Shown: positions 1-64,000 of the stretch, in pieces
How positions within the stretch are numbered: position 1 is the stretch's first letter
Layout: the number at the start of each line of letters is the position of its first letter
Source of the DNA: Clostridia bacterium
GTDB taxonomy: Bacteria > Bacillota > Clostridia > Oscillospirales > RGIG8002
Assembly (NCBI GenBank): GCA_017620395.1
Contig: JAFZQJ010000006.1
Span: forward strand, 1-64,000
Direction of reading: 5' to 3'
Length of the DNA stretch: 64,000 bases
Translations under genes and position numbers: made by a program
Notes under the pieces: model-generated
The model's input: the letters and a program-made list of their open reading frames with translations, nothing else
Told to the model about the DNA's origin: nothing
The model's database searches: none

Positions 1-1491
1 CGTGCCGGTGAAGAGATTGACGTCCTGCAGAACGATGCCGAGCGAGCGGCGCAGGTCGGCCTTCTTGATCTTGTTTATGTTGATGCCGTCGTAGCGGATC
101 TTGCCGTCCTCGATGTCGTAGAAGCGGTTGATGAGGTTGGTTATCGTCGTCTTGCCCGCGCCGGTGGCGCCGACAAAGGCGACCTTCTGCCCGGGATTCG
201 CGTAGACGGAAACGTCGTAGAGCACCTGCTTGCCCTCGACGTAGGAGAAGTCCACGTCGAGCAGCTGCACGTCGCCGCGCAGCGGGGTGTAGGTGAGCGT
301 TCCGTCGCCGTGGGGGTGCTTCCACGCCCACTTGCCGGTGTGCTCAGCGGTTTCGGTGACGGAGCCGTCGGGATTTTCGACGGCGTTGACGAGCGTGACG
401 TAGCCGTTGTCCTCCTCCGGCTCCGCGTCCATCAGGTCGAAGACTCTGCCAGCGCCGGCGAGTCCCATCGCGATGGAGCTGAACTGCTGCGTGACCTGGT
501 TGAGGTTGCCGGTGAACTGCTTGGTCATGTTGAGGTATGAAACGATTATGCCTATCGAGAAGGGCAGACCGGAAATGCTGATATTACTCATGCCGGAGAG
601 CAGGAAGAGCCCGCCGACCGCGGCGCATATGACGTAAAGCACGTTGCCGATGTTCATGATGACGGGGCCCATGCTGTTGGCGTACCCGTGGGCGCGGTAG
701 GCGTCGTGATAGAGCTCTTCGTTCAACGCGTCAAAGTCGGCGTTTGTTCTGTCCTCGTGGCAGAAGACCTTGACGACCTTCTGGCCGTTCATCATCTCCT
801 GCACGTAGCCCTCGACCTTGCCGACGGACTTCTGCTGCCGCACGAAGTACTTGGCGCTGCCGCCGCCGATCTTCTTGGAAACGAAGAGCATCGCGGCGAC
901 TCCGAGCAGAACGATGAGCGTCATATAGACGCTGTACCACAGCATGATGAATAGCACGGTGATCACTATTATGCCGGAGCGCAGTATGTTCGGCAGCGAC
1001 TGCGAAACGAGCTGGCGCAGCGTGTCGATGTCGTTGGTGTAATAGCTCATTATGTCGCCGGTCTTCTTGCGGTCGAAGAAGCGGATGGGCAGCGACTGCA
1101 TATCGTCGAACATGGCGCAGCGCATCTTGTTGAGGAAGCCCTGCGTCATTATCGCGGCGACCTGGCTCTGCACCGTCATCAGCACGAGCGAAACGACGTA
1201 AAGCCCGATGAGAAGGAAGACGAGGGGCAGTATCTGCGTTTTCGCGACCTCCCAGGTCAGACCGTCCTTCAGCGCCTTAACGAGTATGTCGAGCACGCGC
1301 TGCTGGAATGTGGCGGGTATCGCGGTGACGAAGGCGGAGAGCAGCACGCATACGACCGTCAGCGTCGCGTAGCCGGGGTACGCCTTGAAGAGCGCCTTGA
1401 CTATCCTGCCGAAAAGCCCCTTCTGAACGGGCTGGCGCGGTCCCTGCGGACCTCTCGCGCCTCTCGGCGCGGGCATACGGGAGTTACTCAT
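1..1491 (-). CDS. ABC exporter subunit (permease-ATPase fusion), 3' end cut by window edge
   Basis: Half of a heterodimeric ABC exporter of the type I (multidrug/lipid) class. The first 497 codons are visible. After a Pro/Gly/Arg-rich cytoplasmic leader (about residues 7-22) comes a six-helix transmembrane domain, then the start of the nucleotide-binding domain with a Walker A of the form GATGAGKTT near residue 445, and the Q-loop region ending at the window edge. The signature motif and Walker B lie outside the window, so I cannot check whether this subunit has the intact catalytic site. The ATG overlaps the stop of the upstream partner by 8 bp, so the pair is translationally coupled and probably forms one transporter. 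Substrate unknown. Confidence 0.93.
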   Translation of the reverse strand, partial: MSNSRMPAPRGARGPQGPRQPVQKGLFGRIVKALFKAYPGYATLTVVCVLLSAFVTAIPATFQQRVLDILVKALKDGLTWEVAKTQILPLVFLLIGLYVVSLVLMTVQSQVAAIMTQGFLNKMRCAMFDDMQSLPIRFFDRKKTGDIMSYYTNDIDTLRQLVSQSLPNILRSGIIVITVLFIMLWYSVYMTLIVLLGVAAMLFVSKKIGGGSAKYFVRQQKSVGKVEGYVQEMMNGQKVVKVFCHEDRTNADFDALNEELYHDAYRAHGYANSMGPVIMNIGNVLYVICAAVGGLFLLSGMSNISISGLPFSIGIIVSYLNMTKQFTGNLNQVTQQFSSIAMGLAGAGRVFDLMDAEPEEDNGYVTLVNAVENPDGSVTETAEHTGKWAWKHPHGDGTLTYTPLRGDVQLLDVDFSYVEGKQVLYDVSVYANPGQKVAFVGATGAGKTTITNLINRFYDIEDGKIRYDGININKIKKADLRRSLGIVLQDVNLFTGT

Positions 1492-3226
1492 CGAGATCAC
1501 CCCCGTTCGTCTGCTGCTGATAGATCTCGCGGTAGATGTCGCTCTTTTCGAGCAGCTCGTCGTGAGTGCCGACGGCGGTTATCGTGCCGCCGTCCATGAT
1601 GATTATCATATCCGCGTCCATGACGGAGGCGACGCGCTGGGCGATTATTATCTTGGTAGTTTCGGGTATGTAGCTCTTGAAGCCGGCGCGTATGAGCGCG
1701 TCGGTGCGGGTATCGACGGCGCTGGTGGAGTCGTCGAGGATGAGTATCTTCGGCTTTTTCAGCAGGGCGCGGGCGATGCAAAGGCGCTGCTTCTGACCGC
1801 CGGAAACGTTCGTGCCGCCCTGCTCGATGTAGGTGTCGTAGCCGTCGGGGAAGGAGGTGATGAAGTCGTCCGCCTGCGCGAGCTTGCACGCGGCGACGAG
1901 CTCCTCGTCGGTGGCGTTTTCGTTGCCCCAGCGGAGATTATCCTTTATCGTGCCGGTGAAGAGCAGATTCTTCTGCAGCACCATCGCGACGGAGTTGCGC
2001 AGCGCGTCGAGGTCGTATTCGCGCACGTCCCTGCCGCCGACCTTGACGCAGCCCTCGCTGACGTCGTAGAGGCGGGGGATGAGCTGCACGAGCGTGGACT
2101 TGCCGACGCCGGTGCCGCCGATGATGCCGACGGTCATGCCGGATTCGATCTTCAGATCGATGTCGTCGAGCGCGTAGAGCTTCGCGGTTTCGGAATACTT
2201 GAAGCGCACGTCGCTGAACTCTATCGAGCCGTCCGGAACGTCATAGACGGGGTTCTCGGGATTGGTCACGGTGCGTTCCTCGTCGAGCACCTCGCTGATG
2301 CGGCGCGCGCTCTCGGCGGACATCGTGAGTATGACGTAGATCATCGAGAGCATCTGGAGCTGTATCAGTATCTGCATGCCGTAGGTCAGCATCGCGGTCA
2401 TTTCGCCGACGTTGATGTAGCTGCCGGAGAACTTCAGCACGAGGTAGGAGCCGACGAGCAGCACGAAGATCATATTGAAATAGATGCATACCTGCATCAG
2501 CGGTGAGTTGATCGCGACTATGCGTTCGGCGCGGGTGAAGTCGCCGCGGATATCCTCGGCGGCGGCGTTGAACTTCCGCTTCTCGAAGTCCTCGCGGGCG
2601 AAGCCCTTGACGACGCGCATCGCGGAGACGTTCTCCTCGACGGATTCGTTCAGCCGGTCATACTTGCGGAAGACGCGGCGGAAGGCGGGCATCGCCTTCT
2701 TGGCGATCATGATGAGCCCGAAGACGAGGAAGGGGATTATCAGCACGAGCGACGCGGCGAGCCAGCCGCCCATGATGAACGCCATGATAATTGAGAATAC
2801 AAGCATCATCGGCGCGCGGACGGCGATGCGGATTATCATCATGAACGCCATCTGCACGTTGTTGACGTCGGTCGTCATACGCGTGACGAGGGAGGAGGTG
2901 GAGAACCTGTCGATATTCGCGAATGAGAAGCCCTGAATGCGATGGAAAAGATCGTGCCGCAGGTTTTTCGAGAAGCCGGCGGACGCCTTCGCGCAGGTGA
3001 GTCCCGCAAGGCCGCCGCAGGCGAGCGAAGCGATCGCCATGACGAGCAGTATCGCGCCCGTCCTGATGACGAAGCCCATTTCGACGCCGTTCTGTATGTT
3101 GTTGACGAGCCGCGCCGTGACGAAGGGGATAATGCATTCGATTATCGCTTCGAGCACGATGAAAACGAGCGTCAGTATCGTCGGGCGCTTGTATTCGCGG
3201 ATGCTTTTGGAGAGTTTTCGGAGCAT
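1484..3226 (-). CDS. ABC exporter subunit with degenerate ATPase site
   Basis: 580-residue type I ABC exporter subunit with six transmembrane helices (about residues 20-310) and a nucleotide-binding domain. Visible motifs are Walker A GGTGVGKST (about 370-378), signature VSGGQ (about 474), Walker B ending LDDS (about 498) and an IAQR switch loop (about 528). The catalytic Glu after Walker B is Asp and the switch His is Gln. This is the pattern known for the degenerate site of heterodimeric exporters such as TM287/288 and BmrCD, so the downstream partner should carry the active site. I chose the ATG at 3226 because it has a good ribosome site (AAAGGA) and the next ATG upstream, at 3277, sits at the predicted transcription start. 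Confidence 0.93.
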   Translation of the reverse strand: MLRKLSKSIREYKRPTILTLVFIVLEAIIECIIPFVTARLVNNIQNGVEMGFVIRTGAILLVMAIASLACGGLAGLTCAKASAGFSKNLRHDLFHRIQGFSFANIDRFSTSSLVTRMTTDVNNVQMAFMMIIRIAVRAPMMLVFSIIMAFIMGGWLAASLVLIIPFLVFGLIMIAKKAMPAFRRVFRKYDRLNESVEENVSAMRVVKGFAREDFEKRKFNAAAEDIRGDFTRAERIVAINSPLMQVCIYFNMIFVLLVGSYLVLKFSGSYINVGEMTAMLTYGMQILIQLQMLSMIYVILTMSAESARRISEVLDEERTVTNPENPVYDVPDGSIEFSDVRFKYSETAKLYALDDIDLKIESGMTVGIIGGTGVGKSTLVQLIPRLYDVSEGCVKVGGRDVREYDLDALRNSVAMVLQKNLLFTGTIKDNLRWGNENATDEELVAACKLAQADDFITSFPDGYDTYIEQGGTNVSGGQKQRLCIARALLKKPKILILDDSTSAVDTRTDALIRAGFKSYIPETTKIIIAQRVASVMDADMIIIMDGGTITAVGTHDELLEKSDIYREIYQQQTNGGDLDE

Positions 3227-3282
3227 CTTTCTGTCCTTTCTGTTTTTTTGCAAACGTATTACCTCATTTTTACACATCCTAT

Positions 3283-3311
3283 ATTATAGGTATATTATTT
3301 TTTAATGTCAA
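3283..3311 (-). promoter_or_regulatory. Sigma-A promoter of the ABC exporter pair
   Basis: Leftward TTGACA (3306-3311), 17 bp spacer, TATAAT (3283-3288): a perfect consensus. It lies just upstream of the exporter genes and rules out translation from the ATG at 3277. Confidence 0.85.
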
Positions 3312-3323
3312 TGAAATTTTTGT

Positions 3324-3352
3324 AAAAAAACGCGCCGCCCTCGCGGGCGGCG
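3324..3352 (-). terminator. Leftward intrinsic terminator
   Basis: Perfect 8-bp GC stem (3333-3340 with 3345-3352), 4-nt loop, followed on the minus strand by CG and seven T. It sits between the divergent promoters and would stop leftward readthrough into the ABC genes. Confidence 0.65.
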
Positions 3353-3363
3353 GTTGATTCCGG

Positions 3364-3391
3364 TTGACTCCTCGTGAAAAACAATTATAAT
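3364..3391 (+). promoter_or_regulatory. Promoter of the ECF sigma operon
   Basis: TTGACT (3364-3369), 16 bp spacer, TATAAT (3386-3391), about 90 bp ahead of the sigma gene. It matches housekeeping sigma-A rather than an ECF-type promoter. Confidence 0.75.
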
Positions 3392-3482
3392 AGAAAGTGA
3401 CGGAAAAATAAGGATTTTCCGCCGCCCGTTCGTATAAGGAGTGAAAGGGCGAAGACGATTCCGATCAGAAGGAGGGCTGCAA

Positions 3483-4025
3483 ATGGACGACTGCGCCGCC
3501 AAATACCGACGTTACCTCGAAGGCGACAGAGACGCCGCAGCCGGGATAATGGAGGAATTGTTTTTCGGCCTCGTATTCTTCGTCGACCGTTACGTTGCCG
3601 ATATCCACACCGCGGAGGATATCGCGCTCGATGTTATGAGCGACCTCTTCGTTTATAAGAAGTTCAACTTCAAAGCCAGCCTGAAGACCTACGTTTATAT
3701 GCTCGGCAAGAGCCGCGCCCTCGACTGCATAAGGCGCCGCAGGAGGGTAACGTTCACGGAGCTTTCCGAGGCGGATAACGCGGCGGAGCAGGCGGAGCTC
3801 GAGGAGAAAGTGCTCGCCGACGAGCGCAAGCGCGAGCTTAACGCCGCGCTCGGCAAGCTTCCGGAGGAAATGCGCGTCGCCGTACACCTCGTCTACTTTG
3901 AGGATATGACCTACGAAGAGACCGCGAAGGTGATGAAGAAGAGCAAAAAACAGGTCGATAATCTTATTTATCGCGCCAAAAAGGAGCTTCGTTCTCTCTT
4001 GGAAAAGGAGGGTAAAATACTATGA
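3483..4025 (+). CDS. ECF-type RNA polymerase sigma factor
   Basis: 180-residue sigma-70-family protein with only regions 2 and 4, the ECF layout. Region 2 spans about residues 15-85 and includes the stretch around LGKSRALDCIRRRRR. Region 4 spans about 120-175, with the helix-turn-helix around MTYEETAKVMKKSKKQVDNLIYRA. I chose the ATG at 3483 over an in-frame one at 3441 because AAGGAGG stands just before it. Its TGA overlaps the next gene's ATG (ATGA), which codes for a membrane protein that is a plausible partner. The promoter looks like sigma-A, so autoregulation by this factor is not evident. Confidence 0.88.
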   Translation: MDDCAAKYRRYLEGDRDAAAGIMEELFFGLVFFVDRYVADIHTAEDIALDVMSDLFVYKKFNFKASLKTYVYMLGKSRALDCIRRRRRVTFTELSEADNAAEQAELEEKVLADERKRELNAALGKLPEEMRVAVHLVYFEDMTYEETAKVMKKSKKQVDNLIYRAKKELRSLLEKEGKIL

Positions 4026-5014
4026 AAGATATTTCTGAATATACAAGCGAGCTTTATAAAAGGATCGACGAAAAAAACGAAGCACTGGAAAAGCGTCCGT
4101 TATTCAAACTGCGCGGGAAGGATAACGATTCTTCCGAAAAGGAGGTAAGGGTTATGTCTGTGAGAAGAAAGAGCCTGATAATCGTTACGATAGTGCTTAT
4201 AGGAGCGATAGTATTGGGCGCAACGCTCGTTGTAAGCGGCAGGATGAGTATTAAGGATCCGAATTCGGAGAGAGCGTCGGACCCCGACAAAGAGTGGATC
4301 GGCAATAATGAGGCGCCGAATAATTACGATTTCGTTAAAGAAAACGTGCAGGACGTAACGTATAGGATCGACGGAAAGGATATGGTTTTCACTTATGTCA
4401 AGTCGACTTGCAGCGAGTTTGATAAGGAGTTTTGCCTTGAAGAGAATATGGAACCGCTCGTGACGGACTATTATGACAGCGCTGAGGGGTACACAGTAGT
4501 GAAATACGAGGGTTCCGAGAGGATAAGCGGATTTTATACAAACGATTATTCTCCCGTAAGAGGCGACGAAAACACCGAATTCGTGGGCGGCGGAGCGATC
4601 AAGGAAAGGGCGTTGGAAATAATAACCGGCAGCGATACGGATATGCAGGGATTGGAAAACGCAAAAGTCGCATGGGACGATCAAGGCACGAATTATTCCG
4701 TAACTCTGACTTGTAAAAGCGGAAGAGTCCATATGTATATGGCTACCAACGGCGCGTTGCAAAGTTTTTCTTTAAGTAGGAGTTCGACCGCGTCCGACGA
4801 ACGCAAAGAAGCGGCACGCGAAAAACTGAGAGACAGGATTGAAGAGCTCGAAAAAGAAAACCCGCAATTGAAGTATAATTTTGAGGAAGAAGAATTCTTC
4901 ATGCTGGGCGATGAAAACTATGCTATGTTCACTGTGACGTGTTATGAAAAAGAAAATGAAAGCGCATCTTATGCGATACACTCGGATGTAATCAGTTATT
5001 TCTGTATTGTCTGA
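4022..5014 (+). CDS. Single-pass membrane protein, probable partner of the ECF sigma factor
   Basis: 330 residues. A charged cytoplasmic N-terminus of about 50 residues is followed by one transmembrane helix (about 51-73), then a roughly 255-residue extracellular part rich in Asp/Glu and Tyr with no family I recognise. The start overlaps the sigma gene's stop by 4 bp, the usual arrangement for a sigma factor and its membrane-bound regulator, so an anti-sigma role is a reasonable inference. The N-terminal 50 residues do not show a clear zinc-binding anti-sigma motif (no HxxxCxxC). It could instead be the regulated envelope protein. Confidence 0.75.
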   Translation: MKDISEYTSELYKRIDEKNEALEKRPLFKLRGKDNDSSEKEVRVMSVRRKSLIIVTIVLIGAIVLGATLVVSGRMSIKDPNSERASDPDKEWIGNNEAPNNYDFVKENVQDVTYRIDGKDMVFTYVKSTCSEFDKEFCLEENMEPLVTDYYDSAEGYTVVKYEGSERISGFYTNDYSPVRGDENTEFVGGGAIKERALEIITGSDTDMQGLENAKVAWDDQGTNYSVTLTCKSGRVHMYMATNGALQSFSLSRSSTASDERKEAAREKLRDRIEELEKENPQLKYNFEEEEFFMLGDENYAMFTVTCYEKENESASYAIHSDVISYFCIV

Positions 5015-5061
5015 CGAGTGGTTATAATCAAAGAATAGGCACTAAAAAGGAGGAGACAAAA

Positions 5062-5142
5062 ATGAAAAGGATAATATCACATATGCAGAATACAGACAGA
5101 TATAGAGTGTTTTGGTGCAGATTAAAAGCCGCCTTCGCGTGA
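5062..5142 (+). CDS. Possible 26-residue peptide
   Basis: A 26-codon open frame (starts MKRIISHMQN) behind a very strong ribosome site, AGGAGGAGA, 7 nt before the ATG, 47 bp after the sigma-partner gene. Its last codons run into the stem of the operon terminator. The peptide is basic, with one Cys and one Trp. The excellent Shine-Dalgarno sequence argues for translation; the overlap with the terminator and the short length argue for caution. Confidence 0.4.
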   Translation: MKRIISHMQNTDRYRVFWCRLKAAFA

Positions 5143-5154
5143 AGGCGGCTTTTG
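5125..5154. terminator. Bidirectional terminator between convergent genes
   Basis: 12-bp perfect stem (5125-5136 with 5141-5152), 4-nt loop, A/T runs on both sides. It separates the rightward sigma operon from the leftward threonine aldolase. Confidence 0.8.
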
Positions 5155-5169
5155 CTTATGCTTTTAGTT

Positions 5170-6189
5170 TTACAGCGTCGCTATCAACGCACTTACGTCT
5201 TCTTCGCTCGTCGCCCAGCTTGTGACGAGGCGGAGGGCGGTGTGCTCCGCGTCGGTGCGCTCCCAGACCTCGCAGGCGACCTTTTCGCGGAAGGCGGTTG
5301 CCGCGGCGTTCTCCATAACGACGAATATCTGATTCGTCGGCGAGTCGATGAGGAACTCATAGCCCTTTTCGCGCAGCGCCGCCTTTATCCGCGCCGCCGC
5401 GTCTATCGCGTTCCGCGCTATTTTGAAATAGAGCCCGTCGGTGAAGAGCGCGTCGAACTGCAGGCCGAGCAGCCAGCCCTTCGCGAGCATCGCGCCCCTG
5501 CGCTTATAGAGCGTTACGAAGTGAGCCGGAGCGCACTCCTTTTTGAAAACGACGGCTTCGCCGAAGAGCGCGCCGACCTTCGTTCCGCCGATATAGAAGA
5601 CGTCGCAGAGGCGGGATATATCCGCGCCCGTGACGCCTCCGGCGGCGAGCCCGTAGCCGAGCCGCGCTCCGTCAAGGAAGAGCTTCATCCCGTATTCGTT
5701 GCAGACGGCGCGGAGGGCTTTCAGCTCGTCGAGCGTGTAGAGCGTGCCGTATTCCGTCGGGTGCGAGATATAGACCATTCCCGGGAACACCATATGCTCG
5801 TGCGCCTCGTCGGCGTAGAAGCCGGCGCAGAGCTTTTTGACGTCTTCGGCGCGGAGCTTGCCGTCGTGATGCGGCAGGGCGAGTATCTTGCGCCCGCAGG
5901 CCTCGACCGCGCCGGATTCGTGCACGTTGATGTGGCCGGACGCGGCGGCGACGACTCCCTGATACTGCGCGAGGACGGAGTCGATGACGATGGCGTTCGT
6001 CTGCGTTCCGCCGACGAGGAAGTAGACTTCGGCGTCGGGGCAGGAGAAGGCGGCGCGGATCTTATCCTTCGCGGCGGCGCAGAGCGCGTCCTCGCCGTAG
6101 CCGGTCATTTTCACGAAGTTGTTTTCGCCGAGGCGGCGCAGTATCTCGGGATGCGCTCCCTCGCAGTAGTCGTTGACGAATGAAAGCAT
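5170..6189 (-). CDS. Low-specificity L-threonine aldolase
   Basis: 339-residue PLP-dependent aldolase of the beta-eliminating lyase family, which cleaves L-threonine or allo-threonine to glycine and acetaldehyde. The PLP-binding Lys is in the motif FYIGGTK (Lys about 204), preceded by FLDGARLG, the Asp that contacts the PLP ring nitrogen. HEM-V-type segments and a Gly-rich N-terminal loop (FLVGGTQTN, about 58-66) fit the family. I chose the ATG at 6189 because AAAGGAG lies in front of it. The gene follows the MATE exporter by 17 bp and is probably co-transcribed. Why an aldolase is paired with an exporter is unclear. Confidence 0.9.
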   Translation of the reverse strand: MLSFVNDYCEGAHPEILRRLGENNFVKMTGYGEDALCAAAKDKIRAAFSCPDAEVYFLVGGTQTNAIVIDSVLAQYQGVVAAASGHINVHESGAVEACGRKILALPHHDGKLRAEDVKKLCAGFYADEAHEHMVFPGMVYISHPTEYGTLYTLDELKALRAVCNEYGMKLFLDGARLGYGLAAGGVTGADISRLCDVFYIGGTKVGALFGEAVVFKKECAPAHFVTLYKRRGAMLAKGWLLGLQFDALFTDGLYFKIARNAIDAAARIKAALREKGYEFLIDSPTNQIFVVMENAAATAFREKVACEVWERTDAEHTALRLVTSWATSEEDVSALIATL

Positions 6190-6206
6190 GGGTTTCTCCT
6201 TTCGCG

Positions 6207-7613
6207 TCATATCGCGGTTTCGGCCTCCGCCTCCGCTTCACGCGGAGCCGCGTCGAGCAGGCGGTTTTTCAGTCCGGCGTGTTTATAGTAGATCAGCGTC
6301 GCGGTGCTGCATACGAGCCAGCCGGCGGGGTAGCCGAGGATTATCGGCAGTTCGGTGTATGAAATATAAGTCGAGAAAATGAAAAGATATACCTGCCGGA
6401 ACAGCACGAAGGACGACAGCATTATTATCATCGGCACGCGGCTGTTGCCGCTTCCGCGCAGGGCGCCGGCGAATATCTGGTTGACGCAGCAGAGGACGTA
6501 GAAGGGGGATATCCACCGCAGCATCATCGTGCCGTATTCTATGACCTCCGGCTTGTCGTTGAAGAAGGCGGTCAGCGACGGCGCGAAGGCGATCACCGGT
6601 ATCATCAGCACCGCCGTGGAGAGCACGGAGGCGAAAAGCGCGACGCGCACGCCCTTCTTCGCGCGCTCCTCGAGCCCGGAGCCGAGGTTCTGACCGACGA
6701 AGGTGGTCGACGCCAGCGCCAGCGACTGCATCGGGAGCAGTATGACCTGGTCGATCTTGCCGTAGGCGGTCCAGCCGCCCATGCAGTCGGCGCCGAAGTG
6801 GTTGATGTAGCCCTGAACGAAGACGTTGGAGAACGCCGTCACCGCCATCTGCAGCGCGGCGGGCAGGCCTACCTTGAGTATCTTCTTCATTACCTCCCTG
6901 TCGAAGTGGAACGCTTTCGCGGTCAGCTTGACGCAGGAGTCCGTGCGCGTCAGCGTCAGCAGCAGGAGCAGCGCGCTTATCGCCTGCGCGATTATCGTCG
7001 CGTAGGCGACGCCTTCCACGCCGAGCCCGAAGACGAGCACGAAGAGCAGGTCCAGCCCCGTGTTCAGCAGCGCCGACAGCACGAGGAAGAGGAAGGGGCG
7101 CGTCGAATCCCCGACGGCGCGGAGTATGCCGGAGAACATATTGTAGAGCATCAGTCCGGTGATGCCCGCGAAGTATATCGTCAGATACGCGGTCGATTCG
7201 GGCAGCACCTCCGGCGGCGTGGACATCGCCTTCAGCATCAGCGGCGTGAAGCCGATGCCGATGCCGGTGAAGACCGCGCCCATCGCCAGCGTGATTATAA
7301 CGGAGGTATGCACCGTCTTTTTCACCATATCGTAGCGCTTCGCGCCGTAATACTGCGAGATGACGACTCCGGCTCCGCTGGAGAGCCCCATGAAGAAGCC
7401 GATGAGCATATTTATTATCGGGCCGACCGTTCCGACGGCGGAGAACGCCTCGTCGCTGACGTAGTTGCCGACAACCCAGGTGTCCACGGTGTTGTAGAGC
7501 ATCTGGAATACGTAGCCGATCAGCAGCGGCAGGGCGAAGGTTACGAGATGCTTGGTTATCCCGCCCGTCGTCATATCGCGGTCGCCCGCGGTTATGAGTC
7601 CCTTGAGTTTCAC
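6207..7613 (-). CDS. MATE-family efflux protein
   Basis: 468-residue, 12-helix multidrug/toxin extrusion exporter, driven by Na+ or H+. The N-terminal half shows the typical sequence from TFALPLLIGYVFQMLYNTVDT, and the second half repeats the fold from about residue 240. I place the start at the GTG at 7613: AGAAGG stands 7 nt upstream and the length is then normal for the family. The frame stays open for 138 codons further upstream, but that stretch crosses the promoter and the divergent gene. Substrate cannot be read from sequence. Confidence 0.9.
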   Translation of the reverse strand: MKLKGLITAGDRDMTTGGITKHLVTFALPLLIGYVFQMLYNTVDTWVVGNYVSDEAFSAVGTVGPIINMLIGFFMGLSSGAGVVISQYYGAKRYDMVKKTVHTSVIITLAMGAVFTGIGIGFTPLMLKAMSTPPEVLPESTAYLTIYFAGITGLMLYNMFSGILRAVGDSTRPFLFLVLSALLNTGLDLLFVLVFGLGVEGVAYATIIAQAISALLLLLTLTRTDSCVKLTAKAFHFDREVMKKILKVGLPAALQMAVTAFSNVFVQGYINHFGADCMGGWTAYGKIDQVILLPMQSLALASTTFVGQNLGSGLEERAKKGVRVALFASVLSTAVLMIPVIAFAPSLTAFFNDKPEVIEYGTMMLRWISPFYVLCCVNQIFAGALRGSGNSRVPMIIMLSSFVLFRQVYLFIFSTYISYTELPIILGYPAGWLVCSTATLIYYKHAGLKNRLLDAAPREAEAEAETAI

Positions 7614-7643
7614 GAAACGCCTTCTTTTTATGTCTTTGCGGGT

Positions 7644-7672
7644 ATTGTAGCATATAAAAACGCCTATTTCAA
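7644..7672 (-). promoter_or_regulatory. Promoter of the MATE-aldolase operon
   Basis: Leftward TTGAAA (7667-7672), 17 bp, TACAAT (7644-7649), about 30 bp before the GTG start. Confidence 0.7.
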
Positions 7673-7687
7673 TAGTAAATGAAAAAA

Positions 7688-7716
7688 TTGACACCGCGCG
7701 TATTATGTGGTAAAAT
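7688..7716 (+). promoter_or_regulatory. Promoter of the 7.7-kb rightward operon
   Basis: TTGACA (7688-7693), 17 bp, TAAAAT (7711-7716), back to back with the MATE promoter. Confidence 0.75.
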
Positions 7717-7755
7717 GTATTCGTGTTAATTTGGGTAAATGTTGGGAGAAGGATT

Positions 7756-8427
7756 ATGAAACGGTCCTGCGTAAAAGGGTTCATATCGCTGATATGCAAC
7801 GTCGCGGTGGTGGCGTTCACGGTCGTATGCGTCGTGGGCTTTTTCACGAGGGGCGGCGACGGGAATATGGAGGTCGCCGGCTTCACGGCGTTCAAGTATT
7901 TCACCGTGGATTCCAACGTGCTGGCGGCAGTCGCGGCGCTTTGCATGCTGCCGTGGTCGTTCAAGACGATGCTCGGCGGGAGAAAGGCGATAAAGAAGAG
8001 CGTGCTGCTTTTCAAGTTCGTCGCCACCGCCGCCGTGACGCTGACGCTGTTTACGGTGCTGTTCCTGCTCGGGCCGAAATACGGCTACAAGGTCGGGATG
8101 AAATACGGCTACGCCCTGATGTACGACGGGAACAACATTTTCATGCACATGATATCGCCGCTGCTGATGATAATTTCCTTCTGCTTTGCGGAATGTAAGG
8201 GCGAGATGCGCTTCAGGGACACCCTCCTCGGGCTTATCCCGACTGTGGCGTACGGCGCGGTCTACACCGCCGAAGTTATGCTTTTCAAGGGCTGGGAGGA
8301 TTTCTACCTTTTCAACGACGGCGGGAAGTGGTATATCTACATGCCTGCGATGATAGCGGGCTCGTATCTGATATGCGTACTGCTCTGGCTGCTGCGGCGC
8401 GTCGGAGTCGTCTTTTCGGAAAGATAA
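7756..8427 (+). CDS. Six-helix membrane protein, Pr6Pr-like
   Basis: 223 residues with about six transmembrane segments. The phrase YFTVDSNVLAAVAAL in the second helix region resembles the FTxxSN motif of the Pr6Pr (FAR-17a/AIG1-like) membrane family, as I recall it; the assignment is tentative. No enzymatic function is known for the bacterial members. I chose the ATG at 7756, with GAGAAGG just upstream, over an in-frame ATG at 7723 that lies near the expected transcription start. It is the first gene of a long rightward run and is followed 49 bp later by the ComEC-like gene. Confidence 0.7.
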   Translation: MKRSCVKGFISLICNVAVVAFTVVCVVGFFTRGGDGNMEVAGFTAFKYFTVDSNVLAAVAALCMLPWSFKTMLGGRKAIKKSVLLFKFVATAAVTLTLFTVLFLLGPKYGYKVGMKYGYALMYDGNNIFMHMISPLLMIISFCFAECKGEMRFRDTLLGLIPTVAYGAVYTAEVMLFKGWEDFYLFNDGGKWYIYMPAMIAGSYLICVLLWLLRRVGVVFSER

Positions 8428-8476
8428 AACGGCGTTATGCCGCTGAGGCGGCTCGCCGAAAAAGGGAGATGCGGAT

Positions 8477-10546
8477 ATGCTGCTGAAGCGGCCGATGCTT
8501 GCGGCCGGAGCCGCGATAATGCTTTCGCTTCTGCTGCTGCCGGCCGGATGGCTCTGGCTCGGCGCGGCGGCGGTATGCTTCGCGGCGTTCTTCTTCTGCG
8601 GCAGGCGTTTCCGCTTCACGCTGCTCGCTCTGCTCTGCGTTTTCGCGGGCTCCGGCGCGTGGGGACTTCTGCGCGCGGAGGTCGCCGACTCCCGCGCCGC
8701 GCGTTTCGACGGCAGGACCGCCTACGTGGAAGCGTACGTCTGCGAGCTTCCGCGCAAAAGCGAATTCGGCGCGACCTATACCCTGCGCCTGCGCAGTATG
8801 ACCGTCGACGGCGAAACGTACGAAACGGACGATAAGGCGCAGGTCTGGCTGAACTCTGGCTTCGAAGCGGATTATTACGACGTTCTGAAATTCACCGCGC
8901 GCGTCGACGCGATCCCCTCGCTTGAAAGCGACGGCGGCGCGCTTTACCGGCTGAACGCCTCCGAAAAGCCGCACGTCGCCGGCAAGGCGGAGCGCACGCC
9001 GTATTACTACTGCCTGACGCTGAAAAAGTATATGCTCGGCAAGCTCGCCGCGGACGGCGAAAACGAACGCTCCGGTCTGCTTTCCGCGCTGCTGCTCGGG
9101 GATAAAAGCGGCATAGACGCCGATACCGAGCTCGCCTTCCGCAAATGCGGAGTTTCGCATTTGACCGTCGTTTCCGGACTGCACGTGGTCACGGTGACGA
9201 TGTTCCTGTTTGAGATAATGCGGCGGTTTACGAAAAGGCCGCCGGTGATACCCGCGCTCATACTCGTCTGGCTGCTGGCGGCGCTGACGGCGTTCTCGCC
9301 TTCGGCGGTCAGGGCGGCGTTTATGCTTTCGATCGTCCTCTGCGCGACCTTCTTCGGCAGGGAGGGCGACGGGCTGAACTCGCTCGGCGCGGCGGTTTTT
9401 GTGATGTGCGCGTTCTCGCCCTCCGTCGTGCGCGACGTCGGCTTCCTGCTCTCCGTTTCCGCGACCGCGGGACTGCTTGTCATCGCGCCGCGCATCCGCG
9501 GCAGGATGATGAAGGGGATGAAGGCGGAAGAAAGACCGCGCCCCGTGCGCGGGCTGATCGCGGGCTTTTCGGAGATAATCGCGCAGTCGGTCGCTGCGTG
9601 GCTTGCTACGCTGCCGGTGACGGTGCTGTTTTTCGGGAGCGTTTCGCTCATTTCGCCGCTGGCTAACCTGCTGGTGCTGACGCCGGCGGCGCTGACGCTC
9701 ACGCTCGGGCTTCCCGCGGCGACGCTGCCGTGGATAGGCGTCGGTTTCCTGCGCGTGGCGGGGGTCGGAGCCGGCTGGCTGATATGGGTGACGAAGGCGC
9801 TCGCCTCGCTGCCGTTCTCGTATTCTTACGTCGCCTACCCGTACTTCGCGGTGGCGGCGCTCGCGGCGGTCGCCGCGTATATCGCGTTCAGACGCGGGCG
9901 GCTGCGCGGACTCACCGCGGTATCGCTTTCGCTCGCCGTGCTGCTCAGCGGCGTCTGCGCCAACGCGTACGCTGAGGAACGCTGCGTGCGCGTCGACTCG
10001 GTCTACGCGGGCGTCGGGCAGGCGGACTTCGTTTCCTGCGGAGGCAAGCGCGTGCTTTACGTTTCGGGCCTGCCCGAGAGCTCGTTTCCGGGCGTGCTGA
10101 ACCGCGCGGGCTACGTCGGGGTAATCTCCGCCGACGCGGTCGTCGCGGGCGACCTCTACTCCGTCCGCGCCGCGAAGCGCCTTGCCGAGCGGCTCGGCGC
10201 CGGAGCGCCCTTCGTGCCGGAGGGCTGCGCCGAAAGCGGCGTCGCGCCGGTAACTTCAAGCGAAGCGCGGCTCGGCCCGTCTTCGCTGACCCTCGTTTCG
10301 GACGGCGGCATACTCGATATGTATCTGACCTGCGGCGGAACGCTCGCGGCCTTCACGGGAAGGAACCGCGCCCGCAATTCGCCCGACGCGGTCTTCTCCC
10401 GCCTCGGCTACGCGGGAAGTCCGGCGCTGCTCGTGACGGGGCGCCCGTCCGACTACGGCGGGGAAAAGGCCGCGAAAGCCCTTTACTCGATAGACGGCGG
10501 CGTCGTTACGCTGCTGATAGATAACGACGGTATAAGACAAGGATAA
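8477..10546 (+). CDS. ComEC/Rec2-family DNA-uptake channel with decayed C-terminal hydrolase domain
   Basis: 689 residues. Two or three N-terminal helices lead into an OB-like extracellular domain (about 60-170) and the Competence domain (about 195-490), with the signature LLLGDKSGIDADTELAFRKC and SHLTVVSGLHV. The family forms the channel that brings single-stranded DNA through the membrane. The C-terminal region (about 500-689) sits where ComEC proteins carry a metallo-beta-lactamase-like nuclease, and begins with a VGQAD echo of the usual DVGQGD. However, no HxHxDH motif or later metal-ligand motif is present, so this domain should be inactive. A complete secreted copy of this domain type is encoded at 12181-13191. 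Confidence 0.88.
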   Translation: MLLKRPMLAAGAAIMLSLLLLPAGWLWLGAAAVCFAAFFFCGRRFRFTLLALLCVFAGSGAWGLLRAEVADSRAARFDGRTAYVEAYVCELPRKSEFGATYTLRLRSMTVDGETYETDDKAQVWLNSGFEADYYDVLKFTARVDAIPSLESDGGALYRLNASEKPHVAGKAERTPYYYCLTLKKYMLGKLAADGENERSGLLSALLLGDKSGIDADTELAFRKCGVSHLTVVSGLHVVTVTMFLFEIMRRFTKRPPVIPALILVWLLAALTAFSPSAVRAAFMLSIVLCATFFGREGDGLNSLGAAVFVMCAFSPSVVRDVGFLLSVSATAGLLVIAPRIRGRMMKGMKAEERPRPVRGLIAGFSEIIAQSVAAWLATLPVTVLFFGSVSLISPLANLLVLTPAALTLTLGLPAATLPWIGVGFLRVAGVGAGWLIWVTKALASLPFSYSYVAYPYFAVAALAAVAAYIAFRRGRLRGLTAVSLSLAVLLSGVCANAYAEERCVRVDSVYAGVGQADFVSCGGKRVLYVSGLPESSFPGVLNRAGYVGVISADAVVAGDLYSVRAAKRLAERLGAGAPFVPEGCAESGVAPVTSSEARLGPSSLTLVSDGGILDMYLTCGGTLAAFTGRNRARNSPDAVFSRLGYAGSPALLVTGRPSDYGGEKAAKALYSIDGGVVTLLIDNDGIRQG

Positions 10547-10555
10547 GGAACGCTT

Positions 10556-11602
10556 ATGAGAAGGATCGACTCGGATACGCTGAAAAATCTGATCCGCCGC
10601 AAAGAAGCGGGCGGCGCGATCGTGCTCTACGGGCAGGAGGACTACCTGAAAAACCTCTCCGCCGAGCGCGTCGTTTCCGCATACGTCGAGGAGTCGGCGC
10701 GGAGCTTCGACTTCACGGAGCTTTACCGCGAGCTCGACGTCGGCCGCCTGCGCGATCTGACCATGGCGCTGCCGATGCTTTCGGAAAAGCGAGTGATACT
10801 GCTTCGCGATCCGGATATCTACTCCGGCGGCGACGAGCAGGCGGAGGCGCTCGCGAAGCTCATCGCGGAGCTTCCCGACGAATGCGTGCTGATATTCGTC
10901 TTCATCTCCGAGCCGCTTTCCTTCGAGCAGCCGAAGGGGCGTACCGACCGCAAGGTGACGCGCGCGCTGAAGGTGTTCGACGGCGCGACCGCCGTATCCT
11001 GCGACCGCCTCCCGCCGGACAAGGCGGAGGTGTGGATAACCTCGCTGCTTTCGGAACGCGGCGTAGGCATAGACAGACGCGCCGCGCGGAAGCTCGCCGA
11101 GATCTGCGCCGGCGATATGTACGCGATAAAGAACAACGCCGAGATCCTCGCCGCGTCCGGCAGGGACACGGTGACCGAGGATATGCTCTCCGTAGTCACC
11201 TACAACACCGTCGAGGAGGACTCCTTCCGCCTCGCGGACGCGATCGCGGACGCGAAGTACTCCGAGGCGTATTCGATAATAGACGAGCTCGCCGCGACGA
11301 AGGCGGACCCGCGCGAATTCATGCCCACGGTGCTCAGCGGCTTCATCGCCATGTACCGCGTCGCCGTAGCGAAGGAGAGCAAAGGCGGCTGGAGCAGTCT
11401 CGAGGGGCAGTTCACTTATATCAAATCCAACTACCCGCTGAAAAAAGCGGCGGCGCGGCTGAAGGGCAGACCGACGGAGTATTTCCGCCGCGCGATACTG
11501 CTCTGCGCCGACGCGGAACGCCGTCTGAAGCGCGATTTCGCGGGATTCGAGGTCTATTACGAGCTTATCGGCGGCCTCGCCGCGCTCGGGGAGAAGAAAT
11601 GA
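10556..11602 (+). CDS. holA: DNA polymerase III subunit delta
   Basis: 348 residues, typical of the clamp-loader delta subunit, which opens the beta sliding clamp. The N-terminal stretch AIVLYGQEDYL matches the family's start of the AAA+-like domain I. The C-terminal collar domain (about 215-345) includes the usual PREFMPTVLSGFIAMYR region. It starts 9 bp after the ComEC gene, as in many Firmicutes where holA follows comEC, and overlaps the next gene by 4 bp (ATGA). Confidence 0.92.
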   Translation: MRRIDSDTLKNLIRRKEAGGAIVLYGQEDYLKNLSAERVVSAYVEESARSFDFTELYRELDVGRLRDLTMALPMLSEKRVILLRDPDIYSGGDEQAEALAKLIAELPDECVLIFVFISEPLSFEQPKGRTDRKVTRALKVFDGATAVSCDRLPPDKAEVWITSLLSERGVGIDRRAARKLAEICAGDMYAIKNNAEILAASGRDTVTEDMLSVVTYNTVEEDSFRLADAIADAKYSEAYSIIDELAATKADPREFMPTVLSGFIAMYRVAVAKESKGGWSSLEGQFTYIKSNYPLKKAAARLKGRPTEYFRRAILLCADAERRLKRDFAGFEVYYELIGGLAALGEKK

Positions 11603-12177
11603 TAAAGCTGAAGCAAGCCGTCGTCGTCGAGGGGCGCTACGACAAAGCGCGCCTGGCAAATATCTTCGACGCTCCCGTCATCGAGACGGGCGGCTTCGGC
11701 ATATACAAAAACGCCGCCAAGCGCGAGCTGATAAAAACGCTTGCGCGGGGCGACGGCATAGTGATAATCACCGACCCGGACAAGGCGGGCTTCCGCATCA
11801 GGAATTATATTAAGAGTTTCTGCGCCGGCGGCAAGGTCTGGGACGTCTACCTGCCCGACGTACCGGGCAGAGAGCGCCGCAAGCGCGCGCCCTCGAAGGA
11901 GGGGCTGCTCGGCGCCGAAGGGCTGGACGACGCGGTCATAATCGAGGCGTTCCGCCGCGCCGGAGTCGGCGAAGGCGAGGGAGCCGCGCCTTTCACGAAG
12001 GCGTTTCTGACCGGGCTCGGCGTCTGCGGCGGCGCGAACAGCGCCGCGCTCCGCGCTTCGCTCGCCCGGCGGCTCGGGCTGCCTGCGAACATGAACGCGA
12101 ACACGCTCGCGCAGGTGCTCCCGCGGCTCGTGACGGCGGAAGAGCTCCGCGCGCTCGCCGCGGAACTCCGGAGGTAG
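11599..12177 (+). CDS. rnmV: Ribonuclease M5 (Toprim domain)
   Basis: 192 residues. RNase M5 matures 5S rRNA in Firmicutes. The Toprim core shows the catalytic Glu in VVVEGRYDKARL (about residue 10) and the DxD of ITDPDKAGFRIR (about 58-60). The C-terminal part (about 125-192) is the poorly conserved RNA/L18-contacting region. The ATG overlaps the holA stop (ATGA), and the next gene begins 3 bp after the stop, so the gene sits within one operon. Confidence 0.9.
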   Translation: MIKLKQAVVVEGRYDKARLANIFDAPVIETGGFGIYKNAAKRELIKTLARGDGIVIITDPDKAGFRIRNYIKSFCAGGKVWDVYLPDVPGRERRKRAPSKEGLLGAEGLDDAVIIEAFRRAGVGEGEGAAPFTKAFLTGLGVCGGANSAALRASLARRLGLPANMNANTLAQVLPRLVTAEELRALAAELRR

Positions 12178-12180
12178 CGT

Positions 12181-13191
12181 ATGGCTGAGAAAAAAACCAA
12201 AACCAAAAGGAAAACCGCCCGCGCGAAAAAGACGAGAAGATACGGAACGCGTTACGCGGCCGACGGCGACACGCTGAAGGGGACTCTCCTCGGGCTTGCG
12301 ATAGTGATCGCGTTCGTCGCCGTCATCGCGGGCATAATCTGGCTCTGCGGCGGCCTCGGCGGCGAAGGCGAAAGCGGCTCCGGCGGCTCCGTTGAAACGC
12401 CCGCCGCAGTAAGCGACGTCAAAGTCCACTTCATCGACGTCGGCAACGCGGACTGCGCCCTCATCGAATGCGCCGACGGCGCGATACTGATCGACGCCGT
12501 CGAATACGACGACTTCCAGAAGATAGCCGCGTACCTGAACGGGCGCGGCATAGAGCGTCTGAATTACGTTATCGCGACCCACGCCCACGGCGACCACATG
12601 GGCGCCATGGACGACGTGATACTGAAATACAAGGTCGACGAGCTGATCATCCCGACAAAAGCAGTCGATGAGAAGTTCTACAACGACGTAATAAGCGCCG
12701 CGCGGAGCAGGGGAGTGCCGTACCGCATCGCCGCGCCGGGCGAAACGCCGGCGTTCCCGACCGGAACGCTTGAGGTGCTCGACGACGGCAGCGACACCTC
12801 GGTCGACGAGAGCAAATCGGAGGAGCTCAACAACAACTCCTACGTGCTGAAGTTCACCTACGGCAAAACGTCCTTCCTCTTCACCGGCGACGCCGAGAGG
12901 AAATACGAGCTCGAGATGCTTGACAAGGGCGAGGATCTCGACGCCGACGTGCTGAAGGTTTCGCACCACGGCAGCAACGACGCGACGTGCAGCGACTTCA
13001 TCAAGGCGGTGACGCCGAAGTACGCGGTCATACCCGTCGGCAGAGACAACAGCTACGGCCATCCGTCGAAAAAGACCGTTTCGCGCCTCCAAAACGCGGG
13101 AGCGAAGGTCTACCGCACCGACGAACTCGGCGACGTAGTCGTCACGACGGACGGCAAAAAGATTTCGATAACTTACGACGGCGCAAACTGA
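12181..13191 (+). CDS. Membrane-anchored metallo-beta-lactamase-fold hydrolase, ComEC-domain type
   Basis: 336 residues. A Lys/Arg-rich cytoplasmic leader (1-34) is followed by one transmembrane helix (about 38-58), a Gly/Ser linker, and an extracellular metallo-beta-lactamase domain. All motifs are present: HFIDVGNADCALI, the metal site THAHGDHMG, FLFTGDAE, LKVSHHGSND and a terminal GHPS. These are those of the ComEC C-terminal nuclease domain and its stand-alone relatives. It could degrade the non-transported DNA strand or scavenge nucleic acid, but substrate is inferred. It lies five genes' reach from the ComEC-like gene, whose own domain is degenerate. Confidence 0.88.
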   Translation: MAEKKTKTKRKTARAKKTRRYGTRYAADGDTLKGTLLGLAIVIAFVAVIAGIIWLCGGLGGEGESGSGGSVETPAAVSDVKVHFIDVGNADCALIECADGAILIDAVEYDDFQKIAAYLNGRGIERLNYVIATHAHGDHMGAMDDVILKYKVDELIIPTKAVDEKFYNDVISAARSRGVPYRIAAPGETPAFPTGTLEVLDDGSDTSVDESKSEELNNNSYVLKFTYGKTSFLFTGDAERKYELEMLDKGEDLDADVLKVSHHGSNDATCSDFIKAVTPKYAVIPVGRDNSYGHPSKKTVSRLQNAGAKVYRTDELGDVVVTTDGKKISITYDGAN

Positions 13192-13205
13192 AAGGGGAGA
13201 CCCGA

Positions 13206-15665
13206 ATGAACGGAAAACCGAAGATTAGTTTGATAGGCAACGCGCACCTCGATCCCGTCTGGCTCTGGCGCTGGCAGGAGGGGCGCGGCGAGGTCATGCA
13301 GACCTTCCGCAGTGCGCTCGACCGCCTGCGCGAGTATCCGGATACGGTCTTCACCTGCTCGTCCGCGGCGTACTACAGGTGGGTAGAAGAGATCGACCCC
13401 GGTATGTTCGCGGAGATCCGCGAGCGCGTGAAGGAGGGGCGCTGGGTCCCCGTCAACGGCTGGTGGGTGCAGCCGGACTGCAACCTCCCGTCGGGCGAGA
13501 GTTTCGCGCGGCAGGCGCTGTATTCGCAGCTTTACTATTATGAGAAATTCGGCAGGATATGCCGCGTCGGATACAACGTCGACAGCTTCGGGCACAACGG
13601 AAACATGCCGCAGCTGGTGAAGCTCGGCGGCATGAGTTCATACGTTTTCCTGCGCCCCGACCGCAAAGAGAACCCCGATATCCCCTTCGCGTTCAACTGG
13701 GAGGGGACGGACGGCACGACGATTCCTGCTTATAAGGTGCTCGATCTGTACTGCGTCAGCGGAGCGGAAAATATAGACTCCGCGCTCGCGGAGCTGACGC
13801 GCATAGGCGCGGAAGGCGGTCACGGCGTTATGCTTTTCTACGGCGTGGGCAACCACGGCGGCGGCCCGACCAAAGCCGATATAGAGCACCTTGAGGAGCT
13901 GAAAAGGAACGGTTTTTCCGAGCTTGAGTTTTCCTCGCCGGAGGGGTATTTCGCTTCGCTCGGCTCCGCTTCGCTCCCGACGTGGAGGGGCGAGCTGCAG
14001 CACCACGCGAGCGGCTGCTACTCCGTGACGGGCATGATAAAGGCGCTCAACCGCCGCGCCGAGAATTCGCTTTACGCCTCCGAGGCGTTCGCGACTGTCG
14101 CGGGCGGAGCGGGCATGGGCGAAAAGACCGCCGACTACCGCGAGGCGTGGCGCGAGGTCTGCTTCAACCAGTTCCACGATATTCTCTGCGGATGCGCGAT
14201 AAAAGAGGCGTATACGGACGCCGCGGATTCCGTCGGCGGCGCGGTGAACGTTTCGGAGAAGCTTTATAACGAGGCGCTGCTGCGCGTTTCGCGCCGCGTC
14301 GACACCTGGCTGGACGGCGTGAGCGAACCGCGCGAAAGGAACTACGGCAGTCCCTTCCCGCGCCCCTTCGTTGTCTTCAACCCGCTGCCGTTCGCGGTGA
14401 AAACGACCGTCCGCATAAGCGGCGCGTCCAAGCGCGTGACGGACGAAAACGGAGCCGACGTGCCCTTCGGAAGCACGCGCTCCTCGCGCATGAACGACTC
14501 CCACCTCGACACCGTCTTCACCGCCGACCTGCCCGCGCTCGGCTACGCGACCTACTGGGCGACCGCCGACGCGGAGGCGCACGCGAAAAACGAAAAGCCC
14601 GCCCGTCCGGACGAGCTGACGCTCGAGAACGAATATATCCGCGCGGTCTTCGACGAAAAGACCGGCTATATAATATCGCTCACCGACAAGGCGAGCGGCT
14701 TCGACTACGCCTCGCCGGAGCGTCCGGCCGCCGTTCCCGTCGTCCTCGACGACACGGAGAGCGACACCTGGGCGCACGGCGTCTTCAGGTTCGATAAAAC
14801 GCTCGGTACGCCGGAGCTGTGCGAAATCGAGGTCGCCGAGCGTACCCCCGCGCGTGAGATCATACGCGTAAAACACGCGTTCAAGGGCTCGTCGCTGACG
14901 CAGGAATTCATTCTCGCGAGGGGCGTTAAGACGCTCCGCGTGCGCTGTAAGGCGTTCTGGAACGAGCCGCACACGATACTGAAAACATCCTTCCCGTATT
15001 CGGGGAGCGGCGCGGAGAATATCTGCGAGATACCCTGCGGCTTCATCAAGCGTCCGCCGAACGGCGAGGAATGGCCGCTGCAGAAGTGGTGCGCCGTCAG
15101 CTTCAATAACGGCGGCAGACGCACCCTCGCGCTTATGAGCGACTCGAAGTATTCCTGCGACTGCCCCGAGGGCGAGCTGCGCCTGACGCTGATACGCAAC
15201 GCGATCTTCGCCGACCACTTTTCCGACCGCCCGTTCAAAGATTACGACTACACCGACGAGGGCGTCAGCCGCTTCGAATACGGCGTTTATCTTTCCGACG
15301 GCTCCGCCGAAAAAACGGAAGTAACGCGCGAGGCGCTGAAGCTGAATATCCGCCCCGTCGCGATCCCGGAGGGCTACCATAAGGGCGAAGCGCCGCGGCG
15401 CGCGTCTTTCCTTTCCGTCAGCGCGGAAAACGTTGTTATGACGGCGCTGAAACGCTGTGAGGACGGCTCCGGAGACGCCGTCATACGCCTTTACGAAACG
15501 CGCGGCGAAGCGGCGAAAGCGCATATAACCTGCGCCGCGGTCGGCGCGGATTTCGACGCCGACTTCCGCCCGAACGAGATAAAAACTTTCAGAATAAGCG
15601 CGTCCGGTCAGGCGCGCGAGACAGACTTCCTTGAAGGCGCCGTCCCCGCGGACGCGCGGAGGTGA
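13206..15665 (+). CDS. Alpha-mannosidase, glycoside hydrolase family 38
   Basis: 819-residue zinc-dependent alpha-mannosidase. The N-terminal catalytic domain contains the zinc motif NAHLDPVW (His14, Asp16) and the nucleophile in VDSFGHN (Asp126), followed by the mid-domain and the all-beta C-terminal part. There is no signal peptide, so it should act in the cytoplasm on imported mannosides. The ATG at 13206 follows AAAGGGGAGA. The gene sits between DNA-metabolism genes and its stop overlaps the region where rarA begins, so co-transcription is likely, although the functions look unrelated. Confidence 0.92.
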   Translation: MNGKPKISLIGNAHLDPVWLWRWQEGRGEVMQTFRSALDRLREYPDTVFTCSSAAYYRWVEEIDPGMFAEIRERVKEGRWVPVNGWWVQPDCNLPSGESFARQALYSQLYYYEKFGRICRVGYNVDSFGHNGNMPQLVKLGGMSSYVFLRPDRKENPDIPFAFNWEGTDGTTIPAYKVLDLYCVSGAENIDSALAELTRIGAEGGHGVMLFYGVGNHGGGPTKADIEHLEELKRNGFSELEFSSPEGYFASLGSASLPTWRGELQHHASGCYSVTGMIKALNRRAENSLYASEAFATVAGGAGMGEKTADYREAWREVCFNQFHDILCGCAIKEAYTDAADSVGGAVNVSEKLYNEALLRVSRRVDTWLDGVSEPRERNYGSPFPRPFVVFNPLPFAVKTTVRISGASKRVTDENGADVPFGSTRSSRMNDSHLDTVFTADLPALGYATYWATADAEAHAKNEKPARPDELTLENEYIRAVFDEKTGYIISLTDKASGFDYASPERPAAVPVVLDDTESDTWAHGVFRFDKTLGTPELCEIEVAERTPAREIIRVKHAFKGSSLTQEFILARGVKTLRVRCKAFWNEPHTILKTSFPYSGSGAENICEIPCGFIKRPPNGEEWPLQKWCAVSFNNGGRRTLALMSDSKYSCDCPEGELRLTLIRNAIFADHFSDRPFKDYDYTDEGVSRFEYGVYLSDGSAEKTEVTREALKLNIRPVAIPEGYHKGEAPRRASFLSVSAENVVMTALKRCEDGSGDAVIRLYETRGEAAKAHITCAAVGADFDADFRPNEIKTFRISASGQARETDFLEGAVPADARR

Positions 15666-15670
15666 AAGCT

Positions 15671-16993
15671 ATGGAAGAAATGAACACGAACGCCGCATAC
15701 GATATGAGCCAGCCGCTTCCGGCGCGGATGCGTCCGCGCACCGTCGAGGAGATCGTCGGCCAGCGGCACCTCGTCGGAGAGGGCAAGCTCCTGCGCCGCA
15801 TGATCGAGCAGGACTCCGTTTCGTCGATGATATTCTGGGGGCCTCCCGGCGTCGGCAAAACTACGCTCGCCGGCGTCATCGCGAATCAGACGAAGGCGAA
15901 GTTCATCAACTTTTCCGCCGTCACGAGCGGCATAAAAGAGATCCGCGCCGTAATGCAGCAGGCGGAGGAAAACCGCAAGTTCGGCGAAAAGACGATACTC
16001 TTCGTCGACGAAATCCACCGCTTCAACAAGGCGCAGCAGGACGCGTTCCTGCCCTTCGTCGAGAAGGGGAGCATCATAATGATCGGCGCGACCACTGAGA
16101 ACCCCTCCTTCGAGGTCAACGGGGCGCTGCTTTCGCGCTGCCGCGTCTTCGTGCTGAAGGCGCTGACCGAGGAAGACATAACCGAGCTGCTGAAGCGCGC
16201 CGTCACCGACCCGCGCGGCTTCGGCGAGATGAAGGTCGATATTTCCGACGACGTCATCCGCATGATCGCCGTCTTCGCCAACGGCGACGCGCGCACCGCG
16301 CTCTCCACGCTGGAGATGGCGGTGCTGAACGCGGAAACGGAGAACGGCGTCATAACCGTAACGACCGAAACGGTCGAGCAGTGCACTTCGCGCAAGTCCC
16401 TGCTTTACGACAAAAACGGCGAGGAGCACTATAACCTCATCTCCGCGCTGCACAAATCCATGCGCAACTCCGATCCCGACGCGGCGGTCTACTGGCTGGC
16501 GCGTATGCTTGAGGCGGGGGAGGATCCCCTTTACGTCGCGCGGCGCGTCGTGCGCTTCGCGAGCGAGGATATCGGCCTCGCGGACCCGCGCGCGCTGGAG
16601 ATCGCGGTCGCGGCGTATCAGGCGTGCCACTTCATCGGTATGCCGGAGTGCAGTGTGCATCTGACGCAGGCGGTCGTCTACCTCTCGCTCGTGCCGAAGT
16701 CGAACGCGCTCTATATGGCTTATGAGACCGCGAAGCAGGACGCGATGAAGATGCTCGCCGAGCCGGTGCCGCTGAATATCCGCAACGGCGTGACGAAGCT
16801 GATGCGCGACGTCGGCTACGGCAAGGGCTATCAGTACGCGCACGACACGGAGGATAAGCTGACGGATATGCAGTGCCTGCCCGATTCGCTGCTCGGCAGG
16901 CGGTATTACAACCCCACCACGCAGGGACTTGAAACGAAGTTCAAGGACCGCCTCGAGCAGATACTGGAGTGGCGGAAGGAACATAAGAAATGA
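15671..16993 (+). CDS. rarA: Replication-associated recombination protein A (AAA+ ATPase)
   Basis: 440 residues, the normal size of RarA/MgsA, a clamp-loader-like ATPase acting at stalled replication forks. It has Walker A GPPGVGKTT (about 60), Walker B FVDEIHRF (about 113-120), arginine-finger region ENPSFEVNGALLSRCR, and the C-terminal tetramerisation domain. I chose the ATG at 15671 because GGAGGTGA stands before it. A GTG at 15662 that overlaps the mannosidase stop is an alternative start. Confidence 0.93.
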   Translation: MEEMNTNAAYDMSQPLPARMRPRTVEEIVGQRHLVGEGKLLRRMIEQDSVSSMIFWGPPGVGKTTLAGVIANQTKAKFINFSAVTSGIKEIRAVMQQAEENRKFGEKTILFVDEIHRFNKAQQDAFLPFVEKGSIIMIGATTENPSFEVNGALLSRCRVFVLKALTEEDITELLKRAVTDPRGFGEMKVDISDDVIRMIAVFANGDARTALSTLEMAVLNAETENGVITVTTETVEQCTSRKSLLYDKNGEEHYNLISALHKSMRNSDPDAAVYWLARMLEAGEDPLYVARRVVRFASEDIGLADPRALEIAVAAYQACHFIGMPECSVHLTQAVVYLSLVPKSNALYMAYETAKQDAMKMLAEPVPLNIRNGVTKLMRDVGYGKGYQYAHDTEDKLTDMQCLPDSLLGRRYYNPTTQGLETKFKDRLEQILEWRKEHKK

Positions 16994-17005
16994 GCGTTGC
17001 GTTTC

Positions 17006-17041
17006 TGTCATCCTGAGCGAGCGAAGCGAGCCGAAGGATCT
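17006..17041 (+). repeat. Dispersed palindromic repeat, copy A
   Basis: Begins TGTCATCCTGAGCGAGCG and ends CCGAAGGATCT, with the short palindrome GCGAAGCG-type centre. The same flanks occur at 17063, 17211 (inverted) and 38178. Confidence 0.75.
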
Positions 17042-17062
17042 CACGCAGCGCAGCGGTCGGTT

Positions 17063-17110
17063 TGTCATCCTGAGCAAAGCAACCTAAGGTTGCGAAGTCG
17101 AAGGATCTTA
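17063..17110 (+). repeat. Dispersed palindromic repeat, copy B
   Basis: Flanks TGTCATCCTGAGC and GTCGAAGGATCTTA, with a different centre (CAACCTAAGGTTG). The changed centre is still self-complementary. Confidence 0.75.
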
Positions 17111-17133
17111 AAGAAAGCGGCCTTATATAAACC

Positions 17134-17187
17134 AAAAGTGTGTATTCGGAGCAGACGGTAAACTGCCGATTCCGAATACACACTTTT
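17134..17187. terminator. Bidirectional terminator between rarA and dapF
   Basis: Perfect 17-bp stem (17134-17150 with 17171-17187) with a 20-nt loop, A-run on the left and T-run on the right. It serves both convergent genes. Confidence 0.8.
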
Positions 17188-17210
17188 TCTTTTATACTGC
17201 CGTTACCGAC

Positions 17211-17259
17211 AAGATCCTTCGGCTTCGTGACGCTAAGCGTCACTCCGCTCAGGATGACA
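17211..17259 (-). repeat. Dispersed palindromic repeat, copy C (inverted)
   Basis: Minus-strand copy: on the plus strand it reads AAGATCCTTCGGCTTC, then the palindromic centre GTGACGCTAAGCGTCAC, then CTCAGGATGACA. Confidence 0.75.
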
Positions 17260-17267
17260 GAGTCGCC

Positions 17268-18101
17268 TCATTCTTCTACGCATCCGTCGCAGACCTTGAC
17301 GGCGGGGCCGGTCATGATCACGCGCTCGTCGGTGTAGTTTATCGTCAGGTCGCCGCCGAGCAGGTGGACGGTGATATCCTCGCCCTTGCCGCAGAAGCCG
17401 CAGAGCACGGCGGCGACGGCGGCGGCGCAGGCGCCCGTTCCGCAGGCGAAGGTCTCTCCGCTCCCGCGTTCCCAGACGCGCATCTGCAGCTCGTTTCCGC
17501 CGAGCACGCGGACGAACTCCGTGTTCACGCCCTCGGGGAAAAGCGGCGACTTCTCGAACCGCTCGCCCTCGGCGCGTATATCCATATCCTCCACGCCGTC
17601 GCGGAAGACGACGCAGTGCGGGTTGCCCATCGAAACGCAGGTCGCATTATACTTCCTGCCGCCGATCTCGATAACGCCGTTTATCACCGGCGCTTCCGCG
17701 AGCACCGGCACGGCTTCCGGCGCAGTTTCCGCCCTGCCCATATCGACGGAGAGCGTCTTCGCTTCGCCGTCCGCGGCGTGAACAGTCAGCGTTTTTATAC
17801 CGGCGAGCGTTTCAACGGTGATGACGTCCTTTTTCGCGATGCCGTTGTCATAGAGGTACTTGCCGACGCAGCGGATGCCGTTGCCGCACATCTTCCCCTC
17901 TGAGCCGTCGGCGTTGAACATACGCATCTTTGCGTCCGCCTTGTCGGAGGGGCAGATGAGTATAACGCCGTCCGCGCCGACGGAGAAGCGCCGCGGCGAA
18001 AGCCGCACCGCGAGCGCGGCGGGATCGTCCACCGTCTGCCCGAAGCAGTTGATGTAGATATAGTCGTTTCCGCAGCCCTGCATTTTTGTGAATTTCAGCA
18101 T
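17268..18101 (-). CDS. dapF: Diaminopimelate epimerase
   Basis: 277 residues. It converts LL- to meso-diaminopimelate in lysine and peptidoglycan synthesis. The two catalytic cysteines are in MCGNGIRC (Cys72) and FACGTGACA (Cys220), and the N-terminus FTKMQGCGNDYIYIN is typical. I chose the ATG at 18101, which gives the family's N-terminus; an in-frame start 27 nt upstream has no better ribosome site. It stands alone, convergent with rarA. Confidence 0.95.
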   Translation of the reverse strand: MLKFTKMQGCGNDYIYINCFGQTVDDPAALAVRLSPRRFSVGADGVILICPSDKADAKMRMFNADGSEGKMCGNGIRCVGKYLYDNGIAKKDVITVETLAGIKTLTVHAADGEAKTLSVDMGRAETAPEAVPVLAEAPVINGVIEIGGRKYNATCVSMGNPHCVVFRDGVEDMDIRAEGERFEKSPLFPEGVNTEFVRVLGGNELQMRVWERGSGETFACGTGACAAAVAAVLCGFCGKGEDITVHLLGGDLTINYTDERVIMTGPAVKVCDGCVEE

Positions 18102-18165
18102 AGTATGCACCCCGCTTTGCCGCTGCATTTGAAAGATGGATCGATATTACTTATTGATGATACCG

Positions 18166-18795
18166 CTATGCGTTCTGCTCAAAGAATTCGCAGTTGCCGA
18201 TGCGATAATCGTCGTCGTATATATCAAATCTGCGGGCGGAGATCGATCCCATCGCCTCACGCGGCTTGATGAATCTCACGTCACATGATTTGTCCTTGCG
18301 CGAATAATTCGACATAGCGACGACGTATTCGGGACGCGCGTCGTCTGCGCTTCCGTTTTCTTCGCTCGGTTTTAATATGTAAATACGATTCTCCGCAAAC
18401 ACGACGTTTATTTTTATGTGCGCACGGGCGACAACGTCGTCCGCGGAGTGTTGTTCGGTTCTTACGAATACTTTGTATCTGTAATCGATAAGTTTGATAA
18501 TAAGATTTGAAATTACAGTTGCTGAAAGCAGCGCAAGCGCTCCGGGGAAATAATTCAGATCATTCGGTTTAATCACTATGATTACGATGCAGGTTAACGC
18601 GAAAAGTATACTCAAAACCGTGGTGATCGTATTGATCTTTTTTACGCGCGGGCTCATCCATTCAACTGCTTCTTTGCCGCAGCCGGCGCAGCCCCAATGC
18701 GTTTTACCAAACAGGCGGCCGCGCTTTTCTCCTGCCGGCTTTTTGAGGGGAGACAACGATTTTCCGCCGCAATACGGGCAGTAACACTTCTTCAT
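18166..18795 (-). CDS. Zinc-ribbon membrane protein, unknown function
   Basis: 209 residues that I do not recognise as a named family. The N-terminus has two CxxC pairs (CPYCGG at about 5-8 and CAGCGK at about 36-39), probably a zinc ribbon. Two adjacent transmembrane helices follow (about 56-77 and 83-105), then a hydrophilic C-terminal domain with several basic residues. It is a single-gene unit with its own consensus promoter. The base composition is slightly richer in A+T than neighbouring dapF. Confidence 0.75.
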   Translation of the reverse strand: MKKCYCPYCGGKSLSPLKKPAGEKRGRLFGKTHWGCAGCGKEAVEWMSPRVKKINTITTVLSILFALTCIVIIVIKPNDLNYFPGALALLSATVISNLIIKLIDYRYKVFVRTEQHSADDVVARAHIKINVVFAENRIYILKPSEENGSADDARPEYVVAMSNYSRKDKSCDVRFIKPREAMGSISARRFDIYDDDYRIGNCEFFEQNA

Positions 18796-18830
18796 TACGA
18801 GCCGTCCCTTCCGTTTCTTTCTTTGCCGCT

Positions 18831-18859
18831 ATTATATTGCAAAAACCCGCCGCTGTCAA
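18831..18859 (-). promoter_or_regulatory. Promoter of the zinc-ribbon membrane protein
   Basis: Leftward TTGACA (18854-18859), 17 bp, TATAAT (18831-18836): perfect consensus, 36 bp from the start codon. Confidence 0.85.
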
Positions 18860-18910
18860 GTAATATCCGCGCCGGACGCGGCATAGTATTCCGCGGAGGG
18901 TGAAAACGGT

Positions 18911-19387
18911 ATGTTTGTGTTTACGTTCAACGTCAAAAAAGCGGCGAAGTACGCTCTTATAGTCGCGCTCGCGGCGGCAACGGTGATCTTCGCGGCGGCG
19001 CGGGTGCGCGATTCGCGGGCGGTGCCCGCGGCGAAGTCCGCGTATCAGGATATCGCCGGCAACGAGGCGCGGCGGGAGTTTCTCGCCGGCTTCGGTTGGG
19101 AAACGACGGCGGAGCCGGAGGAAACGGTCGCGGTCTCCGTGCCGGAGGAGTTCGAAGGCGCCTTCGCGGAGTACGCGGAGCTGCAGCTTTCGCAGGGCTT
19201 CTCGCTCGAGAGTTTCAAAGGCAAAACGCTCACGCGCTACACCTACGGCGTGACGAACTACGGCGGCGAGCCGGAGGGGAGCGTCAAAGCCAACCTGCTT
19301 ATGTCAGGCACGACGGTGGTCGGCGGCGACGTCTGTTCCGTCCGCTCGGACGGCTTCATCCACGGCCTCGCCAAGCCGCGGGAATAA
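18911..19387 (+). CDS. DUF4830-like membrane-anchored protein
   Basis: 158 residues with an uncleaved or signal-type N-terminal helix (about 11-30) and an extracellular domain. The order of motifs FLAGFGW, VPEEFEGAFAEYAELQLSQGF, KGKTLTRYTYGVTNY and VVGGDVCSVRSDGFIHGL resembles my memory of the DUF4830 family, found in Clostridia and of unknown function. I see no operon partner: the gene is followed by its own terminator. Confidence 0.72.
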   Translation: MFVFTFNVKKAAKYALIVALAAATVIFAAARVRDSRAVPAAKSAYQDIAGNEARREFLAGFGWETTAEPEETVAVSVPEEFEGAFAEYAELQLSQGFSLESFKGKTLTRYTYGVTNYGGEPEGSVKANLLMSGTTVVGGDVCSVRSDGFIHGLAKPRE

Positions 19388-19406
19388 AGCTGTAACGGCG
19401 AGTATA

Positions 19407-19433
19407 AAAGCGCGAGTTGTCTCGCGCTTTTTT
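19407..19433 (+). terminator. Terminator of the DUF4830 gene
   Basis: 10-bp stem (19407-19416 with 19421-19430), TTGT loop, T-run to 19433. Confidence 0.75.
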
Positions 19434-19516
19434 GTGTGTATATTTGTCATATTGATTAATGAGTGTATAGGAATAGAATAACAGAATAAAAGAATACTAA
19501 AAAATACTGAAAAATA

Positions 19517-19545
19517 TTGAAAAAACAGTTAATAACTAGTATAAT
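19517..19545 (+). promoter_or_regulatory. Promoter of the dockerin genes
   Basis: TTGAAA (19517-19522), 17 bp, TATAAT (19540-19545), inside a notably A+T-rich 130-bp intergenic stretch. Confidence 0.7.
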
Positions 19546-19579
19546 TAATTATTGATAATATAAATGTGGTGGGGTTTCT

Positions 19580-19774
19580 ATGAAAACAATTACGTCGAGT
19601 TTATTGTTGATAGCGGCGGATGCCAACCACGACGGCGTTGTTGACATTTCTGACGCCCAATTAATTGTTGCTGAGGACGCAGGTATTCCATCGATAAATC
19701 AGAATCCACTTACTGAGCCTGAACTTCCGGATGATGTGTATTTTGAGCTTTCGTGGCTCGACTTTGATGATTAG
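19580..19774 (+). CDS. Small protein with a single dockerin-like calcium loop
   Basis: 64 residues. Residues 13-35 form one dockerin type I half-repeat (DANHDGVVDISDAQLI), with the EF-hand-like spacing D-N-D-G-D-D. The rest is acidic and has no recognisable domain. There is no clear signal peptide: the N-terminus is only weakly hydrophobic. It sits 36 bp before the dockerin/LRR protein, behind its own promoter and a ribosome site (GGTGGGG). It could be a real mini-protein or the 3' remnant of a deleted dockerin gene that gained a start. Confidence 0.55.
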   Translation: MKTITSSLLLIAADANHDGVVDISDAQLIVAEDAGIPSINQNPLTEPELPDDVYFELSWLDFDD

Positions 19775-19810
19775 CGGGAGAAATAATCATTCCGGTAAGG
19801 AGATGATACT

Positions 19811-21046
19811 ATGAAAAAATGTATAGCAACATTCTTAGCGCTTTCATTGGCCTTGTCGCTTTTCTGCGGGGCGTCTGCTTTGGCTTCCGATTTTAAGAAG
19901 TGCGGCGAGGATCTGACTTGGTCGGTCGTCGACGGCGTTCTCACAATAAGCGGTACGGGCGATATGTATGATTACAGCAGCGAAAACCCCGCGCCGTGGA
20001 CGAATGTTTTGAGAGAGATCATTATCGAACCCGGAGTGACGTCGATAGGGGATTACGCTTTTCATCACGTTGAAGGCAATATTACTTTTACCAAAGATCC
20101 CGACACCGGCGAATGGATCGTCGCAAAAGGACCCGTAGAGGTCGTTTCTATCCCGGAGGGCATGAGGCGCATAGGGGAACGCGCGTTTGCGCATGTGCAC
20201 ATCGAAGAAATAGAAATACCGGCCACCGTTACCGAAATAGAAAGTGATGCTTTTGCAGGCTGCATATTTCTGAAAAAAGCGGTTTTTCTCGGCGCTCCGG
20301 AAACGATTGGCATCCACGCGTTTGGAACATCGGGACTGGAGGAGATAATCATTCCGGAGAGGTTAAAAACGATAGGCGACTACGCTTTTTCCGGATGCCG
20401 GTGGATCAAAAGGATATATATACCGGCAAGCGTTGAATCGATAGGTAAAGATGCGTTTTTTGGCACGGCGTCAGTCGAGAGCATAGAAGTTTCGGAGGAT
20501 AATGAAAATTATAAAGCCGTCGGCGGCTGTTTGATAGAAACGGAGGGAAAACGCCTTTTGGCGGCTGCTTCGGACTGCGCTATACCTGCCGACGGCAGTG
20601 TTGAGATAATAGGCGGCGGCGCATTTGCCAACAGAACAGGTCTTGTATCTCTTGAGATCCCGGAAGGCGTGAAGGAAATAGAAGACAACGAATTCGCGTG
20701 CTGCGAAAATCTGGTGAGCGTTTTTATTCCGAAAAGCGTCGAAAAGATCGGAACGAACGCGTTCCGTTGGTGCAATTCGCTCGTCATTCGCTGTTATAGC
20801 GGATCGTTTGCACACAGATTCGCCGAAAAGAAGGGCATTGCTTTTGAGCTTGTGTACGAAGGCGATTTCGATAACGACGGAGATATCACCGTTGCGGACG
20901 CCCTGTCCGCGCTTCGCATAGCCGCGAGGTTGGCTGATCCGGTTGAAAAGTTCGGTTCGCTTGTGGGCGATATGGACGGCGACGGCGAGATCACAGTCTC
21001 GGATGCGCTTGATATACTGCGTATCGCGGCAAGATTGACGAAATAA
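19811..21046 (+). CDS. Secreted BspA-type leucine-rich-repeat protein with C-terminal dockerin
   Basis: 411 residues. A signal peptide (about 1-25, cleavage after a small-residue motif such as ALA-S) leads into a series of about six BspA-like (LRR_5) repeats (about 40-330), each carrying the IGDYAF/IGKDAF core. The C-terminus (about 350-411) is a complete type I dockerin with two calcium loops, DFDNDGDITVADAL and DMDGDGEITVSDAL, each followed by ILRIAARL. The protein is exported and probably docks onto a cohesin-bearing scaffold, where the LRR part could bind host or polymer ligands. No cohesin is encoded in this window. Confidence 0.9.
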   Translation: MKKCIATFLALSLALSLFCGASALASDFKKCGEDLTWSVVDGVLTISGTGDMYDYSSENPAPWTNVLREIIIEPGVTSIGDYAFHHVEGNITFTKDPDTGEWIVAKGPVEVVSIPEGMRRIGERAFAHVHIEEIEIPATVTEIESDAFAGCIFLKKAVFLGAPETIGIHAFGTSGLEEIIIPERLKTIGDYAFSGCRWIKRIYIPASVESIGKDAFFGTASVESIEVSEDNENYKAVGGCLIETEGKRLLAAASDCAIPADGSVEIIGGGAFANRTGLVSLEIPEGVKEIEDNEFACCENLVSVFIPKSVEKIGTNAFRWCNSLVIRCYSGSFAHRFAEKKGIAFELVYEGDFDNDGDITVADALSALRIAARLADPVEKFGSLVGDMDGDGEITVSDALDILRIAARLTK

Positions 21047-21055
21047 GTTTAACAC

Positions 21056-21090
21056 ATAAAAAAAGACGCCCCGCGGGGCGTCTTTTTTTA
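21056..21090. terminator. Bidirectional terminator
   Basis: Self-complementary GACGCCCC/GGGGCGTC core flanked by seven A and seven T, between the convergent LRR and metallophosphoesterase genes. Confidence 0.85.
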
Positions 21091-22182
21091 TCATTCGTTT
21101 ACAATATCTATCACGGCGAATTCGCTTATGCAGCCGGTCTTGAAGGGGATGCCCCAGCCGGAGATGCCGCTGGTAACGTAAAAGTCCGTTTCACCACGTC
21201 GCTCGGAGCCGTATTCGCGGTCGTTCGAGCCGCTCCAGAGCCCGATCAGTCCGGCGGGGAAGATGTGGCCGCCGTGAGTGTGGCCGGAGAGCACGAGGTC
21301 GACTCCGCATTCCGCCTCGGCGGCGTAGTCGTTCGGCTGATGATCGAGCATTATCGCGTATTTCGTGCGGTCGAGCCCGCTCGTCAGCTCTGCGGCGGAG
21401 AGGCGGTCGCGCTCGCTGCGGTCGCGCCGACCGACGATATAGAAGCTGCCGTTCACCAGCGCCGTTTCGTCGCGCAGGACGGTGACGGAGTTCTTATCGA
21501 GCGCGTCGAGCAGCTCCTGCGTCGAGAAGTTGCGGTATTGGAAATAGCCCCTGTCGTGGTTGCCGAAGACGAAGTAGACGCCGTATTTCGACCTGACCTC
21601 GCCCAGCGCGTCGCAGGCGCGGAGCATATCCGCCTTTTCGGTGTCGTCGTCGACGAAGTCGCCGACGATTACGACGACGTCGGGTTCGACCGCGCTGACG
21701 CGCTCCATCTGCTCCGCGAAGCCCTCGCCGTCGAGCGTTATGCCGAGGTGCGAATCCGCGATCTCGACCACGCGTAGGCGCTCCGCGCCGAAGTCCTTGC
21801 CCGTCGTGAAGGTCTCGTGCGTTTCAAAGACGTGGTGCGCGAAGAACCAGCCGCAGGCGAGGTATACGACCGCGAGCGAGAGCGAGATGATACCCGCCAG
21901 ATCGCCGCGCGGACGCTTCCGCGCCTTGCGGATGACAAAGCCGATAAGGTCGCCGAGCGCGAGGAAGATTATGACGTGCATCCAGACTATGATAACGGCG
22001 TAGAGATTGACGAAGAAAAACGCCGCTATCGGCAGCAGCGCGGCGGAAGCGATGAGCCATTCGAGCCACTTTCTGCCGCCCGCGAGCCGCTTGACGAAGC
22101 CGAACCTGCGGCACCGCCACACTATGTAAAAGCACCCGACCGCCAGCAACGCGGTGAGTATCGTGATTATCGTTCTGAACAA
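21091..22182 (-). CDS. Membrane-anchored metallophosphoesterase
   Basis: 363 residues. Four hydrophobic helices (about 1-125) precede a calcineurin-type phosphoesterase domain with all its signatures: ADSHLG (about 147), GDFVDD, GNHDRG and LSGHTHGG, the order of the YaeI/YkuE group. The active site should face outside the cytoplasm; lipid-A-like or UDP-sugar phosphoesters are known substrates of relatives, but the substrate here is not determinable. The start codon appears to be TTG at 22182, since AAAGGAGG precedes it by 9 nt and no ATG or GTG is near. Confidence 0.88.
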   Translation of the reverse strand: MFRTIITILTALLAVGCFYIVWRCRRFGFVKRLAGGRKWLEWLIASAALLPIAAFFFVNLYAVIIVWMHVIIFLALGDLIGFVIRKARKRPRGDLAGIISLSLAVVYLACGWFFAHHVFETHETFTTGKDFGAERLRVVEIADSHLGITLDGEGFAEQMERVSAVEPDVVVIVGDFVDDDTEKADMLRACDALGEVRSKYGVYFVFGNHDRGYFQYRNFSTQELLDALDKNSVTVLRDETALVNGSFYIVGRRDRSERDRLSAAELTSGLDRTKYAIMLDHQPNDYAAEAECGVDLVLSGHTHGGHIFPAGLIGLWSGSNDREYGSERRGETDFYVTSGISGWGIPFKTGCISEFAVIDIVNE

Positions 22183-22215
22183 GCGGCGCGTCCTCCTTTG
22201 CGGGATTATGGAAAA

Positions 22216-22244
22216 AATATAGCATAATTCCCGCGTTTCAGCAA
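22216..22244 (-). promoter_or_regulatory. Promoter of the metallophosphoesterase
   Basis: Leftward TTGCTG (22239-22244), 17 bp, TATATT (22216-22221). Confidence 0.6.
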
Positions 22245-22307
22245 GTGAAAAATCGTTATTTCACAAAATATTCAGCGATTCGACACATATTCTGCCGCGT
22301 CCGCTTA

Positions 22308-22336
22308 TTGACAAACCGAGCCCGTCGGGTTATAAT
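22308..22336 (+). promoter_or_regulatory. Promoter of the lipoprotein at 22.4 kb
   Basis: TTGACA (22308-22313), 17 bp, TATAAT (22331-22336): perfect consensus. Confidence 0.85.
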
Positions 22337-22366
22337 TACTTAAAACAAACCCGAAGGAGATATAAT

Positions 22367-22867
22367 ATGAAAAAGTTTCTTTCGATACTGCTCGCGTGTC
22401 TGACGCTCGCCGCGCTCTGCGCCTGCGGAAGCGGAAACGGAAGCGGCGACGCCGAAGCCGTCAAGGGCGAAACGCAGGAATGGGGCAAGCTCTCCCTCTT
22501 CGTGCCGGACGGAAACAGCCTCGTCGGCGGCAGCCTTATCGACGCGGAGGACCCATATTCCGCGTGGATCCTGCTTGACAGCGACAATATGCACTACTAC
22601 CTCGTCGGCGTTGTGGACGGCAGAGAGGCCGCCGAGACCAACCTCGCGGCGGCGCAGGAGGTCAACGACGTCAACGGCGGCGAAGGCGCCGTCACCATCG
22701 AAGTAAACGGCGTGACCTGGACAGGTTATTCCTATAAGTACAACGGCGCGGACTGCTTCCAGCTCTTCGGCGACGTTGGCGGCAAATGGGTGACCGTCAG
22801 CGCGGCATACCACGCTTATGACTCCGCCGAGACGAAGGCGGTGCTCGAATCCATCAAGGTGTTCTGA
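22367..22867 (+). CDS. Small lipoprotein, unknown function
   Basis: 166 residues. The N-terminus is a lipoprotein signal with the lipobox LCAC, giving a mature protein anchored at Cys20. A Gly/Ser linker follows, then a compact domain of about 130 residues with alternating beta-strands (KLSLFVPDGN, AWILLD, YYLVGVVDG, WVTVSAAYHAY). It ends AVLESIKVF, a terminal helix-strand seen in several small Clostridial lipoproteins. It has a very strong ribosome site (GAAGGAGAT) and promoter, so it should be abundant. A second small membrane protein gene follows after 12 bp. Confidence 0.8.
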   Translation: MKKFLSILLACLTLAALCACGSGNGSGDAEAVKGETQEWGKLSLFVPDGNSLVGGSLIDAEDPYSAWILLDSDNMHYYLVGVVDGREAAETNLAAAQEVNDVNGGEGAVTIEVNGVTWTGYSYKYNGADCFQLFGDVGGKWVTVSAAYHAYDSAETKAVLESIKVF

Positions 22868-22879
22868 CGGAGGTTGGCT

Positions 22880-23416
22880 TTGCTGCAGATGACTCAGGGT
22901 TTTCCGCCTGTATTCAGGATACTTCCGGTGCTGATGGTGGTGTGCATCATCGTCATGCGCCTGCTTCGGCACAGCTCCGAACGCGCCGAGGAGCGCGAGA
23001 ACGCGGTGCGCGGCAACAGCTTTATGTGCGAATACCGCAAGCACGGCGGTATGGACGGCGCTTTTCTGCTGATGAAACTCGTTTCGGACGCGGACGGCGT
23101 CAAGCTCTTCGTCGGCGAGCGCCTGCCGGACGCGGAGGAGACGGAAGAGATCTACCCGCTGCCGGCGAATGCCGCGGATCCGCTGATTGATATTTACTTA
23201 GACCGCGGCGTCTTCAAGTGGGGAGAGCTGAAGCGGTCGGAGCTTATCGCGCTCGATTCATCGACCTACACCGTCCGCTTCAATACCGCGGTGGGAGAAA
23301 CGCAGTTCAGTTCCAACGACGAGCTTCCTAAGAGCGGCGACGGGATTTTCGTCGACGTTTACGACTACCTGAACAGCTGGCGCAATGTTTTCCGCAACGC
23401 GCTGAAAAATGAATAA
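22880..23416 (+). CDS. Membrane-anchored small protein, unknown function
   Basis: 178 residues with one N-terminal helix (about 8-28) and a soluble domain without recognised motifs. The frame opens with two TTG codons and no nearby ATG that fits. GGAGG (22869-22873) touches the first TTG (22874) but lies 6 nt before the second (22880), so I take the second. It directly follows the lipoprotein gene and is probably co-transcribed. I found no family resemblance. Confidence 0.65.
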   Translation: MLQMTQGFPPVFRILPVLMVVCIIVMRLLRHSSERAEERENAVRGNSFMCEYRKHGGMDGAFLLMKLVSDADGVKLFVGERLPDAEETEEIYPLPANAADPLIDIYLDRGVFKWGELKRSELIALDSSTYTVRFNTAVGETQFSSNDELPKSGDGIFVDVYDYLNSWRNVFRNALKNE

Positions 23417-23432
23417 TAAGCATATATATCGG

Positions 23433-23738
23433 GAACGCGCCCTCCGGGCGTGCAAATCAGGGATACGCCGGTCTTAAAAAGGATCTTTTCGCGCCGGACT
23501 GCGTTGAAAGCGCTCGGAATACATACAGTATTCCATCGCGCTTTCGCCTTGCCCGACACAAAAATCTCTCTTTTTAAGATGCGGAGCAGTTTTGAGCGAG
23601 ATGTTTATCGTTCAGGCAAAACAACAAAACAGCGGTCATACTTGATGTATGGCCGCTGTTTTTTGTGAAGCATGGGCGGGAAACAGCCGTTCAAAACCCG
23701 ACTTATCCCTAATTTGCGCGCCCTTTTGGGGCGCGTTC
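23433..23738. repeat. 306-bp non-coding element with inverted terminal sequences
   Basis: This gene-free stretch begins GAACGCGCCC...GCAAATCAGGGATA (23433-23465) and ends with the inverse of nearly the same sequence (23704-23738). Each arm is itself a short hairpin. Inside lie nested inverted repeats: TCTTAAAAAG/CTTTTTAAGA (23472 and 23570), GAAAGCGC/GCGCTTTC (23506 and 23538) around GGAATAC/GTATTCC (23516 and 23528). I see no transposase. It resembles a non-autonomous mobile element or a large structured repeat. Confidence 0.6.
23624..23666 (+). terminator. Intrinsic terminator within the repeat element
   Basis: Long stem AACAGCGGTCATAC paired with GTATGGCCGCTGTT (one wobble), then six T. 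It could end the 22.4-kb transcript. Confidence 0.65.
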
Positions 23739-23753
23739 TTTGCGTATTCGCCG

Positions 23754-24122
23754 TTATCTTGTCGGGATGATCTCGAGCCAGTAGCCGTCGGGGTCCTGAA
23801 TGAAGTATATCCCCATCGACGGGTTCTCGAAGCAGATGCAGCCCATCTCCTCGTGGAGCCTGTGCGCGGCGTCGAAGTCGTCGGTGCGGAACGCGAGGTG
23901 AAACTCCTCCTCGCCGATGTCGTACTTCTGCGGATGGTCGCGCAACCAGGTCAGCTCCAGCTCGAACTCGCTGCTTTCGTTGCCGATATAGACGATGATG
24001 AAGGAGCCGTCGGAGGCCTCCTTGCGGTGCTTTTCGGTCAGCCCGAGCGCCTTTTCGTAAAACTTCAGTGAAACGCCGAGGTCGGCGACGTTGTAGTTTT
24101 CGTGGATCATTTTGAACTGCAT
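23754..24122 (-). CDS. gloA: VOC-family protein, glyoxalase I-like
   Basis: 122 residues, the size of single-domain lactoylglutathione lyases. Metal-ligand candidates sit in family positions: His7 (KMIHENYNV), a Glu in the FELELTW strand (about 57), His in EEEFHLAFRTDD (about 76), and Glu in YWLEIIP (about 118). The start at 24122 is set by AAAGGAGGA just upstream. It lies 13 bp after an UlaG-like hydrolase gene on the same strand, so both may be co-transcribed. It would detoxify methylglyoxal or handle a related adduct; Clostridia often use thiols other than glutathione. Confidence 0.85.
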   Translation of the reverse strand: MQFKMIHENYNVADLGVSLKFYEKALGLTEKHRKEASDGSFIIVYIGNESSEFELELTWLRDHPQKYDIGEEEFHLAFRTDDFDAAHRLHEEMGCICFENPSMGIYFIQDPDGYWLEIIPTR

Positions 24123-24135
24123 ATCCGTTCCTCCT

Positions 24136-24837
24136 TTATATTTCCCAGTGCGTTTCGTGCGCGGTGTCGGGCACGCGCGCGCCGGACGCGATCGTATCGG
24201 GCAGTATCGCGAAGCGGCCGACGACTCCGGAGTCCTCCCAGAAGTGCATAGGCAGTATATTCGCCGGCTTGCAGAGCGAGAGGAAGAGCGACGCGCCGAG
24301 CGCGTAGTTTTCGCCGAGCCGGTCGTCAACGACGACGAAGGCGGCGTCGATGCGCTCGCCCGCGAGCTTTTCTATCTCGCGGCGGTAGTCGCGCTCCTGC
24401 GCGGCGAGCCATACCTCCGGCTCGCCCTCCCACGCCCACCAGTGCAGGTCGCCCGCGTGGTATACCGTTTCGCTTCCGGCGTCGACGAAAAAGGCGACGC
24501 CTTGGTCCGTCGAGCGCAGGGTCTTCACTCTGCCGAGCCCGCCGATCTCGTATTCGGCGTTCGCGGCGAGAAACGTCACGTCCGCTTCCGGCGGCGGCGA
24601 CGCCTTGCGCCGCACGTCGTGCGAAAGCAGATACCTGACCGTCCGTCCGCCGCCCGCGAGGGAGAAGATCTGTGGGTTGAAATGGTCCGGGTGCGCGTGG
24701 CTCGCGAAGACGAAAAGCGGTTTGTCCTGCGGCTTGCCTTCGATTACCGAGAGGTCGCCGCGGAAGTAGTCGAAGAGCATCAGCGCCTTTTCCGTTTCAA
24801 CGAGAAATCCGCTGTGCCCGAGGTAGTCTATTACCAT
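24136..24837 (-). CDS. UlaG-like metallo-beta-lactamase-fold hydrolase
   Basis: 233-residue cytoplasmic MBL-fold protein. It shows DYLGHSGFLVE at the N-terminus, the metal motif SHAHPDHFNP (about 65-74), an aspartate ligand in YHAGDLHWW, and a terminal MHFW strand. This order matches the UlaG/YtnP-like group (L-ascorbate-6-phosphate lactonase relatives), although substrates vary widely. The start at 24837 is supported by GGAG 7 nt upstream, and by the promoter only 50 bp away. Confidence 0.82.
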   Translation of the reverse strand: MVIDYLGHSGFLVETEKALMLFDYFRGDLSVIEGKPQDKPLFVFASHAHPDHFNPQIFSLAGGGRTVRYLLSHDVRRKASPPPEADVTFLAANAEYEIGGLGRVKTLRSTDQGVAFFVDAGSETVYHAGDLHWWAWEGEPEVWLAAQERDYRREIEKLAGERIDAAFVVVDDRLGENYALGASLFLSLCKPANILPMHFWEDSGVVGRFAILPDTIASGARVPDTAHETHWEI

Positions 24838-24888
24838 AATGCCGCTCCTTCCGCGCGGCGGGGCGTAAAGCCGCCGCCGTTTTGTGTA

Positions 24889-24917
24889 ATTATAGCATAA
24901 ACCGTTCGCGGAATCAA
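24889..24917 (-). promoter_or_regulatory. Promoter of the UlaG-like/gloA operon
   Basis: Leftward TTGATT (24912-24917), 17 bp, TATAAT (24889-24894). Confidence 0.75.
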
Positions 24918-24945
24918 TAAAAAGCGTTTTCCTCAGCGGTAATGA

Positions 24946-24974
24946 TTGCATTTTTCGGCAAAATCTGTTATCAT
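24946..24974 (+). promoter_or_regulatory. Promoter of the clostripain-like protease gene
   Basis: TTGCAT (24946-24951), 17 bp, TATCAT (24969-24974). The -35 region (ATTGCATTTTTCGG) is identical to that of the DUF308 gene at 41.5 kb. Confidence 0.65.
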
Positions 24975-25016
24975 AGAATCAGTGAATACGCTGACATCGA
25001 CAAGGAGGTTTTCTTC

Positions 25017-27404
25017 ATGGCGAACGGAAACGGCAACAGACCCGTCGGAAGACAGCGCGTCGGCGGAGGTATGGGCAACAGCGTCGGTACCCACGGCGGC
25101 GGGCTCGGCACGGGTCCGGTAGGCAAACAGGACGCGTACTCCGCGCGCAGAAGCGGCGGAGGCGGAGGCGGCTACGGCGGCGGAGGCGGCGGACAGCGCG
25201 GCATCGGCGGCGGAAAAGGCGGTCTGATAGGCATCATTATCGCTATCATCGCTCTGGTCGCCGGCGGCGGCACGGGGCTTTCCGCGCTCTTCGGCGGCGG
25301 GGAGGAGACTCCCTCCCAGACTCAGAACAGCGGCATAACGTCCCTCTTCGGCAGCTTCCTCGGCAACAGCTCCTACAGCGACGGCACGTGGACGGGCAGC
25401 GACAACACCGGCAAGCTCGACTCCTCGTCCGCGGCGGCGAAGCGCACCGTCCTCTACGGCGACGACCGCGACACCGTTACGGTCATGGTCTACCTCTGCG
25501 GCACAGACCTCGAATCCAAAAAGGGCATGGCGACCGCCGACCTGCGCGAAATGGCGCAGGCGGATCTCGGATCGAACGTGAACCTGATAGTATACACCGG
25601 CGGCTGCAGCCAGTGGAAGACGAGCGGCATTTCAAACACCGCGCATCAGATATACTCCGTTGAAAACGGCGGACTGCGTCTGCTCGAGAAGGACGCGGGC
25701 GGCAGGAAATCGATGACCGATCCCTCCGCGCTCTCCGGCTTCATAAGCTGGTGCGCGAGGCGCTATCCGGCGAACCGCAACATACTCGTCATGTGGGATC
25801 ACGGCGGCGGCTCGGTCTCCGGCTTCGGCTACGATGAAACCAAGAAGGATTCCGGCTCGATGACGCTCTCCTCGATCGCGAAGGCGCTGAAGGACGGCGG
25901 CGTGAGCTTCGACTTCGTCGGCTTCGACGCCTGCCTTATGGCGTCGGTGGAAACCGCGCTGACGGTTGCGCCCTACGCCGATTACCTCATCGGCAGCGAG
26001 GAGACCGAACCCGGCATCGGCTGGTACCACACCCGCTGGCTGACGGAGCTCGGCAAAAACCCCGCGATAGATACCCCTTCGCTCGGCAAGATCATCGCCG
26101 ACGACTTCGTGCAGACCTGCGCGCAGCAGTGCAGGGGACAGAAGACCACCCTTTCGGTGACTGACCTCGCGGAGCTTTCCGCGACGATCCCCGACGAGCT
26201 GACCGCGTTCGCGAAGAAGACCGCGGATACCATCAGCGGCAGCGGCTATGAAGAGGTCTCGAAAGCGAGAGGCGACACGCGCGAATTCGGCGCTTCCAGC
26301 AAGCTCGACCAGATAGACCTCGTGCATCTCTCCCTGCTTCTCGATACCGCCGAGAGCCGTTCGCTCGCGAACGCGCTTCTCAGCGCGGTGAAATACAACA
26401 AGGTCGGCGGCGGAGTTACCGACGCCTACGGCCTGGCGGCATACTTCCCGTACCGCTCCGCCGGCCGCGTCAGCACCGCCGTGAATCAGCTCGACGCGAT
26501 CGGCTTTGACGACGACTACACCGCCTGCGTCAAGAAGTTCGCCTCGCTTGAGGTAAGCGGTCAGGCGGCGGGCGGCGGCAGCACGTCTCCCTTCGGCTCG
26601 CTGCTCGGCGGCTTGGGCGGCGGCTCCGGCTCTTCCGGCGGCGTGGCCGAACTGATCGGCTCGCTGCTCGGCGGCGGAAACGGCGGTTTCTCGCTCAGCT
26701 CGCTGCTCGGCAGCGACAGGGTCTTCGACCGCGATATCCCCGAGGATACGCTGATAGAAGTGGTGGAAGACGCCCGCATTTCCTCGCCGCTGATCTGGAC
26801 GGAAAAAGACGGACGCAGCGTCCTTTCGCTGCCCGAATCCGAGTGGGCGAAGGTCGCGGATATTCAGCTCAACGTCTTCCTTGACGACGGCAGGGGCTAT
26901 ATCGACCTCGGGCTCGATTCGATCTTCGAATTCACCGAAGACGGCGACCTTATCGGCGAATACGACGGTAAGTGGGTAGCGATAAACAATCAGCCCGTCG
27001 CGTACTACTTCACCGACAGCGTCGAGGAGAAAGGCGCGACCGTGATCCACGGCCGCGTTCCCGTGCTTATCAACGGCGACCGCGCGGAGCTGCTCGTCAC
27101 CTTCCGTAACGGCGGCGCGGAGGTCTCCGGCGTCCGCTATATCTACGCGGACGGTCAGACCGACACCGTCGCGAAGGCGGCGGAGCTGACCGACGGCGAC
27201 GAGATACAGCCGATCTGCGACCGCTACGCATACGACGGGACCTATGAGGATTCCTATATGCTCGGCGGTTCGTTCACCTACGCGGGAGAGGGAAGCTTGA
27301 AGGTCTCCGACGTCACGCTGAACCCCGCGGACGGAACCCCGATCGCGGCGTATATGCTTACCGACCGCTTCGCCTACGAGCACTGGACCGAAGCGATAAA
27401 GTAA
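25017..27404 (+). CDS. Membrane-anchored clostripain-like (C11) cysteine peptidase
   Basis: 795 residues. A Gly-rich, low-complexity cytoplasmic leader (1-65) precedes one transmembrane helix (about 70-90). The extracellular catalytic domain follows (about 155-510), with the family marks VMVYLCGTDLES, catalytic His262 in MWDHGGGS, catalytic Cys306 in FDACLMA, and SEETEPG. A second Gly/Ser-rich linker (about 520-560) leads to a beta-rich C-terminal domain (about 575-795) of unknown role. Family members cleave after Arg or Lys. The ATG at 25017 is preceded by AAGGAGG. It is a single-gene unit. Confidence 0.9.
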   Translation: MANGNGNRPVGRQRVGGGMGNSVGTHGGGLGTGPVGKQDAYSARRSGGGGGGYGGGGGGQRGIGGGKGGLIGIIIAIIALVAGGGTGLSALFGGGEETPSQTQNSGITSLFGSFLGNSSYSDGTWTGSDNTGKLDSSSAAAKRTVLYGDDRDTVTVMVYLCGTDLESKKGMATADLREMAQADLGSNVNLIVYTGGCSQWKTSGISNTAHQIYSVENGGLRLLEKDAGGRKSMTDPSALSGFISWCARRYPANRNILVMWDHGGGSVSGFGYDETKKDSGSMTLSSIAKALKDGGVSFDFVGFDACLMASVETALTVAPYADYLIGSEETEPGIGWYHTRWLTELGKNPAIDTPSLGKIIADDFVQTCAQQCRGQKTTLSVTDLAELSATIPDELTAFAKKTADTISGSGYEEVSKARGDTREFGASSKLDQIDLVHLSLLLDTAESRSLANALLSAVKYNKVGGGVTDAYGLAAYFPYRSAGRVSTAVNQLDAIGFDDDYTACVKKFASLEVSGQAAGGGSTSPFGSLLGGLGGGSGSSGGVAELIGSLLGGGNGGFSLSSLLGSDRVFDRDIPEDTLIEVVEDARISSPLIWTEKDGRSVLSLPESEWAKVADIQLNVFLDDGRGYIDLGLDSIFEFTEDGDLIGEYDGKWVAINNQPVAYYFTDSVEEKGATVIHGRVPVLINGDRAELLVTFRNGGAEVSGVRYIYADGQTDTVAKAAELTDGDEIQPICDRYAYDGTYEDSYMLGGSFTYAGEGSLKVSDVTLNPADGTPIAAYMLTDRFAYEHWTEAIK

Positions 27405-27440
27405 GACGCCTGATAAGCACAATTAAAGGATAAAGTAAGA

Positions 27441-27475
27441 AACACGGCGGGGCTTCAAAGAAGCCCCGCCGTGTT
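27441..27475. terminator. Hairpin after the protease gene
   Basis: Perfect 16-bp stem (27441-27456 with 27460-27475), AAA loop. There is no long T-run, so termination may be weak, but it also faces the leftward restriction gene. Confidence 0.6.
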
Positions 27476-27505
27476 GATAAGAATGAATTGTGAATTATTT
27501 GGTTT

Positions 27506-29644
27506 TTATACACAGATTCTCATAAATCTCTTAAACTGATCCAGCGTTATATTCTTTTCGTTACCGTTAGCAAGCCGCGTAATATGCCATTCATCGCCTT
27601 TATATACCGGGAGATAGAAATAGTATCCCGTCAATAACGATGCTTGTTTATAGCACTTTTTCAGTTCTTCGACTTTCAGTTTATATGCGGTGGAGTCAAA
27701 CGCCGCCGGTGTTGCATTTGATATGTTTACGCTTTTTACCTCAAACAAATGAATCCGGTCGAAAGAATCCTTCATGATGAAATCCGGATACGACGAATGG
27801 ACGCCGCCCAAGCAGTATTCAAACTTTATTTCGGAGTTCAAAAGATAGTTTTTGCCCCACAGGTATTTCTGCGCAGCATCTATCCTTTCCGGCTCAATTT
27901 CGCCAAAAAGATTAACCTGACCAGCTTTAGGATTTTTCTTGCCCGTCAACACCCGTTTTCCAACACGCTTTCCGCTAAATCCGTCAGCATCCGAAGTAAC
28001 AAGCTCTTTAATAATGCTTGCCCATTCGCGTTCAGCTTCACTATCAAATGAGAACTTGTCCTTTCCGTCTCTTCTTCTCCAAACCCAGTCGCCTATATTA
28101 ACATAATTGCCATTGTCAACATAGGAAGAGGTAACGGGAAACGACACTTCACGTGTCGCGCCGGAATCATCAGTTGTCAACTCCATACTCTTCGCGTAAT
28201 CGCAGGAATAACGATTGCTTTCCGATGCGATTTTCTCGGCGTGTTCGGCAACCTTCCACCATTTTTCTATGCTTTTGTCAACATAATCATAGCAGAGATC
28301 CATCGTGGCATCGTCAAGCTTCTGCATTGCCTTATAAAGCTCGAAAATGTTTGAATTACTGGATATATTCGGTTGACTCGATAAAAACGCCTCAAGATCA
28401 AAGCCACTTTTTTCCGTGAGCGGCTTCAACCGTGTGGTATGTATTTTTATAGCGTTTGTAATATCCTCCGGCTCATCCCACAAGCGAACGCCGAGCGTTT
28501 TTCTGACGTTATCATCGATATTTGCCCAAATCCACGCCGTCATAGCCAGCTCTTGCGCTTGCGGAGAAAGTCGCTCGTAATCAAGGAGTCGAGGATTTCT
28601 TCTGACTCTGCCGATAACCTGTTCTCCGAGAGTAGGGCTATGCACGTCTCTGACTTGATAAAGCATACACGCTCTCGGAATATCCCAACCTTCGGATATG
28701 ACCATCTTGAAAATGATTATATCAATACCGCTTGTGTTCTCTTTTGCATAGTCTTTCCATCTGGAAACAGGAAGCTTTTTGGCTTTGAAAACGTCGTTTG
28801 TATCACAATCGGCATCCTTATCAACAATAAGCATCCATTTTAAGTCTTGATGCTCCGCTTTGTTGAGTTCCGGGAATATTAGATTGTTTAATTCATAGGT
28901 TCCTTGCTCGCCATTGGAAATCTGAATAATAAGGCAGGGATTAACGCCGAGAAGATTACGATAATTCTCCTTGACTTCTTCAAATTTGTTGATCGCATCG
29001 CCGACCGTATCGTTTTCTTCACCCTCGACAATATGTTTGATTAATTTTGCGTTTTCGGCATCGGTCGATTTAATCTCCACATCGGGGTGCTGTTCTCTGC
29101 GAAGATTAGGCGTAGCGGAAAAGTTCAGTACTTTCGCAAAATACGTATCAGACAGCGTGTCAAGGTTATTTGTTGCAATATGGCACTCGTCTTTGATGAG
29201 AAATACTTCTTTGCAGTCATCCCAAGAGTACCATCCGGTGATTTCTTGCAAAAATGCATCCATGGCGCCTTGCATCAACCTTCCGCCCTTTTTATAAAGG
29301 TCACGAGGAAGGATATACACGTTATAATCCGTGGGAATATACAACCGTTCTTCTCCGGACAATTCGGTAGAAATAAGATACGGATTCAGATGCGGGAATG
29401 CCCCTGTTTGTTGATACTCGCAAAACTTTGAATAGTTTTGTCCGGCAAGATCGCCTTTGGATAGCGAAGATACAAGAAAAACTATATCGTCATTATTTTC
29501 AAGAACACGGTTCATCAAATCCGCCATCATATAAGTTTTACCGCTGCCGGTAGGGGCTTTGAACGTGATCTCGTCTTTGTCTCGGAGTTGTTCAACAAGT
29601 TCCGAAACAGCGTTGAGTTGAAGATCTTTCGCTTCCTGTAACAT
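27506..29644 (-). CDS. Type III restriction enzyme, Res (helicase-nuclease) subunit
   Basis: 712 residues. The SF2 helicase core carries Walker A APTGSGKT (30-37), the DECH box (about 150) and late motifs VISEGWDIPRA and GRVRRNP. The C-terminal nuclease shows the PD-(D/E)xK pattern, PDF then EVK (about 617-640). Together with the adjacent Mod it forms a type III system that translocates on and cuts unmethylated DNA. At 712 residues it is shorter than many Res proteins (about 900-1000), yet all motifs are present. The start overlaps the Mod stop by 1 bp (TAATG). The region is much richer in A+T than its neighbours, pointing to transfer. Confidence 0.9.
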   Translation of the reverse strand: MLQEAKDLQLNAVSELVEQLRDKDEITFKAPTGSGKTYMMADLMNRVLENNDDIVFLVSSLSKGDLAGQNYSKFCEYQQTGAFPHLNPYLISTELSGEERLYIPTDYNVYILPRDLYKKGGRLMQGAMDAFLQEITGWYSWDDCKEVFLIKDECHIATNNLDTLSDTYFAKVLNFSATPNLRREQHPDVEIKSTDAENAKLIKHIVEGEENDTVGDAINKFEEVKENYRNLLGVNPCLIIQISNGEQGTYELNNLIFPELNKAEHQDLKWMLIVDKDADCDTNDVFKAKKLPVSRWKDYAKENTSGIDIIIFKMVISEGWDIPRACMLYQVRDVHSPTLGEQVIGRVRRNPRLLDYERLSPQAQELAMTAWIWANIDDNVRKTLGVRLWDEPEDITNAIKIHTTRLKPLTEKSGFDLEAFLSSQPNISSNSNIFELYKAMQKLDDATMDLCYDYVDKSIEKWWKVAEHAEKIASESNRYSCDYAKSMELTTDDSGATREVSFPVTSSYVDNGNYVNIGDWVWRRRDGKDKFSFDSEAEREWASIIKELVTSDADGFSGKRVGKRVLTGKKNPKAGQVNLFGEIEPERIDAAQKYLWGKNYLLNSEIKFEYCLGGVHSSYPDFIMKDSFDRIHLFEVKSVNISNATPAAFDSTAYKLKVEELKKCYKQASLLTGYYFYLPVYKGDEWHITRLANGNEKNITLDQFKRFMRICV

Positions 29645-31314
29645 TACTTATCTTCCTCCGGACGCTTTTTCCAATCGGCGTCGCTTACAAGAATTTTTTG
29701 CGTTCCTTCAAAGTTCCGGCAAACCCACTCGATCTTTTCTTTCAACGCACTGAATCGTTCTTGACCGTACAATGTTTCATCAATCACGTCAAAAGCCGTT
29801 TGCCCCGGAACACTTTCGAAATTTGCAACCTCCGCAATTTCATACACATCAAGACTGCCGCCTAACGGCGCGTTGTCTTTGATCCACTTAAAATCAGTCG
29901 ACCCATCATAACAACTCCCGGTCATAGTTCGCTTAAGCCGTTTTGTGGTAACATCATAGGCAATGCCGTTTGGATTCTCAGGAGTGATCTCATTAATTTG
30001 GCATAAAATGAAACGCCTATTTCCTGGATCTTCAAGGTTTAATTTCAAGACGGCTTCTCCAGTTGTTCCCGACCCAGCAAAAAAGTCAAGGACAATCGCT
30101 TCTTTATCAGGGCAAACCATTTTCACTAATTCATAAATTAATGCAGATGGTTTCGGATTCTTAAACAGTTGACTCCCGTTCTCGAAAATTTTATCAAGTT
30201 CTTTTTTGCCGTTGTCGTTGGAATATTTGTTATCAATAAAAGATAAAGTTGTGTATGATTTTGTTGCATCTATTGTTTCTAATTCGTTTTTGCCGTTCTT
30301 TTTTCTGCAGTTAAGATACGATTTTGTATAAATACGGTCATTCTTAATTACAAACAGTTTTTGTTTAATGCCCCATTCCACTGCACTTTTTGACCATCTC
30401 CATACCCAATCGGTTTTTCCATGCTTTCCGGCGTGCCTTTCAATCATACCTGCTTTTGTTCCGCCAGGGTAAAAAGAGCGGCCATCCATTACAATTTCAT
30501 AGTCCATCGTTTGACTATACTGAAGCGAATTATAATCAAGAGTTTGTGACAAGGCATATTTGCCGCGTGTTTCAACAAATTCATCTTCATATTTGTATTT
30601 CGACAGATCAGTTTTTTCTTCTTGGCTGAACTGAATATCTGTTGATAGGGTATATGCTAAAATATAATCGCTGTTTTTCGCAATTGTTTGAGTGGATTTG
30701 CCTCCTTTCTTTGTGATTCTTGATACATTGAAAAGGAAAGCGCTTTCGCCAAACACTTCATCCATTAAACATTTTACATATGCTTGATTCTTGTCATCAA
30801 TACTTACAAAGATAACACCACTCGGGGATAACAACTGCTTTGAGATAAAAAGACGCGGATAAAGCATTGAAAGCAAATTGTCTCTTGTAATTGCATTCTC
30901 ATAATTTGTCTGAGCAAATTCGCCCATGCTATCTTTCCCATACGGTGGATCAATATAAATAACATCAATTTTGCCCTTGTACTGAATAAGCAAATTGAGT
31001 AAAGCGTCATAATTATCGCCGATTATCAACTTATTCGGCGCGCTGTCGGAACCGTCAGAAAAACTTAAATTTTCGTTTTTCTTGAGGTATTTTATAGCAT
31101 CTTTTGTAATTTCAAGCCTTTTATCAAAATGAAAGCCCGTCCGCTTATACGTTGTGCCAAGTTCGGCAATGGCAATTGCCTCTGTTAGCGTTTCCGCATT
31201 TTGAATAAGCTTTTTAAGAAGATCGGCATTGCTCTTTTCAATAATGCCATCTTCAACGCGACGATCCAATTCGTTTAACAGTTCAAGTTTGCTTTGGTCA
31301 TAAACTCTATCCAT
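29644..31314 (-). CDS. Type III restriction-modification DNA methyltransferase (Mod)
   Basis: 556-residue N6-adenine methyltransferase of the beta class. The catalytic DPPY motif (122-125, in YIDPPYGKDS) precedes the AdoMet-binding FAGSGTT motif (about 413), the order expected for type III Mod. The middle region (about 170-400) should hold the target recognition domain. The start is the ATG at 31314, with AAGGAG 7 nt upstream. Mod gives site specificity to the complex and protects host DNA. I see no simple-sequence tract that would make it phase-variable. Confidence 0.92.
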   Translation of the reverse strand: MDRVYDQSKLELLNELDRRVEDGIIEKSNADLLKKLIQNAETLTEAIAIAELGTTYKRTGFHFDKRLEITKDAIKYLKKNENLSFSDGSDSAPNKLIIGDNYDALLNLLIQYKGKIDVIYIDPPYGKDSMGEFAQTNYENAITRDNLLSMLYPRLFISKQLLSPSGVIFVSIDDKNQAYVKCLMDEVFGESAFLFNVSRITKKGGKSTQTIAKNSDYILAYTLSTDIQFSQEEKTDLSKYKYEDEFVETRGKYALSQTLDYNSLQYSQTMDYEIVMDGRSFYPGGTKAGMIERHAGKHGKTDWVWRWSKSAVEWGIKQKLFVIKNDRIYTKSYLNCRKKNGKNELETIDATKSYTTLSFIDNKYSNDNGKKELDKIFENGSQLFKNPKPSALIYELVKMVCPDKEAIVLDFFAGSGTTGEAVLKLNLEDPGNRRFILCQINEITPENPNGIAYDVTTKRLKRTMTGSCYDGSTDFKWIKDNAPLGGSLDVYEIAEVANFESVPGQTAFDVIDETLYGQERFSALKEKIEWVCRNFEGTQKILVSDADWKKRPEEDK

Positions 31315-31424
31315 ATGCGTTCTCCTTTTACTGTATAAGCAATTGTTAGTAATAGATAACGATTCTTTTAATAATAATACCACATAACTGCATTTTTGTA
31401 AAGCGATGAATTCGTACCCTCGGA

Positions 31425-31612
31425 GTATGAAATGATATATCGCCTGACGGCGATATGATATGCTTGCTTCGCAAGCGTGATATACACTCCGCTTCGTTTC
31501 GTGTGTGATATAATATCCGTTCCTTCATACGCGAAGCGTATATCATGCCCGAAGGGTATATCACATGCCGAAGGCATATATCACCCGTTCCGCAGGGAAC
31601 GGATATCATTGC
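31425..31612. repeat. Array of short hairpins separated by GATATA-type spacers
   Basis: At least six small palindromes follow each other: ATATCGCC/GGCGATAT (31437), GCTTGC/GCAAGC (31462), ATACGC/GCGTAT (31528), ATGCCC/GGGTAT (31545), ATGCC/GGCAT (31565) and CCGTTCC/GGAACGG (31584). Most have a GAA, GCA or TTC loop and are separated by GATAT/ATATC boxes. There is no convincing gene in this 300-bp gap. Confidence 0.7.
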
Positions 31613-31640
31613 AAAAGGCAGCCTTTCGGCTGCCTTTTGC
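31611..31640 (-). terminator. Terminator of tmRNA
   Basis: Perfect 13-bp stem (31611-31623 with 31628-31640), 4-nt loop, with the T-run inside the stem, immediately 3' of the mature tmRNA. Confidence 0.75.
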
Positions 31641-31641
31641 A

Positions 31642-31991
31642 TGGTGGAGGCGAGGAGAGTCGAACTCCTGTCCAAAAACCCATCCGCCGCACTTTCTACG
31701 AGCGTAGCCGGCTATTTAAAAGATTCCCTTCGTCCGCCGCCGGTCCGGCAGGCCGCGGAGTCGGGTAGCTTCATTTTTCATGACGCGCTCAAAGCTTTGC
31801 GCGTTCACGTGCACCGCTCGATGACGCCCGTTCGGAAGCCGCGGTACTCTCCCGGCGGACGGCTGCCTTCAGTTAGGCAGCGATCGCAAATTCGTTATTC
31901 GCGTTTATTGTTTTTTGCGGGTATTAAAGTGCGTCCGCAGCACTGCTCGCTTATACGGGTTCCGAATCCCTGTCGAAACCGGTGCGCCCCC
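31642..31991 (-). ncRNA. ssrA: Transfer-messenger RNA (tmRNA)
   Basis: 350 nt. The 5' end GGGGGCGCACC and the 3' end CGCCTCCACCA form the tRNA-Ala-like acceptor; the T-arm GGAGTTCGACTCTCC is clear. The messenger part ends NNEFAIAA before TAA. The best reading of the tag is ANNEFAIAA, starting at a GCG resume codon, similar in length and end to known Clostridial tags. The exact resume codon is inferred. tmRNA with SmpB rescues stalled ribosomes. Confidence 0.93.
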
Positions 31992-32002
31992 GTGGGATAA
32001 AC

Positions 32003-32030
32003 ATTATAACACAACTTGCGTGAAAATCAA
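32003..32030 (-). promoter_or_regulatory. Promoter of tmRNA
   Basis: Leftward TTGATT (32025-32030), 16 bp, TATAAT (32003-32008), about 12 bp before the tmRNA 5' end. Confidence 0.75.
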
Positions 32031-32058
32031 GTGGTATTTTGCGGTTTTTTGGAGTTAT

Positions 32059-32499
32059 CTAATCGCGCTGTATCAACGTCACGCACTTGCTTACTTTGCG
32101 GAGCGCTTTTCTCTTAAAAAACCACTTTCGAGAAACGCTCACTCGTTTTATTAAATGCTTGTCATTCATTTTGCCGACACTCCAAATTTTGTAACGTAAA
32201 AGCGTTTCTTTATAGTATATATATTCGTACAGCAGTTCATTCTCGCTCAATCTTTTTAAGAATGAAACAACACTTGATATGTACGCGTGCTCACTTCTAT
32301 AAGTTGAAGCGAAGAAACTATCGGAATCGTTACCGTATACTATTTCGATACAAGAGTCGGAAACGTCTGCGTAAAACGGAGCGTCATTACTAAAGCGAAG
32401 GGCTAAGGACGTCGGCGATTCTTCTTTGGACAGTATTCTGATGCTTGTTTGAGACTCTATTTCAGGTATCAGTTTTTCAACTAAATCGGTTTTGTTCAC
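32059..32499 (-). CDS. Hypothetical protein, 146 residues
   Basis: I recognise no family. The protein is soluble and mixed alpha/beta in appearance, with an acidic first half and a strongly basic C-terminus (about 110-146, rich in Arg/Lys), which could bind nucleic acid. The start is GTG at 32499, with AAAGGA 8 nt upstream, only 12 bp after cimA ends, so it may be co-transcribed with the leucine/isoleucine genes. Its A+T-rich codon use differs sharply from cimA and resembles the restriction island on the far side of tmRNA. Confidence 0.6.
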   Translation of the reverse strand: MNKTDLVEKLIPEIESQTSIRILSKEESPTSLALRFSNDAPFYADVSDSCIEIVYGNDSDSFFASTYRSEHAYISSVVSFLKRLSENELLYEYIYYKETLLRYKIWSVGKMNDKHLIKRVSVSRKWFFKRKALRKVSKCVTLIQRD

Positions 32500-32511
32500 T
32501 GTTGAATTCCT

Positions 32512-34065
32512 TTATCTCAGTTTATACTCCAGCGAATCCGACAGCGCGATGAAGCTCGCCTCGATGACGTCGGCGGAAACGCCCACGGTGTTCCACGCGG
32601 AGACGCCGTCGGTGCTCTCGATGAGCACGCGGACCTTCGCGGCTGTGGAGTCCTTGTTGTCGATGACGCGGACTTTGAAGTCGCGCAGCATCACCTGCGA
32701 AATGCAGGGGTAAAACGCCGTCAGCGCTCTGCGCAGCGCGTTGTCGAGCGCATTGACCGGGCCGATGCCCTCGGCGGCGGTGACCTTGCGTTCCTCGCCG
32801 ACGCGCAGCGATATCATCGCGGTGGCGGTGCAGCCCTCGCCGCGGTCGGTCTCGCCGATGATCTTGAAGTAGTCCACCTCAAACGGCTTCTTGCGGTGTC
32901 CCAGCAGCGCGAGAACGCGCAGCTCCAGACTTTCCTCCGCGCCCTCGAACTGATAGCCCTGCGCCTCCAGGCGCTTGAGCTCCGCGAGCACGGCGTTCAC
33001 CTCGGCGTCGGATACGGGCGTGTCGGGCAGGATGCGCTCGAGCAGCTTGCGTACGGCGGCCCTGCCGGAAAGCTCGCTGACGAGCAGGCGGCGCTTGTTG
33101 CCGACCGCCTCCGGCGCGATATGCTCGAAGGCGGCGGAGTTCTTCAGCACTCCGTCTATGTGCGAGCCGCCCTTGTGCGCGAATGCGCTCTTGCCGATGA
33201 AAGGCGCGCGGTTGGGGATCTTTATGTTGAGATATTCGGCGACCTTGCGGGCGACGGGGGTGATGCGTTCGAGTTTGCCTTCCGGCAGGCATCTGAAGCC
33301 GCATTTCAGCTCGAGGTCGGGTATGACGCAGGTCAGGTCGGCGTTGCCGCAGCGTTCGCCGACTCCGGAGAAGGTGCCCTGTATCTGCTCCGCGCCCGCG
33401 AGCGCGGCGGTTATCGTGGAAGCGGCGGAGAGTCCGGCGTCGTTGTGGCAGTGGATACCGATAACGGCGTCCGGCAGGCGCTTCTTCGCGGCGGCGACTC
33501 CTTCGCCGACTACGTGGGGGAGGGTGCCTCCGTTGGTGTCGCAGAGGATCACGCGCTCCGCGCCCGCTTCGTGCGCGGCTTCGATGACGGCGAGCGCGTA
33601 TTCCGCGTCGCCGGCGAAGCCGTCGAAGAAGTGCTCGGCGTCGAAGAAGACGCGCTTGCCCGCGCTTTTCATGAAGGCGACGCTGTCGCGCACCATCGCG
33701 AGATTCTCGTCAAGGCCGGTGCGGAGGACTTCGGTGACCTGCCTGTCCCACGCCTTGCCGTAGAGGGTGACGACCTTCGTGCCCGCGCCGGCGAGCGCGG
33801 CGAGGTTTTCGTCCTCCTCCGCCTTCAGCTCCTTGCGCCGCGTCGCGCCGAAGGCGACGAGCTCGGCGTCGGTGCTGACGTCCGCGAGCGCGCGGAAAAG
33901 CTCCTCGTCCTTCGGATTCGAGCCGGGCGTGCCCGCTTCTATGTACGAAACCCCGAGCGAGTCGAGCGCCTTTATGACCGCGAGCTTATCAGAGACGGAG
34001 AAGGAGAGCCCTTCCGCCTGCATGCCCTCGCGCAGAGTGCAGTCGTATATCTCAAGCATTTTCAT
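32512..34065 (-). CDS. cimA: (R)-citramalate synthase
   Basis: 517 residues. It condenses pyruvate with acetyl-CoA to (R)-citramalate, the threonine-independent route to isoleucine. The TIM barrel begins YDCTLREGMQAEG and contains GIHCHNDAGLS and the GNADL region; the C-terminal LeuA-type regulatory domain (about 385-517) binds the feedback effector. The residue choice TLREGMQ and the length fit citramalate synthase rather than isopropylmalate synthase. Its start overlaps the upstream leuA by 14 bp. Confidence 0.88.
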   Translation of the reverse strand: MKMLEIYDCTLREGMQAEGLSFSVSDKLAVIKALDSLGVSYIEAGTPGSNPKDEELFRALADVSTDAELVAFGATRRKELKAEEDENLAALAGAGTKVVTLYGKAWDRQVTEVLRTGLDENLAMVRDSVAFMKSAGKRVFFDAEHFFDGFAGDAEYALAVIEAAHEAGAERVILCDTNGGTLPHVVGEGVAAAKKRLPDAVIGIHCHNDAGLSAASTITAALAGAEQIQGTFSGVGERCGNADLTCVIPDLELKCGFRCLPEGKLERITPVARKVAEYLNIKIPNRAPFIGKSAFAHKGGSHIDGVLKNSAAFEHIAPEAVGNKRRLLVSELSGRAAVRKLLERILPDTPVSDAEVNAVLAELKRLEAQGYQFEGAEESLELRVLALLGHRKKPFEVDYFKIIGETDRGEGCTATAMISLRVGEERKVTAAEGIGPVNALDNALRRALTAFYPCISQVMLRDFKVRVIDNKDSTAAKVRVLIESTDGVSAWNTVGVSADVIEASFIALSDSLEYKLR

Positions 34066-35578
34066 CGCTCCTTTCGCCCGCCGCGATAATGCGGTTGACC
34101 GCGTTGACGTAAGCGAGCAGCGAAGATTCGATAATGTCGGTGGAGAGTCCCTTGCCTATGAACTGCCTGCCGTCGCAGGTGACGCGGATGCTGACTTCGC
34201 CGAGCGCGTCTCCGCCTTCGGAAACGCTGCGTATAGAGTAGTCGTCAAGCTTCATCTTCAGCCCCGTGACGCTCTCGACCGCCTTGAAGGCGGCGTCGAC
34301 CGGTCCGTCGCCCATCGCGACGCCCTCGCGTTTTTCGCCCTGCCTGTCCAGCGTGACGGTGGCGGTGGAGGAGATGACGTTGCCGCTGTTTACGACGAAC
34401 GCGGAGAGCGTGTAGGTCTCCGGTATCGCCGCGGCCTTGTGCATGATTATCGCCTCGATATCGTCGGAGGAGATCTCCTTCTTGCGGTCGCAGAGAAGCT
34501 TGAAGTCCGCGAAGAAATCGTCCACGCGCGCGGGGTCGAAGGCGTAGCCGAGCGACTGCAGATACTCCTCGAAGGCGTGCCTGCCGGAGTGCTTGCCGAG
34601 CACTATGCGCTCCTCGCCCGCGCCGACGTCGGCGGGGGAGATGATCTCGTAGGTGCGGCGGTCGGCGAGCATCCCGTGCTGATGGATGCCGGATTCGTGC
34701 GCGAAGGCGTTCGCGCCGACGATGGCTTTGTTGGGCGGCACCGGAATGCCGGTGATGCGCGAAAGCGTGCGGCTCGCGCGGCATATCTGCTTCGTGTTCA
34801 CGCCGGTCTCGACGCCGAAGACGTCGGCGCGGGTGCGCAGCGCCATGACTATCTCCTCGAGGGCGGCGTTGCCGGCGCGTTCGCCGATGCCGTTGACGGT
34901 GCATTCGACCTGCGTCGCCCCGGCGCGTACCGCGGCGATGGAGTTCGCGACCGCGAGCCCCATATCGTTGTGGCAGTGGGCGGAGAGCCCCTTGCCCTCC
35001 AGCTCCGGAACGGCGCCGCGCAGATAGCTTATCAGCTCCGCCATCTCGGCGGGCACGGCGTAGCCGACGGTGTCGGGCACGTTGACGGTGGAGGCGCCCG
35101 CGTTCAGCGCGGCGCGCACGCACTGCGCGAGGAATTCGCGGTCGCTGCGGGTGGCGTCCTCGAAGGAGTATTCCACGTCGCCGCAGAGCGAACGCGCGTA
35201 GGCGGCGCTCTCGGCGATCGCTTCAAGCACCTGCTGACGCGTCATGCGCAGCTTGCGCTCCATATGCAGGTCGGAGGTGGAGATAACGACGTGAAGCAGC
35301 GGCGCGGCGGCGTTTTTCAGCGCCGCGTAGGAGGCGTCGATGTCGTGCCTGTTCGCCCGCGCGAGCGAAGCGACGGAAACGTCCTTCACCCTCGCGGCGA
35401 CGGCGGCGATCGCTTCGGCGTCGCCGGGCGAGGCCGCGGCGAAGCCCGCCTCGATAACGTCTACTCCGAGGCGTTCGAGCCGGTGCGCCATTTCGCATTT
35501 TTCTTCAACGTGCATCGAGCAGCCGGGAGCTTGCTCCCCGTCGCGCAGCGTCGTGTCGAATATCCTTATCCTTCTCAT
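34052..35578 (-). CDS. leuA: 2-isopropylmalate synthase
   Basis: 508 residues. It performs the first committed step to leucine, from 2-oxoisovalerate and acetyl-CoA. Marks are FDTTLRDGEQAPG near the N-terminus, SAHCHNDMGLAVANS (metal ligands) and NGIGERAGNAALEE, with a C-terminal leucine-binding regulatory domain (about 385-508). I chose the ATG at 35578, with GGGGAG 7 nt before it, over upstream in-frame ATGs near the promoter. The leader shows no T-box or leucine-rich peptide that I can see. It heads an operon with cimA. Confidence 0.92.
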   Translation of the reverse strand: MRRIRIFDTTLRDGEQAPGCSMHVEEKCEMAHRLERLGVDVIEAGFAAASPGDAEAIAAVAARVKDVSVASLARANRHDIDASYAALKNAAAPLLHVVISTSDLHMERKLRMTRQQVLEAIAESAAYARSLCGDVEYSFEDATRSDREFLAQCVRAALNAGASTVNVPDTVGYAVPAEMAELISYLRGAVPELEGKGLSAHCHNDMGLAVANSIAAVRAGATQVECTVNGIGERAGNAALEEIVMALRTRADVFGVETGVNTKQICRASRTLSRITGIPVPPNKAIVGANAFAHESGIHQHGMLADRRTYEIISPADVGAGEERIVLGKHSGRHAFEEYLQSLGYAFDPARVDDFFADFKLLCDRKKEISSDDIEAIIMHKAAAIPETYTLSAFVVNSGNVISSTATVTLDRQGEKREGVAMGDGPVDAAFKAVESVTGLKMKLDDYSIRSVSEGGDALGEVSIRVTCDGRQFIGKGLSTDIIESSLLAYVNAVNRIIAAGERSDENA

Positions 35579-35618
35579 AGCGACACTCCCCATTTTAGTG
35601 TCATAAATATACATAATA

Positions 35619-35647
35619 AGAATAACCTCAAAACCTGATTATGTCAA
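35619..35647 (-). promoter_or_regulatory. Promoter of leuA-cimA
   Basis: Leftward TTGACA (35642-35647), 17 bp, TATTCT (35619-35624), about 40 bp before the start codon. Confidence 0.7.
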
Positions 35648-35716
35648 GAAAAATCGCCGCCGTGTCCGCGAAAATCGCGTTTTTGCGGGCAGAATAGAAT
35701 AACGGGAGTGGTGTGT

Positions 35717-36391
35717 ATGGAAGTGATACGGCTTGAAAACGCGTGGAAAATATACGGCGGCGACGAGCGCGAAGTCGAGGCGCTGCGCGGAGTTTCGCTC
35801 TCCGTGCGGGAGGGCGAGTCGGTCGCGATAATCGGCAGCAGCGGCAGCGGAAAATCCACGCTGATGAACATAATCGGCTGCCTCGACGTGCCGACGCGCG
35901 GGAGCTTCGCGCTCTGCGGCAGGGAGGTCGCCCGCCTTTCGGAAAAGAAGCTCTCCGCGATACGCCGCGAGCGCGTCGGATTCATATTCCAGGGCTTCAA
36001 CCTCATACCGACTTTGACGGCGCTGGAGAACGTGGAGCTGCCGCTGCTTTACCGCGGCGTTCCGCGAAGCCGCAGGCGCGAGCTTGCGCTCGCCGCGCTG
36101 GACGCGACGGGGCTTTCCTCGCGGCGGGAGCACAAGCCCGCGGAGCTTTCCGGCGGACAGCAGCAGCGCGTGGCGATAGCCCGCGCAATCGCGCCTTCGC
36201 CGCCGATAATCCTCGCCGACGAGCCGACCGGAAACCTCGACAGCCGCACCGGCGCGGAGGTGCTTTCGCTGCTGCGCGAACTGAACTGGAAGGGGCACAC
36301 TCTGGTGGTCATAACCCACGATATGAAGGTCGCCGCCGGCGCCGGAAGAATTATTGCGCTTTCCGACGGAAAAATTGTCGAAGACGCTTGA
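35717..36391 (+). CDS. ABC transporter ATPase, MacB/LolD-like, without a neighbouring permease
   Basis: 224 residues, the size of a stand-alone ATPase of the MacB/LolD/SalX group. It has Walker A GSSGSGKS (about 39-46), signature LSGGQQQR (about 142), Walker B ILADEPTG and switch VITHD. GLD-like [10 protein letters not shown] after Walker A supports the group. The catalytic Glu is present, so it should be active. The start is the ATG at 35717, 8 nt after GGGAG. Partners of this type (FtsX-like permeases) are usually adjacent, but the next gene is birA; the permease must lie elsewhere. Confidence 0.88.
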
Positions 36392-36427
36392 TATTTCGTG
36401 ATTGTATGTTATAATATAAATATCAAG
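36387..36427. promoter_or_regulatory. Palindrome embracing the birA promoter
   Basis: Arms CTTGATATTT (36387-36396) and AAATATCAAG (36418-36427) are perfect complements 21 bp apart. They enclose a promoter, TTGATA (36388), 16 bp, TATAAT (36410-36415). The left arm overlaps the -35 and the stop codon of the ABC ATPase gene. Confidence 0.6.
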
Positions 36428-36480
36428 TTGACAATTCGTTCCGAAGGGGCGAAAAAACGAAAAAATCGGGGGTGCCGCGA

Positions 36481-37494
36481 ATGTCGCTGACGTCGCAAAA
36501 AGTGCTGAAACTGCTCAAAGAGGCGGGCGGAGAATACGTCTCCGGCGAAAAAATAGCGCAGCAGCTGGGAGTTACCCGCTGCAGCGTCTGGAAGGCCGTC
36601 CTGCAGCTTAAAAAAGAAGGGAATATGATCTATTCCGTCACGAACAAGGGCTATTGCCTCAACTTTTCCCCCGACCTTATCGACGCGGAGGGCATAAAGG
36701 CGAATCTGCCGCGCGAATTCGCGGGGGTCGATATCAGGCTCGTCGACAAGACCGGCTCGACCAACGCCGTGCTCCGCGCGCTCGCGGACGAGGGAGCGCC
36801 CTCCGGCACCGTCGTCATCGCGCGCGAGCAGACCGCCGGCAGAGGCAGGCAGGGCAAGAGCTTCGAGAGCGAACGAGACTGCGGTATCTATATGAGCCTG
36901 CTCATCCGTCCCGCGCTCGAGGCGAACGACGCCTCCTTCGTGACCACCCTCGCGGGAGTCGCGTTCTGCAAGGCGATCGCCGCTTCGACTTCGCTGAAGC
37001 CCGCGATCAAGTGGACTAACGACATAGTTTCCGGCGGCAAAAAGGTCGGCGGCATACTCACCGAGCTGACGATGAATATGGAGGCGGGCTGCCCCGCGTA
37101 CTGCATAGTCGGCGTCGGGATAAACACCGTAACGCCTCCCGGCGGCTACGACGCGTCCATCCGCAATATCGCCGGCTCGATAGAGGAGCTTACCGGCAAG
37201 GCGCCGGAGCCGAACGTCCTCGCGGCGTCGCTCATCGAGCACTTCTACGCCGCCTACTTCGGCAGCGCGCAGGTGAAGTTCGGGCAGTCCGACGCTGTCG
37301 AATGGCAGCGCGGCTACATAGTCGACGAGGCGCGCGACCTTTCCGCCGTCATCGGCCAGGAGGTCGAGGTCGTCACCGTCAAGGAGTCCTTCCGCGGCAC
37401 CGCGATCGACATTTCCGACACCGGCAGTCTGATCGTCGCGTCCAACGGCGAATACAGGGAGTTCCGCTTCGGCGAAGTGCATATAATTCTTTGA
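36481..37494 (+). CDS. birA: Biotin--protein ligase with N-terminal repressor domain
   Basis: 337 residues. A winged-helix DNA-binding domain (about 1-62, LSTSQKVLKLL-like start and VTRCSVWKAV recognition helix) is joined to the biotin ligase domain. The ligase carries KTGSTNAVL, the biotinyl-adenylate loop GRGRQGKSF (about 115-123) and IKWTNDI, with an SH3-like C-terminal domain. It attaches biotin to carboxylases and can repress biotin genes. The start is the ATG at 36481, preceded by GGGGGTG. No biotin synthesis or transport gene is next to it in this window. Confidence 0.93.
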   Translation: MSLTSQKVLKLLKEAGGEYVSGEKIAQQLGVTRCSVWKAVLQLKKEGNMIYSVTNKGYCLNFSPDLIDAEGIKANLPREFAGVDIRLVDKTGSTNAVLRALADEGAPSGTVVIAREQTAGRGRQGKSFESERDCGIYMSLLIRPALEANDASFVTTLAGVAFCKAIAASTSLKPAIKWTNDIVSGGKKVGGILTELTMNMEAGCPAYCIVGVGINTVTPPGGYDASIRNIAGSIEELTGKAPEPNVLAASLIEHFYAAYFGSAQVKFGQSDAVEWQRGYIVDEARDLSAVIGQEVEVVTVKESFRGTAIDISDTGSLIVASNGEYREFRFGEVHIIL

Positions 37495-37526
37495 TAATTG
37501 CGAAATAACGAACGGAGGCGAATGAA

Positions 37527-38162
37527 ATGATAGAGCTTATGCGCACCTCGGTTATGAACTTCGAGAACGCGATACGCGGGGCGCGAAACCCGCTCAACAG
37601 CTGGGCGCGAAGCGACAGCTATTATGACGAAAACGGCAACTACGTCCTGGGCGAAAACGACCTTTCCCTCGCCGTCCGCCTCTGCAAGAGCGGCAGCGAC
37701 CACCGCAAGTTCGTACGCCAGATATTCGTTTCCGTGGACATCAACGCGCCGCTTTACTGGTGGAAGGAATACGATACTTACAAGGTCGGCACCGTCGCCA
37801 ACTCCTGCAGCACGATGCATAAGATCCACAGCAAGCCCTTCTCGATGGACGATATGAGCGTCGACCGCATGGACGAAGCGAGCAAGGCGGTTATGCAGCA
37901 GGTCGTCGACCGGCTGGAGGCGCTCCGGCTCGAGTATAACGAAACGAAGGATAAAGCCCTCTGGTACAGTATGATACAGCTGCTCCCGTCGAGCTATAAC
38001 CAGATGCGCACCTGCACGCTGAACTACGAGACGCTGATAAACATCCACCACGCCCGCCGCAGCCACAAGCTGGACGAGTGGCACGTCTTCTGCTCCTGGA
38101 TAGAGTCTCTGCCTTACGCCAAAGAGCTCATCACCGGCATTTACGACGGGGAACAGGAATAA
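37527..38162 (+). CDS. Conserved protein of unknown function, possibly ThyX-related
   Basis: 211 residues, soluble. The core RQIFVSVDINAPLYWWKEYDTYKVGT is followed by a Ser/Cys-rich turn (NSCSTMHKI) and a helical C-terminal half ending with Trp-His-rich WHVFCSWIESLPYA. I recall similar proteins in Firmicutes and their phages; the arrangement of an R-x(n)-S-T-H core weakly recalls flavin-dependent thymidylate synthase (ThyX), but the RHRxxSxNxxSxR signature is absent. It follows birA by 32 bp with a fair ribosome site (CGGAGG) and may share its transcript. Confidence 0.7.
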   Translation: MIELMRTSVMNFENAIRGARNPLNSWARSDSYYDENGNYVLGENDLSLAVRLCKSGSDHRKFVRQIFVSVDINAPLYWWKEYDTYKVGTVANSCSTMHKIHSKPFSMDDMSVDRMDEASKAVMQQVVDRLEALRLEYNETKDKALWYSMIQLLPSSYNQMRTCTLNYETLINIHHARRSHKLDEWHVFCSWIESLPYAKELITGIYDGEQE

Positions 38163-38177
38163 TAACGCAAGCGTTTA

Positions 38178-38219
38178 TGTCATCCTGAGCGAGCGCGAAG
38201 CGCGAGTCGAAGGATCTTA
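38178..38219 (+). repeat. Dispersed palindromic repeat, copy D
   Basis: Flanks TGTCATCCTGAGCGAGCG and GAGTCGAAGGATCTTA, with palindromic centre GCGCGAAGCGCG. Same family as the copies at 17.0-17.3 kb. Confidence 0.75.
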
Positions 38220-38274
38220 AAGACGAGCTATCCTTTTCGGCGTAACGCATTGAAAGAAAACGAACACAAAAACC

Positions 38275-38302
38275 AAAGCGGCTTCCGGTCGGAAGCCGCT
38301 TT
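38275..38302. terminator. Bidirectional terminator
   Basis: 12-bp perfect stem (38275-38286 with 38291-38302), GGTC loop, between convergent genes. Confidence 0.7.
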
Positions 38303-38309
38303 AGCGTAT

Positions 38310-38768
38310 TCAGTTGACCTGATACATACCGTTGACGCTCATATAGTCGTAGAGCGTTTTGCCGTGGTTCTGCTCCTGCTTCTGGATGGCGTTCAGCACG
38401 TTGCGGACGCCCTCGTCACGGAACTCGAAAATGCAGGTGTCATAGAGCGAGGACGTGTGCTTCTCTCCGGTCAGCAGGTCGGTGCAGAGGTAGCAGTCGT
38501 CGTGCTTCTCCGGCGATTCGGAGGCGTAGCATTGAGTGAAGCCGGAGGGGATGCTGCCGCCCGCGGCGCTGACCTGCGGGATCCTGCCCTCGCCGATCTG
38601 GTCGAGGTAGCTTAAATGCTGTCCCTCGGCGGAGGAGAGCTGCGTGAAAAGGTTTTTGAGCTGTCCGTCGTGGGCGCATCGGGCGTGCTTGTCGTATTTC
38701 TCGATGCAGAGCTTTTCCTGCTCCTTCATCTCGTTGAGCAGGGAGGATTCTTTTTGAGATAACTGCAT
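38310..38768 (-). CDS. CotF-like spore coat protein
   Basis: 152 residues. The helical, ferritin-like pattern (LSQKESSLLNEMKEQEKLCIEKYDKHA then QHLSYLDQI and a late QEQNHGKTLYDYM) matches the CotF family of Clostridial coat proteins as I know it. Three cysteines (CAHD, CYLC pair) could cross-link in the coat. The start at 38768 follows AGGTGA. It is probably transcribed in the mother cell, but I could not identify a sigma-K or sigma-E promoter with confidence. Confidence 0.78.
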   Translation of the reverse strand: MQLSQKESSLLNEMKEQEKLCIEKYDKHARCAHDGQLKNLFTQLSSAEGQHLSYLDQIGEGRIPQVSAAGGSIPSGFTQCYASESPEKHDDCYLCTDLLTGEKHTSSLYDTCIFEFRDEGVRNVLNAIQKQEQNHGKTLYDYMSVNGMYQVN

Positions 38769-38833
38769 AATTTCACCTGTCCTTTCGCGCTTATTATGCG
38801 CGCTCAAGGCGCGAATATGCGGAATGTAAGAAT

Positions 38834-38867
38834 AAAAAAAGAACGCCCGGCGGGCGTTCTTTTTTTA
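38834..38867. terminator. Terminator of the znu operon
   Basis: 9-bp GC stem GAACGCCCG/CGGGCGTTC with seven A and seven T on the flanks, 7 bp beyond znuB. Confidence 0.8.
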
Positions 38868-38874
38868 TTCCGTT

Positions 38875-39714
38875 CTATTGCTTTTTCCTTCTCACTGCCC
38901 GCTTTATTCCCGCGGCGGCGCAGAAGCAGCCGAAGACGGCGAGCTCGGTGAGCACTATCGCCGCGCCGTAGGGGAGCTCCAGCGCGTAGGAGACGACGCT
39001 CCCGATAAAGAAGCTGCACACGCTCATTACCGCCGCCGTGGCCGTTACGCTGCGGAACGTGCCGAAGACGCGCATCGCGGAGAGCGCGGGGATTATCAGC
39101 AGCGCGGAGATGAGCAGCGCGCCCATCAGCCGCATCCCGAGCACTACGGTGACCGCGGTAAGCACCGAGATCAGCGCGTTTATCAGCCCCGTCCGCGCGC
39201 CGGACGCCTTCGCGAAGGTCTCGTCGAAGGTGACGGCGAAGACGCGGTTATAGAGCAGTATGAAGGAAACGATGACCGCTGCCGCGAGCGCGATGCTCGC
39301 CGGCAGGTCGGAGGATTTGATGAAAAGCGCACTGCTTCCGAAAAGATAATTCGAAAGCTCGCTGTTTGAGTTGCCCGAAAGATAGGAGATCACCACGCCC
39401 GCGGCTAGCGCGCCCGCGGAGATCAGCGCGATGGCGGCGTCGCCCTTGATGCGCCTGCTGTTGCCGAGCCGGAGCAGCAGGAACGCGGCGGCGACGGTGA
39501 CGGGTATCGCGACCGCGAGCGGCGCGGCGTTCAGAGCGGCGGCGACGGCGAGCGCGCCGAAGCCGACGTGAGAGAGCCCGTCGCCTATCATCGAGAAACG
39601 CTTGAGCACGAGCGAAACTCCGAGCAGCGCGGCGCAGAGCGAAATGAGCGTGCCGACTATGACGGCGCGGGTCATGAATCCGAGCGAGAACATCTCGCGT
39701 ATCGTGTCAATCAT
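38875..39714 (-). CDS. znuB: Zinc/manganese ABC transporter permease
   Basis: 279 residues with about eight transmembrane helices, of the ABC-3 metal permease family. Typical segments are GLSHVGFGALA, the ATPase-contacting loop, and AKASGARTGL. I prefer the ATG at 39714 (AGGTGA 8 nt before it), which overlaps znuC by 8 bp; a GTG at 39726 is possible. With ZnuC and ZnuA it imports zinc, as suggested by the Zur-like operator ahead of the operon. Confidence 0.9.
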   Translation of the reverse strand: MIDTIREMFSLGFMTRAVIVGTLISLCAALLGVSLVLKRFSMIGDGLSHVGFGALAVAAALNAAPLAVAIPVTVAAAFLLLRLGNSRRIKGDAAIALISAGALAAGVVISYLSGNSNSELSNYLFGSSALFIKSSDLPASIALAAAVIVSFILLYNRVFAVTFDETFAKASGARTGLINALISVLTAVTVVLGMRLMGALLISALLIIPALSAMRVFGTFRSVTATAAVMSVCSFFIGSVVSYALELPYGAAIVLTELAVFGCFCAAAGIKRAVRRKKQ

Positions 39715-40405
39715 GGCGGTGCTCACCTCCCGAGAAACGGCGGCAGTCGTCGCATTCGAGGTAGTCTCCGGTCGGGCCGAAGAAGTTGTGGTTGTCGTGC
39801 AGGTGGAGCATATGCGTCGCCTTTTCGAGCGCTTCGCCGACGTCGTGGGTGACCATTATGACGGTGATGCCCTTATCGTGCAGGGTGTCTATGACGGAAT
39901 AAAGCTCGCGGGTGACTATCGGATCGAGTCCCGCGGTCGGCTCGTCGAGCAGGAGCAGTCGCTCCGTGCCGCAGAGCGCCCTCGCGAGCAGCACGCGCTG
40001 CTGCTGACCGCCCGAAAGCTCGCGGAAGCTGCGCCGCGCGAGGCCTTCGATGCCCATCAGCTTCATATTGTCCGCGCAGCGCGCCTTCTCGCGCTTCGTG
40101 TGAAACGGCAGGCGGCCGCGGCAGCCGGAGAGCACTACCTCGCGCACGCTTGCGGGGAAGTCGCTCTGCGCCTCCGTCCGCTGCGGGAGGTAGCCGATCT
40201 GCGTGGGCTTCAGCCCGTCGCCGAACTCTATGCTCCCGCGCTGCGGCTTTTTCAGCCCGAGCAGCGCCTTGACGAGCGTCGATTTGCCGCTTCCGTTCTC
40301 GCCGACGACGCAGAGGAAGTCGCCTTCGCCGACGTGGAAGGTGAGGCCGGAGAGCACCTGCCGCCCTTCGTATTCAAAAGAAAGATCTTCGCATTTTATC
40401 AGCAT
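39707..40405 (-). CDS. znuC: Zinc/manganese ABC transporter ATPase
   Basis: 232 residues with Walker A GENGSGKST (about 35-43), signature LSGGQQQR, Walker B LLLLDEPTAGLD and switch VTHD. The C-terminal extension is rich in His, Cys and Asp (HLHDNHNFFGP, then ECDDCRRF and a final GGEHRHD), which could sense or bind metal. It starts 14 bp after znuA and overlaps znuB. Confidence 0.93.
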   Translation of the reverse strand: MLIKCEDLSFEYEGRQVLSGLTFHVGEGDFLCVVGENGSGKSTLVKALLGLKKPQRGSIEFGDGLKPTQIGYLPQRTEAQSDFPASVREVVLSGCRGRLPFHTKREKARCADNMKLMGIEGLARRSFRELSGGQQQRVLLARALCGTERLLLLDEPTAGLDPIVTRELYSVIDTLHDKGITVIMVTHDVGEALEKATHMLHLHDNHNFFGPTGDYLECDDCRRFSGGEHRHD

Positions 40406-40419
40406 GGCGTTTCTCCCGT

Positions 40420-41385
40420 TCAGTCGGAGTTTTTCAGCGTTTCGAGGTTCTCGCGCATGAAGTCGAGGTAGCCCCTGCCGGAGTCGAACTCCCTGCGCGT
40501 GACGCGGTGGCAGGAGTGTAGCAGGGCGGTTTCTCCGCCGACCTCGTCGGCTATGCTTTCGGCGGCGGTCGTGTCCGCGCCCTCGGCGTAATAGATGGTC
40601 CTGACGCCGTTCGCCTTCGCCTTTTCTATCAGCGTTTTTATCGTTTTCGCGCTCGGCTCGGTGTAGTCGGCGCAGCCGGGGAAGGCGGCGTAGTATTCCA
40701 CGCCGTATTCGGCGGTGAAGTAGCGGAAGGGGAAGCGGTCGCCGAATATCAGCGGCTCCTTATGCTCCGCGAAGTACGCGGCGAAGCCATTGTCGAGCTT
40801 TTCGAGCTCGAGTTCGTAAGCGGAGCAGAGCGCGCGGTTGAAGCCGGGTACGATGTCGGAGGCCGCGTCCGCTATCGCCTCGCAGATGCGCCTCGCGTTG
40901 GCGGGGGAGGTCCAGATGTGCGGATCCCAGCCGCCGTCGGCCTCGCCCTCCATGCCCTCGACGAGCTGCTCCTTCAGCGGCGCGACGAAGTCGATGAGCT
41001 TCAGCGCGTTGACCTGCGCGTCGGCGGAGTCGAGAAGCTGCTGAAACGCGCCGTCCTCCTCGCCGCCTGTGTAGACGAAGAGCGCGCATTCGTTGACGAG
41101 CTTGACGTCCTTCGGCGTCGGCTCGTAGGAATGGCTGTCCGATCCGGGCGGCACGAGCAGGACTACGTTCACCGCGTCGCCGCAGACGTTCTTCGCGAAA
41201 TCGTAATAGGGGAATATCGTCGCGACTACCGTCGGCTTGCCGTCGTCGATCTCCCTTTCGTTTACCGTTTCGCCGCAGGCGCAGAGCCCGAGGCAGAACG
41301 CCGCAGCGAGCAGCAGCGCCGTCAGCCGGAGCGCTCCGCGCCGTCCCGCGGGCCGCGTGTTTTTTTTTTCGTTTCCTCGTTTCAA
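40420..41385 (-). CDS. znuA: Zinc-binding lipoprotein of the ABC transporter
   Basis: 321 residues. A lipoprotein signal ends in LCAC. The metal-binding domain shows His ligands in SDSHSYEP and DPHIWTSP, while the third site reads FGDRFPFRYF instead of the His of classic ZnuA, a form common in Clostridial homologues. The frame continues to an ATG at 41418, but that codon lies inside the operator and too near the transcription start. I take the TTG at 41385, with GGAAG 7 nt upstream. Confidence 0.88.
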   Translation of the reverse strand: MKRGNEKKNTRPAGRRGALRLTALLLAAAFCLGLCACGETVNEREIDDGKPTVVATIFPYYDFAKNVCGDAVNVVLLVPPGSDSHSYEPTPKDVKLVNECALFVYTGGEEDGAFQQLLDSADAQVNALKLIDFVAPLKEQLVEGMEGEADGGWDPHIWTSPANARRICEAIADAASDIVPGFNRALCSAYELELEKLDNGFAAYFAEHKEPLIFGDRFPFRYFTAEYGVEYYAAFPGCADYTEPSAKTIKTLIEKAKANGVRTIYYAEGADTTAAESIADEVGGETALLHSCHRVTRREFDSGRGYLDFMRENLETLKNSD

Positions 41386-41398
41386 AGTATCACTTCCG

Positions 41399-41421
41399 AA
41401 AATGAAAACTATTTTCATTTT
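41399..41421. promoter_or_regulatory. Zur/Fur-type operator of the znu operon
   Basis: Perfect 10-bp arms AAAATGAAAA and TTTTCATTTT with a 3-nt centre (plus strand CTA). It contains a Fur-family 7-1-7 site, TGAAAAT-A-GTTTTCA on the minus strand, and covers the predicted transcription start. Confidence 0.7.
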
Positions 41422-41424
41422 GTG

Positions 41425-41453
41425 ATTTTATCACCGCTTTCCGCTTTTGTCAA
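41425..41453 (-). promoter_or_regulatory. Promoter of znuACB
   Basis: Leftward TTGACA (41448-41453), 17 bp, TAAAAT (41425-41430), directly followed by the Zur-like operator. Confidence 0.8.
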
Positions 41454-41483
41454 GCGCAAAAGGGGAGAAATAACGCGCCGCTA

Positions 41484-41512
41484 TTGCATTTTTCGGAAAA
41501 AAGTGCTACAAT
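41484..41512 (+). promoter_or_regulatory. Promoter of the DUF308 gene
   Basis: TTGCAT (41484-41489), 17 bp, TACAAT (41507-41512). The -35 context equals that of the protease gene at 24.9 kb. Confidence 0.65.
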
Positions 41513-41547
41513 AGACCGTCAGAAATAAAATGAGAGAGGTAAATATC

Positions 41548-42225
41548 ATGAGCGAAACAAAAACTGCCGCGAAATCGTTCAAGTGGGACCGCATCATAAC
41601 CGGAGTTCTCGCGATAATCATCGGAGTACTCTTCATTATTTTCAACAAGGAATCCGCTAACGTGCTCTGCATCATTTCCGGTATAATCCTGCTTCTTATC
41701 GGAGTCGTCGCCGCCGTATCGTCATTTTCAGACGGCGCCATGCTCGGCAGGTATTCGCTGATGCTCGGCATCGCGCTCGCGCTTGCCGGCGCGCTCTGCA
41801 TCCTTCGACCGACTATGATAACAAACGTTCTCAGCGCGATCTTCGGCATAATAATCGCCGTTGACGGCGCGTTAACCTTCATCGACGCGATCGACTGCGC
41901 CAGAGCGAAGATGAAGGAGTGGCGCATACTGATGCTCATCTCTGTCGTTTCCATAGCGCTCGGCGCGGTGATAATGTTCGTCGAGAGCACCGCGATAATG
42001 ATCCTCGCCGGCGTCTTCCTCATCATCGAAGGCATAATCGACATCGTGATAATCAGCCTGTTCGGCAAGAAGATCAGGAGAGCGAAGAAGATAGTCGCCG
42101 AGGTCGTCAGCGTCGAATCCGCCGAAGCCGAGCCCGTCCGCGCCGAAGCCGCGCAGGTCGCCGAGGCGAAGACCGAGGCCGAAGTCGACGACGTCATCAG
42201 CGACGTTCCGAAGGTGGAGGACTGA
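41548..42225 (+). CDS. DUF308/HdeD-type membrane protein
   Basis: 225 residues with six transmembrane helices in three repeated pairs (about 14-180), each with a GI-LL-G pattern, as in the HdeD/DUF308 family. The hydrophilic C-terminal tail (about 185-225) is rich in Ala, Glu and Val. HdeD-like proteins are linked to acid stress in enterobacteria, but function in Firmicutes is unknown. The start at 41548 follows AGAGAGG. The neighbouring znu operon is divergent. Confidence 0.82.
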   Translation: MSETKTAAKSFKWDRIITGVLAIIIGVLFIIFNKESANVLCIISGIILLLIGVVAAVSSFSDGAMLGRYSLMLGIALALAGALCILRPTMITNVLSAIFGIIIAVDGALTFIDAIDCARAKMKEWRILMLISVVSIALGAVIMFVESTAIMILAGVFLIIEGIIDIVIISLFGKKIRRAKKIVAEVVSVESAEAEPVRAEAAQVAEAKTEAEVDDVISDVPKVED

Positions 42226-42363
42226 CCACGCGTAAACGTTGAAAGCGCCGCGGAGTCCGCGCGCCGTCCCATCCCGGCGGAGGGGCAGGCGGAGAAGCGG
42301 ACGCGGCGCCGGACGTATATTCACACGCCGCATCCCGCAGGGAGCGACAGTAAGGAGTAAATT

Positions 42364-42951
42364 ATGAACAAAAACACAAAGCGCATCAGAAACCTTGTTT
42401 TGCTGGCGATACTCGCCGCGCTCATCGTCGGCCTGCAGTTCATCGGCGGGATCAGCATAGGTCCCTTTTCGATAACGCTGACGCTGATACCGATTGTCGT
42501 CGGCGCGATACTGCTCGGGCCGGTGTTCGGCGCGGTTCTCGGACTGGTTTTCGGGCTGATCGTCTCGATTTTCTCTATCACGGGCCGCGATCCGGGCGGA
42601 CAAATGGTTTTCGCCGCGAGCCCGGTGATCGCTTGGGCGCTCTGCCTGCTGAAAGGCGCGGCGGCGGGTTTCCTGCCCGCGGTCGTCTACCGCGCGGTGA
42701 AGCAAAAGACGCTCGCCGCGTATCTCGCTTCGATGACCGCGCCGGTCGCGAATACCGGCATATTCATCGTCGGGATACTGCTTTTCTTCCGTCCGCTGCT
42801 TGAAACCTGGGCGGGCGGTCAGAACGCGCTTGTCTACGCGATAACGGGCCTCGCCGGAATAAACTTCCTTATCGAATTCGCCGTCGCGGTGTTATTTGCC
42901 CCGGCGGTAGCGCTCGTCGTCAAGAGCGTGGGGAAGTCGTATTTTGAGTAA
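42364..42951 (+). CDS. ECF transporter S component (substrate-binding membrane subunit)
   Basis: 195 residues with six hydrophobic helices; the first begins RNLVLLAILAALIVGLQFIG, and helix pair regions GAILLGPVFGAVLGLVFGL are typical of ECF S components. It binds a vitamin or cofactor and works with the shared EcfAAT module, which is not in this window. I cannot tell the substrate. The 138-nt leader is GC-rich and could fold, but it does not match the THF, FMN, TPP or cobalamin riboswitch cores that I looked for. Confidence 0.85.
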   Translation: MNKNTKRIRNLVLLAILAALIVGLQFIGGISIGPFSITLTLIPIVVGAILLGPVFGAVLGLVFGLIVSIFSITGRDPGGQMVFAASPVIAWALCLLKGAAAGFLPAVVYRAVKQKTLAAYLASMTAPVANTGIFIVGILLFFRPLLETWAGGQNALVYAITGLAGINFLIEFAVAVLFAPAVALVVKSVGKSYFE

Positions 42952-42969
42952 CGCTCACGGAGGTGACGC

Positions 42970-43422
42970 ATGAAGCTTGTCGAAATGAACTGCCCGAGCT
43001 GCGGCGCGGACCTGAAGCTCGACGCGGACTGCGCCAAAGCCGTCTGCGAATACTGCGGCGCGTCCGTGCTCATCGACGGAGCGGAATACCGCGACGCCGA
43101 GCTCGAGGGTTACGCCTTCGAGAAGGGCAGACAGCGCGCGATGGCGGAATACGAGCCGCCCCGCCGCCGCATAACCTGGCTCTGGGTGATCGGCTGGATA
43201 TTCATGTTCCCCGCGCCGATAACGATCCTCGTCACGCGCAGCAAGACGCTGAAACAGTGGCAGAAGGCCGTTATAATCGCGCTCGCCTGGGGCGCCTATC
43301 TCGCGATAGGGCTTTTCGGAGGCAAGAAAGAGCCGGACAAAAACGCCGGTGCTCCGCAGGCTTCGGTATCAGCCGCCGCTGACACGTCATCCGATGATTC
43401 CTCCGCAATCGAAACGCCTTAA
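42970..43422 (+). CDS. Zinc-ribbon membrane protein
   Basis: 150 residues. The N-terminal zinc ribbon has CPSCGA (about 8-11) and CEYCGA (about 26-29). Two hydrophobic helices follow (about 67-86 and 98-115), then a Ser/Ala/Asp-rich tail. Such proteins are common in Clostridia, with unknown function. It starts 18 bp after the ECF S component with GGAGGTGA as ribosome site, so the two are probably co-transcribed. Confidence 0.8.
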   Translation: MKLVEMNCPSCGADLKLDADCAKAVCEYCGASVLIDGAEYRDAELEGYAFEKGRQRAMAEYEPPRRRITWLWVIGWIFMFPAPITILVTRSKTLKQWQKAVIIALAWGAYLAIGLFGGKKEPDKNAGAPQASVSAAADTSSDDSSAIETP

Positions 43423-43476
43423 CGCGCGGAGTGGATTATGAATACTATATACGGGGCATGCCGCCGCACGCCCCGT

Positions 43477-43513
43477 AAAAAAAGAACCGCGGTTAGCGCA
43501 GACTAACCACGGT
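43477..43513 (-). terminator. Terminator-like hairpin pointing leftward, upstream of a rightward gene
   Basis: Stem 43486-43496 with 43503-43513 (11 bp, one mismatch or wobble). On the minus strand it is followed by TC and seven T (43483-43477). A second hairpin (43451-43457 with 43470-43476) follows. On the plus strand it would be part of the ZIP leader and lacks a T-run. Confidence 0.55.
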
Positions 43514-43533
43514 GCAGGAAACGGAGGTATCGC

Positions 43534-44313
43534 ATGAAAGAAACGCTTTTCGGACTGCTGATACCGTTTATAGGCACCGCCGCGGGCGCGGCGTGCGTCT
43601 TCTTTATGAAAAAGGAGCTCGGCGCGGGCGTGCAGCGCGCGCTGACCGGATTCGCCGGAGGAGTTATGACCGCCGCGTCCGTGTGGAGTCTGATCATTCC
43701 GGCGATAGAGCAGTCGGCGCACATGGGGCGCTGGTCGTTCGTTCCCGCGTTCGCGGGCTTCTGGCTGGGAGTCCTTTCCCTTTTGTTGCTCGACCGCGTG
43801 ATACCGCATCTTCACAGAAACGCGAATCAGGCCGAAGGGCCTAAAAGCCGTCTGGCGAGAACGACTATGATGGTGCTCGCCGTGACGCTTCATAATATAC
43901 CGGAGGGAATGGCGGTAGGCGTGGTTTGCGCGGGACTTCTGAACGGCTCGGGGGATATAACCGCCGGCGGAGCGATGGCGCTCGCGATCGGCATCGCGAT
44001 ACAGAACTTCCCGGAAGGCGCGATAATCTCGATGCCGCTCCACGCGGAGGGCAAGAGCAAGAGCAGGTCGTTCGTTTACGGCGTGCTTTCCGGCGTCGTC
44101 GAGCCGGTTTTCGGCGGGCTGACGGTGCTTCTCGCGGGGCTGATAGTGCCCGCGATGCCGTATCTGCTTTCCTTTGCGGCCGGAGCGATGATTTACGTCG
44201 TTGTAGAGGAGCTGATACCGGAGATGTCCGCGGGCGAGCACTCGAATATCGGCGTGGTGCTTTTTTCGGTCGGCTTCACGGTAATGATGGCGCTCGACGT
44301 GGCGCTGGGATAG
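43534..44313 (+). CDS. ZIP-family metal transporter
   Basis: 259 residues with eight transmembrane helices. The two metal-binding helices are clear: HNIPEGMAVG (about 115-124) and QNFPEGAIISMP (about 156-167), in which the usual HN/QN and E residues are kept. Family members, ZupT-like, take up zinc, iron or manganese along a gradient. It lies 2.1 kb from the znu operon, but in a separate transcript with a structured 5' leader. Confidence 0.88.
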   Translation: MKETLFGLLIPFIGTAAGAACVFFMKKELGAGVQRALTGFAGGVMTAASVWSLIIPAIEQSAHMGRWSFVPAFAGFWLGVLSLLLLDRVIPHLHRNANQAEGPKSRLARTTMMVLAVTLHNIPEGMAVGVVCAGLLNGSGDITAGGAMALAIGIAIQNFPEGAIISMPLHAEGKSKSRSFVYGVLSGVVEPVFGGLTVLLAGLIVPAMPYLLSFAAGAMIYVVVEELIPEMSAGEHSNIGVVLFSVGFTVMMALDVALG

Positions 44314-44322
44314 AGGTAAAAT

Positions 44323-44946
44323 ATGGGAGATTCAAAAAAGTTTTTCAACCAGACGAGAAAGCCGGAGGGACGCCTCGGCAGAAAAATGATAAAGCGCATG
44401 AACGCCGGCCACGACCTTATGGCGAAGTGGGGGATGTCCCGCGCCGAAGGGTACGCGCCGGAGAATATGCTTGAGATCGGCTGCGGCGGCGGCAAGCACG
44501 CCGCGGAGCTGATGGAGAAGTACCCGTCCGCGCATATGACCGCGGTCGACTATTCCGAGCTCAGCGTGAAGACCGCCGCGAAGCGCAACCGCAAGATGAT
44601 AAAGGCTGGCAGATGCGCCGTCGTGCAGGGCGACGTGTCGAAGCTGCAGTTCGCGGACGGAGAGTTCGATTTCGCCTCCGCGTTCGAGACGATATACTTC
44701 TGGCCGGGGCTGGAGAAATGCTTCGCGGAGGTCGCCCGCGTGCTGAAAAGCGGCGGCGTTTTCATGATCGTCAACGAGTCGGACGGCACTGACGAGCGGA
44801 GCCTGAGTTACGAGAAGATAATCGACGGGATGAAAAACTACACCGCCCCGCAGATCGAAACCGCGCTGAAGGCGGCGGGCTTCGCGGAGGTCAAGAGCTT
44901 TCATCACGAAGCCGAGCCGTGGATCGCCGTCTTCGCGAAAAAGTGA
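44323..44946 (+). CDS. SAM-dependent methyltransferase (class I)
   Basis: 207 residues. The Rossmann-like fold shows motif I MLEIGCGGGKHAAEL (about 47-61), motif II TAVDYSELSV, and the acidic post-motif EFDFASAFETIYFWPG. The substrate is not evident; the UbiE-like order suggests a small molecule. It begins 9 bp after the ZIP gene and shares its transcript, ended by the hairpin at 44959. Confidence 0.85.
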   Translation: MGDSKKFFNQTRKPEGRLGRKMIKRMNAGHDLMAKWGMSRAEGYAPENMLEIGCGGGKHAAELMEKYPSAHMTAVDYSELSVKTAAKRNRKMIKAGRCAVVQGDVSKLQFADGEFDFASAFETIYFWPGLEKCFAEVARVLKSGGVFMIVNESDGTDERSLSYEKIIDGMKNYTAPQIETALKAAGFAEVKSFHHEAEPWIAVFAKK

Positions 44947-44958
44947 ATCGACTGAACG

Positions 44959-44996
44959 AAACGAGCTGAACGAATTTCGTTCGGCTCGTTTTTGAC
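44959..44996 (+). terminator. Terminator after the methyltransferase gene
   Basis: 16-bp stem (44959-44974 with 44976-44991, one wobble) followed by a T-run. Confidence 0.7.
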
Positions 44997-45013
44997 GTTG
45001 TTTTTGCCGCTTT

Positions 45014-45074
45014 TTCGACAAAAACGGGCGTTTTGTCGAAAAATGTCGAACGAATTACGGCGGAAAATGTCGGG
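45014..45074. promoter_or_regulatory. Cluster of 0A boxes upstream of the spo0A-like gene
   Basis: TGTCGAA occurs at 45034-45040 and 45044-45050 (10 bp apart), inverted at 45014-45020, with a partial TGTCGGG at 45068-45074. TGTCGAA is the known Spo0A recognition sequence. Confidence 0.75.
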
Positions 45075-45080
45075 AAATGA

Positions 45081-45109
45081 TTGAAATAGTATGAAAAAAG
45101 GAGTATAAT
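45081..45109 (+). promoter_or_regulatory. Promoter of the spo0A-like gene
   Basis: TTGAAA (45081-45086), 17 bp, TATAAT (45104-45109), just downstream of the 0A boxes. Confidence 0.7.
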
Positions 45110-45149
45110 TCACAATATAAGGAGCCTGACATCTGAGGAGGTTAGCGCG

Positions 45150-45899
45150 GTGGAGTACAAAGTATTGATAGCCGACGATTGTTTCGGGAGCGTTGAAGAC
45201 GCGGAACGCACCGTCACGGGTTACGGTATGCGGGCGTTTTTCTGCGAACGCGACGGAGATGAGCTTATCAGGCGTATAGATGAGCTGAAGCCGGACGCTG
45301 TCGTGATGAACGTCGCGATGCGCGGAACGGACGGGTTCGGCGTTCTCGCCCGAATGAATGGTGACGCACGCGCTCCGAAGTTCATTTTGACTCACCTCGG
45401 CGGCAGTACCGCCAAAGTCATGGAGGCTATGGAGCTGGGCGCTTCATACTGCATCGAACTGCCGATAGACCGCCATCTTCTCGCGGACAGGCTCGATATG
45501 CTGCGCTACAGGGCGGAGTGCGCCTCCGTTTCCGCAGCGGCGAAGCCGAAACGCGATACGGAAGCGGTAATAGCGGATGTGCTGCACGAGCTTGCGGTTC
45601 CGGCGCACATAAAGGGGTATCAGTACCTGCGCGAGGCGGTTTCGCTTTCTCTGCGCAGCGCGGCGCCGGTCAGCTTCGTGACGAAGGAGATATATCCTGC
45701 GGTCGCCAGACGCTTCGGCACGACAGTTTCCTGCGTCGAACGCGCGATAAGACACGCGATAGAACTCACGTGGGACCGCGGAGACGTCGACGTGTTGAAC
45801 GGGTTTTTCGGATATACCGTCCGAGCGGATCGCGGAAAGCCGACGAACAGCGAATTCATCGCCATCGTCGCCGAAAAACTGCGTACGGATGTGATGTAG
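45150..45899 (+). CDS. spo0A: Spo0A-type transcription factor with a degenerate receiver domain
   Basis: 249 residues. The C-terminal half (about 145-245) is a clear Spo0A DNA-binding domain: HELAVPAHIKGYQYLREA, VERAIRHAIELTWDRGD, GYTVRADRGKPTNSEF. The N-terminal receiver keeps the acidic pair Asp9-Asp10 and Thr81, but the phosphoacceptor position reads VVMNVAM (Asn54 instead of Asp) and the conserved Lys of KP is Leu104. It probably cannot be phosphorylated in the normal way. The GTG start is set by GAGGAGG. It may be the organism's only Spo0A, working without phosphorelay, or a second copy that modulates the true one; one window cannot tell. Confidence 0.88.
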   Translation: MEYKVLIADDCFGSVEDAERTVTGYGMRAFFCERDGDELIRRIDELKPDAVVMNVAMRGTDGFGVLARMNGDARAPKFILTHLGGSTAKVMEAMELGASYCIELPIDRHLLADRLDMLRYRAECASVSAAAKPKRDTEAVIADVLHELAVPAHIKGYQYLREAVSLSLRSAAPVSFVTKEIYPAVARRFGTTVSCVERAIRHAIELTWDRGDVDVLNGFFGYTVRADRGKPTNSEFIAIVAEKLRTDVM

Positions 45900-45900
45900 A

Positions 45901-45925
45901 GCAAAGCGCCCCCGGCGCTTTGCTG
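45901..45925. terminator. Hairpin after the spo0A-like gene
   Basis: AGCAAAGCGCC/GGCGCTTTGCT palindrome directly after the stop codon. It lacks a T-run. Confidence 0.45.
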
Positions 45926-45967
45926 CCGAACCCCGCGTCGCTTTGCTCGCGTCGTTCTGAGCTCGTA

Positions 45968-45985
45968 TTCAAGTCCTCTTATCCG
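45968..45985 (+). repeat. Inverted 18-bp copy of the tRNA-Leu 3' end
   Basis: TTCAAGTCCTCTTATCCG is identical to the T-arm/acceptor end of tRNA-Leu, which lies on the other strand at 47872-47889. It marks the left limit of an A+T-rich segment. Confidence 0.7.
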
Positions 45986-46007
45986 AAAAAAACGGGCTGA
46001 ATGTGAC

Positions 46008-46163
46008 GTTCCGAAAAGCGTATTGCAAGCCATCGTGGATGATATGCTTCCCGATATCCGCGCTTTCTTTGAATCCGAAGAAGGCAAACGCGAGTTTGAG
46101 GAATGGAAAAAACAGCGTGAAAAGAAACCGGCTGAGGGAGAAAAAGAACGTAAGGAAAAATGA
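46008..46163 (+). pseudogene. Gene fragment, C-terminal end of a helical protein
   Basis: An open frame reads through from the tRNA-like sequence to TGA at 46161. Its last 39 codons (from the ATG at 46044) code for MLPDIRAFFESEEGKREFEEW and a Lys/Glu tail. No ribosome site precedes that ATG. Similar helical tails occur, as I recall, in proteins of Firmicutes integrative elements. I read it as the decayed end of a mobile-element gene rather than a working gene. Confidence 0.5.
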
Positions 46164-46253
46164 TTTTTGCCGCCGGAGCAATTCGGCGGCAAATTGCTAT
46201 TATACTATATTCTGTTTTTAATTCTTGCTTAACCGCCGTTCAGAACGGCTTTC

Positions 46254-46281
46254 TTGTCTTGGCTTGGAAATTGGGTATAAT
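46254..46281 (+). promoter_or_regulatory. Promoter of the XRE-TPR gene in the island
   Basis: TTGTCT (46254-46259), 16 bp, TATAAT (46276-46281). Confidence 0.65.
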
Positions 46282-46312
46282 AGAATCAGAAAGCACATTT
46301 TAGGAGGGAAAA

Positions 46313-47410
46313 ATGAATATTGGTTCGATTATTAAAACAAAAAGGCAGCAAAAGGATTTGACACAAGAACAGTTTGCTGAGTATTTTAATGTTTCAATTT
46401 CAGCAGTTTCTCAATGGGAGAGTGGAAAGACGGTACCGGACTTTTCGCTGTTAATTCCGCTTTCGGAGTTTTTCGATATCACGCTTGATGAACTACTCGG
46501 CAAAACACCGGGTGAAAAGAAAAAAGCGATTGAGGAATACGATAGACTGAACGGCGAGCTGACGAATAAGGGCGAGGTTGATGCGGCGATTGAGCTGTGG
46601 CGCGAAGCGCTTGCGCGTTATCCGGGGGATTTCCATTGTATGCATATGCTTCAGTCAAACCTTTTCTTGTCATATTGTGCCAATCACGGCAACGAGGCTT
46701 CGGAAAAAAAGGCACAGGAATGTGTTTCCCTCGGTGAGCGAATTTTGCGCGATTGTAAAGAAGATGAGTGTAGACAAGGCGCTATCCAGATTTTGACATA
46801 CATCTATTCTTTCAAAGATCTTCCTTTCTCCGACGAAGGCAAGGCTGTAAGCTATGCAAATATGGCAGGCGACGCTTCTGTTTGCCGTCAGCAACTGCTT
46901 GAACACGCATATTTTTCAAAAGAAAGCAAGAATAAAAGGCTTGAGACCAAACATTATAATCGCTTATTCTATGCCGAAAGGCTGACGCAAAGTTTGGTTT
47001 ATGACGATGATATCCCCAAGGGATACTATCTCAAAGCTCTGGAAACGGCGCTCAACATATGGAAACAGCTTATTTATGACGAAAACTATTTGTTTTATCA
47101 CACAAGAGTTGCGGAGATTTACTCATATATTGCTTCTATACACGCTGGGAACGGAGAAAAGAAAGAAACGCTTGAAGCGCTCGAAAGAGCCCTTGAACAC
47201 TCACACAAATACGATACGCTTCCGCCAAAAGAACAAAACTATACGAGCGTTTTAGTCTGCAACGCTTCCTCCGATCCGTCGAAATTCTCAAAAAACTATA
47301 CGGAGACCCATACTCAGCTGGTTTTGGATCGTATGAAACAAAAAGAATTTGATTTTTTACAAAAAGATTCTGATTTTTTGGCATTGATAAGAAAATATGA
47401 AACAGTATAA
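46313..47410 (+). CDS. XRE-family regulator with C-terminal TPR-like repeats
   Basis: 365 residues. The Cro/CI-type helix-turn-helix covers about 5-60 (LTQEQFAEYFNVSISAVSQWESGKTVPD). The rest is helical with TPR-like pairs, for example EVDAAIELWREALARYP (about 87-103) and KKETLEALERALEHSHKY. This layout resembles regulators that bind signal peptides or small proteins through the helical domain, but no ligand gene is evident. The ribosome site is AGGAGG. Its A+T-rich codons differ from the chromosome's own XRE-TPR protein at 58.3 kb. Confidence 0.85.
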   Translation: MNIGSIIKTKRQQKDLTQEQFAEYFNVSISAVSQWESGKTVPDFSLLIPLSEFFDITLDELLGKTPGEKKKAIEEYDRLNGELTNKGEVDAAIELWREALARYPGDFHCMHMLQSNLFLSYCANHGNEASEKKAQECVSLGERILRDCKEDECRQGAIQILTYIYSFKDLPFSDEGKAVSYANMAGDASVCRQQLLEHAYFSKESKNKRLETKHYNRLFYAERLTQSLVYDDDIPKGYYLKALETALNIWKQLIYDENYLFYHTRVAEIYSYIASIHAGNGEKKETLEALERALEHSHKYDTLPPKEQNYTSVLVCNASSDPSKFSKNYTETHTQLVLDRMKQKEFDFLQKDSDFLALIRKYETV

Positions 47411-47449
47411 GGAAATGCGGCGGGGAGTTGATCTCCCCGCCTTGTGCGT

Positions 47450-47746
47450 TTATCGGTATATGATTTCGTTCAGAACGACCTCTTCGGCGCGGTTGCGGAT
47501 GTTGTTCATCCGGTTCACCCAGCCCAGTTGATCCGTGCGTTTGAAGGATTCTGTGACGCCTTCCGCTGTTGCGTATTGTCGGACGAGTGATTCAAGCATT
47601 TCCGTTGCTGCTTGGTTGACCTCTTTGAGATACCCTTCAAGTGTTCCGTTCATGCGCATAACGCCGACGGTTGACGGGCGGTTCTGCTTAAGAAACTCAT
47701 AGTGCCTAAAGCCCCATACTCCGATGTTACCGATGTTCAGATTCAT
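47450..47746 (-). CDS. tnpV: TnpV-like transposon protein
   Basis: 98 residues. The second half (EGVTESFKRTDQLGWVNRMNNIRNRAEEVVLNEIIY) closely follows the TnpV family found in Firmicutes integrative and conjugative elements. The usual N-terminal 20-30 residues are missing or replaced, so the gene may be a truncated remnant. TnpV's biochemical role is unknown. No recombinase or transposase accompanies it here. Confidence 0.8.
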   Translation of the reverse strand: MNLNIGNIGVWGFRHYEFLKQNRPSTVGVMRMNGTLEGYLKEVNQAATEMLESLVRQYATAEGVTESFKRTDQLGWVNRMNNIRNRAEEVVLNEIIYR

Positions 47747-47816
47747 TTTCTTGACCTCCGTTTTTCAATTTGGTTTTTTCTTGCTTGAGGTCAAATTCAG
47801 ATCGCCGAAATAAATG

Positions 47817-47860
47817 ACAAATCCGAACCCTTCGCCAATCGGCCTTGGGTTCGGATTTGT
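47817..47860 (-). terminator. Terminator-like hairpin 3' of tRNA-Leu
   Basis: Perfect 14-bp stem (47817-47830 with 47847-47860), 16-nt loop, on the minus strand after the tRNA. It has no strong T-run. Confidence 0.6.
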
Positions 47861-47866
47861 ACTGTT

Positions 47867-47953
47867 TGGTGCGGATAAGAGGACTTGAACCTCCACGAAG
47901 TTGCCCCCACTAGAACCTGAATCTAGCGCGTCTGCCAATTCCGCCATATCCGC
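47867..47953 (-). tRNA. tRNA-Leu (anticodon CAG)
   Basis: 87 nt including an encoded CCA. Acceptor GCGGATA pairs with TATCCGC; the anticodon stem CTAGA/TCTAG holds the loop TTCAGGT with anticodon CAG; the long variable arm GGGGGCAACTTC is typical of class II leucine tRNAs; T-loop is GGTTCAAGTCC. Confidence 0.95.
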
Positions 47954-47981
47954 GTATGCTTCTTTCGGAAGCGCAAGAGTT

Positions 47982-48010
47982 ATTATACCGCCCGCAGGGG
48001 TGTTTGTCAA
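47982..48010 (-). promoter_or_regulatory. Promoter of tRNA-Leu
   Basis: Leftward TTGACA (48005-48010), 17 bp, TATAAT (47982-47987): perfect consensus. Confidence 0.85.
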
Positions 48011-48084
48011 GCATAATTTTCACGCATTTGCGAAAAAACAGGAACACTTTTGCGAAAAAAATTGCTTTTCTGATACGAAAAGTG

Positions 48085-48113
48085 TGGACTTTATCTGAAA
48101 AGTGTGTTATAAA
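48085..48113 (+). promoter_or_regulatory. Probable promoter of the sensor pair
   Basis: TGGACT (48085-48090), 17 bp, TATAAA (48108-48113). Confidence 0.45.
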
Positions 48114-48199
48114 TATGTTATATAGGAAAATAGCGGATTATATGTCGTGAACAAATCCGTGCGTCCGGCGCCGTCCGGACGTGATGGGAGGCGGAATAA

Positions 48200-49246
48200 A
48201 TGTCAAAATCCAACCGCGCGTTCGTAGCGCGTTGCTTCGCGGTCGCGGGACTTATCATCGTCGCCGTGTTCTGCCGCGGAGTAGCACGCGGAGCGGGCAG
48301 CGACTTTCTTGCGGAATTCCTCAAATTCGTCAGCACCTTCATCTATATAGGTATGCTGACGGCGTGGGGATTCTCCGTAGCGCGCCGTGTGGTGCAGAAG
48401 CAAACGAGACGTCTGCTTACGTTTGCGGCGGTCGCGGGAGTGTTCCTGCTCGCAGCCACTGAGTTCGTTTCGCTCTTTTTGCTGAACGTGACCGCGGCTA
48501 AGATTCTTTTCTATCTTTGCTGCGCCGCCGCGCTTGCGGTTCCGACCGCGGCGCTGCTTACCGCGTTCTGCGTCGGCAAGCCGGACGGATACCGTCTGCC
48601 GAAAAGCGCGTATCTGATATGCATACCCGCCGCGCTGATAGCCGCGTTCGTCGCCACGAACGACCTGCACGGTCTCGTCTTCACCGAGCTTCCGCTGCGC
48701 GGAGCGGATGAAGCTGCGTACGGCGCCGGTTTCTACGCGGTTGCAGGATGGGCTGCCGTCTGTATGCTCGCCGCGCTGATAATAACGCTCGTCAAGAGCG
48801 GCAAGCGCAAGAAGGGCAAGTACCTCTGGCTGCCGCTACCGGTCGCGATTTCCGCGACCTACATAATCCTCTACGCGATCGGCGCGCCGTTCCTTCGCGG
48901 CAACTTTGCCGACGCGGCGATGTTCCTTTGCCTCGCGTTCGCGGCCTTCTTCGAGAGCTGCATGCACTACGGTATGATACGTTCCAACGCGCTCTACGGC
49001 GATATGCTCCGTGCGGCGCAGGATATATCCGTCCGCCTTGTCGACGTGAATTATGAAGAGCTGTGCGCTTCCGTCGACGTCGACCCGATGAGCCGCGGTG
49101 AAATGATGACCGCGTTCGAAAGACCGGTTCGCGTGCGCGGCGGCAAGACGCTTTACAGCGCTCCCGTCGGCGGCGGCTATGCCTTCTGGACCGAGGACGC
49201 GAAAACGCCGGACGTTTCCTTTGAGGAAGGGGGTGCGGACAGATGA
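48200..49246 (+). CDS. Seven-to-eight-helix membrane protein resembling the input domain of a sensor kinase
   Basis: 348 residues. About eight transmembrane helices (residues 8-265) are followed by an 80-residue cytoplasmic tail. The pattern resembles the 7TM input domain of Ruminococcaceae histidine kinases, including the extracytoplasmic loop LHGLVFTELP after a helix. There is no HisKA or ATPase domain. The tail contains GGKTLYSAPVGGGYAFWTED, which also recalls regions of such kinases. It overlaps the next gene by 4 bp (ATGA). I infer a signalling role from this resemblance only. Confidence 0.75.
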   Translation: MSKSNRAFVARCFAVAGLIIVAVFCRGVARGAGSDFLAEFLKFVSTFIYIGMLTAWGFSVARRVVQKQTRRLLTFAAVAGVFLLAATEFVSLFLLNVTAAKILFYLCCAAALAVPTAALLTAFCVGKPDGYRLPKSAYLICIPAALIAAFVATNDLHGLVFTELPLRGADEAAYGAGFYAVAGWAAVCMLAALIITLVKSGKRKKGKYLWLPLPVAISATYIILYAIGAPFLRGNFADAAMFLCLAFAAFFESCMHYGMIRSNALYGDMLRAAQDISVRLVDVNYEELCASVDVDPMSRGEMMTAFERPVRVRGGKTLYSAPVGGGYAFWTEDAKTPDVSFEEGGADR

Positions 49247-49854
49247 CACAATTCTCTCTGCTCGCTCCCGAATGGCGTCTGCTCCTCGCCGGACTGCTTT
49301 TCATAACGGCCGTCGCGGAACTCGCGCTCTGCATCTATCAATACGTTTCCACGCATAAGATAAGGCATTGCATAAAGGACGCGATTGTATTCGTTCAGTT
49401 GCTGCTGATGCTCGCGCTGATAACAGCGGAGGGGAGCCCGGATCTCGTCGGAGATACGATCAAGCTGCCGTGGCTCATATTCCCGGCGGTCGCGATAGCC
49501 GTGTTCGTTCGCTTGTATTTCGGCTTTAAGCATGAGAAGAGGCGCGACGAAAGACGGCTTACGCCGTTCGCGGTCAAGCAGGCGCTTGACGGACTTGCCG
49601 AAGGCGTATGCTTCGCGGATACAGACGGCAGACTGCTGCTTGTCAACGCGAAGATGGAAGCGCTCGCCCGCGAGCTCGTGGGACACGATCCGAAGCTTAT
49701 CGGAGATATCGAAACCGCTGCCGCAGATGCTAACGGATACTTCCGTTCGTCCGACGGCAAGGAGTGGAGCTTCAAGTTTACGCCGCTTTACGGCGAAAAC
49801 GTCGAGGGCTTCACACAGGTGACCGCGGTTTGTATCACCGAGGGCAAGTTCTGA
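49243..49854 (+). CDS. Membrane protein with a C-terminal PAS-like domain
   Basis: 203 residues. Three hydrophobic helices (about 10-95) precede a PAS-like domain (about 105-200) with FAVKQALDGLAEGVCFADTDGRLLLVNAKMEALA, the usual PAS start after a membrane region, and a final strand QVTAVCITEGK. Where related sensor kinases continue into a dimerisation/kinase module, this protein stops. It is coupled to the preceding membrane gene, so the two may form one sensor that signals to a partner elsewhere. Confidence 0.75.
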   Translation: MTQFSLLAPEWRLLLAGLLFITAVAELALCIYQYVSTHKIRHCIKDAIVFVQLLLMLALITAEGSPDLVGDTIKLPWLIFPAVAIAVFVRLYFGFKHEKRRDERRLTPFAVKQALDGLAEGVCFADTDGRLLLVNAKMEALARELVGHDPKLIGDIETAAADANGYFRSSDGKEWSFKFTPLYGENVEGFTQVTAVCITEGKF

Positions 49855-49869
49855 TAAACCGTTCATACG

Positions 49870-49902
49870 AAAAGCGTCTCCGCTGAGCGGAGACGCTTTT
49901 TT
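49870..49902. terminator. Terminator of the sensor pair
   Basis: Perfect 14-bp stem (49870-49883 with 49887-49900), TGA loop, T-run. Confidence 0.8.
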
Positions 49903-49943
49903 GCGTATTATTCAAATATTCGGGCGATTATTCAAAAAAACTC

Positions 49944-49971
49944 TTGACAAAGGGGAAAAGACGGGTATAAT
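49944..49971 (+). promoter_or_regulatory. Promoter of the peroxide-response operon
   Basis: TTGACA (49944-49949), 16 bp, TATAAT (49966-49971). Confidence 0.8.
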
Positions 49972-49981
49972 AATAATTGAA

Positions 49982-49996
49982 CTCAATCAAATTGAG
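49982..49996. promoter_or_regulatory. Probable OhrR operator
   Basis: CTCAAT-CAA-ATTGAG palindrome, centred about 18 bp after the -10 box, in the 5' untranslated region. AATTG half-sites recall the known OhrR/MarR operators. The fourth gene of the operon encodes OhrR. Confidence 0.6.
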
Positions 49997-50022
49997 ACAA
50001 ATTAAAAAAGGAGGGCAACAAA

Positions 50023-50565
50023 ATGTCTATCTATGATTTCAAAGTCAAAACAATGGATGGCGGCGAGGTTTCGCTGGCGGATTACAAGGGGAAGGTACTG
50101 CTTATCGTAAACACCGCGACGGGCTGCGGCTTCACCCCGCAATATGACGCGCTGCAGGATCTTTACGAGGCGCATCAGGCGGACGGTCTGGAAATACTCG
50201 ACTTCCCCTGCAACCAGTTCCACGAGCAGGCGCCCGGCGACGACGAGGATATCCACAGCTTCTGCACCGGCCGCTACGGGATAACCTTCCCGCAGTTCTC
50301 GAAAATCGACGTCCTCGGCGAAAATGCCGACCCCCTCTTCAAATACCTTTCGGAGAACACGCAGTTCGAGGGCTTCGGCAAGAGCCCGATGACTCTTATC
50401 CTCAAAGCGGTCGTCAAAAAGATGGATAAGGATTATAAAAAAAACGGCAACGTGAAATGGAACTTCACGAAGTTCCTGATAAGCCGCGAAGGCGAGATCA
50501 TCGCCCGCTTTGAGCCGACGGCCGATATGAAGGACGTCGCGGAAAAAGTCAAGGAGGCGCTCTGA
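50023..50565 (+). CDS. Glutathione peroxidase-type thiol peroxidase
   Basis: 180 residues. It reduces peroxides with a Cys rather than selenocysteine. The peroxidatic Cys35 is in NTATGCGFTPQY, followed by FPCNQF and the catalytic WNFTKFL triad region. There is no insertion for tetramer contacts, as in monomeric bacterial enzymes; thioredoxin or the flavodoxin encoded two genes on may be the reductant. The operon order and the OhrR gene suggest induction by organic peroxides. Confidence 0.92.
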   Translation: MSIYDFKVKTMDGGEVSLADYKGKVLLIVNTATGCGFTPQYDALQDLYEAHQADGLEILDFPCNQFHEQAPGDDEDIHSFCTGRYGITFPQFSKIDVLGENADPLFKYLSENTQFEGFGKSPMTLILKAVVKKMDKDYKKNGNVKWNFTKFLISREGEIIARFEPTADMKDVAEKVKEAL

Positions 50566-50825
50566 TGCGTTACGATTACAAAACCGAAAACGTCTGCTCT
50601 CAGGTCATCAGCTTTGACATCGACGGCGACGTTATCAGCAACATAGAGTTTTACGGCGGATGCAACGGCAATCTAAAGGCGATCAGCAAGCTCGTCGACG
50701 GGTGGACGGTGGAGAAGATCGAGCAGTATCTGCTCGGCAACACCTGCGGACGCCGCCCGACCTCCTGCGCCGATCAGCTCGCGAAGGCGGTCAGAAAGGC
50801 CTATAACGAAACTCACGCCGCGTAA
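50565..50825 (+). CDS. TSCPD-domain protein
   Basis: 86 residues, of the TIGR03905 type: the whole protein is the TSCPD domain, with conserved GGCNGNLKAISKLVDG and GRRPTSCADQL (the name-giving TSCPD reads TSCAD here). In ribonucleotide reductases the domain carries zinc-binding cysteines; as a stand-alone protein its role is unknown. It shares one base with the peroxidase stop (TGATG) and is therefore co-translated in a peroxide-response operon. Confidence 0.88.
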   Translation: MRYDYKTENVCSQVISFDIDGDVISNIEFYGGCNGNLKAISKLVDGWTVEKIEQYLLGNTCGRRPTSCADQLAKAVRKAYNETHAA

Positions 50826-50837
50826 GGAGATAATACT

Positions 50838-51263
50838 ATGAAAACAGCTGTATCGTATTACACCAGATCCGGCAACACCCAAAAGCTCGCGGAAGCGATC
50901 GCGGCTGCGCTCGGCGTTACGGCCCGCCCCGTCGCCGACGGGATCGAGGACGAAACGGAAATACTTTTTCTCGGCAGTTCGCCGTACGCCTTCGACGTTG
51001 ACGGCGCGATAAAGGAATTCGTCGCCGCCTGCGCCGGCAAGGTCGGCGTTATAGTCTGCTTCGGCACCTCAGCTTCCGGAATGTCCACGCGCAAAAAGAT
51101 AAAAGCGGCCGCGGATAAGGCGGGCGTAAAGGTGTGTGAAGAATATTTCAACTGCCCCGGCCGTTTCAAATTTATGCACAAGGGACGGCCGAACGACGGG
51201 GACGCCGCGGCCGCGGCGAAGTTCGCCGTTGATATTCGGGATAAGCTTGCGTCCGGGCGGTAG
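50838..51263 (+). CDS. Flavodoxin
   Basis: 141 residues. The FMN phosphate loop YYTRSGNTQKLA (about 7-18) is canonical. Later segments GSSPYAFDVDGAIKEF and CFGTSASGMST fit a short-chain flavodoxin. It may carry electrons to the peroxidase or to a repair enzyme. Gene order peroxidase, TSCPD, flavodoxin, OhrR forms one transcript. Confidence 0.88.
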   Translation: MKTAVSYYTRSGNTQKLAEAIAAALGVTARPVADGIEDETEILFLGSSPYAFDVDGAIKEFVAACAGKVGVIVCFGTSASGMSTRKKIKAAADKAGVKVCEEYFNCPGRFKFMHKGRPNDGDAAAAAKFAVDIRDKLASGR

Positions 51264-51278
51264 CTTTCGGAGGATATT

Positions 51279-51710
51279 ATGGATAAATACGACGCGCTCA
51301 GGCTTGAAAATCAAATATGTTTCCCGCTTTACGCGGCGTCGCGCGAGATAATCAAGAAGTACACGCCGTATCTCAGGGAGCTCGATCTGACCTATACGCA
51401 GTATATCGCCATGATGGTGCTCTGGCAGGAGAAAGAGATAAGCGTCAAGAACCTCGGCGCTAAACTTTTTCTCGACAGCGGCACGCTGACTCCGGTACTG
51501 AAATCGCTTGAGGAAAAGGGCTACGTAGCACGCCGCAGAAGCGAAGACGACGAGCGCGTGGTGATGGTTGCGGCAACCGAAGCGGGCGCCGCGCTGAAGG
51601 AAAAAGCCGTTTTCGTGCCGGAAAGCATGGCAGGATGCGTGCGGCTTGAGCCTCGGGACGCCGCGAAACTCTACGAGTTACTTTATAAGCTCCTCGCTTC
51701 GCTGAATTGA
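51279..51710 (+). CDS. ohrR: Organic-peroxide sensor, MarR-family repressor OhrR
   Basis: 143 residues. The sequence LRLENQICFPLYAASREI matches OhrR of Bacillus, where the Cys in ENQLCF is the peroxide-sensing residue (Cys14 here). The winged helix (about 50-110) includes GAKLFLDSGTLTPVLKSLEEKGYVARRR, also OhrR-like. Peroxide oxidation of the Cys would release DNA. The likely target is the palindrome at 49982, giving autoregulation of the four-gene operon. Confidence 0.88.
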   Translation: MDKYDALRLENQICFPLYAASREIIKKYTPYLRELDLTYTQYIAMMVLWQEKEISVKNLGAKLFLDSGTLTPVLKSLEEKGYVARRRSEDDERVVMVAATEAGAALKEKAVFVPESMAGCVRLEPRDAAKLYELLYKLLASLN

Positions 51711-51715
51711 AAAAC

Positions 51716-51749
51716 ACGCTCCGTACGGCGTACGGAGCGTGAGTTTTTT
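51716..51749 (+). terminator. Terminator of the peroxide operon
   Basis: Perfect 11-bp stem (51716-51726 with 51730-51740) and a T-run (51744-51749). Confidence 0.8.
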
Positions 51750-51750
51750 C

Positions 51751-51779
51751 TTGCGGAAACGGCCGGGGGATGCTATAAT
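51751..51779 (+). promoter_or_regulatory. Promoter of the AlkZ-related gene
   Basis: TTGCGG (51751-51756), 17 bp, TATAAT (51774-51779), directly after the terminator. Confidence 0.6.
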
Positions 51780-51807
51780 TGTATTCGCGAAACGGAGGGA
51801 AGCGAAA

Positions 51808-52530
51808 ATGGCGAACGAAAGCGGCGAATGGGTGGCGCGTGCGTTGAGATATGACGCGCCGGAAAGAATAAAGACTCCCGCGGAGCTGACCGCGCTCGTG
51901 AAGCGAAACGGCTTTCTGCCGCTTTTCGCAAACGGCGTTGAGGGCTTCTCGGTCGAGGAGCGCACCTTCGTTTTCGACTGGTGGAGCGACGATCCCGCCC
52001 GCGATCCGTGGGAGTGGCGCAAGCTGCTCGCGGACGCCGGAGAGGTCGCATACGGCAAGTTTTTCGCCGGAAAAGCGGGCTTCGTTTCGCTTGAATGGCT
52101 GCCGTTTTTCGCGAATTGGCGGCGCGACGGCTACGACTTCGACGCGCTCTGGAGCGACGGCAAGGCGGACCGCCGCGAAAAGCTGATTATGGATCTTTTC
52201 GCGGACGGCGGCGAGCTTTTCTCGAACGAGATCAGGCGCCTCGCCGGTTTCGGCAAGGGCGGCGCGAAAAACTTTGAAGGCACGCTCACCGCGCTTCAGC
52301 ACAAGTTTTATCTTTCTGTGCGCGATTTCCGTCAGCGGCGCAGCCCCGGCGGCGATTCCTACGGCTGGCCCATCGCGGTCTATTCGCCGCCGGAGAGCCG
52401 CTGGGGATACGGTCTGCTTTCGTCGGCGTACTCCGAGCCGCCGGAAAGGTCGCGCGAGCGCGTTTTCACCCGCGTCCGCGAGCTTTACCCGAACGCGACT
52501 GAAAAGAGCGTTAAAGACATATTGAAATAG
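51808..52530 (+). CDS. AlkZ-related protein
   Basis: 240 residues, similar in pattern to the Firmicutes proteins annotated as AlkZ-related: FLPLFANGVEGFSVEER, WWSDDPARDPWEWRKLL, GFVSLEWLPFFANWRRDGYDF and a C-terminal YGWPIAVY. They share winged-helix features with the AlkZ/YcaQ DNA glycosylases, but the QxR or QxQ active-site motif is not evident to me. A glycosylase function is therefore unproven. The start at 51808 follows GGAGGG. Confidence 0.7.
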   Translation: MANESGEWVARALRYDAPERIKTPAELTALVKRNGFLPLFANGVEGFSVEERTFVFDWWSDDPARDPWEWRKLLADAGEVAYGKFFAGKAGFVSLEWLPFFANWRRDGYDFDALWSDGKADRREKLIMDLFADGGELFSNEIRRLAGFGKGGAKNFEGTLTALQHKFYLSVRDFRQRRSPGGDSYGWPIAVYSPPESRWGYGLLSSAYSEPPERSRERVFTRVRELYPNATEKSVKDILK

Positions 52531-52543
52531 AAGACGGTAAGAA

Positions 52544-52575
52544 AAAGGACGGCCATCTGCGGATGGCCGTCCTTT
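52544..52575. terminator. Bidirectional terminator
   Basis: 14-bp perfect stem (52544-52557 with 52562-52575) between the convergent AlkZ-related and HD-GYP genes. Confidence 0.75.
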
Positions 52576-52584
52576 CAGTGCGTT

Positions 52585-53865
52585 TTATTCCTTTGCGACG
52601 TGCTCGAGGAAGACCTCCGCGAGTTTCGGATCGAAGTGTGAGCCGGATTCATCGCGGATGATTTTCAGCGCCTCGTCGACCGGGATCGCCTTCTTGTAGC
52701 AGCGTTCGGAGATCAGCGCGTCGTAGACGTCGGCAATCGCCATAATTCTCGCGGCGAGAGGTATGCTTTCTCCCGAGAGGCCTTCCGGATAACCGGTTCC
52801 GTCCCAGCGCTCGTGATGATAGGTCGCGATATCGGAGGCAAACTTCAGATATTCTTCGTCGGTGACGCCGCTGAGGGTCTGCCTTATGACCGTGCCGCCC
52901 TCGGAGGCGTGGCGTTTCATCTGCTCGAACTCATCGGGCGTCAGCTTGCCGGGCTTCTTCAGTATATCGTCCGGAACGACTATCTTGCCGACGTCGTGCA
53001 TCGGCGCGAGCGCGTACAGCTCGGAAACGAAACGGTCGTCAAGCTTGTCGGCGTAGACTCCGTCGTTTCGCGCGCTTTCGGCAATGCTCTTGACGAGGTT
53101 GCTCGTGCGCGAAACGTGCTCGCCGGTTTCCGCGTCGCGGCTTTCTATCAAGCTTGCCATTCCGGTTATGATGTTTTCCTGCATGCCCGACAATACTTTC
53201 TGATCCGCGAGCAGCTTCGCCTTGGCGTCCTGCTGGACGAGGTCGTTATAGTATATGTAGCAGAGGCTGGCGCAGACGCCGATGGCGATGTAATCGGTGT
53301 AGACCTTAAAGAAGACCAGCGGTATGATGCCCGAAAGCATTACTATCGGTATCATAACGATGGTGAAGACGTCTCTGCGTTTGAAGCGTCTGCCGACCAT
53401 TATCAGACTGCCGATGAGGAAGAGCAGGCTGACGATATAGAACGCCTCGTAGATTATATAGAGCTTGCCGCGGAAGTAGGTACCGCTGTCGTCGAAGTAG
53501 AAAATCCAGCCGAAAAACAGCGATAGGATCTCGAGCCCCGCGTGTATCAGCAGCAGTATACCCGATACCTTTATCATACGGCGCATACCGAGCGCGCCCG
53601 CGAAAAAGACGGGCAGCATAGGAGTCAGCGAGAACTGTATCGCCGTCAGTATCGAGAGCGGCACGGCGACGATTTTGCCGTACCCGCTGAATTTCAACGC
53701 CAGAACCTCGGCCGCCGCGCAGAGCATGACGGCTAGGAAGGTGCAGATATACCAGCGCTTCTGCTCCTTAGTGAACGCCGAATAAGTTGCGACGTGGATA
53801 AGCATCGCGAGCATCAGCAGCTCCGTGATAACTATGGCGAAGATGTAAAAGTTAAATTCCATCAA
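52585..53865 (-). CDS. Membrane HD-GYP protein, second of a tandem pair
   Basis: 426 residues. Seven or eight transmembrane helices (about 1-210) lead through a short helix to an HD-GYP domain (about 225-420). Motifs are ESRDAETGEHVSRT, the metal pair in MHDVGKIVVPD, YHHERWDGTGYPEGLSG and the final SGSHFDPKL. HD-GYP enzymes hydrolyse cyclic di-GMP or related dinucleotides. It overlaps the first copy by 4 bp (ATGA). The two copies share the same length and layout, so they arose by duplication. Confidence 0.88.
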   Translation of the reverse strand: MMEFNFYIFAIVITELLMLAMLIHVATYSAFTKEQKRWYICTFLAVMLCAAAEVLALKFSGYGKIVAVPLSILTAIQFSLTPMLPVFFAGALGMRRMIKVSGILLLIHAGLEILSLFFGWIFYFDDSGTYFRGKLYIIYEAFYIVSLLFLIGSLIMVGRRFKRRDVFTIVMIPIVMLSGIIPLVFFKVYTDYIAIGVCASLCYIYYNDLVQQDAKAKLLADQKVLSGMQENIITGMASLIESRDAETGEHVSRTSNLVKSIAESARNDGVYADKLDDRFVSELYALAPMHDVGKIVVPDDILKKPGKLTPDEFEQMKRHASEGGTVIRQTLSGVTDEEYLKFASDIATYHHERWDGTGYPEGLSGESIPLAARIMAIADVYDALISERCYKKAIPVDEALKIIRDESGSHFDPKLAEVFLEHVAKE

Positions 53866-55142
53866 TCGGCTTCTTCTTTCGAGAACGGATAATACTTGAG
53901 GAAGATCTCCGCGAGCTTCGGGTCGAAGTGCGAACCGGATTCGAGGCGTATCGTGGCGAGCGCCTTGTCGACGGGCATCGCTTTTTTGTAGCAGCGCTCC
54001 GAGACGAGCGCGTCGAATACGTCGGCGATCGCCATTATCCTCGCGGAAATCGGGATATCTTCGCCCGCGAGCCCCTCGGGGTATCCGGCGCCGTCCCAGC
54101 GTTCGTGGTGATAGGTCGCGATGTCGGAGGCGAATTTGAGGTATTCCTCGTCGGTGATACCCTTGAGTATCTGCCTTACTACGTCGCCGCCCGCCGAGGC
54201 GTGAGTCTTCATTATTTCGTATTCCTCGTCCGTCAGCTTGCCCGGCTTGCGGAGTATACTGTCGGGAACGATTATCTTTCCGACGTCGTGCATCGGCGCG
54301 AGCGTGGTGAGCAGGGATATGAAGCGCTCGTCGATTTCCTCAGGATAGATCCGCTCGATCATCGCGTTCTCGGCGATCGCCTTGACGTAGGCGCCGGTGC
54401 GCGAAACGTGCTCGCCGGTCTCGGTATCGCGGCTTTCTATAAGGTTCGCCAGTCCGGATATCGTATGCTTCTGCATATCGGTTATCTTTTCCTGATTGGC
54501 GATCAGCTCGGCGTGTATATCCTCCTGAACGAGGTCGTTATAGTAAATGTAGCAGAGGCAGGCGGCGATACCGATGCTGATATATGCTATATGTATTTCC
54601 ATCAACGTCATCGGGATAATGCCCGCGATGAGTATTACGAGCACCATTCCTATCGTAATAGTGTCTCTGTGACGGAACTTCCTGCCGACCACGATCATGC
54701 TTACTATCAGATAAAGCAGCGCGAGGAAGTAGCAGACGGTGTAGATAATAAAAAACTTTCCGCGGTGATACCCTTCTGCGTCGAAATAAAACACCCAGCC
54801 GAACGGCGCGGAAACTATCTCGATCACCGCGTTTATCATAAAGAACCGCACGGCCCTTTTCGACTCCTTATGCTGACCGAGCGCGCCGGAAAAGAAGACC
54901 GCCAGCAGCGGCGAGGCCGAGAACTGGATGACGGTTATTATGGTCAGCGGTATCGCCCACGAGGGTTTGTAATACCCGCAATGGACGGCGAATTCGGCGG
55001 CGGAGCACACCATAACCGAGGCGAAGGTCATAATGAACCAGGCCTTCTGCTGACGCGTGAAGCCGGAGTAGTTTATCACGTGCAGCGTCATGGCTATCAT
55101 AAGCAGCTCTATGAGGATTGTAGCGCTCATGTAAAAGGTCAT
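53862..55142 (-). CDS. Membrane HD-GYP protein, first of a tandem pair
   Basis: 426 residues, same layout as the downstream copy: helices (about 1-210), then HD-GYP (about 225-420) with ESRDTETGEHVSRTG, MHDVGKIIVPDSIL, HHERWDGAGYPEGLAG and SGSHFDPKL. All metal and GYP residues are kept in both copies, so both look active. The differing membrane parts suggest separate inputs or a heterodimer. The gene begins 42 bp after the gtrA-like gene, whose promoter probably drives all three. Confidence 0.88.
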   Translation of the reverse strand: MTFYMSATILIELLMIAMTLHVINYSGFTRQQKAWFIMTFASVMVCSAAEFAVHCGYYKPSWAIPLTIITVIQFSASPLLAVFFSGALGQHKESKRAVRFFMINAVIEIVSAPFGWVFYFDAEGYHRGKFFIIYTVCYFLALLYLIVSMIVVGRKFRHRDTITIGMVLVILIAGIIPMTLMEIHIAYISIGIAACLCYIYYNDLVQEDIHAELIANQEKITDMQKHTISGLANLIESRDTETGEHVSRTGAYVKAIAENAMIERIYPEEIDERFISLLTTLAPMHDVGKIIVPDSILRKPGKLTDEEYEIMKTHASAGGDVVRQILKGITDEEYLKFASDIATYHHERWDGAGYPEGLAGEDIPISARIMAIADVFDALVSERCYKKAMPVDKALATIRLESGSHFDPKLAEIFLKYYPFSKEEAD

Positions 55143-55184
55143 ATCGTTTTCCTTTCGCGGTTACGGCGCGAGCTCCATCGGGGA

Positions 55185-55652
55185 TTATTCGTCGATGATT
55201 TCCGTATTGCCGTCGCTTTCTTCCGGTTCCTCTTCATTCTTCTTGACGGCGGAGTCGATGGACTTGCCGAAGACGAAGAAGCGCTGGAACAGGAACTCGG
55301 TAACGAGGTTGATGAACATATTAATAAATGTGACGAGGTATTCGTTCCACCCGAGCGTCATCGTCAGATAGTGCTCAAGCATTGTGGAGAGCGGGGTGAA
55401 CACGGCGTAGTATCCGGCGACCTTGAGCATCGCGATCGGCACGTTGTTGGCGGATTTGAAGGTGAACTTGCGGTTGAGCGTGAAGTTCCACAAAACCGAA
55501 AGGACGAGCGCGATCAGGTATGATACCCAGTAGGGGAAGTGCCAGACCTCGTTCATCAGAGTGAAGCTGCCGATTTGTATGATTCCGGCGCTTATAGAAA
55601 ACAGCATGAACTTGATCGTGCGCACGAATTCTTTTTTGCCTTTGCTTTCCAT
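55185..55652 (-). CDS. GtrA-family membrane protein
   Basis: 155 residues with four transmembrane helices (about 12-125) in the GtrA/DPMS pattern: FMLFSISAGIIQIGSFTLM, then WNFTLNRKFTF after helix 2 and EFLFQRFFVFGK after helix 4. GtrA proteins flip lipid-linked sugars for cell-surface polymers. The C-terminal tail is acidic. The start at 55652 follows AGAGG. Its link with two HD-GYP enzymes hints at control of surface polysaccharide, which is inference. Confidence 0.85.
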   Translation of the reverse strand: MESKGKKEFVRTIKFMLFSISAGIIQIGSFTLMNEVWHFPYWVSYLIALVLSVLWNFTLNRKFTFKSANNVPIAMLKVAGYYAVFTPLSTMLEHYLTMTLGWNEYLVTFINMFINLVTEFLFQRFFVFGKSIDSAVKKNEEEPEESDGNTEIIDE

Positions 55653-55683
55653 TCTCTGCCTCTTTTCAAAAATATATAGACAA

Positions 55684-55712
55684 ATTATATCACAAGTCGC
55701 CGCGTTTTTCAA
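55684..55712 (-). promoter_or_regulatory. Promoter of gtrA-HD-GYP operon
   Basis: Leftward TTGAAA (55707-55712), 17 bp, TATAAT (55684-55689). Confidence 0.75.
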
Positions 55713-55765
55713 CAATAATCTTACGGCGCCGCGTTTTCGTTTCGCCGCCGCGCGCCGGCGAAAAA

Positions 55766-55803
55766 GTTACAAAAAGGTTACAAAACTGTAACTAATTTGT
55801 AAC
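55766..55803 (+). promoter_or_regulatory. Four-site operator with exact 11-bp period
   Basis: GTTAC at 55766 and 55777, then GTAAC at 55788 and 55799: two direct and two inverted half-sites, each starting exactly 11 bp after the last. The final site ends about 22 bp before the -10 TATAAT (55826-55831), where the -35 is poor. This suits an activator that binds in helical phase. Confidence 0.7.
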
Positions 55804-55865
55804 CGTTTTTTTCCGTCAACCGTGCTATAATGATAGCGTAAGATGAACGAAGGGAAGCATTTAAG

Positions 55866-57782
55866 ATGAAACGCGTTATTGCATTGATAATACTCGCCTG
55901 TATGGCGGTCGGTCTCTGCGCCTGCGCGCCGAAGAAGGAAAACGGCTTCGTGAAGCTGGAGCTCGGCGACCTGACGAACTACGGCGTGAACTCCATTTCC
56001 GTTTGGGGCGACGAGGCGCTGATAATGCTATACAACAACGCCGCCGACGCCGAAACGCCTTATGAGCTGCGCCGCTGGGATCTGAAACGCAACAGGCTCA
56101 TCAACGAGATGAAGCTCGCGTCCGACAACGGATACGGCTGCTCCGCCGCCTATGACGACGCCGGCGTCGTTATTATTACGTATATGCGCGGCGAAGACCG
56201 GGAAGTCACGGTCGGTTACGACCGCGACTTCAACAAGCTCGACAACTACGTTCCCGAAAAGGTCGATCCCGAGGCGCGCTACAAGGCGCTCGGCGTGACC
56301 GATTTCTGGCAGGAAGACTGCTGCGCCTTCTACGACAGCGGCAACAAGCGCGCGATGATATTCTACGACGACCCGAGCAGGATATACTTCGTCGAAACGG
56401 ACGCCGAATACGGCGCCGCGAAGTACGGGATGAAGATCGCGTACTGCAAAGACGGTGAGGATAAAAACTCATTCCACCTGACCGATTTCGCAAAGGGCGG
56501 GATAATCAACCGCGCCGATATTTCCACCGTGCGCGAGGGATATTACAACGCCTACGCCAACCAGACGGTCATGAACGACAAATACGTGCTGACGGTGCTG
56601 GAGTTCGAAAAGGAGAGCGACCGTCCCGAGCCCGACTATGACGGCGATGACTTCTCCTCGGAAGAGGAATGGAGCTCAGAAGAGGAGAGCTCATCCGAGG
56701 AATCGGAGAGCAGCGGCGAAAGCTCAGAAGAGGAGAGCTCGTCCGCGTTCTCCGACAGCGCGGAAAGCGAGCCGCCCGAGTCCTCCGGAAGCTCCGAGCC
56801 GGAAAGCTCGTCCGAGCCGGAGAGCGTCGAGCCCGAAAGCTCCGCCGGCGAAACCTCATCCGAGCCGCAGCCGAACGCCGCGGACGTCATCGAGCTTGTC
56901 GATGAGGAAGAGGACTGCGAGGGCGCGGGCGAGGAGTATGAGGGCGAGGACTGCAACTGCGGTTACGACGGCGACTTTCAGGCGGTCGAGACCGCTATCG
57001 ACGTCTACGTCTGGGACTTCACCGTCGGCGCGTACGAGACCGCCGACAGCGCCAACGTGACGTCCGTGAACTTCGGCGAGATTGAGGAGAAGGCGAAGGC
57101 GCGCGCCGACGAGATCGGTGAAAAGTACGGCGTCAAGATCATCATCAACCCCGAGGAGCGCACCGACGAGAACGGCATCGCCGACCTCGAGAACAACGAC
57201 ACCTTCGTGCCCGGCTATATGAACCTCGATATCCTCGACGAAACGCTCGGAAAGTTCCCGCAGGGCATCTTTACCGAGATGCTGAACGACGGTATGTTCG
57301 ATGAGTTCCGCCTCTATATCGCAAAGCGTATAAACGACGATTTCTCCGCCGCTTACGCGAACAACTGCAACGGCATACTCTATATCGCGCTGACGACCTC
57401 GTTCTTCAACGAGTCCAACATCGCCCACGAAATGATGCATTCGATGGAATACCGCATGGACGATATATGGGACAGATGGCAAAAGCTCAACCCGAAGGGC
57501 TTCGAGTATTACGGCGATCCGCGCGAGGCGAACGACACCGACTATGACGAAAACTACTTCGTCCGCGGCTACGGGCAGGCGAATCAGCTCGAGGACCGCG
57601 CCACGGTCTTCGAGGAGCTTTTTATCTCCGGAGACAACGAGGATCTCGAAAGCTGGTGGTATGCCGACAAGCCCGGCGTCGTCGCGAAGGCGAAGTTCCT
57701 CTGCGCCGAGATACGCAAGGCGTACCCGAGCGTCGCGGCGGTCGACGAGGCGGTCTGGGAGCGCCGGATCAGAGGGCTCTGA
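55866..57782 (+). CDS. Secreted lipoprotein with Ser/Glu-rich linker and zincin-type metallopeptidase domain
   Basis: 638 residues. A lipoprotein signal ends in LCAC. An N-terminal beta-rich domain (about 25-255) has a repeated YELRRWDLK/ITYMRGED pattern, perhaps a propeller. Residues about 257-345 are a low-complexity linker of Ser, Glu and Pro. The C-terminal domain (about 380-638) has the zinc motif HEMMH (His521, Glu522, His525) and a downstream FEE (about 583) as candidate third ligand. It should be a cell-surface peptidase; I do not recognise the family. The phosphatase gene starts 2 bp after its stop. Confidence 0.82.
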   Translation: MKRVIALIILACMAVGLCACAPKKENGFVKLELGDLTNYGVNSISVWGDEALIMLYNNAADAETPYELRRWDLKRNRLINEMKLASDNGYGCSAAYDDAGVVIITYMRGEDREVTVGYDRDFNKLDNYVPEKVDPEARYKALGVTDFWQEDCCAFYDSGNKRAMIFYDDPSRIYFVETDAEYGAAKYGMKIAYCKDGEDKNSFHLTDFAKGGIINRADISTVREGYYNAYANQTVMNDKYVLTVLEFEKESDRPEPDYDGDDFSSEEEWSSEEESSSEESESSGESSEEESSSAFSDSAESEPPESSGSSEPESSSEPESVEPESSAGETSSEPQPNAADVIELVDEEEDCEGAGEEYEGEDCNCGYDGDFQAVETAIDVYVWDFTVGAYETADSANVTSVNFGEIEEKAKARADEIGEKYGVKIIINPEERTDENGIADLENNDTFVPGYMNLDILDETLGKFPQGIFTEMLNDGMFDEFRLYIAKRINDDFSAAYANNCNGILYIALTTSFFNESNIAHEMMHSMEYRMDDIWDRWQKLNPKGFEYYGDPREANDTDYDENYFVRGYGQANQLEDRATVFEELFISGDNEDLESWWYADKPGVVAKAKFLCAEIRKAYPSVAAVDEAVWERRIRGL

Positions 57783-57784
57783 TA

Positions 57785-58249
57785 ATGAAGAAGATACTGT
57801 TCGTCTGCCACGGCAATATATGCCGCAGTCCGATGGCGGAGTATATTTTCCGCGATGAAGCCGGCAAAGCGGGGCTGGAAGCGTACGCCGAGTCCGCCGC
57901 GACAAGTTCCGAGGAGATATGGGGCGGCGTGGGCAATCCCGTATATCCGCCGGTGAAAAAACTGCTCGCGGAGCGGGGCATAGACTGTTCGGATAAGCGC
58001 GCCCGCCTGCTGACGAGGCGGGACTACGCCGGCTTCGACCTCATCGTCGTGATGGACGGCGCGAACCTCCGCAACACGCTGCGCGTATTCGGCGGCGACC
58101 CGGAGGGAAAGGTACGCAAGCTGCTCGATTTCACGGGCAGGGGAGGCGACGTCGCGGACCCGTGGTACACCCGTGATTTCACCGCCGCCGAGCGCGATAT
58201 CGACGACGGCGTCCGCGCGCTGATCGGGTGTTTGAAGAATAACGCATAA
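57785..58249 (+). CDS. Low-molecular-weight protein-tyrosine phosphatase
   Basis: 154 residues, the family's normal size. The P-loop is FVCHGNICRSP (Cys8, Arg14) and the general acid is in VADPWYT (about 121). It removes phosphate from protein tyrosine or arginine. The ATG at 57785 lies 2 bp after the zincin gene's stop, so both are made together. No tyrosine or arginine kinase is nearby. Confidence 0.92.
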   Translation: MKKILFVCHGNICRSPMAEYIFRDEAGKAGLEAYAESAATSSEEIWGGVGNPVYPPVKKLLAERGIDCSDKRARLLTRRDYAGFDLIVVMDGANLRNTLRVFGGDPEGKVRKLLDFTGRGGDVADPWYTRDFTAAERDIDDGVRALIGCLKNNA

Positions 58250-58266
58250 GCGTACACAAAAAGCAA

Positions 58267-58297
58267 AAGACCTGCCGGATCCGGCAGGTCTTGTTTT
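58267..58297. terminator. Bidirectional terminator
   Basis: 12-bp perfect stem (58267-58278 with 58281-58292) plus T-run, between convergent genes. Confidence 0.75.
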
Positions 58298-58309
58298 ATT
58301 ATTCAGTTA

Positions 58310-59326
58310 TCACTGCAGTTTGCTTATTGCGCGTTCTATCGCTTCGCGCTCCTCGCCGCTGACGATGCCCCATTCCTCTTTCATCAGACGCAGGGCTTCG
58401 CGGTACGCGCCGACGGCTCCGGCTTTGTCGCCGCGTATCTCGCATATATGCGCGATGCTCACCGCGCTGTCGATATACTTCGGCGACGGCTGAGCTTCCT
58501 GTCCTTTGCGATACCACGCGACGGCTTTGTCGTATTCCTGACGCTGCGTGTATATATCGCCAAGCGTGAGCGCCAGACACCACTCCCGGTCGTCCGTGCT
58601 TTCGAGCTCGCGGAGCAGTCTTTCGCTTTCGTCTTTATCGCACGCAGCCGCGGCTATGAGATAGCGGTACATAGGCGTGCGGAAGGTGCCGTCTATGGCT
58701 GCGAGCTTGTCGAGCCACGCGCGCGCCTCGTCGAGGCGGCGGTCGTCTATGAGGTTATCCAGCAGCCACATCAGCGCGGCGCGGTTAGTCGGATTGCGGC
58801 GGCAGTAATCGCCGAACCACTCTATGAGCTCGTGGTGATTGCGCGCGTTCCAATCGGGTATATAGCTGCCCCAGGCGTTCGCCAGCTCGCTGACGGCCTC
58901 TCTGTCGCTGCCGGTTTTCTCGACCGCGCGTCTGCCGAAATCCGCCGCTTTGAGGCGGAACTGCTCTGCCTGATTGTTATAAAGCTTTGTCATTAGCAGC
59001 AGCGCCCTGCCTTCGAGCTCCGGATCCTCGGCGAAGGCGGCGAGCTGCCGCTCGATCTGCTTCAGCTCGGCTTCGTCGAACATACCGCGGCTGTAGATAT
59101 GATTCTCTATGCGTTCCATCTGCTGATCGGGAGTCATGGCGAAAAGCTGATCGATCGTGACGCCGAAGAAGACGGCGATCTCCGGCAGCAGCTGAACGTC
59201 GGGTATGCTGTTGCCGCATTCCCATTTGCTGACGGTCTGCGCGGTCACGTTAAGTGCTTCCGCGAGCGCTTCCTGCGTGAGCCCTCTGCCGTCGCGCAGA
59301 CGGCGTATTTCTTTTCCGATTTCCAT
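58310..59326 (-). CDS. XRE-family regulator with TPR-like repeats
   Basis: 338 residues. The helix-turn-helix (about 5-60) reads LTQEALAEALNVTAQTVSKWECGNSIPD. The remainder is helical with TPR-like units, such as EYDKAVAWYRKGQEAQPSP and KAGAVGAYREALRLMKEEWG. It has the same design as the island protein at 46.3 kb but GC-rich, native codon use. The start at 59326 follows AAAGGAG. A weak promoter (TGGAAT, 17 bp, TATAAT at 59358-59386) precedes it. Confidence 0.88.
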   Translation of the reverse strand: MEIGKEIRRLRDGRGLTQEALAEALNVTAQTVSKWECGNSIPDVQLLPEIAVFFGVTIDQLFAMTPDQQMERIENHIYSRGMFDEAELKQIERQLAAFAEDPELEGRALLLMTKLYNNQAEQFRLKAADFGRRAVEKTGSDREAVSELANAWGSYIPDWNARNHHELIEWFGDYCRRNPTNRAALMWLLDNLIDDRRLDEARAWLDKLAAIDGTFRTPMYRYLIAAAACDKDESERLLRELESTDDREWCLALTLGDIYTQRQEYDKAVAWYRKGQEAQPSPKYIDSAVSIAHICEIRGDKAGAVGAYREALRLMKEEWGIVSGEEREAIERAISKLQ

Positions 59327-59442
59327 ATTCGGTTTCTCCTTTGCTTTTGATGATCCGATTATAGCAGACCGAAAAGGAGGATTCCAGCGACCGCCGCGCG
59401 AGGCGACTGTCGCGTCGGTTGAGTTCTCCGTAGCGGCGGAAG

Positions 59443-62984
<3,542 letters not shown>

Positions 62985-63142
62985 ATCTTACCTCCCGAAC
63001 GGCTGCCGCAGTTTTTTAATGACAAGCCGTTTCATAAATAAGACACGGGAAAAGGCGAAATCTTACATAGGGTTTTTGTCGGCGATACCGTTCGCCTGCT
63101 ATTGAATTATACCAGAAATCGCGGCAAAAATAAAGAGCAAAT

Positions 63143-63166
63143 AAAAAACGCCTCGAACGAGGCGTT
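63143..63166 (-). terminator. Terminator of sigG
   Basis: 9-bp stem (63147-63155 with 63158-63166) followed on the minus strand by a run of T. Confidence 0.75.
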
Positions 63167-63174
63167 CAAATATT

Positions 63175-63945
63175 TCAAAGCTGTTTCTTTATCTCGTTCA
63201 GGGCGCTTTTTTCGAGGCGGGAGACCTGCGCCTGCGAAATGCCGATCTCGGCGGCGACCTCCGTCTGCGTCCTGCCCTTGATATAGCGGAGCGAAAGGAT
63301 GTGCCGCTGCCGCGGGGAGAGATTGTTTATCGCGTCCTTCAGCATTATTTCCTCTATCCAGTTCTCGTCGCTGTCGCGCGGGCTGCTTATCTGGTCCATA
63401 ACGAGTATCGCGTCGCCGCCGTCGTTATAGATCGGCTCGCTGAACGAAAGCGGATCGACTATCGCCTCCATCGCGATAACGACCTCCTCGCGCGGAACGT
63501 TCATCTTCTCCGCCAGCTCGGTGACGGAGGGTTCCCTGCCGAGCTTCGTCAGCAGCTCCTCCTTCGCGCGCAGGGCGCGGTAGGCGGTGTCGCGTATCGA
63601 CCTGCTGACGCGGACGGCGGAGTTGTCGCGCAGGTGGCGGCGCACCTCGCCGATTATCATCGGCACAGCGTAGGTCGAGAAGCATACGCCGTGCGACGGG
63701 TCGAAGTTGTCTATCGCCTTTATCAGCCCGATGCAGCCGACCTGAAAGAGATCGTCCGGATTTTCGCCGCGGTTGGTGAAACGCTGGATGACGCTGAGCA
63801 CGAGCCGCAGGTTGCCGCATACGAGCTTGTCGCGCGCGGATGCGTCGCCCCGGCGTATCCTTTCGAGCAGCTCGGTCTTCTCGGATTCCTTCATCAGCGG
63901 AAGCTCCGCGGTGTTCGCGCCGCATATTTCGACCTTGTTCGTCAT
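63175..63945 (-). CDS. sigG: Sporulation sigma factor SigG
   Basis: 256 residues, full-length. Sigma-G directs late forespore gene expression. The N-terminal VEICGANTAELP is a mark that separates SigG from SigF; region 2 reads NLRLVLSVIQRFTNRGENPDDLFQVG and region 4 RTQTEVAAEIGISQAQVSRLEKSA, both close to Bacillus SigG. The start is set by GGGAGG 8 nt upstream. The gene ends 20 bp before its terminator; a partner such as spoIIGA or sigE would lie beyond the window edge. Confidence 0.93.
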   Translation of the reverse strand: MTNKVEICGANTAELPLMKESEKTELLERIRRGDASARDKLVCGNLRLVLSVIQRFTNRGENPDDLFQVGCIGLIKAIDNFDPSHGVCFSTYAVPMIIGEVRRHLRDNSAVRVSRSIRDTAYRALRAKEELLTKLGREPSVTELAEKMNVPREEVVIAMEAIVDPLSFSEPIYNDGGDAILVMDQISSPRDSDENWIEEIMLKDAINNLSPRQRHILSLRYIKGRTQTEVAAEIGISQAQVSRLEKSALNEIKKQL

Positions 63946-64000
63946 TGCCGTACCTCCCGTAAATTACGCTTACGGAAAAAGTATCGGCAGATATAATCTT

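Follow-up and report, generated by a model that had tools for sequence, protein, structure and literature searches.

Introduction

According to a review (PMC11210211), Spo0A initiates sporulation in every endospore former and is activated when a conserved aspartate is phosphorylated; this acceptor Asp is required in the Spo0A proteins of B. subtilis and C. difficile (PMC11210211), and in Clostridia it is the residue at which orphan kinases phosphorylate Spo0A (PMC11210211, PMC6136694). The spo0A gene considered here, from a member of the clostridial order Oscillospirales, encodes asparagine at this position. It lies within a stretch of 64,000 nucleotides (hereafter the window), for which a preliminary description proposed that ordinary phosphotransfer through the encoded protein would not trigger sporulation unless a normal spo0A is also present elsewhere. 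The locus thus raises the question of whether the organism holds any phosphorylatable Spo0A and, if not, how such a regulator could act.

A Spo0A with a degenerate receiver active site

The gene (45150–45899, + strand; spo0A paralogue 1) was delimited by its open reading frame and profile matches, begins with GTG, is preceded at eight bases by a ribosome-binding site, GAGGAGG (45135–45141, +), and encodes 249 amino acids. Two domains were recognized: a pseudo-receiver spanning approximately residues 4–117 (45159–45500, +), supported by Pfam Response_reg, the AlphaFold2 model and PDB matches, and a Spo0A_C DNA-binding domain (45570–45881, +), supported by Pfam and structure matches. Response_reg matched residues 5–115 with 42.7 bits (cut-off 30.2) and Spo0A_C matched residues 141–244 with 131.7 bits (cut-off 25), while the DNA-binding domain matched PDB entry 1lq1 at 8.5e-38. 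The NCBIfam equivalog model TIGR02875 (spore_0_A; cut-off 200) scored 211.1 for the window copy and 236.9 for a second copy located on contig C28. The AlphaFold2 model (mean pLDDT 90.8, pTM 0.54) comprises a complete receiver and DNA-binding domain, with residues 1–120 forming a block of pLDDT 89–98 in a normal (beta-alpha)5 fold; the modeled domains match solved Spo0A domains and the Spo0F receiver in the PDB. Judged by its sequence, the gene is a bona fide Spo0A by descent and by its DNA-binding domain, as the preliminary description had held for the DNA-binding half, and is not of the phospho-activated type.

Three of the five landmarks of a receiver active site are lost. The phosphoacceptor position is occupied by Asn54 (codon 45309–45311, +), the conserved Lys position by Leu104 (45459–45461, +), and the conserved Thr/Ser position by His82 (45393–45395, +), which is Tyr in the other genus copies aligned. 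The acidic pair Asp9-Asp10 (45174–45179, +) alone remains; Asp9 is kept across the genus, and Asp10 is replaced by Asn or Glu in two genus copies. Both substitutions pointed out beforehand, Asn54 and Leu104, are borne out by the alignments, as is the retention of Asp9 and Asp10. Thr81 (45390–45392, +), which had been counted among the remaining receiver residues, is present, but the catalytic Thr/Ser column is its neighbor 82. The protein accordingly lacks the combination of Asp, Lys, Thr/Ser and acidic pair that defines a phosphorylatable receiver, and it qualifies as an aspartate-less receiver, with Response_reg above cut-off and Asn54 at the acceptor position. B. subtilis Spo0A served as the numbering ruler, and the conclusions rest on columns common to the genomic sequences.

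A shifted alignment was considered, in which a neighboring Asp would take the acceptor role. The acceptor stretch PDAVVMNVAMRGTDG aligns without gaps to the PDVLVLDIIMPHLDG type of normal Spo0As, no neighboring Asp moves into the acceptor place, and the nearby Asp49 and Asp61 are residues that normally flank it, which rules this possibility out. An artefact of sequencing, genetic code or assembly is likewise ruled out, as independent genomes show the same pattern and the remaining receivers encoded here are intact: those shown in the alignments, which serve as an internal control, keep both Asp and Lys.

No phosphorylatable Spo0A in the genus

The window belongs to a draft genome of 1.93 Mb in 35 contigs (98.7% complete; G000). 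A search of this genome for an intact second Spo0A, as the preliminary description had suggested, returned exactly two Spo0A_C matches, the window gene and the gene on contig C28, and no third match in this assembly. The C28 protein reads VVMNMAMR and YCLELPVD and thus carries Asn, Tyr and Leu at the three lost landmarks, so that a second, normal spo0A is ruled out as far as the assembly goes, and the proposal that ordinary phosphotransfer does not operate through the window protein is supported. Three other genomes of the genus encode one or two spo0A copies each, in all of which Asn occupies the acceptor position and Leu the Lys position; two of these genomes (97% completeness) each encode a single Spo0A, also with Asn, Tyr and Leu. 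In one of the genus genomes (G001), the copy on contig C14 has Phe in the Thr column and its receiver contains an in-frame TAG; this assembly is a 75%-complete draft, and the TAG may be an error. In the alignment, Asp, Thr/Ser and Lys are absent from every full-length Spo0A copy of the genus, and by this measure no phosphorylatable Spo0A is left in the genus.

Sporulation genes and candidate phosphodonors

The window also encodes SigG (63175–63945, −) and a Coat F domain protein (38310–38807, −), in agreement with the preliminary description, which had placed sigG and a coat protein nearby. Just past the window end, beyond sigG, lies spoIIGA–sigE; spoIIAA–spoIIAB–sigF is located on contig C22 and sigK on contig C27, and SpoIIE and SASP genes occur elsewhere in the genome. 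The sigF product scored best with SigF models, below their cut-offs, and was identified by its location behind spoIIAA and spoIIAB. By gene content, the sporulation pathway is kept in the genus. Apart from these genes, the window harbors a type III restriction-modification pair consisting of a Res subunit and a DNA methylase (27506–31383, −).

Turning to possible phosphodonors, the genome encodes seven HisKA kinases, three of them beside a response regulator (contigs C15, C22 and C26, the last recognized by its position behind the regulator and its sequence character, without a separate family scan) and four of them hybrids with receivers. No orphan, receiver-less HisKA kinase was found among the seven. 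One hybrid histidine kinase includes an entire amino-acid permease as a fusion (AA_permease_2, HisKA, HATPase_c, Response_reg; L304:6030–9008, −, contig C20) and is a possible transporter-sensor. A phosphorelay to Spo0A through HPt was considered and rejected: the only HPt gene in the genome adjoins a REC-GGDEF-EAL gene (L306:4610–6854, contig C12), which provides a plausible other target and is likely the alternative destination of the four hybrid kinases. The absence of the Spo0E phosphatase was uninformative as a sign of pathway loss, as it was missing in 11 of 11 genomes searched, including Asp-bearing ones.

Loss of the acceptor across the order

The survey was extended to Spo0As from 137 genomes of the order, representing 23 families, from which 134 rows outside the genus were counted, and to 89 rows from 36 families of the rest of the class. 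In the order rows the acceptor is Asp in 102, Glu in 19, Asn in 11, Ser in one and Trp in one. Elsewhere in the class, Asp occupies the position in 86 of 88 readable rows and Glu in two; 87 of the 89 rows retain Lys. Asp is therefore missing from 32 of 134 order Spo0As outside the genus versus 2 of 88 elsewhere (Fisher p = 2.7e-6, computed on related rows that are not independent). Lys/Arg is missing more often in Asp-less rows (12/37) than in Asp-bearing rows (6/101), and the alignment indicates that the acidic pair has also decayed repeatedly in the order. When the active-site columns are left out of the Spo0A tree, the presence of Asp changes at least 20 times along it, and well-supported branches require at least 10 of these changes; this count does not separate losses from gains. 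Within this sample, a genome assembled as one contig and listed as 100% complete (G010) encodes one Spo0A only, bearing Asn and Met, and keeps SpoIIE-domain and SASP genes. Dockerin content gave no link between Asp-less Spo0A and the proven spore former Ruminococcus bromii.

The number of Spo0A_C matches varied among genomes. Genome G207 (L423) and those of family f30, of 0.8–1.1 Mb and listed as 99–100% complete, have two or three, the Spo0A of G207 bearing Glu at the acceptor; G081 and G326 have six each; and G004, G037 and other genomes of the class encode additional Spo0A_C proteins, some of them in reading frames that could not accommodate a receiver.

Given the repeated loss of Asp, sporulation in the order is probably started in some other way. 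The broader proposition that this order of anaerobes has repeatedly uncoupled its sporulation master regulator from phosphorylation strikes us as doubtful.

Upstream 0A boxes and sequence constraint

The control region of the window gene contains three exact 0A boxes. Two form a perfect tandem, TGTCGAA-AAA-TGTCGAA, with a 10-bp period (45034–45050, +; boxes at 45034–45040 and 45044–45050), and the third lies on the opposite strand (45014–45020, −). Downstream of these boxes is a promoter-like TTGAAA-N17-TATAAT (45081–45109, +). Single exact boxes occur at chance level, with 13 in the window versus 10.2 expected. The tandem TGTCGAA-N3-TGTCGAA, in turn, precedes, in register and amid diverged DNA, the window gene, its G001 orthologue and the one spo0A of another genus member (G003); boxes upstream of the C28-type copies are degenerate. 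Across the order, tandem boxes ahead of 16 of 136 spo0A genes reach 13 or 14 of 14 matches, whereas shuffles average approximately nine. As these genes include both Asp-bearing and Asp-less ones, autoregulation of spo0A probably arose early. A scan for exact sites, or for sites with one mismatch and the GTCG core, gave no clear 0A box ahead of spoIIA or spoIIG.

Between genus copies, dN/dS (ratios from NG86 values) is approximately 0.2–0.3 for the receiver and approximately 0.04–0.2 for the C-terminal domain. These low ratios indicate that both domains are under purifying selection.

Mode of action

We favor, with modest confidence, a phosphorylation-independent Spo0A in which abundance, governed through the protein's own 0A boxes, would be the means of control, perhaps joined by another signal acting on the pseudo-receiver. 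In this scheme, unphosphorylated Spo0A would dimerize on tandem 0A boxes, and its activity would follow the quantity produced; binding to its own promoter would provide feedback, either positive or negative, and above a threshold level the protein would switch on spoIIA, spoIIG and spoIIE. The pseudo-receiver may tune activity through dimerization or a non-phosphate signal. Against this reading, the Asn protein could simply be inactive, since Asp is required in B. subtilis and C. difficile (PMC11210211). The degenerate boxes ahead of the C28-type copies, the negative scan of spoIIA and spoIIG and the draft state of the genome also weigh against it.

The two copies in the window's genome may, alternatively, have divided their roles, with the window copy acting not as the initiator but as an accessory regulator, either a heterodimer partner or an antagonist of the C28 copy. 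Together with its G001 counterpart, the window copy forms a fast-evolving pair in the tree and in pairwise rates, a pattern consistent with such a role, as are the perfect 0A boxes upstream of the window copy and a substitution in its recognition-helix region. Here Cys195 (codon 45732–45734, +) replaces the residue equivalent to B. subtilis Arg211; the other genus copies and 134 of 134 rows from elsewhere in the order have Arg, and Cys, found in the window copy alone, is one codon in one assembly, which limits its weight. The only spo0A of G003 argues against an accessory role: it retains Arg195 and shares its upstream neighbors, namely ZIP transporter, zinc-ribbon and ECF-transporter genes, with the window gene, so that the locus was not accessory by origin. 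These shared neighbors indicate that the gene probably first occupied the window locus and that the C28 locus probably arose later by duplication. We thus consider an accessory role somewhat unlikely, and regard the window copy as a faster-evolving paralogue at the older locus, with the C28 copy, whose DNA-binding domain is more conserved, probably acting as the main sporulation regulator.

The former phosphorylation pocket might instead have become a new input site, responding to a thiol, a metal or a small ligand. Cys11 (codon 45180–45182, +), directly after the acidic pair, is invariant in the genus and present in 1 of 134 rows elsewhere in the order, and Cys32 (45243–45245, +) is invariant in the genus and present in 11 of 134; Cys101 (45450–45452, +) is also invariant, yet common in the order (42/134). 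In the predicted structure, Cys32 directly follows the strand of residues 27–31 and Cys11 lies in the loop after the first strand. Redox-controlled Asp-less regulators exist, for example RitR, Hp1021 and Cj1608 (PMC12632262). Cys11 is missing, however, from nearly all the other Asp-less families in the order, and invariance among five or six related sequences is weak evidence, because they share ancestry; a pocket switch of this kind is unlikely.

Less likely still is a decay of these genes in which sporulation has been lost or degraded and the DNA-binding domain kept for other regulon roles: although the C14 copy of the incomplete G001 draft is interrupted, Arg195Cys is unusual and the acidic pair has been lost repeatedly in the order, both Spo0A domains are under purifying selection, the early sigma cascade is complete, SpoIIE and SASP are kept in the genus and the upstream 0A boxes are conserved, a constraint that renders sporulation decay the less likely reading.

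Comparison with known systems

Aspartate-less receivers are an established class, some of which act as constitutive regulators; RitR has Asn in place of Asp, and Asn is the second commonest Asp substitute (PMC4395418, PMC12632262). In the passages considered, Spo0A appears only as a case in which Glu substitution alone is insufficient for activity. A literature search, which was not exhaustive, found no report of an Asp-less Spo0A, and the literature found does not describe one. A lineage without the acceptor, together with approximately a quarter of the sampled order Spo0As, would break the rule of Asp phosphorylation and would make the presence of spo0A alone a poor predictor of how sporulation is controlled; these proteins also offer natural variants for testing phosphate-free Spo0A switching.

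The protein resembles Spo0A of B. subtilis and C. difficile in its combination of receiver and Spo0A_C domains, its largely retained 0A-box recognition region and the accompanying sigma cascade; it differs in lacking the Asp, the Thr/Ser and the Lys, and its genome has no orphan HisKA kinase. The clostridial orphan-kinase pathway (PMC11210211, PMC6136694) operates in the same bacterial class and ends at the same regulator, but the phosphorylated Asp at its endpoint is missing in the window's genus. With RitR, ChxR, GlnR and HP1043, the window protein shares lost landmarks, a retained fold (here predicted) and a likely independence of phosphate; unlike it, those regulators, as described in the passages considered, are not members of the Spo0A family.
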